Source of the DNA: a virus
Virus record (IMG/VR): IMGVR_UViG_3300025671_000101
Coordinates: 1 to 48,928 of that record
DNA: 48,928 bases
Direction: 5' to 3' (one strand)
Shown here: positions 1-48,928 of the stretch, piece by piece
How the letters are laid out: each line of letters begins with the position of its first letter
Numbering within the stretch: the stretch's first letter is position 1
The notes under the pieces: generated by a model
The model's input: only the letters and a program-made list of their open reading frames with translations
Told to the model about the DNA's origin: nothing
The model's database searches: none
Made by a program: the position numbers and the translations under genes

Positions 1-23
1 GTTAATAGAAGAAGGAACCGAAG

Positions 24-239
24 ATGCAGCTAAGTAATGAAGAAATTGCAATCGTCTGGTCTGTGGATGATGTCAAGGTGGAATGTGATTGGCTAACAGA
101 CGACCAAGCCCTAGAGGTTTTGTTTGCTCTGAAGTCGCAGCACGACGCAACCATTGGCATCAACTGGGATGTCATCCGTGATACCGCTGATTATATGTTT
201 CCAGAATTTGGAGATGACGATGATGACCTTGACAACTAG
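24..239 (+). CDS. Small acidic protein of unknown function (71 aa)
   Basis: I do not recognise this protein. It opens with the leader GAAGGAACCGAAG just before the ATG, the same extended ribosome-binding pattern used by several genes in the first 4 kb, which supports both the gene and the start. The C-terminus is a run of Asp residues, giving an acidic tail. It is the first gene in the window and overlaps the start of the next gene by about 20 bases. Phage early proteins of this kind often bind host proteins, but nothing in the sequence shows a function. Confidence 0.6.
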   Translation: MQLSNEEIAIVWSVDDVKVECDWLTDDQALEVLFALKSQHDATIGINWDVIRDTADYMFPEFGDDDDDLDN

Positions 240-540
240 ACAGACCTGTCTTGTGTGCAACGGCAGCGGGGTTGCCGAATATGACAAACCGGTCATAGAC
301 TTTGCGAACGGTGGCTGGATAGATAGCACCTACGGTAAGTGTGATGAGTGTGACGGTGAAGGGGAATTGCACACCCTCACCGCACAATCCTGCTTGGATG
401 CTTTGCGGGCTATCTCTGAAGCAGAAAAAATCCTGCAAGATGCAGACATAGTTGACAGCAAGTTAGATGACATATACGGTGCTATTCAAGAAGCGCACAA
501 GGGACTGTGCGAATACATCAAGTATTATAACTACGATTGA
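220..540 (+). CDS. Small protein with two DnaJ-type CxxCxGxG zinc-binding motifs
   Basis: From the ATG at 220 (106 aa) it carries CLVCNGSG at residues 12-19 and CDECDGEG at 43-50. This is a pair of CxxCxGxG motifs as in the zinc-binding region of DnaJ, enough to bind one zinc ion. The rest is helical and acidic, with no J domain. An in-frame ATG exists at 154, but GGAG at 210-213 sits correctly for 220 or 223, so I prefer the short form, which only slightly overlaps the upstream gene. Its function is unknown. The same motif type is inserted in this phage's DNA polymerase. Confidence 0.65.
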   Translation: MMTLTTRQTCLVCNGSGVAEYDKPVIDFANGGWIDSTYGKCDECDGEGELHTLTAQSCLDALRAISEAEKILQDADIVDSKLDDIYGAIQEAHKGLCEYIKYYNYD

Positions 541-549
541 GGAAAGACG

Positions 550-753
550 ATGGCTAAACAAACCAAACTTTGGATAGAATTAACGCCCACAGAAGCTAAC
601 GCCATAATGGTAATGCTGGATGGCGAAATGGAAACCCGTTTTAGATATGAGGGACTTGACCTCAAGGAATGGGAAACCCTCGACCTAGAAGCCTACAAAA
701 TACTGGCTTACCATAGGTTCAAAACGTGGTACATGGAGAATTGCAATGGGTAA
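550..753 (+). CDS. Hypothetical protein (67 aa)
   Basis: Unrecognised small protein. A GAGGAAAG ribosome-binding site lies just before the ATG and the gene follows the previous one after 9 bases, so it is probably in the same transcript. The composition is mixed (several Trp and Tyr, acidic middle), with no membrane segment or metal motif. Confidence 0.55.
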   Translation: MAKQTKLWIELTPTEANAIMVMLDGEMETRFRYEGLDLKEWETLDLEAYKILAYHRFKTWYMENCNG

Positions 754-949
754 GGTCAAAGCTTGGGCAATGCAACTAGAAGAAGACTTTTGGTATCTTG
801 CCAACAGTAAGATAGGCAACTGCGAATTCTTTGGTGAGTTCATGCAAGAGATGGAACCGCACCGCGATTTCTTGGGCTTGCATAACGACAGAGAATATGC
901 TGATATGTTGCGTGAAGCTTGGGACAACTACTGGAGTAAGTATATATGA
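746..949 (+). CDS. Hypothetical protein (67 aa)
   Basis: Overlaps the preceding gene by 8 bases and the following gene by an ATGA junction, the tight packing typical of a phage operon. GGAG lies about 8 bases before the ATG. The protein is rich in aromatic and acidic residues (Trp, Tyr, Glu, Asp). I do not recognise the family. An internal Met at residue 9 could be an alternative start. Confidence 0.5.
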   Translation: MGKVKAWAMQLEEDFWYLANSKIGNCEFFGEFMQEMEPHRDFLGLHNDREYADMLREAWDNYWSKYI

Positions 950-1149
950 CAAGCACAATAACGCCACGCTATCCCAACGCGACAAATGACCCACGCCTGA
1001 CAAACGTTGCTGACAAATGGCGAACCTTGAACAGACAAATCAGTGACAAAGACTGGAACGGTGAACCGGTGACAAATGCCGAACGTGACAAACTAGCCAC
1101 GCTAAAAAGGGAACTGAACGATGGCAAATTCTACACGCCAAACTTTTGA
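946..1149 (+). CDS. Hypothetical protein encoded across TGACAAA repeats (67 aa)
   Basis: Begins by ATGA overlap with the upstream gene. Much of its coding sequence consists of repeated TGACAAA and CCACGCT words (see the repeat entry), so its peptide (for example RDKLATLKR near the end) echoes the start of the next gene although that gene uses another reading frame. Unrecognised. It may be a real small protein, or the reading frame may be incidental to a DNA repeat array. Confidence 0.4.
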   Translation: MTSTITPRYPNATNDPRLTNVADKWRTLNRQISDKDWNGEPVTNAERDKLATLKRELNDGKFYTPNF

Positions 1150-1192
1150 CAAATCGCCCACGCTAAAACGTGACAAATCAACCACGCTAAAC
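947..1192 (+). repeat. Iteron-like cluster of TGACAAA / CCACGCTAAA direct repeats
   Basis: TGACAAA occurs exactly at 998, 1011, 1044, 1070, 1086, 1147 and 1171, with one-mismatch copies at 947, 980 and 1033. A longer unit TGACAAA-N4-CCACGCTAAA is present at 1086, 1147 and 1171 (the last two 24 bases apart), with a degenerate copy at 980. The repeats run through two overlapping reading frames. All are in the same orientation, as in replication iterons or protein-binding arrays, but a peptide-level duplication is also possible. Confidence 0.7.
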
Positions 1193-1327
1193 CCCGCATA
1201 TCGTTGTGATGATTGCGGGGAACCAGCCATGACTAACGAGAATGGTTTGCTTTCCTGTCCCGAATGTTATTTAAAAAGACAAGGGCAGCGAATTTTACCG
1301 CTTGACCATACCGGATTTTATCCGTAA
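1121..1327 (+). CDS. Small zinc-ribbon-like protein (68 aa)
   Basis: Residues from about 29 contain CDDC and then CPEC about 18 residues later, a CxxC...CxxC zinc ribbon. The N-terminus contains the tandem peptide DKSPTLKR/DKSTTLNP, encoded by the TGACAAA repeats. The leader GGGAACTGAACG before the ATG resembles the AAGGAACCGAAC leader of neighbouring genes. It overlaps the upstream gene by 29 bases. Function unknown; a nucleic-acid or protein-binding role is plausible for a zinc ribbon. Confidence 0.55.
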   Translation: MANSTRQTFDKSPTLKRDKSTTLNPAYRCDDCGEPAMTNENGLLSCPECYLKRQGQRILPLDHTGFYP

Positions 1328-1365
1328 CGTTTCCAAACTAACTAACCAACAAAGGAACCGAACCG

Positions 1366-2052
1366 ATGAAAAAAGCAGATGTAAACAAGCCAGCTAATAC
1401 AATGTATCCCAAATCCGTTAAACTGCTGGCGGATTATTCGCACAATGTTTTAAAGCAATCCAAGAATGCGAAGCTTTCAAAAGATAAATTACCTGTAATT
1501 AAAAAAGGCAAGTTCGCGGGCTATGTCATTTATACCCTGACACTAGAAGAACGCGCCACCTGTCCCCGCTCTTGTTACCATTGGGATAATTGTTACGGGA
1601 ACAATATGATGTTCGCGCACCGGTTGCAGCATGGCAGCGAATTAGAGCAGCGCATAAAAAATGAGATAGAAGAATTATGCGCCACCTATAAAGGGGTGAT
1701 TGTCCGGCTGCATGTTCTAGGGGATTTTTATTCTGTCGATTATGTCGAACTGTGGCAGCATCTCTTGACTAAATTTGATAATCTGGCGGTTTGGGGCTTC
1801 ACCGGCTATGCGCCAAATAGTGATATCGGGCTTGCCCTCCGTGCGGTTCGCGGCGTGTTCGGTGAACGTTTTTCCGTACGCTATAGCAACGCACCGGATT
1901 GGCAATTCAGCGCGAACAGTGCCGACCTGTACAAGCCGACCAAAGGAAAATCTATTGTTTGTCCTGAACAAACCGGCGCGGCGGAATCGTGCGCGACCTG
2001 TACCTTGTGTTGGTCAGCACCGGATAAACAAATCTTGTTTGTTACGCATTGA
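1366..2052 (+). CDS. Phage Gp88-like cysteine-rich protein
   Basis: 228-aa protein that I recognise as resembling the phage 'gene product 88' family (function unknown). Features seen: an early CPRSCYHWDNC cluster (Cys 66, 70, 76), a central R-x-H-x-x-GDF-S-x-x-Y-x-x-x-W block, and a C-terminal series of Cys (CPEQ, CATCTLC). The many paired Cys suggest a metal centre. The start is firm: the leader AAAGGAACCGAACCG lies directly before the ATG. It is preceded by 38 noncoding bases and followed by a promoter that overlaps its stop codon. The family name is from memory and was not searched. Confidence 0.7.
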   Translation: MKKADVNKPANTMYPKSVKLLADYSHNVLKQSKNAKLSKDKLPVIKKGKFAGYVIYTLTLEERATCPRSCYHWDNCYGNNMMFAHRLQHGSELEQRIKNEIEELCATYKGVIVRLHVLGDFYSVDYVELWQHLLTKFDNLAVWGFTGYAPNSDIGLALRAVRGVFGERFSVRYSNAPDWQFSANSADLYKPTKGKSIVCPEQTGAAESCATCTLCWSAPDKQILFVTH

Positions 2053-2077
2053 CAAAAATGCCCCCTTGTCAAATAAT
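2049..2077 (+). promoter_or_regulatory. Sigma70-type promoter overlapping the end of the Gp88-like gene
   Basis: TTGACA at 2049-2054, 17-base spacer, AATAAT at 2072-2077. TTGACAA is repeated in inverted form as TTGTCAA at about 2066-2072, making a short palindrome inside the promoter that could bind a repressor. It reads into the 229-base gap before the DUF932 gene. Confidence 0.45.
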
Positions 2078-2196
2078 TTTCTGGGGCTTGTGTGCGTTTG
2101 CGGTATCCTTGGTGGTTCGGGGGGACTGGGCGCGGCATGGGCGGCGGTGGCAGCGAGTCGCGGGGCTGTCACCATTTTTTTATCTGATTTTTTTTG

Positions 2197-2225
2197 TTGA
2201 CCGGTTTGGCGGGGGCTGGCATAAA
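2197..2225 (+). promoter_or_regulatory. Sigma70-type promoter before the DUF932 gene
   Basis: TTGACC at 2197-2202, 17-base spacer, CATAAA at 2220-2225, about 55 bases before the start codon at 2282. Together with the box pair at 2049 it forms a possible tandem promoter region. The sequence between them is G-rich and ends in two T-runs. Confidence 0.45.
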
Positions 2226-2281
2226 CAAATCAAGGCTGGTAGCAATTACCATGCCAACAACCAGTAGAAGGAACATTAACC

Positions 2282-3283
2282 ATGTTTGATTTGATACCAA
2301 CCAAAGCAATCGAAAACGCCAGACCAAAAGGCGAGGATATTTTTAGCGTTCATCACGATATAAATGATTGCAGTCTTTACCATGAATTCGCCAGCTTCGA
2401 GCCGGTGCCGGTGGAAGCGGTCACCACTGACCAAGATGGCATTGTTGATATGCAGCGCATGAAATACCACGCTTTGCAAAATACCCGCACAAATCGGGTT
2501 GTTGATGTTGTACCGTTTAATCTTGAAACCTATAGTTTAAAACCTCACCACGAACTAATGCAGGAACAATCCGACATTTTGAGCGGTTCCGGTTTGCGGG
2601 ATAAACTAGGCAATGTGGAAGTTTGCGACCGGATATATCAAGAGGGTTTGCGTGTTCACCGGACAATCTATTTTCACGATTTAATCGACCGCAGCCGGAC
2701 GAGAACAGGTCAAGAGGATGTGAGCCGGTGTCGTCTGGATATCTTCAATAGTGTCGATAAATCTTGGACATTGCAGGTATTCAGCGGGGCTTATCGTGAC
2801 TTGTGCCGCAATACCTTGGTTTTTGGCGGGGAAAAGGCCTATCACCAGAAAATGAAACATACAAAAAACATGAATAGCGCAGCCCTAATCACAAAAGGCG
2901 TTTTAGGTTTAGATATGTGGTCTGAACAATCGGAAACGATGCAGCTTTACCGCGAAAAAACCATGACCGAAAAGCAATTTAATGATGTTTTGATTGCTTC
3001 CGGTTTGATTGATAAGGCGGGAAAGGTTGCCGAAAATAATGACGATTTGAAGGTCAACCAGCGCAAGCTTGCAACATTGCTCGACCTTTACAGCAAAGAA
3101 ACCCGCGAACTAGGTGAGACCATGTGGGCGGCATTTAATGCTTTGACCCATTGGTCAACCCATTTACCAAACGCGAACAAAGGCGGCAGGGAAGAAAGGA
3201 AACGGCTCGATAACTCAATTGCTGTTCGTGACCTTATACAGTCTGAGGCATGGCTGGGCTTTGCCGGAAAGTTGGCAGCATGA
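2282..3283 (+). CDS. DUF932 family phage/plasmid-like protein
   Basis: 333-aa protein with the general architecture of DUF932 proteins, found on phages and plasmids. The N-terminal half is followed by a block in which a Cys-Arg-Asn segment (LCRNTLVFGG) precedes a conserved K-H-T motif (MKHTKNM). Its biochemical role is unknown to me. The start is supported by GAAGGAACATTAACC before the ATG. The gene has its own upstream promoter region. The stop codon overlaps a tiny hydrophobic reading frame starting at 3280. Family assignment is by pattern memory, not by search. Confidence 0.65.
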   Translation: MFDLIPTKAIENARPKGEDIFSVHHDINDCSLYHEFASFEPVPVEAVTTDQDGIVDMQRMKYHALQNTRTNRVVDVVPFNLETYSLKPHHELMQEQSDILSGSGLRDKLGNVEVCDRIYQEGLRVHRTIYFHDLIDRSRTRTGQEDVSRCRLDIFNSVDKSWTLQVFSGAYRDLCRNTLVFGGEKAYHQKMKHTKNMNSAALITKGVLGLDMWSEQSETMQLYREKTMTEKQFNDVLIASGLIDKAGKVAENNDDLKVNQRKLATLLDLYSKETRELGETMWAAFNALTHWSTHLPNANKGGREERKRLDNSIAVRDLIQSEAWLGFAGKLAA

Positions 3284-3327
3284 CCCCGCTAGAGTTTTTC
3301 TTGATGCTTTGGATTTTGTTAGGATAA
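3280..3327 (+). CDS. Tiny hydrophobic peptide (15 aa)
   Basis: Starts by ATGA overlap with the DUF932 stop codon and encodes a 15-residue, mostly hydrophobic peptide (MTPLEFFLMLWILLG). It may be a translationally coupled membrane micropeptide, or chance. The coupling and the second hydrophobic peptide just downstream are the only support. Confidence 0.3.
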   Translation: MTPLEFFLMLWILLG

Positions 3328-3333
3328 ACACAA

Positions 3334-3414
3334 ATGGAAGCTCTCTATGTAATTTATCGCAGTCTGACCGTGCTGTTGATAATCTCGATAATATATGCGG
3401 TCTTCATTGCTTAA
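3334..3414 (+). CDS. Single-span membrane micropeptide (26 aa)
   Basis: ATG at 3334 preceded by AGGA at 3321-3324. It encodes 26 residues with a short polar start and a hydrophobic stretch from about residue 11 to 26 that could span a membrane. It fills the otherwise empty gap between the DUF932 gene and the next gene. No family is recognised. Confidence 0.35.
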   Translation: MEALYVIYRSLTVLLIISIIYAVFIA

Positions 3415-3450
3415 ACCAACCAACGCCCGATGGGCAGAAAGAACCACGAA

Positions 3451-3897
3451 ATGACTAAATCAATCGAAACAATTCGCGCATCACTTGCTAATGACCTTGT
3501 TGACGCTGAGGCGGCTATCCGTGCCGATGAGCGGGAAAAGGCCACAGAAGAGGCGACCCGCATTTGGCGCGGTTATGTTGCCGAACTAGAGGCCAGCTAT
3601 GCCCAGCGCGATAAGGAATGGGGCGAGAAACTGTTGCGGATATTTGAAGACCGCAGCGGGGAAGATACCAGCCGCGAACAGGTGAAGAACCCGCGCAATC
3701 TTTGCAGGGGACATTATCGCATCATTGCAGAACTCGAGCGGGGTTTTGTTAATGTTCCGTATTTGCGGGGATTGCTTGGCTATAGCCGGTGGACTTTGAT
3801 GACCTATATCAACGATATCCGGCGGCATGGTTACCAGATAGAAACCAAGGGCAGCGGGCGCAGTGAATACCGGAAACTTTACCGGCTTGCATCATAG
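3451..3897 (+). CDS. Hypothetical protein with possible C-terminal winged-helix-like region (148 aa)
   Basis: The N-terminal two-thirds is strongly helical and charged (Glu, Arg, Ala). The last 55 residues (from about VPYLRGLLGYSRWTL) look like a helix-turn-helix followed by a small wing, suggesting DNA binding, but this is inference. The leader AGAAAGAACCACGAA before the ATG at 3451 matches the local ribosome-binding consensus, so I prefer it to the in-frame ATG at 3430. A regulator role would fit a phage early region. Confidence 0.5.
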   Translation: MTKSIETIRASLANDLVDAEAAIRADEREKATEEATRIWRGYVAELEASYAQRDKEWGEKLLRIFEDRSGEDTSREQVKNPRNLCRGHYRIIAELERGFVNVPYLRGLLGYSRWTLMTYINDIRRHGYQIETKGSGRSEYRKLYRLAS

Positions 3898-3915
3898 CTG
3901 CAGATATGTAATAAC

Positions 3916-3943
3916 AATGGGGACGGGGCAGCTTGTCCCCATT
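3916..3943 (+). other. Perfect 9-bp hairpin in a leader (twin of the hairpin at 17347)
   Basis: AATGGGGAC (3916-3924) pairs with GTCCCCATT (3935-3943) around the 10-base loop GGGGCAGCTT. It lies in the 5' leader of the gene at 3968 and has no T-run after it. The loop is nearly identical to that of the hairpin at 17347, whose stem differs by compensatory change. Confidence 0.6.
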
Positions 3944-3967
3944 AACTTTAGAGAAGGAAACCGAACC

Positions 3968-4258
3968 ATGTCTTTTAGAACTTATCTCCAGAATGTCGGC
4001 ATTGTTGATACCCGTATCTTTGCGTTGCAGTGTGCGGTGAAAAGCTTGCACTCCGCCGTTGCATCTATGGATTTAAACCAGCGGGCAATCTTGGATGAAC
4101 ATTGCCCAGAACTGATGGCAGCCGCGAACCGCTTCGGGGAATTAGAGAGCGGGTTGGCTACCTTTGATGGAACCCAGCCAACATTCATAAGAACCTTTGA
4201 TGACCGCGACCCATTCACCCGCGCAATGCAGCTTGTCGGGGTTCCCGCGAACAGCTAG
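3968..4258 (+). CDS. Hypothetical protein (96 aa)
   Basis: Unrecognised. The start at 3968 is chosen because GAGAAGGAAACCGAACC, the local extended ribosome-binding leader, precedes it directly. The longer in-frame opening at 3863 would run through the hairpin. The protein is mostly helical with a single Cys in each half and no clear motif. It is the last gene before a long noncoding stretch and a strong terminator. Confidence 0.5.
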   Translation: MSFRTYLQNVGIVDTRIFALQCAVKSLHSAVASMDLNQRAILDEHCPELMAAANRFGELESGLATFDGTQPTFIRTFDDRDPFTRAMQLVGVPANS

Positions 4259-4268
4259 CCGCGAACCA

Positions 4269-4310
4269 TGGGGCGGGGGTTGTTGCTATCCTCCCTATAA
4301 ACCCGCCCCA
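4269..4310 (+). other. GC-rich stem-loop
   Basis: TGGGGCGGG (4269-4277) pairs perfectly with CCCGCCCCA (4302-4310) around a 24-base loop, directly after the stop of the 96-aa gene and before the terminator. It may help terminate transcription or protect mRNA ends. Confidence 0.45.
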
Positions 4311-4316
4311 GCCTTG

Positions 4317-4350
4317 CCCCCCTTGCCCTAGTCGGCGGGGGGGTTTTTTT
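4317..4350 (+). terminator. Rho-independent terminator ending the left gene block
   Basis: CCCCCC (4317-4322) and GCC (4325-4327) pair with GGC (4334-4336) and GGGGGGG (4337-4343), with a small TT bulge and a six-base loop, followed at once by seven T (4344-4350). Confidence 0.8.
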
Positions 4351-4725
4351 ATGCGGGTTATATTAATGGGCGGTAACCGGCGGTAATCCTTTGGGGTTTT
4401 GGGTTTGGAATTGCAGCGGGATTGCTATCATTTACCAGACCGAAAGGCCTCCCCCCAGTAAACAGCCATGACAAACCGCTTCACCCGCGCGGGCGTGTGC
4501 GCGATATGTTCGCGGGGTTTTAGTATGTGTTCGCAAAATGGCGGCGGGCTGTCTGACCGGCAAGGCAATTATCAATGATAAGTAAAAAATAAATCTGACT
4601 GTGCGCGGGTACGCGAGGGACACTGGCCCCCCCTGCCATTTGCTATGCAAACCCGACATATTTTTTCTACTTTTTAGGTTATCGATATGGTTAATTTGCG
4701 AACCATTGGGGGAAACCCGTTCCCC

Positions 4726-4763
4726 AAACAAAAAACCCCCCGCTGGGCGAACCAACAGGGGGG
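4726..4763 (-). terminator. Minus-strand terminator-like hairpin
   Basis: CCCCCC (4736-4741) and GGGGGG (4758-4763) form a hairpin. Upstream on the plus strand is an A-rich run, which read on the minus strand is a T-run directly after the stem. It would stop antisense transcription entering from the right. Confidence 0.5.
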
Positions 4764-4929
4764 CCATTCATGTAACTTTGCGAACCTTTGGGGGGGAAAC
4801 CGGGGGGCTTGGGTGTGTATAGGGTTTACCCCGGCAGGTCTTGGACCTATGGTAGCGTCATTTTCCGCATTTGTCAACCCTTTTTTTTACTTTTTTTCAA
4901 TTTTAAGTTATTTATGGGGGAAACAGGGG

Positions 4930-4958
4930 TTGACACCGGTTCCAAAACCCCTCATAAT
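4930..4958 (+). promoter_or_regulatory. Sigma70-type promoter for the packaging operon
   Basis: TTGACA at 4930-4935, 17-base spacer, CATAAT at 4953-4958, 35 bases before the first gene of the packaging block. It is the only clear promoter between the left block and the terminase genes. Confidence 0.7.
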
Positions 4959-4974
4959 ACAGGGGTATGCCACA

Positions 4975-4990
4975 TGTTCGCGGGAGAACA
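4975..4990 (+). promoter_or_regulatory. Operator-like inverted repeat TGTTC-N6-GAACA
   Basis: TGTTC (4975-4979) and GAACA (4986-4990) form a perfect 5-base inverted repeat spaced by six bases, lying just downstream of the expected transcription start of the 4930 promoter and upstream of the ATG at 4993. The half sites resemble those of the iterated GTTCGCGAAC palindrome. It could be an operator or a short leader hairpin. Confidence 0.35.
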
Positions 4991-4992
4991 CC

Positions 4993-5193
4993 ATGTTCGA
5001 AGCTGCCCTACTAATATGTTTAGCTGCAGCACCCCAAGAATGTGTTGAGTTAAATGACACACGAGGCCCTTACGCCAGTAAAGCCGACTGTATGCGTCGT
5101 GTCGACGAAATGGCGGGGTTCGCCACAAGTGTAAATCTCTTTGAACTAAATATAAAGTGGAAATGTACCACCCCAAAGGGTGTGCCATCTTAA
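4993..5193 (+). CDS. Small secreted or membrane-anchored Cys protein (66 aa)
   Basis: The N-terminal ten or so residues are hydrophobic (FEAALLICLAAA), followed by a polar region with several Cys and a final W-K-C segment. The organisation resembles a family of short exported phage proteins that I have seen in pelagiphages, and the 59-aa protein at 19472 looks similar in layout. GGGAGA lies 6-12 bases before the ATG. It heads the packaging operon. Function unknown. Confidence 0.55.
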   Translation: MFEAALLICLAAAPQECVELNDTRGPYASKADCMRRVDEMAGFATSVNLFELNIKWKCTTPKGVPS

Positions 5194-5199
5194 ATCCCC

Positions 5200-5601
5200 A
5201 TGAACTTATTACCCCAAACAAATAAAAAAGCTGCCCTAACTGAAAAGCAGGAGCAGTTCCTAGACGCTCTGTTCGAAAACAACGGCAATATGACTGTTGC
5301 TGCCGAACTCGTGGGATATTCCCCCAAGTCAGTTACGTGGCTAAAGGAACGTCTAGCCGATGAAATCATCGAACGGACAAAGACCATGTTGGCGAGTCAT
5401 TCCCTGCAAGCCGCGAACAAGTTGGTTAGCCTTGTGACAGCCATAGATATAGAGCGCGGGGACGAACTGCGGATGAAGGCAGCGGAAAGTATTCTAAACC
5501 GCGTCGGTATCGCAAAACAAGAAACAATGAACCACAACGTACAGGCAATCCACGGGGTTGTCCTGTTGCCACCCAAGAAAGAGGTAGTTATCGATGGCTA
5601 A
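5200..5601 (+). CDS. terS: Terminase small subunit
   Basis: 133 aa. The N-terminal half contains a helix-turn-helix of the kind in small terminases (LTEKQEQFLDALFENNGN followed by AAELVGYS). The remainder is helical and would form the oligomerisation core. It should recognise the phage packaging site and hand DNA to the large subunit. Its place, six bases after the previous gene and 1 kb before the ATPase subunit, fits. It overlaps the next gene by 8 bases. The ribosome-binding site is weak, so it may depend on coupling. Confidence 0.85.
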   Translation: MNLLPQTNKKAALTEKQEQFLDALFENNGNMTVAAELVGYSPKSVTWLKERLADEIIERTKTMLASHSLQAANKLVSLVTAIDIERGDELRMKAAESILNRVGIAKQETMNHNVQAIHGVVLLPPKKEVVIDG

Positions 5602-5920
5602 ACGTCCTGCGTGGTTAACAAGGGCTATGGACCCATCCACACCAACAACCTACGCAAACGAAACTATAAGAACTGTTAGCTTTGAACAGGACGGTGTAGA
5701 ATATGTTGCCCCGACTATTCGTCGTGAAAAAGAAGGTTTGAGTCGGCTGTCTGATGAAAAAGCTATCAAAGAAGCTGTGGTTCGTGGCGACGCTATTCGT
5801 GTCCCAAAAGGAATGTCGGGAACAGAATTTTCAAAAGAACTAAGTAAAATGGTGGAACAGGCACGGATACACCGTGGACGCAAAGCCACATCAACAGCGG
5901 AGACAAGTACAGATGGCTAA
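5594..5920 (+). CDS. Hypothetical protein of the terminase region (108 aa)
   Basis: Overlaps the small terminase by 8 bases and the next gene by 8 bases. The protein is charged with no membrane segment. Its end, RGRKATSTAE, resembles the tails of the next three proteins (RGRKAMGNKD, RGRQAIGNKD, SRKAASSAE), suggesting a shared short basic tail. Function unknown; a head or packaging role is suggested only by position. Confidence 0.65.
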   Translation: MAKRPAWLTRAMDPSTPTTYANETIRTVSFEQDGVEYVAPTIRREKEGLSRLSDEKAIKEAVVRGDAIRVPKGMSGTEFSKELSKMVEQARIHRGRKATSTAETSTDG

Positions 5921-6209
5921 CCTAACTGAATATCAAACGTTACTCGCTGACGTAAACCGTATGCGAGAAACTGGACCGCCAGAGGGAACTTCTTTTAGAG
6001 ATGCAGTAGCACCCTTACTTGCTAGAATAAAAGAAATAGAATCTGGTTTGACTAAAGACCAAATAAACGATGCAAGGGCGAAGGCAATAGCCGGACAATC
6101 AAAGGCCAAGGGCGGCAAGGTTCGCGGCTACCGGTATGGCACCCCCAAGGGCGGTGTAAGGAAAATGGTATCTTGCCGTGGTCGCAAAGCAATGGGAAAC
6201 AAGGATTAA
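5913..6209 (+). CDS. Hypothetical basic-tailed protein (98 aa)
   Basis: The start at 5913 overlaps the upstream stop (ATGGCTAA) and is preceded by GGAGA. The N-terminal 60 residues are helical. The second half is rich in Gly, Lys and Arg and ends in RGRKAMGNKD, a tail repeated at the end of the next protein. An upstream in-frame ATG at 5874 would give a long overlap and is less likely. Unrecognised. Confidence 0.6.
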   Translation: MANLTEYQTLLADVNRMRETGPPEGTSFRDAVAPLLARIKEIESGLTKDQINDARAKAIAGQSKAKGGKVRGYRYGTPKGGVRKMVSCRGRKAMGNKD

Positions 6210-6214
6210 ACACA

Positions 6215-6436
6215 ATGTCAAATTACCCGAAAATGCCTGTTCCTGAATTTGGAACACCTCCTAAAAATACACCAGAGTATCCTAAGATGCCTGTTCCTGA
6301 ATTTGGAACACCTCCTAAAAATACACCAAAGTACCCTGAAATGCCTGCTCCTGAGTTTAAATCAAAAACTAAAAAGGCTCCTAAACAAAACGCAAAATCT
6401 CACAGAGGTCGTCAAGCAATAGGCAACAAGGATTAA
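6215..6436 (+). CDS. Proline-rich repeat protein (73 aa)
   Basis: Consists of two and a half tandem 18-residue repeats (YPKMPVPEFGTPPKNTPE type) followed by a Lys-rich segment and the tail RGRQAIGNKD shared with the previous protein. It is low in complexity and probably extended rather than globular; a linker or binding peptide in the head or packaging machinery is a guess. The in-frame ATG at 6173 lies inside the upstream gene, so 6215 is the better start. Confidence 0.6.
   Translation: MSNYPKMPVPEFGTPPKNTPEYPKMPVPEFGTPPKNTPKYPEMPAPEFKSKTKKAPKQNAKSHRGRQAIGNKD
6224..6373 (+). repeat. 54-base tandem coding repeat
   Basis: Two nearly identical 54-base units (6224-6277 and 6278-6331) and a diverged partial third encode the Pro-rich repeats. 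The near identity of the first two at DNA level points to recent duplication by slippage or unequal recombination. Confidence 0.8.
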
Positions 6437-6440
6437 AGCT

Positions 6441-6623
6441 ATGTCAGAAGAAAAATATGACGATGATTATTTTCTGAACAAAATTGGAAATAATCCAGAC
6501 TATATTGTTCCTGAGTCTATAAAAAAACTCATAGGTAGCAAAGAGTTTAAAGAGCTTCAAGAACGAATCGAAAAACAATATAAAAGCCGTAAGGCTGCAT
6601 CTAGTGCGGAAAAAGAAAATTAA
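6441..6623 (+). CDS. Hypothetical acidic-to-basic small protein (60 aa)
   Basis: Starts four bases after the previous stop and ends three bases before the large terminase. Acidic N-terminus, helical basic C-terminus ending SRKAASSAEKEN, similar to the tail of the 108-aa protein at 5594. Unrecognised. Confidence 0.55.
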   Translation: MSEEKYDDDYFLNKIGNNPDYIVPESIKKLIGSKEFKELQERIEKQYKSRKAASSAEKEN

Positions 6624-6626
6624 CCC

Positions 6627-8348
6627 GTGGCCCCACGCAAACGTGTCCTAGTCCCCCCGAACCCAGAAGACTTAGGCAAGGTCGGAAGACCTAAGAAAAG
6701 ACCCGGTGAATCCAAAACCACTTACAACATAAGTGACCGGGAACGTGCGCGACGTTCCGTACAAATGAAGTTGCGGAATGCAAAGAAGCAACAACAGCGG
6801 GAAGAAACCCGTGTTGCTCGCAAGCGCAAGAAGGTCAAAGACCTAACGGCTGCTGCCAAAAATATCGAAAACGCCGTGAACGGCAACAAGACCCGTGTTA
6901 TAGACGCGGCTGATTTAGACATACTACCAAAAGCCGTAACGGACTTAATTGATGACACCCCTGTTATTTTCAAACCCAATGAAGGACCTCAAGAGGACTT
7001 TCTTTCGGCTTCCGAACAAGATGTACTCTATGGGGGAGCCGCTGGTGGCGGCAAGTCGTTTGCTCTACTTGCTGACCCCCTACGCTATTGCCATAATCCC
7101 AATCATCGTGGGCTACTTCTAAGACGTACCCTCGACGAACTAACCGAACTCATCGACAAATCGAAGCAACTATACCCCAAGGCTTTTCCCGGAGCAGTGT
7201 TCCGCGAGTCAAAGTCGACGTGGGTGTTCCCGTCTGGTGCAACCATGTGGTTCACGTATCTCGACAGGGACAAGGATGTTACCCGTTTCCAAGGACAGGC
7301 GTTCAACTGGATTGGTATCGACGAAATAACCCAATACCCAACAAGCTACGTCTGGGATTACTTGCGTTCTCGTCTTCGCTCCACAGACCCTGAATTACAA
7401 AGTAGCCTAACCATGCGCTGCACAGCTAACCCCGGTGGTGTTGGCGGCTGGTGGGTTAAGAAAATGTACATTGATGCCCACGAACCCAACAAGGCGTTCG
7501 GGGCCAAGGACCTAGAGACGGGCCGTACTTTCGTGTGGCCTGAAAACCACCCAAAAGCGGGTCAGCCTCTGTTCTACCGCAAGTTTATTCCAGCACGGCT
7601 GACTGATAACCCCTTCCTGATGGCAGATGGTCAATACGAGGCCATGCTTCGGTCACTCCCAGAAGTCGAGCGTAGACGGCTTCTCGAAGGGGATTGGGAT
7701 GTTGCGGAGGGAGCCGCCTTCCCCGAATTTTCAAGGACACGACATGTGGTCGAACATTTTGACCTTCCCACGAACTGGCCCCGCATACGAGCCGCCGACT
7801 ACGGCTACTCGTCGCCGTCGTGTGTTCTGTGGGGTGCTATTGACTGGGATAACAATATTTGGGTTTATCGCGAATTATACGTAAAACACTTGACAGCAGA
7901 ACAATTAGCTGATAAAATATTAGAATGTGAAGAGTTAGACCCTACACCACACTATACGGTCCTAGACTCTTCCTGTTGGAACAAAACCGGATTCGGCCCA
8001 TCAATCGCAGAAACTATGATGAGGGCCGGGGTTAGGTGGACTCCCTCAGACCGCAACCGTCTTCAAGGAAAAATGGAACTACACAGGCGGCTTGCTGACG
8101 ACCCTTACTCCAACGAACCCCGTATGCGGATTTTTTCCAGTTGTAAGCATGTCATTGCACAGCTATCAGGCATTCCACTCTCCAAAACTAACAGCGAAGA
8201 TGTAGACACGCGAGCAGAGGACCATGCCTACGATGCGTTGCGATATATGGTTATGACGCGAACATCTGGTTATCAATCTATACATAAAACGCTTCAGGGG
8301 ATAAAGGACCAGACCTTTAAGCCCTATGATGCTACCTTTGGATATTAA
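6627..8348 (+). CDS. terL: Terminase large subunit (ATPase and nuclease)
   Basis: 573 aa, starting with GTG. Walker A is GGAAGGGKS (residues 136-144), and Walker B with the catalytic Glu is IGIDE (229-233). The C-terminal nuclease has the expected acidic residues in RAADYG (Asp 391), VLDSS (Asp 447) and the late RAEDHAYDALRY block (532-536). It cuts concatemeric DNA and pumps it into the prohead through the portal. The first 100 residues are basic and unusually long, perhaps a site for small-terminase or DNA contact. Confidence 0.95.
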   Translation: MAPRKRVLVPPNPEDLGKVGRPKKRPGESKTTYNISDRERARRSVQMKLRNAKKQQQREETRVARKRKKVKDLTAAAKNIENAVNGNKTRVIDAADLDILPKAVTDLIDDTPVIFKPNEGPQEDFLSASEQDVLYGGAAGGGKSFALLADPLRYCHNPNHRGLLLRRTLDELTELIDKSKQLYPKAFPGAVFRESKSTWVFPSGATMWFTYLDRDKDVTRFQGQAFNWIGIDEITQYPTSYVWDYLRSRLRSTDPELQSSLTMRCTANPGGVGGWWVKKMYIDAHEPNKAFGAKDLETGRTFVWPENHPKAGQPLFYRKFIPARLTDNPFLMADGQYEAMLRSLPEVERRRLLEGDWDVAEGAAFPEFSRTRHVVEHFDLPTNWPRIRAADYGYSSPSCVLWGAIDWDNNIWVYRELYVKHLTAEQLADKILECEELDPTPHYTVLDSSCWNKTGFGPSIAETMMRAGVRWTPSDRNRLQGKMELHRRLADDPYSNEPRMRIFSSCKHVIAQLSGIPLSKTNSEDVDTRAEDHAYDALRYMVMTRTSGYQSIHKTLQGIKDQTFKPYDATFGY

Positions 8349-8351
8349 CCT

Positions 8352-10724
8352 ATGGCAAACGACGATATAAAGTTTGTAAAAGAAAATAGTCTTGCTAGTA
8401 AGCCCATAACAGAAGCCGACTTAGATAAACCTTTTATTGTTATTGGGTTTATGAAAAATGAAAAAGGGTCTGGTGGCAAGCAAACAAAGGGTAATATTCA
8501 AGAAATAAGAAAGCGTGGCGATGTCTATGATATTTATCAAGGCGATGAGTTAAGACCTTCTAGTAGAGGCGTTTCGAAAGAAGAAATCTTACGGCTATAT
8601 AGCCAAGAAGCTACAGCAGGCTATATGTATAAAGCTACATCTAAGCAAGACCCAAAACTTGCTAAGTGGATTAATGTAGACGACGAAGACATTTATATTA
8701 ATCGTCTAACAGATGAAGACCCTCTTAGTCCTCTTAAATTTAAAGGCGAATCAAAGAAACCCGTGGCAGACATAGATTACAAAGCTAAAATAAAAGACGG
8801 CAGCATCACAGTTCGTGAAGCCTTTGAAGCCGTTCTATCTAAAAATTTAAGCAAAAGCAAAAAAGACACTATAGGTCCCTTATTTAAAGCTTTGCCTGAT
8901 GAGGGCGTAGATTTAGATGCACCTTATTTTGAAGTATATAATACAAGAAAATTTGCAGAAGCAATGGACTACACTACAAATACTAGCGGTGTCCACAGGT
9001 ACAAAGAGTTTGGTTCTTTTGAAACCGAACTAGACGGTTTAATAGGGGATACAAGACGATACAAACGTCTTAGTGATTCCAATAAAGCAAAAGGAATAGC
9101 TTCTACAGAATTTAGCCTTACAGGTACACAACTTCGTAATGCAGACCCTATGAGAGCAACTGTTCCTAGCGAAGCTCTAGATAAAATTTACAACGACGCT
9201 CTATTTCCTGTCGGTTCATCTGAAGTAGATACCAAGCGCGGATTAGATAGACCTACTATTATTGACCCAGAAGCTCGTGATTATTTACTATATGAAAAGT
9301 ATACAGGCCAACGCGCACAAAGCAACATTGGTGCTGACGGTTTAAAAATCTCAGATTTTAACTTTTTTACAGATGAGAATAATAATACTGTAGTAGAAGT
9401 AGCTTCTAAAAAAGTAGGCAATAAAACTCGGCCTGAAGTAACCTATACTGGAGAGTTTGCAGAGTTTTTAAGAAATAAAGTGGAACGTGCAAAAGAAAGC
9501 CTGCCTCCCGATGCTGACCTTTCAAAAGTAAATCTTTTTCAAACTACTCCTGCAGCAGTCACTAAACTATGGGACTCCGCAATTCGTCCAGCTTTAGAAA
9601 AAGATTGGAAAAATGCACTTCCTGCTAAAAAAGGTGGTTCCCATTCTACTGTTAGAAAAATACTTGCACGACAGCTAGTCGCAGAGTTTAAATTTCCTCG
9701 TGATGCTGTAAAAGCGTGGATGGGACATGCGGGAGCAGGGGTAGATGCAGCAGGAGATATACTAGACGATAACTATATAGGAACAGTTCCTGACGAACGT
9801 ATCGGCGGTATGACAAACGCACTTGTTCAAACCGATGCGTTTAACACTAAAGCAAATAACGTTAACACTATGTTTGTTAATCGAGGTGCGGGATACTCCC
9901 AAGAGGTTCTTTTTGAAACCCCTACTAAAAAACCTATGGGAAATAATCCAGACATAAATTTTGCAGGGTTCAAGGGTTTAGGACGAGACCCTACGCTCGG
10001 AGAATTAGAAGAAATATCTGCTTTGGCTTCTTCCCGTGCTGTCGAAACAGAGATTCTTACGGAAGGCCGTAGACAATATTTGAGTAAACTTCAAAGCGAA
10101 CGCCGCACCGCTACACCTAAACCAATGATTCCTGAACCGTTCGAGCCGGGAGAAGCAGTCTCATCATCCCTACAAAATGCCCTTCAAGATAATGGATTCA
10201 CTGTAGATGACTTGGATGGTATCTATGATAGTTTGGTTAAAAGAGCAGAGCCTGTTGTTAAGGCTGTCGGAACGGCTATAGAAACAGTTGAAAAGATTCC
10301 GGGTGCTAAGAAAGCACTTGTTGCAGCTACAGTTGCTTCTGGATATCAAGCCGGTAAAGCCAAAGCAGAGGAACTGGGTCTTCCATCGGTCGCACAAGAA
10401 GCTGCGGGTGTGGTCAGCGGAGCAAGTGAGCTAACCCCGTTTGCTCTTAGTGACATAGCAGACACCTTTAGTGGTTTTGGTGTAGCAGCTACAGAAGAAC
10501 AAAAGCGAATTGACGAACTACGCCGTCGTGGACAAACTTACGCTGCAAATAGAGTTGCTATAGAAGACGCAGGTATGGATACGGAGCCAGATACGCGGCT
10601 TCCTGCAACCCGTCGTCAGCAACAAGCTGATAGAATTGCTCGTGAAGATACGGGATTTATCCCAGAACCGGACAGGGTTCCTGAAGCCGCCCCTGTTGAA
10701 GAACAAGGCTTTTTATCTAGATAA
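8352..10724 (+). CDS. Large protein with an internal tyrosine-recombinase (integrase-like) domain
   Basis: 790 aa. Residues about 146-270 resemble an integrase core-binding domain (SITVREAFEAVL, then KSKKDTIGPLFKAL). Residues about 300-480 resemble the catalytic domain: TGQR (Arg 321, box I), a Lys-rich hairpin (Lys 353/354/358), HSTVR (His 431, Arg 435), MGH (His 459) and a late Tyr (DDNY, Tyr 475). The His is one position off the usual HxxR spacing and Tyr lies further from GH than usual, so activity is uncertain. A 315-aa tail follows, ending EEQGFLSR. The gene sits between terminase and portal and is A/T-richer than its neighbours, which suggests a separate origin. It could be an integrase, a dimer resolvase or a domesticated virion protein. 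Confidence 0.6.
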   Translation: MANDDIKFVKENSLASKPITEADLDKPFIVIGFMKNEKGSGGKQTKGNIQEIRKRGDVYDIYQGDELRPSSRGVSKEEILRLYSQEATAGYMYKATSKQDPKLAKWINVDDEDIYINRLTDEDPLSPLKFKGESKKPVADIDYKAKIKDGSITVREAFEAVLSKNLSKSKKDTIGPLFKALPDEGVDLDAPYFEVYNTRKFAEAMDYTTNTSGVHRYKEFGSFETELDGLIGDTRRYKRLSDSNKAKGIASTEFSLTGTQLRNADPMRATVPSEALDKIYNDALFPVGSSEVDTKRGLDRPTIIDPEARDYLLYEKYTGQRAQSNIGADGLKISDFNFFTDENNNTVVEVASKKVGNKTRPEVTYTGEFAEFLRNKVERAKESLPPDADLSKVNLFQTTPAAVTKLWDSAIRPALEKDWKNALPAKKGGSHSTVRKILARQLVAEFKFPRDAVKAWMGHAGAGVDAAGDILDDNYIGTVPDERIGGMTNALVQTDAFNTKANNVNTMFVNRGAGYSQEVLFETPTKKPMGNNPDINFAGFKGLGRDPTLGELEEISALASSRAVETEILTEGRRQYLSKLQSERRTATPKPMIPEPFEPGEAVSSSLQNALQDNGFTVDDLDGIYDSLVKRAEPVVKAVGTAIETVEKIPGAKKALVAATVASGYQAGKAKAEELGLPSVAQEAAGVVSGASELTPFALSDIADTFSGFGVAATEEQKRIDELRRRGQTYAANRVAIEDAGMDTEPDTRLPATRRQQQADRIAREDTGFIPEPDRVPEAAPVEEQGFLSR

Positions 10725-10734
10725 GGAGAGTACC

Positions 10735-10941
10735 ATGGATAAGATGGGTGCCGCTTACATTATGAACTCCGACAAAACATCTGTTGATGACCAAGGTGGT
10801 GCAGCCAAGCTGTATCGTGAGGGTCTTGAGTTCAACACAATGGCAAAGCAAGGCGTTCTTACTGAGGACATGCCAAAGAAGATGACTAAAACGGCAGTGG
10901 ACCCCTCAGTTATGAAAATGGCTGAAGAACGCGACTACTAA
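10735..10941 (+). CDS. Hypothetical protein before the portal (68 aa)
   Basis: Start at 10735 with AAGGAGAG five bases upstream, a strong ribosome-binding site. The small charged protein ends six bases before the portal gene. I do not recognise it; its position suggests a head-assembly role. Confidence 0.65.
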   Translation: MDKMGAAYIMNSDKTSVDDQGGAAKLYREGLEFNTMAKQGVLTEDMPKKMTKTAVDPSVMKMAEERDY

Positions 10942-10947
10942 AATCAG

Positions 10948-13074
10948 ATGTCAGAAGATAACTTTCTCCAACCAGCCGACGACACTACTATTTCGGTTCA
11001 CGCCCCAGAAGAGCAAATGCCGGGGCTGGCTGCGTATGTAAAGTCACGGTTCGAAGATGCTGAGAACGGGCGATACGCCCACGAACAGCGTTGGCTTCAA
11101 GCCTACAAGAACTTCAGGGGTATCTACGATTCAACGACCCAATACCGTGATTCAGAACGGTCGAAGGTCTTTGTTCGTATTACCAAGACAAAGGTTCTTG
11201 CAGCGTTTGGTCAAATCATCGACATCCTGTTCGCAAACAAGAAGTTTCCCCTTGTTGTGGAAGCCACTCCCGTACCAGAAGGTATCGCGGAGTTTGCTCA
11301 CATGGAAACCCCCTTGGACCAGATGCAATCCCAAGACCCTTATGGGTTTCCGGGAGATGGTCGCGAACTGGCTCCGGGTGCATTGCAAGCAAAACCGGGT
11401 GGCGACTTTCTAGGTGGCCTTCAAAGAAAATACGAAGGTATTCCCTTGGCAGAGGGTCCGGCACGGATGGGCGAACCCCAGATTAGCCCCGCCCAAGAAG
11501 CAGCCCTTCGGATGGAAAAAGTTATTCACGACCAGTTAACCGACACGAACGCAGTCAACGTTATGCGTAACGCTGTGTTTGAATCAGCCCTTTTGGGTAC
11601 GGGTATCGTAAAAGGTCCCTTTAATTTCTATAAGCGTGTTCACAAATGGGAACGCGACGAAAACGGCGAACGCTTTTACAACCCAGAAGAAAAGACCGTT
11701 CCACGGATTGAAATGGTATCTGTGTGGGATTTCCACCCTGACCCATCTGCTACTAGCATCGAAGACTGTGAATATGTTATTCAACGTCACCGCATGAACC
11801 GCCAACAGCTTCGTGCGCTCATAAAGCGTCCTCATTTTATTTCAGAGGCTGTTGAAGAGTGTCTTGCCAAAGGTCCTAATTACGAGGACAAGTATTACGA
11901 AGACACTATTCGCGAAGACGAAACCGAACCCTATTATCAGGGTAACCGTTACGAGGTTCTAGAGTACTGGGGTGTCTTGGATTCCAAGATGGCCCACGAA
12001 GCAGGTCTTCCTGAAGCTGACGAGATGTCAGAGTTCGACGAACTGCAAGTTAATGTCTGGGTTTGTGGCAACATGGTTATCCGCTGTGTCTTGAACCCGT
12101 TCACACCAGCCCGCATTCCATTCCAAGTGTTCCCTTACGAAGTCAACCCATACCAGCTTTGGGGTGTTGGCGTAGCAGAGAACATGGAAGATGCTCAGAA
12201 GTTGATGAACGGACATGTTCGCATGGCTATCGACAACTTGGCTCTTGCTGGCAACCTTGTGTTTGACGTGGATGAAGCCAGCTTGGTTCCGGGTCAAAAC
12301 ATGGATATTTTCCCCGGCAAAATCTTCCGTCGCCAATCTGGTGTTACCGGAACAGCCATTAACGGCTTGAAGTTTCCGAACACGGCGGGGGAAAACCTGC
12401 AGATGTACCAGATTAGCCGTCAGCTTGCTGATGAAGAGACGGGTATCCCATCAATTATGCACGGTCAAACAGGTGTATCTGGAACTGGACGAACCGCTGC
12501 TGGTCTCTCTATGTTGATGGGTTCTGCCGGTCTATCAATGAAGACGGTAATCAAAAACATCGATGACATGCTCTTGAAGCCCTTGGGCGAAGCCTACTTC
12601 CAATGGAACATGCAGTTCAATAAAGATGCCGAAGATATCCAAGGTGACCTAGAAATCAAGCCTCGCGGTGTTGCAGCCGTGATGCAAAAAGAGGTTCGCA
12701 CACAACGCCTGACTTCCCTGTTGCAAACCGTTGCGAACCCGATGCTGGCACCGTTCATCAAGATACCTAACTTGATGCGGGAACTAGCTATCTCCCAAGA
12801 TATCGACCCAGACAGCCTAGTCAACGATGCCAACCAAGCACAACTCTACGCACAGATGTTAAAAGGAATGATGGCAAATGTACAGCAAGGAACAGGCGAA
12901 GCTGGTGGGGCCGCTGCTGGCCCAGCCGCAGATATGGCAGGGGCTGGAGGCGTATCTCCAAGTCCTGAAGGAACAGACTTACAGGGGTCTGGTAACGGCA
13001 CAATCGGAGTCGGAACTGCGCCAACTGCAGGGGAAAGCGGCTTTACTGGAAACCCTCCTTCAATTGAAGGTTAA
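10948..13074 (+). CDS. Portal (head-tail connector) protein
   Basis: 708 aa, in the size range of podovirus portals. Recognisable features are an early helical block with several Trp (YAHEQRWLQAYKNFRG), a central WDFHPDP segment and the late DEETGIPSIMHGQTG / GRTAAGLSMLMG region followed by long helices, as in portals of marine podoviruses. It forms the dodecameric ring at the DNA entry vertex and binds terminase. The last 65 residues are Gly/Ala-rich and low in complexity. This tail is encoded over another gene in a different frame (12878-13102) and is probably shaped by that overlap. Confidence 0.9.
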   Translation: MSEDNFLQPADDTTISVHAPEEQMPGLAAYVKSRFEDAENGRYAHEQRWLQAYKNFRGIYDSTTQYRDSERSKVFVRITKTKVLAAFGQIIDILFANKKFPLVVEATPVPEGIAEFAHMETPLDQMQSQDPYGFPGDGRELAPGALQAKPGGDFLGGLQRKYEGIPLAEGPARMGEPQISPAQEAALRMEKVIHDQLTDTNAVNVMRNAVFESALLGTGIVKGPFNFYKRVHKWERDENGERFYNPEEKTVPRIEMVSVWDFHPDPSATSIEDCEYVIQRHRMNRQQLRALIKRPHFISEAVEECLAKGPNYEDKYYEDTIREDETEPYYQGNRYEVLEYWGVLDSKMAHEAGLPEADEMSEFDELQVNVWVCGNMVIRCVLNPFTPARIPFQVFPYEVNPYQLWGVGVAENMEDAQKLMNGHVRMAIDNLALAGNLVFDVDEASLVPGQNMDIFPGKIFRRQSGVTGTAINGLKFPNTAGENLQMYQISRQLADEETGIPSIMHGQTGVSGTGRTAAGLSMLMGSAGLSMKTVIKNIDDMLLKPLGEAYFQWNMQFNKDAEDIQGDLEIKPRGVAAVMQKEVRTQRLTSLLQTVANPMLAPFIKIPNLMRELAISQDIDPDSLVNDANQAQLYAQMLKGMMANVQQGTGEAGGAAAGPAADMAGAGGVSPSPEGTDLQGSGNGTIGVGTAPTAGESGFTGNPPSIEG

Positions 13075-13102
13075 CCACGAGGCAATTGTAAAAAATGGCT
13101 AG
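12878..13102 (+). CDS. Helical protein overprinted on the portal tail (74 aa)
   Basis: Lies out of frame within the last 197 bases of the portal gene and overlaps the next gene by 8 bases. The translation looks like a true protein: an amphipathic, Leu/Gln/Glu-rich helical peptide with a LVTAQSESELRQLQGKAALLETLL core. I recognise this pattern from small genes after the portal in marine podoviruses. AAGGA lies about 11 bases before the ATG. Function unknown; position suggests head completion or a portal partner. Confidence 0.75.
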   Translation: MYSKEQAKLVGPLLAQPQIWQGLEAYLQVLKEQTYRGLVTAQSESELRQLQGKAALLETLLQLKVNHEAIVKNG

Positions 13103-14894
13103 ATACGACCCAGAACTTCTCACTAAAGAGCAGTACTTAACATCTAATGTTCAATACGGACGGCAAGCATATGGTTTGTATCCTGAGTTTGGTGGCTGGG
13201 AAGAAACTACAGGTATTGATGTAGAGGTTGCGGGAGAAGCCCCCGACGGGCGGGAAGACGGCGGGCCTAATGTTCTTGAAATGGTAGATATAACATCAGG
13301 TCAACCTGTCTATGACGTGAGTTATGGCCTTCCGTCTGGTTACAACTCAAACTATAAAACTTACGACGATTATCTATCTGCGAACAACAAAAAAGACCGT
13401 TTGAGCAGTATGTTTTCGCCTGAAGATTTTGAGTTCACTAAAGAAAAAGCTTTTGCAGGTACGGTAGGGGTTTTAGCAAAAGGCAGCCCTATGGGTCTTG
13501 TTGCGGGAGCTTTATTGGTGGGCGACACCGTGACTAATGCGTTTGGCAACGAAAGTTGGCGACCATCAGGACCTTTAGGTGTAGTTTCGGATATGGTACA
13601 TAGTCGTCAATATAAAGATATGGCATCTATTAAAGCAGGTATTGCCGCAGGAACAACAGGCGGGTTTGCTATGCAAGTAGGCAATGGCGGTATTACTCGC
13701 GCTCCGAATGCTCTGACTTATACCGGTAACATGATGGGGTTATCCTTTGAACAGGTTAAAGCTCGCGATGCCATTTCTAAAGGGTTCACACCAACAAGTT
13801 TTAATATGAGTAAAGAATCTGGCACAACATTTAAACAAGCCGGATGGCTTCCAATTGCCTATTCTACAAATGCGGACGGAGTAACTACAGGTGCTGCAAC
13901 AGGGTTTTACACGGAAAATGGAAACTTTGTAGACCAATATGGCAACACATCTATGATGGGAACAATGCAAGATGCACAGAACTTAGCAGATGCTTACGGC
14001 ATATCTTTGCAAGGAGCTAGAAGTGCGCTGGGTGTTGCTCGTACAGGCGGTAAAACACTATCTAAGGCTCTTCAAGATACTATGTTTGCGGAATCTGGAC
14101 AGACTGCGGCTGGTTTAGAAGGCGGCACAACCGGAGCCGGAAAAAAGGCCGAAGACTTTACAGGTTTTGCTTCTATGACTGGAAGCTATACTGGTTACAC
14201 AACTTACGATGATGACGACACCAGTACACCTGATACACCCTCTACTCCTGATACGCCATCAGAACCAAGTCGCCCATCAACCCCACCGGGAATTGGTCCC
14301 GGACCTGCTACACCTTCTGCATCAGATAATAACGACGACAAAGGCGATGGTGGCATGGGCCACGGTGGCGGCGGTTTTTCTGATAGAGGCGGATTCTCAG
14401 GGCTTGAAGGCGACGCTCGCGGCGGCCTAATTACCCACGGCAGACCACAAAACAGAAACGCCTACGCCTTTGGAACCCCGCCAGCAGGGGTACAAGCCTC
14501 ACAGAGCGGTTTTATTGACCGCCCGCCATCACAGGTCACGGAAGGCGATAAAGTCGCTGACAACCGCCCTGACAGCGTTCCAGAGGGTACCTATATTATA
14601 AATGCTGCTGCCGTCGAGTTCGCGGGAGAGCAGGATATCCGTAAAATGATTATGGATGCCCAGAAGGAAGCGATTCGCCGTGGTCTGTCTACAGACGACT
14701 TTGAGCGGCATTCAAACCTTATAGATATTGCGGTGTCGAGTGGTGAAGTTAAGATTGCACCGCACCTAGTAGATATTATTGGCGAAGACCGCCTAGAAAA
14801 GATTAATAAACGAGGCATTCGGAAAACCGAACAGCGCATTGCACAAAATGGACAACGACCCGTCCAAGCAGCGCGAGGCGGTTTCCTAGCCTAA
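13095..14894 (+). CDS. Virion-associated protein with a C-terminal 'EGTYIINA' domain (599 aa)
   Basis: The N-terminal 380 residues are rich in Gly, Thr and Ala. Residues about 375-440 are a low-complexity Asp/Thr/Pro/Gly linker. The last 130 residues form a domain (VPEGTYIINAAAVEFAG ... VDIIGEDRLEKINKRG) that I know from structural proteins of marine phages. It ends in ARGGFLA, similar to the GFLS tails of two other proteins here. It lies between portal and scaffold and is probably a virion component, exact role unknown. Confidence 0.6.
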   Translation: MARYDPELLTKEQYLTSNVQYGRQAYGLYPEFGGWEETTGIDVEVAGEAPDGREDGGPNVLEMVDITSGQPVYDVSYGLPSGYNSNYKTYDDYLSANNKKDRLSSMFSPEDFEFTKEKAFAGTVGVLAKGSPMGLVAGALLVGDTVTNAFGNESWRPSGPLGVVSDMVHSRQYKDMASIKAGIAAGTTGGFAMQVGNGGITRAPNALTYTGNMMGLSFEQVKARDAISKGFTPTSFNMSKESGTTFKQAGWLPIAYSTNADGVTTGAATGFYTENGNFVDQYGNTSMMGTMQDAQNLADAYGISLQGARSALGVARTGGKTLSKALQDTMFAESGQTAAGLEGGTTGAGKKAEDFTGFASMTGSYTGYTTYDDDDTSTPDTPSTPDTPSEPSRPSTPPGIGPGPATPSASDNNDDKGDGGMGHGGGGFSDRGGFSGLEGDARGGLITHGRPQNRNAYAFGTPPAGVQASQSGFIDRPPSQVTEGDKVADNRPDSVPEGTYIINAAAVEFAGEQDIRKMIMDAQKEAIRRGLSTDDFERHSNLIDIAVSSGEVKIAPHLVDIIGEDRLEKINKRGIRKTEQRIAQNGQRPVQAARGGFLA

Positions 14895-14904
14895 AGAATT
14901 CGCT

Positions 14905-14966
14905 GGCTACCCACGAACCCGTGGCCCCAGCACAACCGGAGCGGCTACCCACAGCCATGTGGCCCC
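14905..14966 (+). repeat. Two direct-repeat mini-hairpins before the scaffold gene
   Basis: GGCTACCCAC-N6-GTGGCCCC occurs twice (14905-14928 and 14943-14966), 38 bases apart. In each, CCAC pairs with GTGG around six unlike bases, so the arms are conserved while the loops differ. They occupy the 90-base leader of the scaffold/capsid genes and could set translation or mRNA stability. Confidence 0.6.
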
Positions 14967-14984
14967 GCAAGTGAGGTAAATAAA

Positions 14985-15896
14985 ATGGCAAAAGCAAGAG
15001 GCCACCGTGCCAACAAAGCAAACGACTCTTTTGGAACCGTCAACAATGATAGCCTATATCGTGGAAAGTACCGCGATGAAGTCTACAAAGACGAAGAAGA
15101 TGAGGCGGATGTAGAAGCCCAAGACGATGCTGACCCCGTAGAAAAAGAAGCGGCTACTCAGCAAGATGGAGCGGGCAATAGTTTCGTGGAACAAAAAAAA
15201 GAAGCTTCAGAGGACCACGATTACAAAAAACGGTATGACGACTTGAAACGTCATTACGATGAAAAGGTAAACGAGTTCAAAAGTGAAATCGAATCCCTTC
15301 GTCAGACAATGACCAAACATGCGGCGGAAATGCCACGAGGCGTAACTCCACCGCGAACAATGGAAGAACTGGAAGAGTTCAAGGAACGCTACCCAGATGT
15401 CTTCGAAGTTGTTCAGACAGTTTCAAGCATGCAGACCGAAACACAGGTTGCAAAACTACGTGAAGAACTAGGTTCGATTAAAGAACGGGAACAAGCCTTA
15501 GAGAAGAAAAACGCCTACGAGCAGCTTCTCAGATTGCACCCAGACTTTAATGAAATCAAAACGGACCAGCAGTTCCTTTCATGGCTAGAGGAGCAACCAG
15601 CTTCAATTGCGGAAGGTATCTACAAAAACAGTACCGACGTAAAATGGGCAGCACGGGTCATAGACCTCTACAAAGCCGATACAGGCTTATTGACTACAAA
15701 GAAGAAAACCAAGTCTGCATCTGCAGCAGAAGCCGTAACAAAAACCCCAGCACGGGAAATCAAGGCTGAAACTACAGATGGTAAAAAGATTTGGAAAGCT
15801 TCGCAAATCGCCCGAATGAAACCGCACGAGTTCGAAAAGCTAGAAAGCGAATTGGACGCGGCACGGTCTGAAGGGCGAATCGACTTCAACTCTTAA
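14985..15896 (+). CDS. Capsid assembly scaffolding protein
   Basis: 303 aa, highly charged and helical, with an acidic N-terminal third, a coiled-coil-like middle (YKKRYDDLKRHYDEKVNEF onward) and a basic C-terminus. These are the usual properties of scaffolding proteins, which guide coat assembly and leave the prohead. It sits directly before the major capsid gene, as in T7-like and P22-like phages. GTGAGGT lies about eight bases before the ATG. Confidence 0.8.
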   Translation: MAKARGHRANKANDSFGTVNNDSLYRGKYRDEVYKDEEDEADVEAQDDADPVEKEAATQQDGAGNSFVEQKKEASEDHDYKKRYDDLKRHYDEKVNEFKSEIESLRQTMTKHAAEMPRGVTPPRTMEELEEFKERYPDVFEVVQTVSSMQTETQVAKLREELGSIKEREQALEKKNAYEQLLRLHPDFNEIKTDQQFLSWLEEQPASIAEGIYKNSTDVKWAARVIDLYKADTGLLTTKKKTKSASAAEAVTKTPAREIKAETTDGKKIWKASQIARMKPHEFEKLESELDAARSEGRIDFNS

Positions 15897-15925
15897 AATA
15901 AACCTCAAAATGGAAGGAAAAGCAA

Positions 15926-16906
15926 ATGGCTTTTAATTCGGCATCAGGTTACAATAACCTGCCTTCCGGTAACTTTACACCGGAAATCTTTAGCCAAAAA
16001 GTCCTCAAGTTTTTCCGTCGCGCTTCGGTTGCTGAAGACATTACAAATACCGATTACGCGGGGGAAATTGAGAACTTTGGCGATACAGTACGTATCATCA
16101 AGGAACCAACAATCACAGTCAGTGCATACTCACGTGGCTCAGTGGTTTCTCCACAAGACCTTGCCGACGACCAAACAACAATGGTTGTCGACCAAGCAAA
16201 CGCATTTGCGTTCAAGATTGACGACATCGAAGAGCGTCAGTCACACGTTAACTTCGAAGCCCTTGCTACCTCATCAGGTGCATACTCTTTGAAGCGCAAG
16301 TACGACTTCAACGTTCTGCAAGCAATTGCTAACGGTGCTGGTCTTGCCGGTGCTGACGACGCATCACTTGCTGGTGGTCTGTTGAACACCAACACTGCAC
16401 TGGGTACAGCAGCTTCTCCAATTGCCATCCACACATCTCAGGATAACGCTGTTAACCTGATGCTGGAAATGGCAAAGGAACTCGACGAGCAGTCTGTTCC
16501 TGAAGAGAATCGTTGGTTCGTGGCTCCTCCTGCTTTCTATGCCAAGCTGTTCGCAGCCGGTGCAAAGTTTGCAGAAGTACAGGTAACTGGCGACGGCACT
16601 TCACCTCTGCGTAACGGTCTTGTTATGCAGGGCAACATTGCTGGCTTCCGTTGCTACAAGTCAACTGCCTTGACTACTGGCGGAACTGACGCAGTTAGCA
16701 TCAGTGGTGTTACTGCTGCTGCAGGTGAAGCAATTGTTTTGGCTGGTCACATGTCAGCCGTTGCAACTGCATCTCACATTGCAAAAACCGAAGTTGTTCG
16801 GTCAACTGAAACCTTCTCCGACATCGTTCGTGGTCTTCATGTGTTTGGACGTAAAGTCCTTCGCCCAGAAGCACTTGTTCGCGGTGTTGTAGATACGATT
16901 GTTTAA
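15926..16906 (+). CDS. Major capsid protein
   Basis: 326 aa. Recognised by its context and by features common to podovirus coat proteins of marine phages: an N-terminal FTPEIFSQKVLKFFRRASV segment, a D-T-V-R-I block, a DDIEERQSHVNFEALA region, and a long Ala/Gly/Thr-rich body likely to take the HK97 fold. AGGAAAAG precedes the ATG. The codon choice is distinctive (many GCA and GTT), as often seen for the most highly expressed phage gene. Confidence 0.9.
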   Translation: MAFNSASGYNNLPSGNFTPEIFSQKVLKFFRRASVAEDITNTDYAGEIENFGDTVRIIKEPTITVSAYSRGSVVSPQDLADDQTTMVVDQANAFAFKIDDIEERQSHVNFEALATSSGAYSLKRKYDFNVLQAIANGAGLAGADDASLAGGLLNTNTALGTAASPIAIHTSQDNAVNLMLEMAKELDEQSVPEENRWFVAPPAFYAKLFAAGAKFAEVQVTGDGTSPLRNGLVMQGNIAGFRCYKSTALTTGGTDAVSISGVTAAAGEAIVLAGHMSAVATASHIAKTEVVRSTETFSDIVRGLHVFGRKVLRPEALVRGVVDTIV

Positions 16907-16920
16907 GGGGGGATTGACTA

Positions 16921-17334
16921 ATGACAGCTTACGCAATTACCGATAATGCCGTTGCAGTCCCTGCTGGCTCAAAGGCATACCTCGCTCAAGCAATCCTCGA
17001 TTTCTCAACCACAAACCTCGCTGCTGCAGATACCATTGATGTAATCAAGGTTCCTGCGAACACGATTGTTTTGTGTGCGGGTATCGAAGTTATCACTGCA
17101 GGAAGCAACGCTGGCACCATCGACATGGGTGATGCCGACGCTGCTGACACATGGGTAACTGACATTGCTCAAAACTCAACAGGTCAGGAGACCGGTTCTG
17201 CAGCTAAATACTACTCTGCAGCCGACACACTGGACCTTCTGGGTGTTACCGCCGACATGGACGGTAAGATTCGGGTATTTGCTGTGATGGTTCCTGCTGG
17301 TCCTGTTGACCCAGCAGCCGCCGCATTTGCCTAA
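16921..17334 (+). CDS. Probable capsid decoration protein (137 aa)
   Basis: Follows the coat gene by 14 bases with the strong site AAGGGGGG before it. The sequence is Ala/Thr/Asp-rich and predicted to be all beta, with DTIDVIKVPANTIVL and GKIRVFAVMVP strands, matching small beta-sandwich proteins that decorate capsids in marine phages. It is the last gene before a terminator, so coat and decoration protein probably share an abundant transcript. Confidence 0.65.
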   Translation: MTAYAITDNAVAVPAGSKAYLAQAILDFSTTNLAAADTIDVIKVPANTIVLCAGIEVITAGSNAGTIDMGDADAADTWVTDIAQNSTGQETGSAAKYYSAADTLDLLGVTADMDGKIRVFAVMVPAGPVDPAAAAFA

Positions 17335-17346
17335 CTAAAAAGTCTT

Positions 17347-17382
17347 GGGGGCGGGGCAACTTGCCCCCTTGACATTTTTTTT
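17347..17382 (+). terminator. Terminator after the capsid genes (hairpin twin of 3916)
   Basis: GGGGGC (17347-17352) pairs with GCCCCC (17363-17368) around the loop GGGGCAACTT. After TTGACA comes a run of eight T (17375-17382). The six-base gap between stem and T-run weakens it as a terminator, and the gap is itself the -35 box of the next promoter. Confidence 0.6.
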
Positions 17383-17397
17383 GTTTTATGATATAAG
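17369..17397 (+). promoter_or_regulatory. Sigma70-type promoter for the lysis genes
   Basis: TTGACA at 17369-17374, 17-base spacer made largely of T, TATAAG at 17392-17397. It starts directly at the end of the hairpin stem, so terminator and promoter overlap. Confidence 0.75.
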
Positions 17398-17424
17398 CAA
17401 TAACCTTTGCCGGGGGTAAACCCT

Positions 17425-17703
17425 ATGACCATCGAATATCGTGGAGAAACGTTCGCAGGATATAATAAACCAAAGCGAACCCCAAAACATCCTACTAAAA
17501 GTCACGTGGTTCTTGCCAAAGAAGGCGACACTATTAAGCTAATTAGATTTGGCGAACAGGGTGCCAAGACTGCCGGTAAACCCAAAGCCGGTGAGTCCGA
17601 ACGGATGAAAAAGAAACGTGCAAGTTTCAAAGCCCGTCACGCTGCGAACATAAAGCGTGGTAAGTTATCCGCAGCATATTGGGCAGATAAGGTAAAGTGG
17701 TAA
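17425..17703 (+). CDS. Small basic protein, DUF6321-like (92 aa)
   Basis: The C-terminal 35 residues (MKKKRASFKARHAANI ... LSAAYWADKVKW) match my memory of the DUF6321 family found in marine phages; the N-terminal part has a short beta region and IRFGEQGAK. I choose the ATG at 17425, with GGGGGTAAA upstream, over a TTG at 17407. Function unknown. It is the first gene after the 17369 promoter. Confidence 0.7.
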   Translation: MTIEYRGETFAGYNKPKRTPKHPTKSHVVLAKEGDTIKLIRFGEQGAKTAGKPKAGESERMKKKRASFKARHAANIKRGKLSAAYWADKVKW

Positions 17704-17704
17704 C

Positions 17705-18088
17705 ATGCTAAACTTATTAATTGGACCCGTAGCCGACTTAGCCAGCACTTGGTTGAGTGGCAAAGTAGAAGAAAAGAAAGCCCAGTCTGCAACAAAGGTA
17801 GCTAAAGCACAAGCCGAAGCTGTTGTCATGCAAAAGAAAGCTACTGGAGAGATTGATTGGGATTTGGAGATGGCTAAAGGTAGTCAGTCCTCGTGGAAAG
17901 ACGAGTGGCTCACTATCTTATTTAGTATCCCCCTGATTTTAGCTTTCGTTCCCGGAATGGAAGAGGTAGTAGCAAATGGCTTCGCACGACTCAACGAAAT
18001 GCCTGAATGGTATCAATACTCACTTGGAGTTATCGTTGCGGCTTCTTTTGGAGTTCGTTCGGCAACTAAATTCTTCGGTAAAAAATAA
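17705..18088 (+). CDS. Holin (three-transmembrane type)
   Basis: 127 aa with a hydrophobic N-terminus, a charged helical middle (Lys, Ala, Glu, Gln), WKDEW at residues 64-68 and then hydrophobic segments at about 69-85 and 103-118, ending in a basic tail. This is the layout of the Holin_3TMs family. It would form membrane lesions that release the lysozyme encoded 350 bases downstream. It shares its stop codon with the start of the next gene (TAATG). Confidence 0.75.
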   Translation: MLNLLIGPVADLASTWLSGKVEEKKAQSATKVAKAQAEAVVMQKKATGEIDWDLEMAKGSQSSWKDEWLTILFSIPLILAFVPGMEEVVANGFARLNEMPEWYQYSLGVIVAASFGVRSATKFFGKK

Positions 18089-18201
18089 TGGCAAAGATGT
18101 TTGCAACAGCAAAGCTGCTAAAACCTCGCCCCAAGCGTAGACCGGGTGTTCACAAAAAGAACACAAACAAACGGAACAAACCAAAGGCGTATTTCGGATG
18201 A
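18088..18201 (+). CDS. Tiny very basic protein (37 aa)
   Basis: Starts within the holin stop codon and overlaps the next gene by ATGA. Rich in Lys and Arg with the core KRRPGVHKKN and a C-terminal KAYFG, a pattern I recall from small proteins in pelagiphage lysis regions. It is short but well supported by coupling on both sides. Role unknown; nucleic-acid binding is possible given the charge. Confidence 0.65.
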   Translation: MAKMFATAKLLKPRPKRRPGVHKKNTNKRNKPKAYFG

Positions 18202-18443
18202 GTGCAACGGCAATACTAGAATGGAAAATCCTACCACGATTTATGATGCTCGTAATGACGCTTATGAGTTGGCGTGTAGTCGAGTGGTTCATGTCCTTAC
18301 CAGAGCCCAGTGCAGCACAGGCTGGTTTAGTATCTGTGGTAACTGGCGCAATGACAGGGGCTTTCGCCGTGTGGATGAATCACGAAGGCAAACACCCCGG
18401 AACGTCTAATCACCGTATTACTGAAACACGGTCTAGCAAATGA
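18198..18443 (+). CDS. Small two-span membrane protein (81 aa)
   Basis: Two hydrophobic segments, around residues 14-30 (FMMLVMTLMSW) and 42-60 (LVSVVTGAMTGAFAVW), with a short loop between. It is encoded between holin and lysozyme with ATGA overlaps on both sides. It is probably a second holin or antiholin-like lysis component. I have seen close relatives in marine phages, without known function. Confidence 0.65.
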   Translation: MSATAILEWKILPRFMMLVMTLMSWRVVEWFMSLPEPSAAQAGLVSVVTGAMTGAFAVWMNHEGKHPGTSNHRITETRSSK

Positions 18444-18925
18444 AATACAACACATCACATTTTCTAGATAAATTAATTGAACACGAAGGTATGGTCCTGA
18501 CTGTTTACGAAGACAGCTTGGGCATCGATACTATAGGTATTGGTCGCAATCTCAAAGACCGGGGAATCACCAAAGAAGAACTGGAGTACATGGACATCCC
18601 CAACATGGGTATTGTCTACGACCACGGTATTACCGAAGCTGATGCACGGTATCTTGCCCTCAACGATATCCGCATCGTAGAAAACGAACTCTGTCGGGTT
18701 CATCCGTGCGTAGAAAATCTCGACTCTGTTCGCCAATTAATCCTCATGGATATGGCTTTTAATATGGGTGTCCCTCGCTTGTGCAAGTTCCTCAAGATGT
18801 GGAACGCTATCCATGAAGGTCGGTTTGATATTGCCGCGATGGAGATGATGGATTCGAAGTGGGCCAGACAAGTTGGTTCGCGGGCCGTTAAACTTTCAGA
18901 CGCTATGAAGGCTGGGGAATTCTGA
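18440..18925 (+). CDS. Endolysin, T4-type lysozyme (GH24)
   Basis: 161 aa. The catalytic triad of T4 lysozyme (E11, D20, T26) is matched with identical spacing: Glu 16 in EHEG, Asp 25 in YEDS and Thr 31 in TIGIGRN. It hydrolyses the beta-1,4 bond of peptidoglycan at the end of infection. There is no signal peptide, so export would depend on the holin. It is slightly shorter at the N-terminus than many relatives but complete through the core domain. It overlaps both neighbours. Confidence 0.92.
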   Translation: MKYNTSHFLDKLIEHEGMVLTVYEDSLGIDTIGIGRNLKDRGITKEELEYMDIPNMGIVYDHGITEADARYLALNDIRIVENELCRVHPCVENLDSVRQLILMDMAFNMGVPRLCKFLKMWNAIHEGRFDIAAMEMMDSKWARQVGSRAVKLSDAMKAGEF

Positions 18926-19287
18926 TGCCCCTAACAACTAAAGGTAAAAAAATCATGTCGAGCATGAAACGAACCTATGGGGGTAAACGGGGTGAACAAG
19001 TCTTCTACGCAACAGCCAACGCCGGAAAACTTAGCGGCGTGGAGAAAAAGCAAGAACTCAAGAAAGGCGGGAAAGTTGCAAAAACTAGCAAACCGTCGAA
19101 GCCTAAAACGCAGAGCAAGAGTCGAGTTAATGAAGCTGGCAACTACACTAAGCCAACCCTGAGAAAGCGACTTTTCGAACAGATTAAGGCCGGTGGCAAG
19201 GGTGGCAAACCCGGTCAGTGGTCAGCCCGTAAAGCACAGATGTTAGCCGCAGCTTATAAGAAGGCTGGTGGCGGGTATCGCGACTGA
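18925..19287 (+). CDS. Basic two-module protein of unknown function (120 aa)
   Basis: Module 1 (residues 1-32) contains GKKIMSSMKRTYGGKRGEQVFYATANAGK, a motif seen in many phage small proteins. Module 2 (about 68-120) contains a KAGGKGGKPGQWSARKAQ segment and ends AGGGYRD, like DUF5872-type proteins. A Lys-rich linker joins them. It starts one base from the lysozyme stop (TGATG). Function unknown; strongly basic, so DNA or RNA binding is possible. Confidence 0.65.
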   Translation: MPLTTKGKKIMSSMKRTYGGKRGEQVFYATANAGKLSGVEKKQELKKGGKVAKTSKPSKPKTQSKSRVNEAGNYTKPTLRKRLFEQIKAGGKGGKPGQWSARKAQMLAAAYKKAGGGYRD

Positions 19288-19475
19288 TGGAAAAGCAAAT
19301 CATTACGGGTTTGATGGCTATTATGATTGGCCTTGCTGGTTGGAACCTGAAAACAACCCACGACTTAACTATCACTGTTAGCAATATGCAAGTTAGTCAC
19401 GCAGACAAGGACGCTATCCAAGACATGAAGATGGCTATCCAAAGACTAGAACTGTTGTTGTTGCAGGACCAATGA
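19287..19475 (+). CDS. Small membrane protein with coiled coil, spanin-like (62 aa)
   Basis: An N-terminal hydrophobic segment (residues 4-20) is followed by a polar heptad-like region with Met/Leu/Ile spacing. This is the layout of an inner-membrane spanin or holin-associated protein. Its position after the lysozyme supports a lysis role. The 74-aa protein at 30131 has the same architecture. Inference only. Confidence 0.55.
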   Translation: MEKQIITGLMAIMIGLAGWNLKTTHDLTITVSNMQVSHADKDAIQDMKMAIQRLELLLLQDQ

Positions 19476-19651
19476 TTGAGTTCGTCCTTACTGTCTACAT
19501 GGGCGCAACTCTTATCGACCAAACCCAGCGGTTCGCGGATATTGACAGATGCTTGTACTTTGCAGACCGGTTGTCTGACCAGCGACCGGTTCCCATAGGA
19601 GACAATAGACGTATAAAAATAGTAGCGGTATGCAAACCAACACCAAAATGA
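19472..19651 (+). CDS. Small, possibly exported Cys protein (59 aa)
   Basis: ATG at 19472 overlaps the upstream stop (ATGA) and the frame runs 59 codons to TGA at 19649. It has a moderately hydrophobic start (IEFVLTVYMGATL), two Cys and a final basic segment VCKPTPK. The layout resembles the 66-aa protein at 4993 and other short exported phage proteins; an outer-membrane spanin partner of the 62-aa protein is a speculative alternative, but no lipobox is seen. Confidence 0.55.
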   Translation: MIEFVLTVYMGATLIDQTQRFADIDRCLYFADRLSDQRPVPIGDNRRIKIVAVCKPTPK

Positions 19652-19658
19652 GGAAGCT

Positions 19659-20108
19659 ATGGACCCAATTACCGCTCTTACGATTGCGACGACAGCCTAC
19701 AATACAATCAAAAAGGGATTCGAGGTAGGCAAAGAAGTTGAGTCGATGGCAGGCGATTTGGGTCGCTGGATGAACGCCATCAACGCCGTGAAGACCAGCC
19801 ACAGTAAAGCTAAAGGGCGCAGATTTGGTTCCGTAGAGGAAGAAGCCCTAGAGACGTTCGCAGCCAAGAAAAAGGCCGAACAAATGGAAAACGACCTTCG
19901 CAACTTTATTGTTGGTCAATACGGTGTAAATGCGTGGCAAGACATCATCCGAATACAGGCGGATTTACGAAAAAAACAAAAAGAGGCGGAACTCTTAGCA
20001 GCCCAGAAACGCGATGAGTTAATCTACAATCTGTTCATTATTGGAATTATCGTTCTTTTTGTAAGTTTAACTTTACCGATATTGTGGCTAATAATACAAA
20101 ACATTTGA
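19659..20108 (+). CDS. Tail-anchored protein of unknown function (149 aa)
   Basis: The N-terminus (MDPITALTIATTAYN) is weakly amphipathic, the middle is a long charged helix (VEEEALETFAAKKKAEQMEND), and the C-terminus is a clear transmembrane segment (residues about 124-147). I recognise this arrangement from pelagiphage proteins encoded next to tail and lysis genes, role unknown. GAGGAAG lies before the ATG. Confidence 0.65.
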   Translation: MDPITALTIATTAYNTIKKGFEVGKEVESMAGDLGRWMNAINAVKTSHSKAKGRRFGSVEEEALETFAAKKKAEQMENDLRNFIVGQYGVNAWQDIIRIQADLRKKQKEAELLAAQKRDELIYNLFIIGIIVLFVSLTLPILWLIIQNI

Positions 20109-20133
20109 CACAGACAGGTTTATCTTCTATAAT
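20105..20133 (+). promoter_or_regulatory. Consensus sigma70 promoter
   Basis: TTGACA at 20105-20110, exactly 17 bases, TATAAT at 20128-20133: a full consensus promoter, overlapping the stop codon of the preceding gene. It is the strongest promoter seen in the window and would drive the small genes at 20152-20727 and the tail genes beyond. Confidence 0.85.
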
Positions 20134-20151
20134 AAGTCAAGAGGAGAACCC

Positions 20152-20367
20152 ATGCGTCAGTTAGCTATAGAAGCCCTAAGACATAAATACGAGGCACAGA
20201 AAAAGAATGCGGAATACACTTTTAAACATTGTACAGACAATCTCGAACGGCTTGACGCTGCTCTGGGAGAATGGGCTGACGCAAATCAAAAGCTCGATGC
20301 AATGGATGACCTCGAAGATGATTACGAGTTTACCTTCGGTCAACGCCGTAAAGGCATGTTCGATTAA
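20152..20367 (+). CDS. Small helical protein (71 aa)
   Basis: First gene after the consensus promoter, with AGAGGAGAA before the ATG. Helical, charged, ending in an acidic stretch and a short basic tail. It has one Cys and no known motif. Unrecognised. Confidence 0.65.
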   Translation: MRQLAIEALRHKYEAQKKNAEYTFKHCTDNLERLDAALGEWADANQKLDAMDDLEDDYEFTFGQRRKGMFD

Positions 20368-20467
20368 GTACCTTGCATGGGGTTTGCTATACGCTGGCAA
20401 GCCCTTTACTTGCATCGGGAACTGGTTTTGGAAGTTACACCGCAAAGTCCTTGACTGGAACAAGTAA
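20363..20467 (+). CDS. Possible hidden small gene with an ATT start (34 aa)
   Basis: No ATG, GTG or TTG opens this frame, but ATT at 20363 has AAAGG eight bases upstream and overlaps the previous stop codon. The frame ends at TAA 20465-20467, which overlaps the next ATG. The peptide (KYLAWGLLYAGKPFTC, then IGNWFWKLHRKVLDWNK) is hydrophobic then basic and looks like a real small membrane-associated protein. ATT is a known but rare start codon. It fills the otherwise unexplained 99-base gap. Confidence 0.4.
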   Translation: MKYLAWGLLYAGKPFTCIGNWFWKLHRKVLDWNK

Positions 20468-20727
20468 TGGCACTTCGCAAACCGCAACGTAGTTTGAAGG
20501 CTTGGACAGAGCAAAAGTGGAGAACCAAGAGTGGAAAGCCATCCACACAAGGACCCAAAGCAACCGGAGAACGTTATCTACCGGAAAAAGCAATCAAGGC
20601 GTTATCGAAGAAAGAGTACGCAAAAACCACTGCTGCTAAAAGAAGAGCAACTAAGGCTGGTAAGCAAGTCTCCAAACAACCCAAGAAAATCGCTAAAAAA
20701 GTACGTCCTCATAGAAAAGTAAAATAG
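20467..20727 (+). CDS. Small basic DUF5872-like protein (86 aa)
   Basis: Rich in Lys and Arg, with an N-terminal SLKAWTEQKWRTKSGKPS block and a YLPEKAIKAL segment, a pattern I associate with DUF5872-type phage and plant-chloroplast-like small proteins. Its module resembles the GKPGQWSARKAQ module of the protein at 18925. Function unknown. It ends directly before the first tail gene. Confidence 0.6.
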   Translation: MALRKPQRSLKAWTEQKWRTKSGKPSTQGPKATGERYLPEKAIKALSKKEYAKTTAAKRRATKAGKQVSKQPKKIAKKVRPHRKVK

Positions 20728-21978
20728 ATGTCCATCACCTCATATCCAAGTAAGGTAATATTTGGTACTACTGGTAATGATGTTGCATTTGCTGACCACA
20801 CAGTTGATGCGTTTGGCAGACTGCGTATAAGTCAACCCTATACTCTGTTTGATAGCCAGAATCGTTTTCAGGCTGACCCACAGTTTGATACCAGTTCAAC
20901 AGGCAGTGGAGCATTTGCCCATTTACCTAACGAAAGTAGTAACTCTATGACGGTAGGTACTGCTGTTGGTGAAGTTATACGGCAAACAAAACGTGTATTT
21001 CCATACCAGCCGGGAAAATCACTGCTCACCCTTGCTACCTTTGCAATGTCTGAATCACAGGCTAATCTACGCCAACGTGTAGGTTACTTTGGTTCTGATG
21101 ATGGTGTGTACTTTGAACAGAATGAAACCGATTTACGCTTTGTAATTCGTACATCAACAAGCGGCAGTGCAAGTGACGCACGGTATGTGATACAGGCTAA
21201 CTGGAATGTCGATAAACTGGATGGTACTGGTCCTAGCGGATACACACTAGATGAAACAAAAACACAGATTCTTTTAATTGACTATGAGTGGCTTGGTGTA
21301 GGCACAGTTCGTGTAGGTTTTGTAATTGATGGTAAGAACGTAATCTGCCACAAATTTCACAACGCTAATAGCCTGACTTCAGTGTATATGAAAACAGCTA
21401 TTTTGCCGATACGTTACGAGATTACCGCAACAGATACTATCGGTTCTGCCGCTACAATGAAACAAATTTGTAGTACAGTCATCAGCGAAGGCGGCTATCA
21501 ACAAGATGTAAACGAATTGGCTGCACAACGAACTACTACGCTTTCAAGTATCGGTCTAACAACCTTACCTTTAGTATCCGTCCGTTTGAATAGTAGTTCT
21601 CTTGATGCTGTTGTACTTCCACAAATTGTTAAAGTCTTGCCTACTACTGGACAAGATTACATTATAACACTTGTTCGTAATGCCACATTAACAAGCCCAT
21701 CTTGGGATACCAGCACATTTACCAATGTGGATTATGATGTAAGTGCTACCGCAATGACAGGTGGTGAAGTTGTACAACTAGACTATATTACGAATACTGT
21801 ACAGGCTGGTAGTGGCGTTGACGCACCAACAGGTTACAAGTTTAGTTTGCAGCTTGGCAGAACAATAGGTGGCACAAGCGATATTATGACGGTTGGTATT
21901 CGTACTGCCGTAACAGGTACACCTTCAGGTTCAGCTATTGGCGCACTTATTTTTTATGATTTGACTAACGGGGTGTAA
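20728..21978 (+). CDS. Virion structural protein (416 aa)
   Basis: Starts at the base after the previous stop. Predicted all beta, rich in Ser, Thr and Gly, with an N-terminal HTVDAFGRLRISQPYTLFD segment that I recognise from large structural proteins of cyanophages and other marine phages. Its place at the head of the tail genes suggests a fibre- or whisker-like component. Complete; no signal or membrane segment. Confidence 0.7.
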   Translation: MSITSYPSKVIFGTTGNDVAFADHTVDAFGRLRISQPYTLFDSQNRFQADPQFDTSSTGSGAFAHLPNESSNSMTVGTAVGEVIRQTKRVFPYQPGKSLLTLATFAMSESQANLRQRVGYFGSDDGVYFEQNETDLRFVIRTSTSGSASDARYVIQANWNVDKLDGTGPSGYTLDETKTQILLIDYEWLGVGTVRVGFVIDGKNVICHKFHNANSLTSVYMKTAILPIRYEITATDTIGSAATMKQICSTVISEGGYQQDVNELAAQRTTTLSSIGLTTLPLVSVRLNSSSLDAVVLPQIVKVLPTTGQDYIITLVRNATLTSPSWDTSTFTNVDYDVSATAMTGGEVVQLDYITNTVQAGSGVDAPTGYKFSLQLGRTIGGTSDIMTVGIRTAVTGTPSGSAIGALIFYDLTNGV

Positions 21979-21980
21979 GG

Positions 21981-22319
21981 ATGGCAGAACGTAAAAGACG
22001 CACTCTTGCCCTCGAACTCACAACGGCAAACCAAGATGTGTATACAGTCCCTGCAAGATTTACCAGCGACGTAAACAGCATCTATATCAACAATGCCTCT
22101 AGTTCGTTAGTTACGTTTAGTTTGGACTGGTATGAGGCATCAACAACAACGTACCACACCCTTGCTGAAACAGTGGAACTTCCCGCGAACTCCCTGCTTC
22201 AAATCACCGACTACCCCTTGTTCCTGAATCCCGGCGACAAGATTCGCGGATTAGCCAGCGCAAATAGCGCAGTGAATATTTCAATCTCGTTAGAAGAATA
22301 TTTCGAAACCTCACTTTAG
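21981..22319 (+). CDS. Small beta-rich virion protein (112 aa)
   Basis: Follows after two bases, with TAAGG just before the ATG. The composition and strand pattern (VPARFTSDVNSIYINN, FSLDWYEAS, LLQITDYPLFLNPGDKIRG) are those of a small beta-sandwich attached to phage tails or heads. I know similar proteins in marine phages but not a function. Confidence 0.6.
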   Translation: MAERKRRTLALELTTANQDVYTVPARFTSDVNSIYINNASSSLVTFSLDWYEASTTTYHTLAETVELPANSLLQITDYPLFLNPGDKIRGLASANSAVNISISLEEYFETSL

Positions 22320-22331
22320 GAGACACAAATC

Positions 22332-22769
22332 ATGGCAATTACAACTGCAATGTGTAATAGCTTCAAGCAAGAGGTTCTTGGTGGTGTCCATGATTTGGAT
22401 ACCGATTCCTTGAAACTTGCTCTAATTAAAGCATCCCCCACTGGCACCTACAACGCCAGCACAACCAACTATTCAGATGTAACCGGCAACAGCGACGAAG
22501 CCAGCGGAACCAACTACACAACGGGCGGTCAGGTTCTTGACGGTGCAACTATTTCTCTGGACGGCTCTACCGCAATCGTCGACTTTACAGACGAAGTGTT
22601 TGCAGACGTTACCGTATCTGCAGACGGTTGTATCATCTACAACACAGCGGCTAGTAATGCAGCCATTGCTGTTATTGACTTCGGCGGAACTGTTAGCGCA
22701 ACTGCCGGTGACTTGACTATTGAATTCCCTGCTGCGGATGCAAGCAACGCCGTAATTCGCATTGCGTAG
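22332..22769 (+). CDS. Virion structural protein of the 'MCNSFKQE' family (145 aa)
   Basis: The N-terminus MAITTAMCNSFKQEVLGGVHDL and the alternating Gly/Ala/Thr-rich strands (DGATISLDGSTAIVDF, CIIYNTAASNAAIAVIDFGG) match a family common in marine phage virions, of unknown exact role. AGGAGA lies about ten bases before the ATG. Confidence 0.7.
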   Translation: MAITTAMCNSFKQEVLGGVHDLDTDSLKLALIKASPTGTYNASTTNYSDVTGNSDEASGTNYTTGGQVLDGATISLDGSTAIVDFTDEVFADVTVSADGCIIYNTAASNAAIAVIDFGGTVSATAGDLTIEFPAADASNAVIRIA

Positions 22770-22779
22770 GTAGACGGCT

Positions 22780-23490
22780 ATGGCTATCATAGCACAGTCA
22801 GCGCGGTACGGGGTAGGCATATATGGCACATCCCGATACGGCGAAGTAGATATTACAGCAAGCATAGCTGGAGTTTCTGCGACTGGTGCGATAGCCCCTC
22901 TCGTTGCAGGCGGGTTTGAAGTAGATGTTACAGAACGTATTTCTACAGGTGTTAGTGCTACAGGTTCGATAGGGACCGTAAACATATTTATTAAAGTATC
23001 TGTTGTAGGCGTGTCAGCAACAGGTACAGTTAACACCGTAAAAGAAAACATCAATACTCCAATAACAGGAGTACAAGCCACTGGCTTTGTGAACACTGTA
23101 GAAGAAAAGCCGACTGAAGCTTTGGGCAGTGTGAGTGCAACAGGCACAGTTAACACAGTTCAGGTTAACATTACAGAAATACTTGGTAGTGTAACTGCAA
23201 CAGGTTCGATAGGAACACTTGAGCATAGTAACACTCTCACGCTAACAGGTGTTCAAGGAACAGTAACTTGCGGTGGTGTAGAAGACCAACCAACCGAAAG
23301 AATAGCGACAGGGGTAGCAGCCACAGGTGCCGTTGGAAGTTTAACGCTTCACACCACCGCTGGAATTTCGGGTGTACAAGGAACCTTTACTGTCGGAACC
23401 GGAACTTATACCGGAGTACAATTCGATTTTAACGCGGTTCGCGAACTATATGATAGACGGCGTACCTCAGTGATAGACAGGGCAGCTTAA
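22780..23490 (+). CDS. Tandem-repeat beta protein (236 aa)
   Basis: Contains about eight copies of a roughly 20-residue repeat with the core GVxATGxVxTV (for example GVSATGTVNTV), the sign of a stacked beta solenoid or beta-repeat fibre, and ends in a conserved charged segment (FDFNAVRELYDRRRTSVIDRAA). Probably a virion fibre or spike component. The opposite strand shows a long open frame that is a by-product of the repeats. Confidence 0.65.
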   Translation: MAIIAQSARYGVGIYGTSRYGEVDITASIAGVSATGAIAPLVAGGFEVDVTERISTGVSATGSIGTVNIFIKVSVVGVSATGTVNTVKENINTPITGVQATGFVNTVEEKPTEALGSVSATGTVNTVQVNITEILGSVTATGSIGTLEHSNTLTLTGVQGTVTCGGVEDQPTERIATGVAATGAVGSLTLHTTAGISGVQGTFTVGTGTYTGVQFDFNAVRELYDRRRTSVIDRAA

Positions 23491-23492
23491 AA

Positions 23493-23600
23493 ATGCCACT
23501 TACAACTTACGAACGAACAATCAACGTTCCCCAAGAAACACGGGTTGTTGCGGTAGAAAGTATCGGCAACAGCTTTACAAGAACAGTTTACGTGGAGTAA
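23493..23600 (+). CDS. Tiny virion-region protein (35 aa)
   Basis: ATG at 23493 two bases after the previous stop; it ends three bases before the next gene. The peptide (MPLTTYERTINVPQETR, then VYVE at the end) matches my memory of very short proteins in the same position in pelagiphages. Beta-prone, role unknown. Short but flanked by perfect packing. Confidence 0.7.
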   Translation: MPLTTYERTINVPQETRVVAVESIGNSFTRTVYVE

Positions 23601-23603
23601 TTT

Positions 23604-23951
23604 ATGTCATACAAATGGCCCTTCAAAGACCCCGGAGAGACGCTCGACTATAGCATGGACTGGTCGCGGTTTCTTGGTGCTGCAACCATCTCCACAGTCG
23701 TCTGGTCTGTCGAGACCGACGCATACTCTACCCGTACAGTTTTGGCTTCGGGTCAGGACCTGACTACCGCATCAGGCGGGGCAACCACGGACAGCATCCA
23801 GAATGTGTCCCAAACACAGACCAACACGGTTGCCACCATCAATATCGGCAGCGGAGTAAACACCCGAAACTACACGTTTTATTGTACGATGACAGACACC
23901 ACAGGCAGCACAGCTATTCGCTCCGTTAACCTCAAAGTAAGGACCCGGTAA
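23604..23951 (+). CDS. Phage fibre-like beta-sandwich protein (115 aa)
   Basis: Has the N-terminal block KWPFKDPGETLDYSMDWSRFL followed by TISTVVW, as in a family of small phage fibre-associated proteins in which D-x-x-x-Y-x-x-D-W marks the first strand, then an Ig-like run of Thr/Ser-rich strands. Probably a tail or fibre accessory protein. Confidence 0.6.
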   Translation: MSYKWPFKDPGETLDYSMDWSRFLGAATISTVVWSVETDAYSTRTVLASGQDLTTASGGATTDSIQNVSQTQTNTVATINIGSGVNTRNYTFYCTMTDTTGSTAIRSVNLKVRTR

Positions 23952-23953
23952 CT

Positions 23954-24634
23954 ATGGCCTATGATTATCTCAGTTTAACCAACGATGTTGCCAAACGCCT
24001 AAATGAGACGCAGCTAACCTCTGCGAACTTTGCGTCAGCTACGGGGTTTTACAGCGCAATCAAAGAGGCTGTGAACTCCTCTATTCGTCACATCAATCAG
24101 GCGCACTTTGGCTGGCCTTTCAATCACAACACATACCAGCAAACTTTAACTGCAGGGGTTACCAGATACCCTATTCCGTCTCAGGCAAAGTACGTTGATT
24201 TTGATACGTTTCGTGTTCGCAGAGATGCAGCGTTGGGATTAGGCAGAGCCGAACACCTAACTCAGATTAGTTACGATGAATATATAGACCGGTTCATCGA
24301 CCAAGAGGACGAAACCAACACGGCTCTAGGTGCAGTTCCAGAGCGTGTGTTCCGTACCCAAAACGGTGAGTGGGGCGTGGTTCCCATGCCAGACAAAGCC
24401 TATCAGGTAGACTTTGAGTATTTCATGGACCCTGTTGACCTCATCCTTAATACGGATGTCCCGACAATTCCAGAGCGGTTTCGTCATGTAATCATCGATG
24501 GGGCTATGTACTATGCCTACATGTTCCGTGACAATCTAGAGATGGCATCGGTTTCACAACGCAAGTTCGACGAGGGTATTAAACAGATGAGAACAGTAAC
24601 GGTCAATGAAAACATCTACATGAGGGCATCGTAA
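23954..24634 (+). CDS. Tail tubular protein A-like (gp11-type adaptor)
   Basis: 226 aa. The helical start (LTNDVAKRLNETQLTS, then AIKEAVNSSIRHINQAH), a W-P-F strand and the later DYxY-like aromatic blocks (VDFEYFMDPVDL) fit the T7 gp11 type, the ring that joins the portal to the tail nozzle. It directly precedes the nozzle-like gene, the usual order. Complete. Confidence 0.75.
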   Translation: MAYDYLSLTNDVAKRLNETQLTSANFASATGFYSAIKEAVNSSIRHINQAHFGWPFNHNTYQQTLTAGVTRYPIPSQAKYVDFDTFRVRRDAALGLGRAEHLTQISYDEYIDRFIDQEDETNTALGAVPERVFRTQNGEWGVVPMPDKAYQVDFEYFMDPVDLILNTDVPTIPERFRHVIIDGAMYYAYMFRDNLEMASVSQRKFDEGIKQMRTVTVNENIYMRAS

Positions 24635-24638
24635 GCCC

Positions 24639-26807
24639 ATGCCTGACCGTTGGCAAACATACGCCATCGAATTTAAAGGTGGCCTCATCACGAACATGTC
24701 CCCGTTGCAGCATGGTATCAATGCTCCGGGGTCGGCTCGTATCCTTCGTAATTACGAACCATCTATCGAGGGTGGTTATCGTTCGATTCAAGGCTACGAT
24801 AAGTACGACCCGGACATCGTTCCCCCGTATGGTGCGCCACTGGTTCACGGTAACGGACAGAGCGGCACAACCCTGATTGTCGGCAACATCTACACTGCAC
24901 CTGCCGCAACCGACGTGTTTTCTCTTGCTGGCGGGGCTGTAGACGGCGCAGCACAAACAGGAACGAGCCTAAACGTAGATGGCTTGGATGTTGCCCCATC
25001 TGCAAACGACACATTTACTATCGCTGGGGATACCACAGTTTACACAGTGAGTGCCGCAACCGCTCTCGTAGGTACGGCATCCACCCTGACCATCACTCCG
25101 GCAATTACAGTAGCACCCGCAGATGATGCTGTTCTGTCGTTCCGCTACACGATTGCATCTGGCGGTGTCTCTTTTAGTTCCGTGAACAAACGGGCTACCT
25201 TGACCCTAGACCAAACGATGGTCGTAAACCCCTCTGACCAAGATGCCCTAACCTTTGTATCTGGCTCTGGAATCATTCAAGGGGTACACACCTTCGAAAG
25301 CGCAGTGATTGCAGCACGGGGTTCAGACCTGTTTAAATCGACGGGTTCCGGTTGGACAAAAATAAACACGCCAAACTATGGTACTGTCTTGGTAGACGGT
25401 GGTTCGCAAACCGGAACTAGCTTGGTTGTGGATGGCATCACAGGAACACCACAGGTTGGCGACACCTTTACGATTGCAGGCGTAGACCTAATCTACACCT
25501 TGACAGCTACCCCAACAGTTACCAGCGGCTCTGCAACCTTTGCTATCGACCCTGCCCTGAACAGTAGCCCCGCAGACAACGCAGCCCTGACGTTCCTTTC
25601 TGTAGACCGTACCGGCATGGACAAACACCGGTTCGTGAACTTCAACTACAGCGGAACCGACTACATGGTAGGGGTTGATGGGGCCAACGTACCATTTGTG
25701 TACGACGGAACGTTCTTTACCGCCCTCGACGGTATTCCTACGGACGGTAACGGCGCAGGCCACGTAGCAAACTTCAAGAACCAGCTTTTCTTTGCAAAGG
25801 GTTCGAACCTGCTGTTTACAGCCCCCTACACCTACGATGATTTCTCTGCAGCAAGTGGCGCAGGAACAATAAATGTCGGAAGTGCAATTACGGGCTTGAT
25901 TATTTTTAGAGAACAGCTTATAATATTTAGTGAGAGGTCTATCAAGCGATTGGTAGGCAATACGATTGGGGATTTCCAGCTTCAGCCTATCACTCTGGAC
26001 ACCGGTTGTACAGAAACTGACACAATTCAAGAGATTGGCGGGGACGTACTTTACTTGGGACCAGATGGAATACGAAGCTTGTCTGCAACCGACAGGGTGG
26101 GGGACTTCAACCTTGCTGTTGCATCAAAGCCGATACAAGATGACGTAACCGACTTCGTGAACCGCAACACCTCATTTAGCAGTGTGGTGATTCGCCCTAA
26201 GAGCCAGTACAGGCTGCTTGGGTACAACACGAACTTTTCGGCAGACGCATCACAGGGTATCATCGGTTCGCAGGTGGAGCAGGGAATCAACTGGGCAGAG
26301 TTGCGGGGATTCAAGGCATACGTTGCCAGTAGCAATCTCTACGAAGGAATTGAAACCATCGTGTTCGCGAACACAACCGGATACGTTTACCAGATGGAGT
26401 CGGGAAACAGCTTGGATGGGGCGCAGATTTATTCGACCTTTGCTACCCCGTACATCCCAATCAACGACCCCCGGATTCGCAAGACCATCTACAAGATGTT
26501 TTTGTACACGGACCCAGATGGCAGTTTCTTCAGTGAAGTAAACCTGCTGTTTGATTTTGACGAGTTGGGAATTATCCAACCTACCCCCGTCGTGTTCGAC
26601 AACACTTCAGGGGCAAACGTCCCGGCATTTTATGGAACCGCTATTTATGGAACAGGTAGTTATGGTGGTACAATTCAACGATTATTTGAGAGCCAGATGG
26701 TAGGCTCTGGGTATGTTGTTTCGCTCCAGTTCCGTGCGAATTCAACGAACCCACCACACTCTTTGGACGCAGTTACGCTCGAATATGGTACTTATGGAAG
26801 ACGGTAA
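24639..26807 (+). CDS. Tail tubular protein B-like / tail nozzle protein with inserted repeat domains
   Basis: 722 aa. The N-terminus (GGLITNMSP ... GSARILRNYEPSIEGGYRSI) is typical of the nozzle/stabilisation proteins of podoviruses. Residues about 103-168 and 254-321 are two related beta domains (QTGTSLNVDGLDV and QTGTSLVVDGITG, each followed by DTFTIAG), with a partial third at 74-100: tandem insertions in the propeller body. The C-terminal part contains the conserved blocks ahead of LEYGTYGRR. It should form the hexameric tube through which DNA leaves. Its last codons overlap the HNH gene. Confidence 0.75.
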   Translation: MPDRWQTYAIEFKGGLITNMSPLQHGINAPGSARILRNYEPSIEGGYRSIQGYDKYDPDIVPPYGAPLVHGNGQSGTTLIVGNIYTAPAATDVFSLAGGAVDGAAQTGTSLNVDGLDVAPSANDTFTIAGDTTVYTVSAATALVGTASTLTITPAITVAPADDAVLSFRYTIASGGVSFSSVNKRATLTLDQTMVVNPSDQDALTFVSGSGIIQGVHTFESAVIAARGSDLFKSTGSGWTKINTPNYGTVLVDGGSQTGTSLVVDGITGTPQVGDTFTIAGVDLIYTLTATPTVTSGSATFAIDPALNSSPADNAALTFLSVDRTGMDKHRFVNFNYSGTDYMVGVDGANVPFVYDGTFFTALDGIPTDGNGAGHVANFKNQLFFAKGSNLLFTAPYTYDDFSAASGAGTINVGSAITGLIIFREQLIIFSERSIKRLVGNTIGDFQLQPITLDTGCTETDTIQEIGGDVLYLGPDGIRSLSATDRVGDFNLAVASKPIQDDVTDFVNRNTSFSSVVIRPKSQYRLLGYNTNFSADASQGIIGSQVEQGINWAELRGFKAYVASSNLYEGIETIVFANTTGYVYQMESGNSLDGAQIYSTFATPYIPINDPRIRKTIYKMFLYTDPDGSFFSEVNLLFDFDELGIIQPTPVVFDNTSGANVPAFYGTAIYGTGSYGGTIQRLFESQMVGSGYVVSLQFRANSTNPPHSLDAVTLEYGTYGRR

Positions 26808-27294
26808 ACTTTGTAGAAAATGCGACACAGTAAAATCTCTTGATGGATTCCATAAATGTTCGCGAAATAAAACAGGTGTACAATCTAAATGCAAGGTATG
26901 TTCATCAAAAATAGGCAGAACTAGATATATACAAAACAAAGACCGGGTATTGCTTGCTAATAGAAGCTGGTCTAACAGGAATAAAGAGAAACACGATTTA
27001 GCTAGAAGACTTTGGAAAAGTAATAATAGAGGTCTTGTAAATTATCACACTGCTATTAGAAGAGCACGAAAGAAAAAAGCTACTCCTGCGTGGGCTAATT
27101 TAAGTAGAATAAAATACATATACGACCATTGTAACTGGCTAAATACAACATTTAATTTGAATTTGCATGTAGACCATATAATACCTTTAGCGGGTGCTAA
27201 TGTATGCGGTCTGCATATACACACAAACCTACAGGTTATACCGGCAGAGGTCAACCTTAAAAAGCAGAATAAATTGCTACAGGAGTACATGTAA
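26785..27294 (+). mobile_element. Free-standing HNH homing endonuclease gene
   Basis: 169 aa from the ATG at 26785 (ATG at 26794 is also possible). A zinc finger made of CRKC (10-13) and CKVC (36-39) is followed by a basic linker and an HNH core: HVDH (128-131), IIPLAG, Asn 148 and Asn 157 in NLQVIPAEVNLKKQNK. It overlaps the end of the nozzle gene and abuts the fibre gene. The DNA is visibly A/T-richer than both neighbours. These are the signs of a mobile endonuclease inserted at a gene junction without disrupting either gene. Confidence 0.85.
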
Positions 27295-29768
27295 TGGGAA
27301 CCGGGTATACTAGAGCGGATACGCTGAATAATATTGCAGACGGGAACATAATCAATGCGTCAGATATAGATTCTGAGTATGACGCTATTGAAGCTGCGTT
27401 TAACGAGTCAACGGGCCACACCCACGATGGCACGGCAGCAGAAGGTGCGCCGATTACCGTGCTTGGTCCGGTTCAAGATTTCATTGCAAGTGCCACAGAA
27501 ATCAAGCCGAAGACCACGAACACGTTGGATATTGGAACCGCTTCCCTGCAGTTCAAGGATATGTATCTTGATGGAACCGCCTATATTGACGGTTTGGGCG
27601 AAGATATTTTGGTTGCAACCGACAAGAAAGTACAATTCCGGGACACAGCCCTGTTTATCAACTCTAGCGTAGACGGTCAACTCGATATTGACGCAGACGT
27701 TGAACTGGAAGTTGTAGCCCCCACAGTTGACATTGATGCCTCTACCGCTGTAACCATTGATACTGCCACACTCACAATCACAGGCTCTGCTAACGTAGTT
27801 GGTGACCTAGACGTTGACAACATTAACATCAATGGCAACACCATCTCAAGCACCGACACGAACGGTAACCTCACCATCGACCCAAATGGCACTGGCGACA
27901 TTGTTTTAGATGCCAACGTAGGCATTGGGACGAGTTCACCTAGTTCAACTTTATCAGTTAAAACAAGTGCAGGTACTTTTAATGTAGAACCATTGGGTGC
28001 AGGTGCAGTTCAATTAGCTTCACCTACCTCTTTAGGTTTTAATATTGGTAGTGGTTATAACTATGAATTTGATGTTAATGGTACAGAAGCAATGCGCATC
28101 GACAGCAGCGGCAATGTGGGCATTGGGACGAGTTCGCCAGCTACTAGCTATGGAAATGTTTTACAAATTCACGATACAGGAACAAGTGGTGCTAATTTAA
28201 GGCTCACTGACAGTACAAGCGGTGCTGGAACCGGCAATGGTTTTGAAATTATTCAAATAGGTGCAGATGATTATATAATTAATCGTGAAAATGGTTTTAT
28301 TGCTACATATACCAACGGCTCAGAACGTATGCGCATCGACAGCAGCGGCAACGTGGGCATTGGTACTAGCAGTCCTATCAGAACTTTGCACGTTGATAGC
28401 GCATCTAATTTGGTAGGGCGGTTTAGCTCATCTGCCACAGAAGGCTTTATCCAGCTTGCCGGTAGCGGCACATCGACAGCCCCAAGAGTAGGTGCTACGG
28501 TTAATAGCCTTATTTTTTATACGAACGACGCAGAACGCCTCCGCATCGGCAGCGGCGGTAACGTGGGCATTGGGACGAGTTCACCAAATGCAAAACTTCA
28601 AGTATCAACATCGTCTTCAGGAGCCTACGGAGCAATAATTTATAACACCAGCGCAACAGGCGAGGGTTTGACCATTCGTGGTGGTTCTACATCGTCACAA
28701 AATGCGCTTGTTGTGCAAGATTATAACGGTAGTAATGCTTTGCTTGCTGTGCAGGGAAGCGGCAACGTTGGCATTGGTACGGGTTCGCCAAGCGGAGGTG
28801 TTCAACTTGATGTTCGGGGCACTGGTGTTTTACAGCTAGTAAACACAGACACTGTTCAGCTTCTTGCGTCTAGCGGTGGAAGCACTCTTAAAAATGTGTC
28901 TAACAATCCGCTGATATTTGGCACTAACAACACAGAACGTATGCGGATTTTGTCTAGCGGTGCTGTCACTGTCAGCGGCGATGCAGATGCAAGTCCATAC
29001 AATAATTCAGGTGACGACCCAGCCACCGTTCTCAATGCCTTTAATCTAGGACTATTTTCCGCCGCAAGATACAACGGCGACCCGGCTGCGTTCAACAGAA
29101 CGGGAAACGATGGGGCTATTGTTACTTTTTATCAAGACGGGACGGCAGAAGGCAATATAAACGTCAGCGGCTCAACAGTCAGTCTTGTCGGTGGTCACCT
29201 ATCCCGCTGGTCGCAAACTAGCGATGGCTCAAAAGATACGAGCATTGTTCGTGGCACAGTGATGACCAACCTCAACGAAATGTGCGAGTGGAAACAAGTT
29301 AGCTTTGATTATGTCATTACTGACGATGAAGGCAATCAGAGAATTATACCGAAAAAAACTGGATACGGCGGCGATGCAGACGTTGGTCAGACCGTCACTG
29401 TACAGTTTGAAGATAGTGATGTTACCGGCACAGTCGTTGCTGAAGATAACGAACAGCTAAACCGCATGGCTGTTTCGTCTGTCGAAGGTGATGTCAATGT
29501 CGCTGGCGTCATGGATAGCTGGGATGAAGACGATGACAACTATGATGACATGACAATCGCCATGACAGGTGATTTTGTTATCCGAATTGCACAAGGCACG
29601 ACAGTGACACGAGGCGACTTGCTGATGTCTGCTGGTGACGGCACGGCCAAGCCGCAGGGCGATGATATTGTTCGCAGCAAGACCATTGCAAAGGTCACAT
29701 CAACGCACGTTTCGCATACCTATGACGATGGCAGCTATCTTGTGCCGTGTGTCTTGATGGCTTGCTAA
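27294..29768 (+). CDS. Tail fibre / receptor-binding protein
   Basis: 824 aa. The N-terminus (about 1-60) resembles the virion-attachment part of tail fibres, with GHTHDGTAAEG. The shaft carries at least five copies of GNVGIGTSSP, several preceded by RMRIDSSG, typical of triple beta-helix fibres. The last 190 residues form a separate domain with two Trp blocks and a late THVSHTYDDGSYLVP segment; it may be a trimerisation or self-cleaving tip, but I see no certain catalytic motif. The repeats make the gene prone to recombination and host-range change. Confidence 0.8.
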   Translation: MGTGYTRADTLNNIADGNIINASDIDSEYDAIEAAFNESTGHTHDGTAAEGAPITVLGPVQDFIASATEIKPKTTNTLDIGTASLQFKDMYLDGTAYIDGLGEDILVATDKKVQFRDTALFINSSVDGQLDIDADVELEVVAPTVDIDASTAVTIDTATLTITGSANVVGDLDVDNININGNTISSTDTNGNLTIDPNGTGDIVLDANVGIGTSSPSSTLSVKTSAGTFNVEPLGAGAVQLASPTSLGFNIGSGYNYEFDVNGTEAMRIDSSGNVGIGTSSPATSYGNVLQIHDTGTSGANLRLTDSTSGAGTGNGFEIIQIGADDYIINRENGFIATYTNGSERMRIDSSGNVGIGTSSPIRTLHVDSASNLVGRFSSSATEGFIQLAGSGTSTAPRVGATVNSLIFYTNDAERLRIGSGGNVGIGTSSPNAKLQVSTSSSGAYGAIIYNTSATGEGLTIRGGSTSSQNALVVQDYNGSNALLAVQGSGNVGIGTGSPSGGVQLDVRGTGVLQLVNTDTVQLLASSGGSTLKNVSNNPLIFGTNNTERMRILSSGAVTVSGDADASPYNNSGDDPATVLNAFNLGLFSAARYNGDPAAFNRTGNDGAIVTFYQDGTAEGNINVSGSTVSLVGGHLSRWSQTSDGSKDTSIVRGTVMTNLNEMCEWKQVSFDYVITDDEGNQRIIPKKTGYGGDADVGQTVTVQFEDSDVTGTVVAEDNEQLNRMAVSSVEGDVNVAGVMDSWDEDDDNYDDMTIAMTGDFVIRIAQGTTVTRGDLLMSAGDGTAKPQGDDIVRSKTIAKVTSTHVSHTYDDGSYLVPCVLMAC
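27920..28790 (+). repeat. Dispersed GGCATTGGGACGAGTTC coding repeats in the fibre gene
   Basis: Copies near 27918, 28117, 28346, 28565 and 28767 (the last two bases drift), each encoding VGIGTSSP or a variant, mostly about 200-230 bases apart. DNA identity is higher than needed for the peptide, so copies may be homogenised by recombination. Confidence 0.7.
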
Positions 29769-29782
29769 TTAAGGAGAAACAA

Positions 29783-30127
29783 ATGGCTAACACATATACA
29801 TGGGACTTCCCAACATTAGACACAGCCCCTTCTGAAGATGGCTTGTCAGACGTAATCAAAACAATTCACTGGCGCATCACTGCTGTCAGTGACAGTGAGC
29901 AAGATGCAGAGGGTAACTATCTGTCCGCATCATCATACGGTACAGCATCCCCTGAACTAGACCCAGATAACTTTGTAGCATTTAATAGCATCACAAAAGA
30001 CTGGTGCAAAGAAAAGGTTCTTGCTTCACTGGGTAAAACAGAAGCTGATTTACAGGCAAATCTGGACACCCAGATTGACAACCTTGCTAACCCACCTATC
30101 GTACAAAAAGTACCTGCTGGTTGGTAA
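29783..30127 (+). CDS. DUF7936-like phage protein (114 aa)
   Basis: Start at 29783 with AAGGAGAAAC upstream, not the earlier in-frame ATG at 29747, which lies inside the fibre gene. The beginning YTWDFPTLDTAPSEDGLSDVIKTIHWR is a pattern I recall from a DUF7936-type family next to fibre genes in marine phages. Small, beta then helical, function unknown; a fibre chaperone or tip protein would fit its place. Confidence 0.65.
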   Translation: MANTYTWDFPTLDTAPSEDGLSDVIKTIHWRITAVSDSEQDAEGNYLSASSYGTASPELDPDNFVAFNSITKDWCKEKVLASLGKTEADLQANLDTQIDNLANPPIVQKVPAGW

Positions 30128-30130
30128 GCG

Positions 30131-30355
30131 ATGGAAATGACCAGCCTCATCGATATGCTCATCGGCCTGTTCGTGGCTGGTCTGGCGTGGTTCCTAAAGG
30201 AACAGAACGGCGAACAGAAACGCTTGAGTATTTTGGTTAACAAGACACGCGAAGAGTACGCAACTCGTGAAGATGTTCGCAATGATATGCGACAAGTCAT
30301 GGAAGCCTTGCATCGGGTCGAGGATAAGTTGGATAAGGTTTTGCAAAGGGACTAG
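30131..30355 (+). CDS. Single-span membrane protein with coiled coil (74 aa)
   Basis: Hydrophobic residues 6-20 (IDMLIGLFVAGLAWFL) followed by a long charged helix with heptad character ending LHRVEDKLDKVL. Same layout as the 62-aa protein at 19287. Could be a spanin-like lysis protein or holin accessory placed in the tail operon. Inference from architecture only. Confidence 0.55.
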   Translation: MEMTSLIDMLIGLFVAGLAWFLKEQNGEQKRLSILVNKTREEYATREDVRNDMRQVMEALHRVEDKLDKVLQRD

Positions 30356-30358
30356 GGT

Positions 30359-31681
30359 ATGGTAGACATAGTAACAGAAATGGAAGAAGCAGCCGCTGGC
30401 AACGCCACGAACATGCCGACGGTAACCCCGACCCTTATTTCGGAAACTCCAGACACTATAATGGATACCTCCGGTAAGACTGTGGGTGCAGCCCCGACTG
30501 CCGGAACCGCCACTGCCAGTACCTCTGGTTTAACCACCACAGCCCCCACTGGCGTTGCTCCGGGGGTTGGACAAATCTCTGGTATTCAAGATGTCACAAC
30601 AGGGGTTCAAGGTTTGGGACCCATGCAAGCGGCAACCCTAACCCCCACAGGCCCTTACGTTGATATGACAGGTGTACAAGCTGGCCCCTCTGCAGGGGCT
30701 ATTGCTACTGCAGCAACAGACCAGCTAGACCCACGGGCTACCACACAGTACCAGTTAGGCCAGCTAATGGCATCTCTGCAAAGTGGTGCGCCAATGCCTG
30801 CTTGGGCTGCCCCAGCGGTTCGCAAAATTGGTTCCGTTATGCAGGCTCGTGGTCTTGGTTCGAGTTCGATGGCAGCCGCCGCCATGACACAGGCCCTGAT
30901 GGAATCTGGGGTTGCAATTGCCCAGCAAGATGCGAACAAGTACGCAACCATCCAGTTAGCGAACCTGAACAACAAGCAGCAAACTGCCCTTGCTAACGCT
31001 GCTACGTTCGCGGCAATGGACAAGGCTAATTTGAATGCCCGCATGACGGCTGCCGTTACAAACGCACAATCCCTGCTTTCTGTTGATTTGAAAAACTTGG
31101 ACAACGAACAAAAAGCAAGCACCTTGACCTACAACGCTTTGGTTCAAGGGCTGTTCAAGGATGCCGCTGAAGAAAACGCCCGTCGTCAGTTCAACGCCAA
31201 AAACGAACTACAAGTAGAAGAGTTCTTTGCGGAACTAGGCGCACAGGTAGACACTGCGAACGCTAACCGTGTTGCTGCTATGCGGCAGTTCAATACATCT
31301 GAAACAAATGCAATGAGCCAGTTTAACGCGAACCTAAAAGATTCTCGTCAAAAGTTCAACGCCTCTATGCGGTTCGCGGTTGACCAATCTAATGTCGTTT
31401 GGCGCAGGGAAATTAACACTGCGAACACGGCTATCCAAAACGAAACCAACCGCATGAATGTTCAAAACCAGTACAACATGACTATGACCGCCATGAACAA
31501 TCTGTGGCAAGAGTATCGCGATGATGCGGCTTGGAACTTTCAAAAGAGTGAAAGCGCACTGACTCGCCAACACGACCTTGCCCGTATTGCGTTTCAATAT
31601 GCCAACGCTGAAAAACTATACAATCAAGAACAGCAGGATAAGCTACTTGAAACCATCGGCAGATGGCTAGAAATTATATAA
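30359..31681 (+). CDS. Internal virion / tail-associated protein (440 aa)
   Basis: The N-terminal 130 residues are Thr/Pro/Ala/Gly-rich and unstructured. The rest is almost continuous helix, rich in Ala, Asn and Gln (for example QFNTSETNAMSQFNANL repeats). This split matches proteins of marine podoviruses found among the ejection genes. Probably an internal core protein released with DNA. No enzymatic motif. Confidence 0.6.
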   Translation: MVDIVTEMEEAAAGNATNMPTVTPTLISETPDTIMDTSGKTVGAAPTAGTATASTSGLTTTAPTGVAPGVGQISGIQDVTTGVQGLGPMQAATLTPTGPYVDMTGVQAGPSAGAIATAATDQLDPRATTQYQLGQLMASLQSGAPMPAWAAPAVRKIGSVMQARGLGSSSMAAAAMTQALMESGVAIAQQDANKYATIQLANLNNKQQTALANAATFAAMDKANLNARMTAAVTNAQSLLSVDLKNLDNEQKASTLTYNALVQGLFKDAAEENARRQFNAKNELQVEEFFAELGAQVDTANANRVAAMRQFNTSETNAMSQFNANLKDSRQKFNASMRFAVDQSNVVWRREINTANTAIQNETNRMNVQNQYNMTMTAMNNLWQEYRDDAAWNFQKSESALTRQHDLARIAFQYANAEKLYNQEQQDKLLETIGRWLEII

Positions 31682-31694
31682 GAGGTGATTAAGT

Positions 31695-32213
31695 ATGGAT
31701 TTTTTTAATAGTGTTGCAAATTTTTTTGGAAGTATTGAAACCGGAATTGGAAACGTTGCAAACTGGTTGTTCGGAACTGATGAAGGGATGGGGGAAGACT
31801 ACGGAACCTCCGGTGTTATTAGCGATATATTTGGATATGGCGACAGCTTTTTGAGTTCTAGTTCTCCGGCTGGCAAGTTAGCGGCAAGCTACCTCACAGG
31901 CATCGAAGAAAAAGAGAAAAGAAAACCTCAAGACTTTCTTATTAAAATAGGAGAGGGTCCGGGTGCCACTACAGCAGCACGGACTGCTGCACCTCGTTTT
32001 GTAGGAGAGAACAACCAAGCCTTTCGTAACGCCGTGAACCGTCTTGCAAGCCGCACAAACTTAAATCCGCAAACTGCCGACATTGCGCGAACCTACTTAA
32101 CCGTGCAGCAAGGCAGACGTACTCTTGGAACCCCATCTCCGACTGTATCTCGTGTAGCAGCAGCCCCCGCTGCCTCAGTTCGAACAGAATCTAAAGAAGT
32201 GGATATAGCATAA
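31695..32213 (+). CDS. Hypothetical virion protein (172 aa)
   Basis: The N-terminal 35 residues are aromatic and amphipathic (FFNSVANFFGSIETGIGNVANWLFG), possibly membrane-interacting; the remainder is Ala/Arg/Thr-rich. AGAGG lies about 10 bases before the ATG. It is in the ejection-protein operon. A small ejected protein that contacts the inner membrane is plausible but unproven. Confidence 0.55.
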   Translation: MDFFNSVANFFGSIETGIGNVANWLFGTDEGMGEDYGTSGVISDIFGYGDSFLSSSSPAGKLAASYLTGIEEKEKRKPQDFLIKIGEGPGATTAARTAAPRFVGENNQAFRNAVNRLASRTNLNPQTADIARTYLTVQQGRRTLGTPSPTVSRVAAAPAASVRTESKEVDIA

Positions 32214-32746
32214 TGTCATCTGTTAGCCCAAGATATGGGGACATGTTCGCGGCTGCCCCGCCCGGACATTCTTTAACGTCAGATAATACCCAATGGCCTT
32301 GGGGTCAACCACCTAAGTTTGCAGACCCTAATGAAGCCTTAGATGATATGATAAAGCGTCTAGATGACGAGCGCAAACAACAAGAACTGTTTAAACTTCT
32401 ATTAGTGGGTGTATCTATTGAAGTTATTGTAGAAGGGCTTGTGTTTCGTTCATTTAGAGACGGAATATTTAGCCCAGATGTAGGAATGCTTATAAAAGCA
32501 CCTCTTGGGCTATATATTGCAGACCTAGCTGAAGAAAATAGCATACCATACCGGCTGTTCGAAAATGACAATGCCGGTCGTGAAAATGAAATTGATGACC
32601 AGACATTCTTGCGTATGCTTTACGAAAACAATCCTAGAATGTTCGAGGCGATGCAAGAAACAATCAATGCAGCTATTCGTGCAGGTCAGGAACCAGTAGA
32701 AGAGCGTGGTTTTTTGTCTGAGCGTGAAGAGGAGCCTGAAGAATGA
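32213..32746 (+). CDS. Virion protein of the 'PPGHSLT' type (177 aa)
   Basis: Starts within the upstream stop codon (TAATG). The N-terminal PPGHSLTSDNTQWPWGQPPK and FADPNEALDDM blocks, a hydrophobic middle (VGVSIEVIVEGL) and the segment FSPDVGMLIKAPLGLYIADLA match structural proteins known to me from T4-like and pelagic phages. It ends with EERGFLSE plus an acidic tail. Probably virion-associated; exact place unknown. Confidence 0.65.
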   Translation: MSSVSPRYGDMFAAAPPGHSLTSDNTQWPWGQPPKFADPNEALDDMIKRLDDERKQQELFKLLLVGVSIEVIVEGLVFRSFRDGIFSPDVGMLIKAPLGLYIADLAEENSIPYRLFENDNAGRENEIDDQTFLRMLYENNPRMFEAMQETINAAIRAGQEPVEERGFLSEREEEPEE

Positions 32747-34815
32747 AAGGGTTGAGTAAAGTATTACAAAAATTAGTACCCGTAGCGCAGGGCTATTTTG
32801 ACGCAAAAATAGAAGGCAAAATTGCAGAAAACAAAGCTATTGCCGAACGAGAAAAGCTAGATAGAGAAGCAGAGCAGAAGACACGGGATGCGTGGTTAGA
32901 TGTTTTTAAAGCAGGTATTTCTGCAAAAAACCCAGCTTTAGCTAACGCTGCGTTACAGAAAGCAGGCATGGACGTAACCGGTCTTGGCGATTTAACCAGC
33001 ATGATGCAAGATGCCAAAGAAACAAAAGTAGTTGGCGGCGTAACTCTTCCTTGGAACAATTCTGGGGTTACCTTTGAAAAAGGTCGTCCTGACCTAGAAA
33101 TGAATAACCTGAACAACTGGTTGTCGAAACCTCAAAACAGAACAACAGTTATAAATACCATCAAAGCAGACCCGCAAGGTGCAGGCAGAGAATGGGCAAA
33201 CTATTTAAACTCATCCCACATAAACTACACAGCGTATGTTCACGAAACTCGTAGTGCTAGAGAAGCAGGTCCGGGAACCAAAATTGTAAAGGGTGCAATT
33301 CCAAACTTCAACAATGTTCCATACTTTAATGACCTGTTTAGTGTCTTTAATCAAGGCACGGATGTATCTTCGCGTGATATCATACTGGACAGTGCTTTAG
33401 ATAGAGTAACGGAAGGTAGAGGTGTACCCCAGAACAGCATAGCTGTAGCTATACCCGACAGTCCAAACACATCTACCATTACCATAAAACCCCTCAAAGA
33501 TGACGCTGAAGCAGAATTAGTCAACACTTTTGCCACTCAGCAGGGCTACAAATCTGGAAGCCACATGCTGCTCGACAGTAACTTTGTCAGTTCGCGAACC
33601 ATGTCTAAAAACCCCCAGACACAGGTTGAAAGTATGATTAACGCCTCATACCTTGCACCTTATCGCCCTGAAAGCCTAGACCGAACTTTCGCAACTCCAA
33701 TCAACGATGTAATTGGAATGGGTACAGTTTTGGAACGGGTTGGCGGAGAAAACGAAAAGAACTTTTATATTGGTAATGTGGGCGCACAGGTTCGCGCAAT
33801 GTATCCACATGTGGAAATTGAAAAAGAACCAGATATGGGTCTCGAAAGTGCCCAACCTTCTGGTTCAGAATTTCTTACGAGCAAAGGCCACAAGCCGTCT
33901 GAAATCACAAGCACCTATAGTGCCACTAAAGATGCAGCGGATTTGATGGAGCGTCTGTTCCAGTATGAAGCTGAACTTGATACGACTTCCGGCATTGTTC
34001 GGTCAATCCAGTCCGGTATTAGCGGTCTCATATCTGAAGGCGGTACAATCGACCAAATATTCGGGTTTACTGAAAAGATAGAGGGCACCGAAAGCTTCAC
34101 CACTAATTTGAAAGAAGGTATATCTTTGGGAGAGGCAACCACAGCGGATTCGCTGCGTCGCATTGCTCTTGCAAATGGCTATAGCCTAGAGGGAACTCTG
34201 GGTAGGGTACAAACGCTTCGCATCAACCTAGCCATGAAGCTTGCCCGTGCTGCCGACCCATCAGGCCGCTTGTCGAACCAAGACTTTGACAACGCTCTCA
34301 AACTTTTGGGTGATGCTGGTTTCCTTGGCAGTTCGAAAACCAGACAGCTTGCTGGTTTGCAAGAAACCTTGAATGTTTTGGTTAAGAAAAGAGCTGACAT
34401 GCAGCCTCTTGCTGAACTTGTCAACAAGGACAATATTGACATTCAGGACCGCAAGATGCTTATTGCATTTACTCGTGTTCAAAAGGTTCGCGAAACGATG
34501 AAAAATCAAAGGGCGTTGTCTGCCCGTGGTATTGTTCCACCGCTTCCTGAAATCAAGAAGGAAGGTGCCCCAGCGGACGTTGATGCTGATGTTCTAAAAA
34601 GTCCGCAAGTTGTTCCGGTTCCCGAAGGGTTCAAACCAACAATAACAGATACCCTTACCGTTGAAGGACAAGGTACTAAGAATATGGTGTTTAGCGCAGG
34701 AAGACCCGGCAATCCACCTTTAGGATGGTATGTTGAAACTCCTGACGGACTTATTCCTGCAGACGCTAATGAAAATAGACTGCTCCGCGAACAAAGAAGG
34801 AAAAGGAACCAATAA
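32743..34815 (+). CDS. Internal virion protein (690 aa)
   Basis: ATGA overlap with the previous gene. Begins with a basic helix rich in Lys, Ala and Glu, then a long mixed body without recognisable enzyme motif, ending in a proline-rich and basic tail. Size and position just before the giant 1603-aa protein match the middle internal core protein (gp15-like role) of T7-like phages. Assignment is by position. Confidence 0.55.
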   Translation: MKGLSKVLQKLVPVAQGYFDAKIEGKIAENKAIAEREKLDREAEQKTRDAWLDVFKAGISAKNPALANAALQKAGMDVTGLGDLTSMMQDAKETKVVGGVTLPWNNSGVTFEKGRPDLEMNNLNNWLSKPQNRTTVINTIKADPQGAGREWANYLNSSHINYTAYVHETRSAREAGPGTKIVKGAIPNFNNVPYFNDLFSVFNQGTDVSSRDIILDSALDRVTEGRGVPQNSIAVAIPDSPNTSTITIKPLKDDAEAELVNTFATQQGYKSGSHMLLDSNFVSSRTMSKNPQTQVESMINASYLAPYRPESLDRTFATPINDVIGMGTVLERVGGENEKNFYIGNVGAQVRAMYPHVEIEKEPDMGLESAQPSGSEFLTSKGHKPSEITSTYSATKDAADLMERLFQYEAELDTTSGIVRSIQSGISGLISEGGTIDQIFGFTEKIEGTESFTTNLKEGISLGEATTADSLRRIALANGYSLEGTLGRVQTLRINLAMKLARAADPSGRLSNQDFDNALKLLGDAGFLGSSKTRQLAGLQETLNVLVKKRADMQPLAELVNKDNIDIQDRKMLIAFTRVQKVRETMKNQRALSARGIVPPLPEIKKEGAPADVDADVLKSPQVVPVPEGFKPTITDTLTVEGQGTKNMVFSAGRPGNPPLGWYVETPDGLIPADANENRLLREQRRKRNQ

Positions 34816-37800
34816 TGGCTGAACTTCCTCAAGACGATTCTCCAGTAATCCTATCTCCAGAAGAAACAACTCAGGTAACTGCTGAAGAAGCTGCTACGCA
34901 AACGCTTCCACCCGGCGAAGCTGAAGCCAAAACTGTTGGAGAACTGCCCGTAGACCAAAAAACAGGACTTCGCAGAACTACTGTTGCGCCTAATACTATG
35001 GCTATGCCTTCTGAAACAGAAGTCGCACCCCCTGCTGCAAAAACCGTAACGCAAATAGAAATGGAAGATGTAGCCCAGCGAAAAGAAACTGCAGCTACTC
35101 GTCCAAGTTTTGCGAACTGGGTTAAGAACATTCAAACAACTGGCACTGATGACATGTTGGGTGATATTCTTATTACCCCAGAAGTTGTGGCAGACATTAC
35201 AGTTAACGAACAGACGGGTGAACTGCAGGGTGATGATACCCTAATTTTAAATCTAGAAACTTTGTATGGCGTATCCGGTGCTGCCCCTGCCTCTAAAGAA
35301 GGTCCTGTGCTTCCTATGGAAACAGCAGCCCGCGAGTTCGATTTTGCAAAGGCACAGAATTATCCTGAACTCTATTCAAAGATGTTGCGCAACTACACTG
35401 GACGCAAGGGTATCGCAAGGGAATTAAAAAAACAAAATGTATCAGATGAAATTAGTCAGATTGTTGTCGAAAACATAGATTTCAGTGTGTCTCAACAAGT
35501 AGCTCAGCGTTTAGCTGAAGCAGGCAGGTTCACGGGAACACAGATTCCTGACTTCTTGATTATGATGATGGGGGTTCCGTCTACTCCGGGAAAAGTTCCC
35601 GAATCCCCAACTAATCCTGTAATTGCATCTATTATGGAGTCCGGTTCGCTTCCGGGAACCGATGCGTTCAATGCCGAATACGCAGTACAGTCTGAAAAAT
35701 TTCGTAAGAACTACATTGATTTTGAGGGTTGGGTTCGTGATAATGTTCCTGCTGCTACCTTGGCTCAGTATTACAACGAATCTATCCACGGTATCCTAGA
35801 AGAAAAGTTCGAGGGCGAACAGTATGACAACCTCGCTTTTGAAAAAGACCAAACAGGTCAGTTCCTTGTTGATGACAAAGGCAACAAGATAAAGAAAGAC
35901 TTTATTACCGAAGATGCGGCGTACAACATAAATGACTTGACCTTTAATTCCCTGAACAACTGGGAAAAGTTTAGTGTTCTTGGCGGAGAAGAAGGCTTCT
36001 ATGGTCTTCTTACAGGAGGGGCTAGTATTGTAGGCGGTGCCCAAAGAATAAAATCTATGCAACGGGCAGCACAGTCTCCCAAATACAAAAACCTTCTTCA
36101 AGGAATTACGGACCCTGAAACTATTCAACAAACTTTGGTTCAGTATGATAAACGGTTCAAGGCTGACCGTTTCTTTGACGCTGGGCTTGCACAGTATAGA
36201 ACCAACAGTGAACTTCGCAGTGTGAATACCCGTATCGCAGAGATTCGCGACCAGCTTGATAACCTGAACAATCGTCCTGAAGCCCCTTCACAGATGGTAG
36301 ACTTGCCATCTCCAAGTGGTAAAGGTGTAGTTAGCCTAACCAAGCAGGACCACACACGACGCTTGACAGCCGAACTAAAACAGCTAACAGGGGTTCGCAA
36401 CCGTGCGTTTCTTTCGGGACGACTGTTGCCTTACGCCAAAGATGCAACCGAAACCAGCTTGGCTATTGCTGCCGTAACAGCAGTCTTTCGTGAAAATGGT
36501 CCGTTTGACAGCCCCGATACAAATGAGGCATTTGGTAATATCTTTGCAAGTTTGGGAGGCTATCGTCCTGTCCTGTACGGTGCCCGCAACTTACGGTCAA
36601 AGGGGGCTGTTGCCGGTGCAAGTCGTTTGTCCGGCAAAGTTGCTATGCCTTTTACAATGATTCGCAATGTGGTTGCAAGTATTCCTGTTGCCGGTCCTAT
36701 CCTTGTTGATAAGACCCTAGAGAACATGGAACAGTTTCTTGGACGCACGATGAGCGAGGTAGAGCGCAGACACACTCGCACCATCGTTGAATTTTATAAA
36801 ACACTAAAACCTGCAGACAGAGCCGACGCTTTGCGTTCTCAGGCCGAAACCTTCAATCTAATTGACCGGTTTGCAAGCCGCTATGATACTCCTGCTAAAC
36901 AGGAAAAAGCTCGTGAGCTAATGATAAACACTTACGAACATACATCTGGTATCCTTACGTTGGTCGCTGCAGGACAGCTAAACAGCAGCAAAAGCCTCGA
37001 CCTAAAAGCCTTGAGCAAATACGACATCAAGGATATGGAAGAGAACTTGAAGGCCCAGCAAAACCTGATAACCTTGGCAGAGGATGCCTTGGAACAGCTA
37101 ACTGGGATGACTGCTGGTATAGACAGCGTTGCGAATCGCGAGATTATAGAGGGATGGGTTCGTGCCCGTAGGCAGGGGTTGGAGAATATTAAGAATGAGA
37201 TAGTTGAAACTCGCCAACAGCGTTTAAAGAGCCTAGATAACCTACAAGATTACATCATCAACTTTGGGGATAACGGTCTAGACGACGGTACTATCGCGTC
37301 CCTGATTAGCTATCGCGGTGCCCTCACAGATTCTCTTGGTGAGATTCTGGACAAGAACCTTCTTGTTAAGTCGATGGACAAGTCAATTAACAACCGCATC
37401 GACGGGGCATTGAAATCTGCTAAACGGTTGCGTAACCAAACAGGCCACACAGAGTCCGTAAACAAGCTCATTGAGACTTTTAATCTTGGGCATGATGCAA
37501 GCATCCGGGCAAAAGGCGATGCAATATATGATGACGCACGGAAATTTGCCGAAACTATAGACCCATTGGATATAAAACCATTGGTTCAAGAACTTGCTGC
37601 GGGTCGCGGCATTGATGGTATCAGACGTTTCTTAGGTCCTGAATCCGAACTATTTTTTGGAAGCGCGGGTGAAAAGGCGCGGGAAGCGTTCGAGAACATC
37701 CTGCACAGCAGCTTTAGTGCAACAGACATGGCGGACATGCGCAACCAGCTTTTAAACAAGGCTATTAAAAGTAAGGCTTCTGGTAGAGAAATTGACCGCA

Positions 37801-39626
37801 TCCGAAAATCTGACGACCTAGACCTTGCCATTGCAATGATGGAACGGAACCCAGATTTTAACCCGTTCAAAGTTGCGAACCCCTACGACCTTGAGTTGAT
37901 GCGTCGTGCGTTTAAGAGAACAGCAGATAGCTACGCAAAAGAAGGAAAGTCTGACCTTGCATATCAGTTTGGTAACTTTGCTGACAAGTTAGATGTTTTT
38001 GTGGAAGAGGCAAACCCCCAATGGTCCGAAAAGATATCTGCTGCTCGTAAAGAATACGAGGCTATCGTGGGCGTTCCAACCACTCCTACAATGTATTTGG
38101 ACAAGCTGTTCAGTATGCGTGAGCGTAGACTACCCGCCACTCTTGCGGGTGAAAAGGGTGGCATGTCTCTTCGGAATATCTACCGCGACAAGTTCGAACC
38201 TATTCAAATGTTCGATGAGTTTGGTAAGGCAGTGTCGGATGTTATGATGCCGGGAGCAAAAGGTCGGCCTGCAGACCTACAAAACGCTGTTGAAAAACTT
38301 GTTTATTCCTACGGTACATACAAGAATGGTAAGTATGTGTTCGACGCTTCCACACCAGAAGGTGCCCAAAAATTAGAACAGTTCAGGGATGTAATGCGGG
38401 AAGTTCTGTATTCCAAGATGGGCCGCGACTTTTTTGATAAGTATAAAAAGGTAAAATCTAAGACACGCCCAACTGCGCTTGCTGGACAAAGCGGCTATGA
38501 GTTCATGCAAGACATGGATAAGACTATGGAGGCTATGACAATTCCTATAGATTATGGAGACGGCAAAATAGTCAGAGAGCCTATCGTAGACATGATGGAT
38601 GCTGTAGATGCGTCTATGTCTTTACAGCGGGCTATAAAAGAACAGCCGCTGGTTCGCAAAGCGTACGATGGCTTGAAGGATAGGTTCAAGGCTTATAAAA
38701 AAACAAGCACAGAGCAAATCAAAGAGTTGGAACGCCGCGAACTAGAGGGTGCCAAGCTTCTAGAAAACATTGCTGGTGACCTGAGTGCAAAAGACTTTGT
38801 AGACCGCTACATCCTTTCAGGTGAGGGTGGTGGCATCCAGATGCTCAAGAACGCTGTTACACAAACAGCAAAAGCTGCGGGTAAAGACCCGAAAGCAGCC
38901 GTAGAAGATTTCCAGAAGATTGCTACTATATATACAATTCAGGGAATTTACGAACTGGCAGGTGTACAGGCTGTAGGTGGTAAGGTTATTCGTGAAGCAG
39001 GTGACGAAGGTAAACTTGTAGCCAAACAAATACAGTCTCCAGAGAATGCTTTGCTTGCTATGGAAGACCCTGCTACCCGTAAAGCTATGGATGACCTGCT
39101 AGGTGAAGATGCCACCCTTTTCTTAGAGGACATGCTGCGGGTTATGAATGAAAGCACCCACGTTGTTCGCGCATCTACACAGACGAACGACTACAAAGGC
39201 ATTACAGAAGCCGGTGTAGTTAGCCGTTTGTGGAACGGCGTCAAGGGGTTCGTCAGCCCTGTTTACATTGCTACAGAATACATGATTACTGCAGCAAAGG
39301 CAGGACAGATTAGCTTGATGAAGCTGGCAGTTCAAGACAAGGAAGCTGCTATTATCTTGCACAAGATGATTGCGAATCCAAACTTAATGACCACCCAAGA
39401 GTTTTCAAAGTTCGAACAGATTGCAGAGAATTACCTGTTCACTGAACTGGCTATGCAAGGTCAAGAAATGATGATGACGGGCGAAGAGATGCCCATAGAA
39501 GAGGTGATAGAGACGGCTGTTCCAGTAGTTGGAGAAGCAGTTGTAAAAAGAACAAAGCAATTTATGGGTGTTGCCAAAGAAATGGCAGTTGATACTGGAA
39601 AAGCTATTCAGGAGATGGCACAATGA
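34815..39626 (+). CDS. Giant internal virion / DNA ejection protein (1603 aa)
   Basis: By length and place (last large gene of the ejection block) it corresponds to the largest internal virion protein of podoviruses (gp16-like). It has an acidic, Pro/Thr-rich N-terminus of about 110 residues and then mostly long helices. A weakly hydrophobic stretch lies near residues 605-640 (MPFTMIRNVVASIPVAGPILVD). I do not see the conserved Glu region of a lytic transglycosylase, so a peptidoglycan-cutting activity cannot be claimed. It ends with ATGA overlap to the next gene. Confidence 0.65.
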   Translation: MAELPQDDSPVILSPEETTQVTAEEAATQTLPPGEAEAKTVGELPVDQKTGLRRTTVAPNTMAMPSETEVAPPAAKTVTQIEMEDVAQRKETAATRPSFANWVKNIQTTGTDDMLGDILITPEVVADITVNEQTGELQGDDTLILNLETLYGVSGAAPASKEGPVLPMETAAREFDFAKAQNYPELYSKMLRNYTGRKGIARELKKQNVSDEISQIVVENIDFSVSQQVAQRLAEAGRFTGTQIPDFLIMMMGVPSTPGKVPESPTNPVIASIMESGSLPGTDAFNAEYAVQSEKFRKNYIDFEGWVRDNVPAATLAQYYNESIHGILEEKFEGEQYDNLAFEKDQTGQFLVDDKGNKIKKDFITEDAAYNINDLTFNSLNNWEKFSVLGGEEGFYGLLTGGASIVGGAQRIKSMQRAAQSPKYKNLLQGITDPETIQQTLVQYDKRFKADRFFDAGLAQYRTNSELRSVNTRIAEIRDQLDNLNNRPEAPSQMVDLPSPSGKGVVSLTKQDHTRRLTAELKQLTGVRNRAFLSGRLLPYAKDATETSLAIAAVTAVFRENGPFDSPDTNEAFGNIFASLGGYRPVLYGARNLRSKGAVAGASRLSGKVAMPFTMIRNVVASIPVAGPILVDKTLENMEQFLGRTMSEVERRHTRTIVEFYKTLKPADRADALRSQAETFNLIDRFASRYDTPAKQEKARELMINTYEHTSGILTLVAAGQLNSSKSLDLKALSKYDIKDMEENLKAQQNLITLAEDALEQLTGMTAGIDSVANREIIEGWVRARRQGLENIKNEIVETRQQRLKSLDNLQDYIINFGDNGLDDGTIASLISYRGALTDSLGEILDKNLLVKSMDKSINNRIDGALKSAKRLRNQTGHTESVNKLIETFNLGHDASIRAKGDAIYDDARKFAETIDPLDIKPLVQELAAGRGIDGIRRFLGPESELFFGSAGEKAREAFENILHSSFSATDMADMRNQLLNKAIKSKASGREIDRIRKSDDLDLAIAMMERNPDFNPFKVANPYDLELMRRAFKRTADSYAKEGKSDLAYQFGNFADKLDVFVEEANPQWSEKISAARKEYEAIVGVPTTPTMYLDKLFSMRERRLPATLAGEKGGMSLRNIYRDKFEPIQMFDEFGKAVSDVMMPGAKGRPADLQNAVEKLVYSYGTYKNGKYVFDASTPEGAQKLEQFRDVMREVLYSKMGRDFFDKYKKVKSKTRPTALAGQSGYEFMQDMDKTMEAMTIPIDYGDGKIVREPIVDMMDAVDASMSLQRAIKEQPLVRKAYDGLKDRFKAYKKTSTEQIKELERRELEGAKLLENIAGDLSAKDFVDRYILSGEGGGIQMLKNAVTQTAKAAGKDPKAAVEDFQKIATIYTIQGIYELAGVQAVGGKVIREAGDEGKLVAKQIQSPENALLAMEDPATRKAMDDLLGEDATLFLEDMLRVMNESTHVVRASTQTNDYKGITEAGVVSRLWNGVKGFVSPVYIATEYMITAAKAGQISLMKLAVQDKEAAIILHKMIANPNLMTTQEFSKFEQIAENYLFTELAMQGQEMMMTGEEMPIEEVIETAVPVVGEAVVKRTKQFMGVAKEMAVDTGKAIQEMAQ

Positions 39627-39814
39627 AAAACATGAAACGCAAGGGCTATGCCTATGGCTCAATGGTTCGCAGCCCTATGAACCCAGAGACAAGCATGACG
39701 ACCATGTTCAACCCAATGCAACCCCGCGAACAGACGGGTATGCAACCCCCTGTAGACAAAAAGGTGGTGGGTATGATGTACGGCGGAAAGGCCAAGAAGA
39801 AGAATGGCTACTAA
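39623..39814 (+). CDS. Small Met-rich basic protein (63 aa)
   Basis: Begins by ATGA overlap with the giant protein. Rich in Met, Pro, Gly and Lys, with MNPETSMTTMFNPMQP and MMYGGKAKKKNGY. Unrecognised except as a type of short marine-phage protein at the end of the virion operon. Confidence 0.6.
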   Translation: MKNMKRKGYAYGSMVRSPMNPETSMTTMFNPMQPREQTGMQPPVDKKVVGMMYGGKAKKKNGY

Positions 39815-39968
39815 AATCAAAACCGTTCCGGCACCCAAAGGCTATCACTGGATGAAGAAGGGCAGTGGATACCAGCTAATGAAAAACCCCAAGGACGGCT
39901 ATAAGCGTCACAAGGGGTCTAGTTTACGGGCTAGATTTACTGTGCAAGAAACACACAAAAAGGGTTGA
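39804..39968 (+). CDS. Tiny basic protein (54 aa)
   Basis: ATG at 39804 overlaps the previous gene by 11 bases; stop TGA at 39966-39968. The peptide has the core PKGYHWMKKGSGYQLMKNP and GYKRHKGSSLRARF, a pattern I have seen at the same place in pelagiphages. Ribosome-binding bases AAGAAGA lie just upstream. Function unknown. Its stop codon overlaps the -35 box of the next promoter. Confidence 0.7.
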   Translation: MATKIKTVPAPKGYHWMKKGSGYQLMKNPKDGYKRHKGSSLRARFTVQETHKKG

Positions 39969-39993
39969 CAAACGGTTCGCGAACTCCCATATG
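39965..39993 (+). promoter_or_regulatory. Promoter with GTTCGCGAAC inside its spacer
   Basis: TTGACA at 39965-39970, 17-base spacer, CATATG at 39988-39993. The spacer contains the perfect palindrome GTTCGCGAAC (39975-39984), an ideal place for a repressor or a methylation-sensitive switch. Confidence 0.55.
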
Positions 39994-40028
39994 GCAACAA
40001 AACCAACAACAAACCAATGGAGAGAATC

Positions 40029-40214
40029 ATGTACGGTTTGACTGATATCCTGAACTTCTACAGCCGCAGCCCCGTTATGGTTGTTAGTGAAGCTGTAATT
40101 CAGGAAATAAAGAAAGAGCAAAATGCTGCTCGTGTTAAATACCTCAAAGCCATTCGCGATAAGATTGATGCGGAATTAAAAGGCTTAGAGCCAAAAGAAG
40201 AAGAAGCCGCCTAA
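40029..40214 (+). CDS. Small helical protein (61 aa)
   Basis: Start at 40029 with GGAGAGAATC before it (the upstream in-frame ATG at 40017 overlaps the ribosome-binding site). Helical, ending in a strongly acidic tail (EPKEEEAA). It has its own promoter and converges on the minus-strand module, overlapping the last minus-strand gene by 4 bases. Unrecognised. Confidence 0.6.
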   Translation: MYGLTDILNFYSRSPVMVVSEAVIQEIKKEQNAARVKYLKAIRDKIDAELKGLEPKEEEAA

Positions 40215-40229
40215 ATATAGCGGCTAGAC
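40204..40229. terminator. Weak bidirectional hairpin at the convergence point
   Basis: AGCCGC and GCGGCT pair around CTAAATATA at the meeting point of the two transcription arms, flanked by purine-rich sequence on the left and TTCTCC on the right. It has no long T-run, so termination strength is uncertain. Confidence 0.4.
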
Positions 40230-40435
40230 TTCTCCATCATCTCGTCTCCTACAGACTTTAAATAACGTAAAAGACTTGCTACCTTGAAGGTTCCTTCATA
40301 CTGTGGCAGGTCTTTTTCCATTAGGCGAGCAAACTGGTCAGGGTCTACACACTCCAAATCCATCTCTACATTACCTCTGTCATTTAGATGGGCTGTAAGC
40401 TTAAAGAGTTCAGCTTTAGGATGCTTGTTGCTCAT
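40211..40435 (-). CDS. Hypothetical protein (74 aa)
   Basis: Last gene of the minus-strand module, overlapping the nuclease-like gene upstream of it by 20 bases. Small acidic protein with a beta-like first half and helical second half (FKVASLLRYLKSVGDEMME). Unrecognised; conserved position at the end of the replication operon is all that can be said. Confidence 0.6.
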   Translation of the reverse strand: MSNKHPKAELFKLTAHLNDRGNVEMDLECVDPDQFARLMEKDLPQYEGTFKVASLLRYLKSVGDEMMEKSSRYI

Positions 40436-40841
40436 TTTTGTACGCCTTAATTACATCTGTTGAAAACAACTTCTGTAGATTCAGAAGGTACATCCGTGAA
40501 GCGTTGTTGTCTCCGCCGCTCACGGATTTTTTGTAATCTAAATTATTTATGATGCGTTTCAAGGACGGCACGTCGAACACCAAGGTTGCAAAGGTTTCAT
40601 CACCAATGCAAAGATTGTGGAACCAGTAGTCTGCTTCAGTTGCTTCTATGCCACTGGGCTTACCATAGGATTCGTACTCTATGGCTATGTTGCCAGTTTT
40701 CATCCACATGCCACGTTCAGATTTGACCTCAATCTTTTTATCCGTAAGCATGTCGGCAACTTGCTGTTCGCGAACCTTGCCGTAGGATAAATCGATATCG
40801 AACTTCTTGCGGTCACAGACTGCTGGTTCCATCGAAGTCAT
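40416..40841 (-). CDS. PD-(D/E)XK-like nuclease-fold protein (141 aa)
   Basis: Contains an early Glu (Glu 25, VREQQV), then KKIEVK (residues 35-40, a candidate E-x-K) and a block TGNIAIEYESYGKPSGI followed by TEADYW. I recognise this from a family of small phage proteins predicted to have the restriction-endonuclease fold. A role in DNA degradation or repair fits the neighbours, but catalysis is unproven. Start by ATGA overlap, with GAGGGAGAG before it. Confidence 0.6.
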   Translation of the reverse strand: MTSMEPAVCDRKKFDIDLSYGKVREQQVADMLTDKKIEVKSERGMWMKTGNIAIEYESYGKPSGIEATEADYWFHNLCIGDETFATLVFDVPSLKRIINNLDYKKSVSGGDNNASRMYLLNLQKLFSTDVIKAYKNEQQAS

Positions 40842-41062
40842 GCTGCCTCTCCCTCTTCGTTCTTCTCTTGGATAGAAGCAACTAACATGTTCGTAAAGGC
40901 AGACTGTGCTGTTCGAAGCTGGTCGATGCCAAACTGCGCATGTGCAATCTTACCATTCAAATCACGAATCTGGTTGATGATGTACTTCTGCTTGTCTTCC
41001 AAAGTATCAAAATCGTACTCTGTTCCATCAATCGTGATGATGTCTTTTTGTTCTTCACTCAC
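40838..41062 (-). CDS. DUF6447-like small protein (74 aa)
   Basis: GTG start at 41062 with GAGGAGA upstream, overlapping the stop of the preceding zinc-ribbon gene. The sequence ITIDGTEYDFDTLEDKQK followed by INQIRDLNGKI and IDQLRTAQSAFTNML matches my memory of DUF6447, small helical hairpin proteins of marine phages and bacteria, function unknown. Confidence 0.65.
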   Translation of the reverse strand: MSEEQKDIITIDGTEYDFDTLEDKQKYIINQIRDLNGKIAHAQFGIDQLRTAQSAFTNMLVASIQEKNEEGEAA

Positions 41063-41213
41063 TGGTGTTCTCCTCAATGTTAGGTAACCAAACTTCTACA
41101 TCTGCGCCACATTTGGGACAGTGCAGGAATGTGACCATAATGTAGTACAAATCATCATCCCTGTCAACATCACTATCCCAAATAAGTTCAGTTTTGCAGT
41201 GCCAGCAGTTCAT
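41055..41213 (-). CDS. Small zinc-ribbon protein (52 aa)
   Basis: ATG (41213) overlaps the stop of the reductase gene as ATGA, and its stop overlaps the next GTG. The peptide contains CWHC at residues 3-6 and CPKC at 32-35, a rubredoxin-like or zinc-ribbon arrangement. It lies directly after the ribonucleotide reductase. A redox or metal-related helper is a possibility but there is no direct evidence. Confidence 0.7.
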   Translation of the reverse strand: MNCWHCKTELIWDSDVDRDDDLYYIMVTFLHCPKCGADVEVWLPNIEENTSE

Positions 41214-43138
41214 GCCGCACTCAGGTCAACAACCTCACAGACCCCCGCTGTACAGGCTAGTTCCCGCGAACCACTGGTGTTATCTTCCTTTTCGAACTCA
41301 GACAACTTATCCCAGTCAATCGTGACAACTTCCATGCGCTGTTTCCACTCCAAGTATTCATCAGCTTCAATGTCCTGATACGGAGCCTGTTGGTACGTGT
41401 GGTCACTGTGAGGCAAGAACGACACACCAGAGGCAACGTCAAAGTTCTCATAGACCCAAGCCCCCACATCCATCCATTCGTGTTCCTTTACAGACACAGT
41501 GATAGATGGCTTATGTTCGCACCAGTGGATAGCATAAGTCTTCCACAACTCTAGCTGCTCAATGGCAGTCATCTGTGTTCGTGTAACGGCACCGTCTGGT
41601 GACTTCATAGGGAAGCTAAAGACAGTTGTAGAGTCTGGCTTCATAACGTCACGCTCTGCAGGGACACCACTATTAATCAGGAACTGTGTTAAGGGGTCTT
41701 TATTATCCCCGCGAACGGTTCTGATGAAGTAGTCGTTGTGCCTTGCATGTATCCCGCTTGCTGCGTCCACCAGTTGTGATACAGTACCCGACGGCTTGAC
41801 ACAAGTGATTGCAGCCGACTGTGGGATTCCAAGCATGTTCGCAAACTCCTTGTTCGTCTCCACTGCGACTTCGCGCATTTCTTCGAGCCAACGCTTGCTG
41901 TCTACATTTTTGGATAAAACGGGATGGTCCATGATACCAGTCAAGGACACGCCTAACAAACGCTCTTCCTCTGTATTGTCTTTCCATATCTTCCTCAAGT
42001 ATTTAAAATCAGTTAGGGTTGACTGCAAGGTTCCAAGAATGGTAGCCACCCGAACCTTTGCCTTTAAGTCTTCCAAGGAATCCATTTCGCGAACCACTAC
42101 TTCCGACAGGTTGCAAAACTGGTAGCCCCGCAAGATAATCTCAGAACATGGGTTTGTACCCCACATGTGGCCTGTTTCACGACGACCGTTGCGGGCAACC
42201 TGCTTGTCAGCAGCCTCACGGTTGAACATACCACGCTCACCAGACTTGCTGTCGTATAGGGCAAGCCATTCACGCATGAACGTACCCATCTCAGGCTTTG
42301 TCTTGTAAGACACAGAGTTGTTCGCCAACGCCCGCTGTGGCTCTGTTTCCCACCACATGCCAGACTTAGCGTGTGCCATCTGGTCATCGTTGAGGTTCGA
42401 CAAGCTTATGAGTGCGCTGCGGCGAACCCCGCCTACAACCACAATCTCACCAATCTTACACATCAAGTCGTGGCACTCAATTGGGAACAGTCTGCGACCC
42501 CGTGCCTTCTTGAATATCTCAACAGTAAAGTTAAAGAGGTCTGCAAGAGGTTGTGGACCACTAGCACGTCCACCCATAACCTTTAGCCGCGCACCAGCTT
42601 CACGAACACTTGACATATCCCATGAAGGAACCTGACCAGCGTAGAGTAGCGCAATCAGTTCGCGAAGTGACTTTGCCCATCCGGGCTTGCTGTCACCAAC
42701 TTTAATCACAGTATCTGAATCGTTAAAGTTGTCGCTAATCACAGGCAACTTATCTACGTTCTCACGTTCGACAGAAAAACCAACACCTGTACCGCACATC
42801 AAGATGTACATACACTCATCAAAAGCACGAGGGCTGTCTACAGGAATGTAGCTACAATTGTAACCACAGACGTTATCCCGTGCAAGGGCAGGGCCTGCAG
42901 TCATCATTGCCCGCATAGATGGCATCACCTTCAGGGACAGGATGCCTTCCTCAATCTCTTCGCGAACAGATGTAGACAGTTCGACACCGCACTTATCCTT
43001 TACCTGCTCTAGCATGAAAGATATGTAGCGGTCTACAGTTTCGCCCCAGTTCTCTCTGCGCTGTTCGCTATCTATCCAGCGAGCATAGCGTGACTTGTGA
43101 ATGAATTGTTGATACGGTGTGGGTAGTTGGTTGCTCAT
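41210..43138 (-). CDS. nrdJ: Ribonucleotide reductase, class II (adenosylcobalamin-dependent), monomeric type
   Basis: 642 aa. Turns ribonucleotides into deoxynucleotides using B12, without oxygen dependence. The active-site motif NPCSE (Cys 331 for the thiyl radical, Glu 333) is followed exactly 11 residues later by Cys 342, as C408/E410/C419 in the Lactobacillus enzyme. Cys 95 is a likely partner of the reducing pair. The C-terminal CTAGVC is the swinging dithiol (C-x4-C). The size fits monomeric NrdJ. B12 would have to come from the host. It sits in a replication operon with MazG. Confidence 0.95.
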   Translation of the reverse strand: MSNQLPTPYQQFIHKSRYARWIDSEQRRENWGETVDRYISFMLEQVKDKCGVELSTSVREEIEEGILSLKVMPSMRAMMTAGPALARDNVCGYNCSYIPVDSPRAFDECMYILMCGTGVGFSVERENVDKLPVISDNFNDSDTVIKVGDSKPGWAKSLRELIALLYAGQVPSWDMSSVREAGARLKVMGGRASGPQPLADLFNFTVEIFKKARGRRLFPIECHDLMCKIGEIVVVGGVRRSALISLSNLNDDQMAHAKSGMWWETEPQRALANNSVSYKTKPEMGTFMREWLALYDSKSGERGMFNREAADKQVARNGRRETGHMWGTNPCSEIILRGYQFCNLSEVVVREMDSLEDLKAKVRVATILGTLQSTLTDFKYLRKIWKDNTEEERLLGVSLTGIMDHPVLSKNVDSKRWLEEMREVAVETNKEFANMLGIPQSAAITCVKPSGTVSQLVDAASGIHARHNDYFIRTVRGDNKDPLTQFLINSGVPAERDVMKPDSTTVFSFPMKSPDGAVTRTQMTAIEQLELWKTYAIHWCEHKPSITVSVKEHEWMDVGAWVYENFDVASGVSFLPHSDHTYQQAPYQDIEADEYLEWKQRMEVVTIDWDKLSEFEKEDNTSGSRELACTAGVCEVVDLSAA

Positions 43139-43422
43139 TTGTTCTCTCCTCGAACCTCTAATAGTTTATTTAAATACCACTGCGCTTTCTTCAAATCTTC
43201 GTTACCATTCTTGTAACGATATCGCCAAAGGTATTTCATTATGTTTCCTTGCAGGTAATACTCGAACCCGTCAAGGGTTGCAGCTTGGATTGCATCTATG
43301 CACTCTGTTCCCGCTGCGTTGTAATGGGGCGGGCTGTTGACCATATCAACGCCGCCATAGGCCATCTTACCGGCCTGTTCGTTTTCGTCTTCCATCATCT
43401 TCATGTATGCTTCATGTCTCAC
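43135..43422 (-). CDS. DUF3310 protein (95 aa)
   Basis: The core [18 protein letters not shown] and [17 protein letters not shown] with a following [12 protein letters not shown] is the DUF3310 signature, a small phage protein (sometimes called SaV-like), role unknown but often beside nucleotide-metabolism genes. The GTG start at 43422 overlaps the MazG stop (GTGA) and has GGAGACG upstream. A longer in-frame opening from 43545 translates to an Arg-rich shadow of the MazG gene and is rejected. Confidence 0.85.
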
Positions 43423-43739
43423 CTGTCGTCTCCGCTTCCCTGCAACATGTTCCGATTCTTGCGGTCTTCTAGCTTGTCTAAGTTGCGCTGCGCGACCTCT
43501 TCTAAGCTGTAGCCTAAGTCTCTTGCTAAAATTGCAACGTACCATAACACATCTCCTAGTTCCTTTGCAATATCATCTTTATAGAAAAGGTGTGGTTCAC
43601 CGTCGCGAACAAGCTTCTTTACTTTTTCGGCAACCTCGCCTGCTTCTCCAGCTAAACCCAGTGTCGGATACAGAACATTATATTCTTGCGGATAAACTGC
43701 GGTGCTTTCTGCCCGCATCTGATACTCATCTAGTTTCAT
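43419..43739 (-). CDS. mazG: MazG-like nucleotide pyrophosphohydrolase
   Basis: 106 aa. The metal-binding Glu/Asp set is present: GEAGEVAE (Glu 32, 35, 38) and later [11 protein letters not shown] (Glu 60, Asp 63). This family hydrolyses (d)NTPs to monophosphates and in phages is thought to modulate nucleotide pools or host stringent response. Single-domain size. Overlaps both neighbours by ATGA or GTGA. Confidence 0.9.
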
Positions 43740-44089
43740 TGCTTTGTTCCAAAATCTACTTTAACTATGTTTTCATCACGGCTTGTTATACGGTCACGGG
43801 GTTCGAACTCCACGCCCTCATCCTCTAGTTCCTGTAGGATAGTATCCTTCATTTCCATAAAAGATATACGGGCTAACCCTGCTTGTATGAGTCTGTCGAA
43901 GTCGTTCTCTAGCATCTCAACAATCCCTTGCTGCGCCACGAACCCTGCGTCCATATAATCTTCATCTTCTGGTATAGCAGTTGTATCGTATGCTGTCATC
44001 TTAAAACTTTCATCGTCCGTTCTTTTTAAGATGATGTACCACCGGTCAGGCAACAAGCTACCAACTTCATAATCCCTATCATCCGTCAT
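43736..44089 (-). CDS. Hypothetical acidic protein (117 aa)
   Basis: I take the ATG at 44089, with GAGGAG ten bases upstream and a short overlap with the endonuclease I gene, and not the opening at 44209. Acidic, with a strand-rich first half ([21 protein letters not shown]) and a helical second half. No recognised family. Encoded between resolvase and MazG. Confidence 0.6.
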
Positions 44090-44453
44090 TTTTAAACCAC
44101 TCCTCTGGCACACTACCTTCTGCCCACGGGAAACCATAACGGTTCGCCCAATCAGCATAGCTAGTTTTGCTGCCTCTGTAAATCTTGTTCGTGGCCCGAA
44201 CGAATACAAAGCGAATATCCAAGTCGGGGTATTGTTGTTTTATTAGCTGCATCTTTACCCTGTCGCCCTTATCCAGATGACCCTTCGCCTCTATGTAGAT
44301 ATCTTGTTCAGGTAAATAAAAGTCTGGCGTATATGTTCGCGGCTTGGGTATGTACTGTAGCTTTGCTTGTTCGTACTCGAAGGCAATCTTCTTCTCTGCC
44401 AGCGACCTTGCAAGGTTAATCTCGAACTGTGAACGGTAACGGGTTTGCCTCAT
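44079..44453 (-). CDS. T7-type endonuclease I (Holliday-junction resolvase)
   Basis: 124 aa from the ATG at 44453, which overlaps the previous stop as ATGA. The catalytic residues of T7 gp3 (Glu 20, Asp 55, Glu 65, Lys 67) correspond to Glu 11, Asp 44 (YTPDF), Glu 55 and Lys 57 (IEAKG). The later blocks YPDLDIRFVF, KIYRGSKTSYADW and VPEEW also match T7. It cleaves branched DNA to allow packaging and may degrade host DNA. A longer frame opens at 44576 but would overlap the upstream gene by 127 bases. Confidence 0.9.
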   Translation of the reverse strand: MRQTRYRSQFEINLARSLAEKKIAFEYEQAKLQYIPKPRTYTPDFYLPEQDIYIEAKGHLDKGDRVKMQLIKQQYPDLDIRFVFVRATNKIYRGSKTSYADWANRYGFPWAEGSVPEEWFKNDG

Positions 44454-44845
44454 AATCCTAGCAGCGGAAATCCCGCCTTCACCCCTTCTAGCCTTTTTAA
44501 CAGATACTGTCCTACTTTTGGGGACCGTTTTTCTAGCTGCGATATTTCTTTTGAGATTTCCATTGTCGGTAGGCATACTACCAACCCCTGTCGCAAGTGA
44601 TGAACAATGTTCTGAAATTCCTCTTCTATGAGTTTTATGTCCCGTACTTCTGTGTCTGACTTCAAGGAACCGTCTGGCGAGTAATTGTCTCGTAAAGTAA
44701 GGGGCAAGGATATTTCCAAGCCACGAACCCTAACAGTAGAACGACCACCCCCACGACGTTCATGTGACTCCACGAACACACAGTAAAGCTGCGGGTTCAA
44801 GTCGAACAGTTCGTGGGGGTACTCCCGTGTGTACAAAACCGGCAT
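44450..44845 (-). CDS. Hypothetical protein, possibly DUF7831-like (131 aa)
   Basis: The start at 44845 overlaps the nuclease stop (TGATG). The longer frame from 44971 is out of register with the nuclease gene. The layout (VFVESHERRGGGRSTVRV, later VVCLPTMEI and a terminal LKRL) recalls small macro-like proteins with a GDN-GxGG pattern (DUF7831), but the key Gly/Asp residues are poorly kept, so this is a weak suggestion. Confidence 0.55.
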   Translation of the reverse strand: MPVLYTREYPHELFDLNPQLYCVFVESHERRGGGRSTVRVRGLEISLPLTLRDNYSPDGSLKSDTEVRDIKLIEEEFQNIVHHLRQGLVVCLPTMEISKEISQLEKRSPKVGQYLLKRLEGVKAGFPLLGL

Positions 44846-45738
44846 CAGTCTAGTTCCCGCTTCACAAGCTTTGTGTACCAGACGTGAGGCTTGAACCGTG
44901 CCTTCGATGTTATCTTCGGGGCTAGTTCTGCATTCTTCCAGCACTTTGTCTTGAAGGAACAGAAGGTGCAAGTCTTGGGCATCAGGCGGTTGCCTGTCTC
45001 GACCTTTTGTCTGTCAATGGTAGTTGTCTCAGGCTCAGATTGGAACGGCACTTTGAACGGTGCGTCATTGATGATTGCCTCGACACGCTTGTTCGCATCC
45101 TCTAGGTATGCTTTGCGGTCTTCAGACTGTTCGCGGGGTGCCTCTACGAAATCCCACTCACCTGTAGATTTGTTGATTACAATCCATCCCCCGAACCTTT
45201 TACCTTCCGATTCCGCATACAGGTGTCCCTGCATAACGTAACCGAACGGGTCATCTTCTTTGATAACGTCATAGCCGCCACGTCCAGAAAACTTGTTCTC
45301 GAACGACCACGGGCTTGCTGTCTTGATATCCCAGACTTCTTCTTCACCATCTATGTTCAGGATGACATCTAGGGTTCCGTTGACGGTTTGCCCACCCAGT
45401 TCGAGGGAACACTTCTTCTGTTCCGCAACGACATCTAGGCCAGCAGCCCGCATCACAAGAATGGCGAATGCTTCTAAGAGGTCGCCGGTTGCGAACCGGA
45501 CAATATCATTGTAGGCAACGTCTTGTTTGTTGCCCTGCTTTTCAAGCTGTTGTTGACACAAGGGGCGACCAACACCGGACATACGAATCCGGTAATCGCC
45601 ACGGCTAGAGAACTGTTTCCGCATAGCAGCTTTACAGTCCTCGCCAAACTGTTCTATCAGAGGTTCGAGGCGAGAAGAGTCAATCTCCCCCCGCCCCGCT
45701 TTCTGTAGAAAGTCTTGGACTTCTACGAGTTGTAACAT
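44845..45738 (-). CDS. Cas4/RecB-like PD-(D/E)XK exonuclease with Fe-S cysteines
   Basis: 297 aa. Nuclease motifs: Asp 124 (NGTLDV), WDIKT (Asp 137, Lys 139) and Q-GHLYA (Gln 170, Tyr 174). One Cys lies at 61 (GRPLC) and three at 257, 260 and 266 (CTFCSFKTKC), the split arrangement of the Fe-S cluster in Cas4 and AddB. It should process DNA ends in recombination or replication, or degrade host DNA. It lies between the SSB-like gene and the resolvase. Three bases separate it from the upstream gene. Confidence 0.9.
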   Translation of the reverse strand: MLQLVEVQDFLQKAGRGEIDSSRLEPLIEQFGEDCKAAMRKQFSSRGDYRIRMSGVGRPLCQQQLEKQGNKQDVAYNDIVRFATGDLLEAFAILVMRAAGLDVVAEQKKCSLELGGQTVNGTLDVILNIDGEEEVWDIKTASPWSFENKFSGRGGYDVIKEDDPFGYVMQGHLYAESEGKRFGGWIVINKSTGEWDFVEAPREQSEDRKAYLEDANKRVEAIINDAPFKVPFQSEPETTTIDRQKVETGNRLMPKTCTFCSFKTKCWKNAELAPKITSKARFKPHVWYTKLVKRELD

Positions 45739-45740
45739 GA

Positions 45741-46598
45741 CTAGCCAGCCAGACGTTCTGACAAATCAATGTCGTCTGCTGAAGCCATAGACTTTTGAGC
45801 AGCTTTGTACTCTGCGAACACAGACTCGTTGTGAGCGTTAACGGTGTCGGCAAAGTCCTTCATCAAAGGCTTGTCAGTTTCTTCTGTACCTGACACTTCC
45901 TTTACAAAGGCAAGCTTCGGTGTCCAGTAGACAACACCACCGTTCTTCTGCTTCTCTGTGGTGAACTCAATTAACGCCTTGTGCATCAGAATCTTACGGT
46001 CTGTAAGCTGCTTCTGAATGAAGTCGTTGACCGGACGGTAGCCCGAACGCTTGAAGTATGCCATGAACGGCATCTGCTCTACAGGTGCTGCAGTACCATC
46101 TGCGTATGCTGCTTCAGGTGCATCGATGATTCCGTAGATTACCTGATTGCAGCTAACAGAGCGGCTCAACAAAACCCGTGGGTCGTCTTGACCTAGCGCA
46201 TCTTCTTCTGGCTTTGAAAGGCGACCACACTTGTTACCGCCTAGTGTATCAGGAAAGTCGCCAGCTAGTTTGCGCTTCTGCACAGACTTGCAAGAAAACT
46301 TACCTTCTTCTTGGTTCCATACTGACCACTCAAAGGTTCGCAGCAGGGGACGAACAAAGACCTTATCTGCATATACAGGTGCAGAACCGTTCCAGATACG
46401 CCATGCACCGCGTCTCAGCAATGTGCCATCATCTGTCTCTGTATCGTAATTAATGTTTAGTCTAGGCAGACCAATCTTCGGCTTATTGTTTGGGTCAGCC
46501 TGTCCACTCATTTCCATGAGGGCTTCTTCGTTACCTGACTCGAATGCAGTCAGGAAGGTGTTCATTTCATCATTCAACATTTGTAGTTCATTGCTCAT
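45741..46598 (-). CDS. Probable single-stranded DNA-binding or replication accessory protein (285 aa)
   Basis: Not recognised with certainty. It follows the polymerase, begins with an acidic helical stretch, has a central beta-rich body with Trp and Cys (WRIWNGSAPVYADKVFVRPL, then FEWSVWNQEEGKFSCKSVQ) and an acidic C-terminal tail. These are the size, place and tail character of phage SSB proteins (T7 gp2.5, T4 gp32), hence the suggestion. TAAGGAGAA before the ATG and a dedicated promoter suggest high expression, as expected for an SSB. Confidence 0.6.
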   Translation of the reverse strand: MSNELQMLNDEMNTFLTAFESGNEEALMEMSGQADPNNKPKIGLPRLNINYDTETDDGTLLRRGAWRIWNGSAPVYADKVFVRPLLRTFEWSVWNQEEGKFSCKSVQKRKLAGDFPDTLGGNKCGRLSKPEEDALGQDDPRVLLSRSVSCNQVIYGIIDAPEAAYADGTAAPVEQMPFMAYFKRSGYRPVNDFIQKQLTDRKILMHKALIEFTTEKQKNGGVVYWTPKLAFVKEVSGTEETDKPLMKDFADTVNAHNESVFAEYKAAQKSMASADDIDLSERLAG

Positions 46599-46633
46599 GT
46601 CGTTTCTCCTTAGATGAGCGTTAGCGTAAAGGG

Positions 46634-46663
46634 ATTATACAGTAAGTACCTCTTCCAAGTCAA
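46634..46663 (-). promoter_or_regulatory. Minus-strand sigma70-type promoter within the end of the polymerase gene
   Basis: On the minus strand TTGACT (46663-46658), 18-base spacer, TATAAT (46639-46634), 36 bases before the SSB-like gene. It overlaps the last codons of the polymerase, allowing extra transcription of the SSB-like, nuclease and nucleotide genes. Confidence 0.7.
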
Positions 46664-48182
46664 GCCAGTTTTTACCCATTTTTAGTTCGATACCAACTGG
46701 CATATCATAGGTAATCCCGTACCTATTCTTTGATTCCAACGGGATAGCTAACATACATTCAGCCATCACGTCAATACATTTTTTTTCTTCGCTGGGGTAC
46801 ACATCCATGACGATGGAATCGTGAACCGTGTTGCAGATAACCGAACGCAAGTTCAGTTCGCGAACTCGTTTGTCCAACAAAACCAGTGACATAGGCAGAA
46901 GGTCAGCCGTTGCAAACCCCTGAACCGGATAGTTGCAGATGGCAGTTCGGTCGGTTGCTGTACCCCAATCAGTCCACCTTGCATGAGGAAAAGCGTATTG
47001 CCTGCCCGAAGGAAGCTGGATGTATTTCTTTGTTACCGCATGTTTCTGCAGGAACTCGTGCCACTTGGTAACATTGTTATACTTTTCCTTGAACGCATTG
47101 TAATATCGTTTCTGGTCATCTGTACCTGACACACCACCATAGAGTGGCTTGAAGGTATGAGCCTTGGCATCTTGCCGCGAACATCCTATGACACTGGCAG
47201 TATAGCTATGCACATCTGTTCCGGCATCCACATCTGTCTTGATGCCCTCATCATCCGCAAGGAAACCAGCCACCCTAAACTCTAGCTGGGCGTAATCGCC
47301 CTCTAGGATTGACCCGCCCTCGAACCGGCTTTCAACAGCCCGCCTGATGATAAAGGTAGTACCTCGTGGCATGTTCTGAAAGTTTGGGTTGCGGGATGAC
47401 AGACGACCAGTAGCCGTGACACACTGCATGAACTCAGTGTGGATAAACCCCTGCCCATCCATGTTGTTCTCCATGCCCTCAACGAAAGAACGCAGGTAAG
47501 TTCGAACCGCACTGTACCGGATGTAAGCTTCTGCGAACTCACGGGCTTCACCCCGCAGGGATGTGAACATACTTTCCAACGTTTCCTTATCTGTTTTGAA
47601 ACCAGCAGCAGCCACATCATAAGGGTCACGAGGAACCAGCTTGAACCCCGCAACCTGACCAGTTGATGTATAGCGCACACCAGCCCCCTGACAGGGCTTA
47701 CAGATTCGGATAGCCTTACCCAGCGTCCCATCCTTCTTACGGGCTGTATAACGCCCTACGCCCCCGCAATCGGCACACTGGCTACCACGGGTCTTGAACA
47801 GAACTTCTGTCTCGTTCACAACGTTGCGTTTAAAGTCTGTACGGCTCATTCGGGTACGGCGTTTGGGTTTGCGACCCGCCCCTCTAATCTCGTGACCCAA
47901 GTTAAACAGACCAGCCCAGCGGGACTTGTCCTTTACCTTACAAGAATAGAACAGCTTGGAACGGTCATCCGGGCTGTCTAAGTTGATGGGGGTATCACCC
48001 ATAGCTTCCGCAGCCAGTTCGTTGAGGCGGCGTTCGAGGGTAAACAGTTCGTCTTCGTACTCGCGGCGAATGTCTGCAAGTGTTTGTCTGTTAATCTTGA
48101 TGCCGTTCCGTTCGATGCGGGACAGCACATCTGTCATCTCAAGCGACAGACGCAAAGTGGGCAAGAGTGTTTGGTTGTTCAT
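46635..48182 (-). CDS. polA: DNA polymerase family A with inserted DnaJ-type zinc finger
   Basis: 515 aa from the ATG at 48182 (GAGGA upstream). Motifs: TATGRLSSRNPNFQN (256-270), motif A DYAQLEFRV (296-304), O-helix R336-K340-F344-Y348 (E. coli R754/K758/F762/Y766), motif C VHDSI (453-457). The residue at the 762 position is Phe. Between the thumb and palm, CADCGGVG (136-143) and CKPCQGAG (161-168) form a DnaJ-like zinc motif, the known oddity of HMO-2011. The 3'-5' exonuclease is a separate gene upstream that overlaps by 44 bases. It replicates the phage genome. Confidence 0.95.
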   Translation of the reverse strand: MNNQTLLPTLRLSLEMTDVLSRIERNGIKINRQTLADIRREYEDELFTLERRLNELAAEAMGDTPINLDSPDDRSKLFYSCKVKDKSRWAGLFNLGHEIRGAGRKPKRRTRMSRTDFKRNVVNETEVLFKTRGSQCADCGGVGRYTARKKDGTLGKAIRICKPCQGAGVRYTSTGQVAGFKLVPRDPYDVAAAGFKTDKETLESMFTSLRGEAREFAEAYIRYSAVRTYLRSFVEGMENNMDGQGFIHTEFMQCVTATGRLSSRNPNFQNMPRGTTFIIRRAVESRFEGGSILEGDYAQLEFRVAGFLADDEGIKTDVDAGTDVHSYTASVIGCSRQDAKAHTFKPLYGGVSGTDDQKRYYNAFKEKYNNVTKWHEFLQKHAVTKKYIQLPSGRQYAFPHARWTDWGTATDRTAICNYPVQGFATADLLPMSLVLLDKRVRELNLRSVICNTVHDSIVMDVYPSEEKKCIDVMAECMLAIPLESKNRYGITYDMPVGIELKMGKNWLDLEEVLTV

Positions 48183-48726
48183 TGAATAGTTCCTCAAATG
48201 TAGTGCCAAAGGCTTCGAGTTGTGCAAGGGCTACTTGCTCTGTGGAAATGACATCAGCCTTTCCATACGTTTCTATTATTTCCCAAGGTATGTCGTAGAA
48301 GGTCTTGCCTTCCTTAAAATACGGCGCAATGAGGTCTTTCTCTTTTTGCACATCACTATACTTTTCTGCAAGAGCAACAAGTGAAAGAGGCCACCTTTGG
48401 GAGCGGGCAAGAATATATTCTGCAACCATTGTATCATAGACGTGTCCCTCATAAACGAATCCGCAGTCGCGAATCCAAGATAAATCAAACTTAATGTTTT
48501 GTCCCACAACTACGTCGGCTTTGTCAAGAGCAGCTTGGAACAGTTCGAAGGCGAACTCATGCGGTTCGCGAACACTGTGGTAGTAACAGTGATAGTGAAC
48601 GTGCGGCTCACCCAACCACTTGTAACCGTTTGAAACCAAAGAGTTTCCGAAGTATGGCAAGGCAGTTGTCGAACCATTGGCTTTGGGTTTGTGGGTTGTT
48701 TCCACATCGAAGGTCAAGACATTCAT
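48139..48726 (-). CDS. DnaQ-like 3'-5' exonuclease (proofreading domain as separate protein)
   Basis: 195 aa. DEDDy motifs: Asp 7 and Glu 9 (FDVETT), Asp 81 (NIKFDLSW), and Tyr 154/Asp 158 (YGKAD). It is equivalent to the exonuclease domain of PolA and encoded directly before the polymerase, so the usual single polypeptide is split in two, presumably assembling as a complex. Its ATG overlaps the helicase stop (TAATG). Confidence 0.9.
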   Translation of the reverse strand: MNVLTFDVETTHKPKANGSTTALPYFGNSLVSNGYKWLGEPHVHYHCYYHSVREPHEFAFELFQAALDKADVVVGQNIKFDLSWIRDCGFVYEGHVYDTMVAEYILARSQRWPLSLVALAEKYSDVQKEKDLIAPYFKEGKTFYDIPWEIIETYGKADVISTEQVALAQLEAFGTTFEELFNEQPNTLAHFASVA

Positions 48727-48928
48727 TAGTAATACACCCCCCGCTGCACATCAATGTGGCTGGTAAACATACCGTGCCACCCATTGAGTTTGTTTTTAGA
48801 AATGCAGATGTGCCGTGTGGTGTTCTCTTCCTCTGACGTACCGGTCTTGCCGATACCGATGATTACATCTGCCTCACCAGCCTTACCGGTTCGCGAACCG
48901 TCGAGCATAGCATAGTCGATGAACTGCC
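48726..48928 (-). CDS. Replicative helicase (DnaB/T7 gp4-like), C-terminal part only
   Basis: The window cuts the gene; about 66 C-terminal residues are visible. The segment beginning FIDYAMLDGSRTGKAGEADV and continuing IIGIGKTG, then the late HGMFTSHIDVQRGVYY, matches the end of the RecA-like helicase core of T7-type helicases, which unwind DNA ahead of the polymerase encoded next. Walker motifs and any primase domain lie outside the window, so those cannot be judged. Confidence 0.75.
   Translation of the reverse strand, partial: QFIDYAMLDGSRTGKAGEADVIIGIGKTGTSEEENTTRHICISKNKLNGWHGMFTSHIDVQRGVYY

Follow-up and report, generated by a model that had tools for sequence, protein, structure and literature searches.

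Phage tyrosine recombinases are usually labelled integrases, and a gene with the recombinase fold that lies between the large terminase and portal genes of a phage sits in an unexpected place. The locus examined here raises the question of whether lysogeny is encoded in a form that annotation has missed, or whether the fold serves a late or virion role. An earlier note on this DNA (IMG/VR record IMGVR_UViG_3300025671_000101, 48,928 nucleotides, here called the window), made from the sequence alone, had pointed out a recombinase-like domain in a 790-aa protein and had left the choice between a packaged recombinase, a dimer resolvase and a repurposed head protein.

The open reading frame was found as described in that note, between the genes for the large terminase (terL) and the portal in the list of open reading frames (Table 1). 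It starts with ATG and comprises 790 codons, and its product is referred to as P0001 and its position as the slot. Given that the gene follows terL on the same strand with a spacing of 3 bp, it was assigned to the late operon. The small 68-aa ORF between slot gene and portal is present across the contigs of the clade. Identical copies of P0001, own flanks included, occur in two further IMG/VR records (L001 and L002), which makes an assembly artefact unlikely. The window portal is 45-53% identical to those of HMO-2011-type isolates (HTVC033P, CRP and HMO-2011 phages), the terL and coat proteins are related to their HMO-2011-type counterparts and the DNA polymerase has a weak DnaJ zinc-domain match; judged from these sequence relationships the genome, of which about 4 kb is missing from the window, is that of an HMO-2011-type marine podovirus.

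Table 1. Features of the slot gene and its surroundings (positions in the window; aa, residues of P0001).
Feature	Position	Strand	Basis
Large terminase (terL), conserved left flank of cassette	6627..8348	+	
Slot gene, 790-aa tyrosine-recombinase-domain protein (P0001)	8352..10724	+	ORF call; related slot genes at equivalent place in IMG/VR contigs
Optional N-terminal module, aa 1-138	8352..8765	+	Allele comparison
Tract replaced in sister genome (G001/L011)	8772..10634	+	Junctions 8771 and 10635
Helical core-binding-like domain, aa 143-232	8778..9047	+	AF2 (helices at residues about 143-231)
Predicted catalytic domain, Cre-like fold, aa 273-480	9168..9791	+	AF2, Foldseek, PF00589/phrog_1 matches of relatives
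Arg I, R321	9312..9314	+	Conserved 63/63
Hairpin Lys, K358 (beta2-beta3 hairpin)	9423..9425	+	Lys 59/63, Arg 3/63
S432, at HxxR His position	9645..9647	+	Non-conserved: S, Y, K, gap or other in relatives
Arg II, R435	9654..9656	+	Conserved 63/63
H459	9726..9728	+	H 32/63, R 30/63, K 1/63
Nucleophile Tyr, Y475	9774..9776	+	Conserved 63/63
C-terminal tail, aa 501-790	9852..10721	+	Low-confidence helices; moderately hydrophobic Ala/Gly/Pro-rich stretch
C-terminal GFLSR peptide	10707..10721	+	Motif count
Small conserved 68-aa ORF between slot gene and portal	10735..10941	+	Coding
Portal, conserved right flank	10948..13074	+	

Direct searches with P0001 alone gave no Pfam or PHROG family match and no useful match to a PDB sequence, and profile searches of the PDB sequences with alignments A2 and A3 gave no match either. 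Residues 137-500, modelled by AF2 with 61 sequences, reached a pLDDT of 87.9 and a pTM of 0.78, and when this model was compared with the PDB by Foldseek the top match was Cre (4crx; E 9.7e-5, probability 1.00), followed by TelA and TelK. The ten best PDB matches were all Cre or protelomerases (telomere resolvases), i.e. members of the tyrosine recombinase superfamily, and the whole-chain TM-scores to Cre of about 0.45-0.5 indicated a likeness in fold that is not close. The full-length AF2 model was of low confidence (pLDDT 60) and gave weak fold matches, the top ones again all tyrosine recombinases. The order of the elements also fits the fold, with a helical core-binding domain, a helix followed by Arg I, the Lys in a beta hairpin, a helix that begins with Arg II, and finally H459 and the Tyr helix. 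The core-binding-like domain anticipated by the earlier note could thus be recognized in the predicted helices, and the structure prediction that it had proposed returned the fold of Cre and TelA and not an unrelated one.

The comparison with the integrase family PF00589, also proposed there, was negative for P0001 itself and positive for many of its relatives: 30/61 related slot domains matched PF00589 (E<=0.01; best 3.3e-9), one relative (L037 in G003) exceeding the curated cut-off in the genome search, and 36/61 matched the PHROG integrase family phrog_1 (best 8.5e-16). Two alleles that carry the P0001-type N-terminal module in front of other central domains matched PF00589 at 4e-4 and 1.3e-4 and the PHROG integrases at 1e-8 and 1e-7. 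Profile alignment of the P0001-type with the L010-type sequences extended over the whole domain to residue 486, with the N-terminal module adding to the score. From sequence comparison and modelling together, the assignment of the P0001 domain to the tyrosine recombinase superfamily is clear.

Conservation of the catalytic residues was read from two alignments, one of 61 domains over 626 columns (A4) and a separate one of 63 sequences with a median pairwise identity of about 16%. The only invariant columns among the 626 of A4 were R321, R435 and Y475, with K358 nearly so. R321, R435, H459 and Y475 had all been placed correctly in the earlier note, and the family alignment showed the two arginines and the tyrosine to be retained throughout a very diverse family in which position 459 is H or R. 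The Lys-rich hairpin noticed there could be narrowed down, the catalytic Lys being assigned to K358. The proposed catalytic histidine H431 did not hold up, since it is conserved in only 7/63 sequences and the canonical HxxR position is taken by S432, so that P0001 lacks the HxxR His. This position is variable in the wider tyrosine recombinase superfamily, and its loss is therefore not disqualifying for membership. The Tyr is indeed more distant than usual, 16 residues separating H459 from Y475 compared with 9 in XerD-type proteins, and the length of this loop differs between alleles. The presence of Arg at position 459 in half of the family is unusual for recombinases.

The distribution of the slot gene was examined in 80 loci that a portal-anchored scan of IMG/VR yielded for the window's clade. 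Wherever terL and portal were both visible, a single ORF of about 530-850 aa lay in the interval. Similarity clustering placed 84 of the 85 distinct slot proteins in one cluster, and in the one outlier (L097) the catalytic residues are retained. Two sister clades were searched for from the HTVC033P portal and from a MAG portal; none of their 133 loci with both anchors had a large ORF in the slot, which was either empty or held small ORFs only. No comparable gene was found at the terL-portal place in cultured relatives, P0001 and the other slot alleles tested had no match in 50,697 phage records, and no relative of the alleles tested was found in the plasmids and cultured phages searched. Given its presence in all visible loci of the window's clade and in 0/133 sister loci, the slot gene appears from these sequence comparisons to be a clade-specific acquisition that is apparently fixed.

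Within this clade the gene is exchanged between genomes. The identity of the slot domains was compared with that of the adjoining portals for 1,596 pairs and the Spearman coefficient was 0.06, a decoupling of allele and backbone that could in some cases be inflated by chimeric metagenome assembly in mixed populations. Among portal pairs at least 95% identical, 85% flanked slot domains that were less than 30% identical, and at a threshold of 35% identity the domains fell into 14 allele families. The breakpoints of the swaps were located at the ATG of the gene and near its stop or within the tail. When the window was compared with G001, the flanks were 94-98% identical as far as aa 140 and again over the last ~30 aa, and the stretch that separates them showed no DNA similarity. 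The parts of the gene are also reshuffled: the N-terminal module recurs in alleles whose recombinase domains are unrelated (L010, L011, L012 and L013), many alleles lack it, their first residue corresponding to aa ~138, and the tail assorts independently of the domain (10 pairs with a common tail and different domains, 40 with a common domain and different tails). The dN/dS ratio of about 0.11 within allele families indicated purifying selection inside these families. On these sequence data, the slot alleles are old and functional, are exchanged as whole genes on a constant backbone and are far more diverse than the neighbouring genes. This suggests that the allele pool may be kept by frequency-dependent selection. 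What these comparisons add to the earlier note is mainly that the slot gene, as judged from its sequences, behaves as an exchangeable cassette and is fixed in a single clade of phages. A second variable locus lies on the other side of the portal, where the post-portal gene (13095-14894) of close relatives has either been replaced or has diverged strongly (13100-14202).

The C-terminal ends of the proteins were examined for a short motif. Of 62 complete slot proteins, 53 have the pattern [GSDN]F[LIVMTA] within 20 aa of the C-terminus, and a GF-type motif is found near the C-terminus of 49/61 portals, 3/56 terL proteins and 0/50 proteins in the scaffold position. The motif was considered as a specific virion tag and set aside as suggestive only: portals of the sister clades, whose loci have no slot gene, carry a counterpart, which makes it weak evidence for a virion location. 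Elsewhere in the window, a 177-aa protein encoded at 32213-32746, ahead of the structural module's two largest ORFs, has a GFLS motif near its C-terminus, and the product of the post-portal gene ends in GGFLA.

The earlier note had suggested that this phage may be able to integrate, and the gene could on this account be an ordinary lysogeny integrase whose place in the head operon is incidental, with its attP inside the gene, as in the SSV-type archaeal viruses, and with alleles swapped to suit different host attachment sites. The integrase fold and the catalytic residues would agree with such a role, temperate phages are well known to exchange their integrases often, and no second integrase-like gene was found in the window or in the nearly complete relatives. 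Some HMO-2011-type phages are in fact temperate and have a tyrosine integrase, CRP-3 integrating at tRNA-Met, but their integrase is located upstream of the replication module and not in the terL-portal slot (PMC9038755, PMC6918029); in the survey of the HMO-2011-type phages the subgroups without int were regarded as possibly obligately lytic (PMC9038755). A large tail and a late-operon place are likewise odd for an integrase, and no non-coding DNA adjoins the slot gene. The gap of ~230 bp before the portal was considered as attP and rejected, because the 68-aa ORF that occupies it is coding and conserved. No tRNA-derived sequence, and with it no att core of the host-tRNA type for which the earlier note had suggested a search, was found in the window, G001 or G002; the T-arm motif was seen 10 times in the window against 5.6 expected when one mismatch was allowed, with 0 exact matches. 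The candidate att core of this type in G003 also counts against an integrase, since it proved to be a complete phage tRNA. This tRNA (L301, 3585-3657) is complete but degenerate, scores 42.9 bits with Rfam, was missed by ARAGORN and sits downstream of a ribonucleotide reductase gene. No inverted repeats were detected inside the slot gene or in the intergenic regions tested, and a PHROG scan of 20 window proteins gave no repressor or excisionase. A single search of 84,980 GTDB species genomes, in which the hosts may be under-sampled, yielded no prophage of the clade and only two distant related portals, both on MAG contigs and both with a small gene in the slot. Given that no attP-like site, tRNA core, lox-like palindrome, other integrase or prophage was found, a role of the slot recombinase as integration enzyme is not supported. 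An attP of a type other than tRNA could lie inside the gene, the window is short of the whole genome by about 4 kb and the hosts are poorly sampled, and we regard the lysogeny integrase as unlikely, though as the most probable of the alternatives.

Other roles would not involve the host chromosome. Cre circularises the genome and resolves dimers for P1, and the slot enzyme might similarly use a site in the phage's own genome to circularise the injected DNA or to resolve concatemers or dimers. Cre is the best structural match, the gene adjoins the terminase and the G001 contig is terminally redundant over 742 bp. However, no lox-like repeats (12-bp arms, <=1 mismatch, 4-10-bp spacer) were found in the window, G001, G002 or G003, and a swapped enzyme would need a swapped site, yet the near flanks are constant except for the post-portal gene region. 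Such a housekeeping role also gives no reason for the extreme turnover of alleles, and the sister phages manage without the gene; we consider it improbable. The G001 repeat itself (L133 1-742 versus the last 742 bases of L135) is 98% identical and not exact, and represents either a redundant end or a strain mixture. An enzyme of low specificity that nicks and rejoins DNA in the manner of a type IB topoisomerase, and so relieves torsion during packaging or ejection, would need no cognate site, in agreement with the failure to detect one, and topoisomerase IB has an R-K-R-H/R-Y-like set without the HxxR His. The best structural matches are nevertheless recombinases and telomere resolvases and not topoisomerase IB, and neither the swapping of alleles nor the lack of the gene in sister phages would be explained, making this reading very unlikely. 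The least probable alternative in our judgement is that the protein has been repurposed for a structural or ejection role, a possibility raised in the earlier note for a head protein, and uses its recombinase fold only to bind DNA. This would account for the late-operon place, for a long tail that includes a moderately hydrophobic patch and for the resemblance of the C-terminal GF motif to that of the portal. An inert scaffold is not expected to keep its nucleophile, however, and here R, R and Y are alone in being invariant across 61 sequences of about 16% identity. With almost everything else free to vary, the retention of the two arginines and of the nucleophile makes an inert head protein unlikely.

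The most likely reading, with a probability of roughly 0.45, is that the slot protein is a tyrosine recombinase that is active, made late, possibly carried in the virion and exchangeable in its specificity. An invariant active site in an enzyme of which nearly all the rest is swapped between phages suggests an active enzyme with an ever-changing target. As predicted from the alignments and the model, P0001 and its relatives would be catalytically competent recombinases of the Cre/integrase fold, with core-binding and catalytic domains and the R-K-R-Y set, to which an optional N-terminal module and a variable tail of ~290 aa are joined. Given its place in the late head operon and its long tail, the protein is probably made together with the virion proteins and carried in or with the particle, a location that the hydrophobic stretch of the tail and the C-terminal motif would also suit. 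It may then act on DNA either during packaging or once the next cell is entered, through transient 3'-phosphotyrosyl strand cleavage and exchange, the exchangeable catalytic domain presumably setting the DNA specificity and frequency-dependent selection maintaining the many alleles. Neither the cassette nor the DNA beside it yielded a candidate for the cognate site, and the substrate would therefore most likely lie outside the packaging region, i.e. in host DNA, in a co-infecting phage or at a site too weakly symmetric to be recognised here. More speculatively, and rather doubtfully, such a virion-delivered polymorphic recombinase might be a DNA-rearranging effector directed against host or rival-phage DNA and not a lysogeny integrase. 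A widespread marine group of phages carries this recombinase-fold gene in every contig in which the slot is visible, and this is a warning that an integrase match alone is not a marker of lysogeny, just as the absence of an integrase is no proof of lytic life.

Among known systems, Cre of phage P1 is closest in architecture, with a core-binding and a catalytic domain and the R-K-R-H-Y order. P0001 is only 10-12% identical to it, lacks the HxxR His and has a longer loop before the Tyr and, unlike Cre, it has a tail, an optional N-terminal module and a place in the head operon and no detected lox-like site. The protelomerases TelA and TelK are the next-best PDB matches, whereas no palindromic telomere-like site was detected in the four genomes searched and membership of the protelomerases is not claimed. 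The integrases of CRP-1, CRP-2, CRP-3 and HMO-2011 are likewise tyrosine recombinases from related marine phages, but they differ in their position upstream of the replication module, and no attP-like site was found with the slot gene. No earlier description of a hypervariable recombinase in a terminase-portal interval was found in the literature covered, subscription journals and preprints being outside its scope. The gp44 protein of Staphylococcus phage 80alpha is reported to be an ejected protein that binds and protects the genome ends (PMC7290940), and it offers a precedent, with no claim of homology to P0001, for virion-delivered proteins acting on phage DNA. The superfamily of the slot protein is known; the system is new in its position, its tail and its allele pool.
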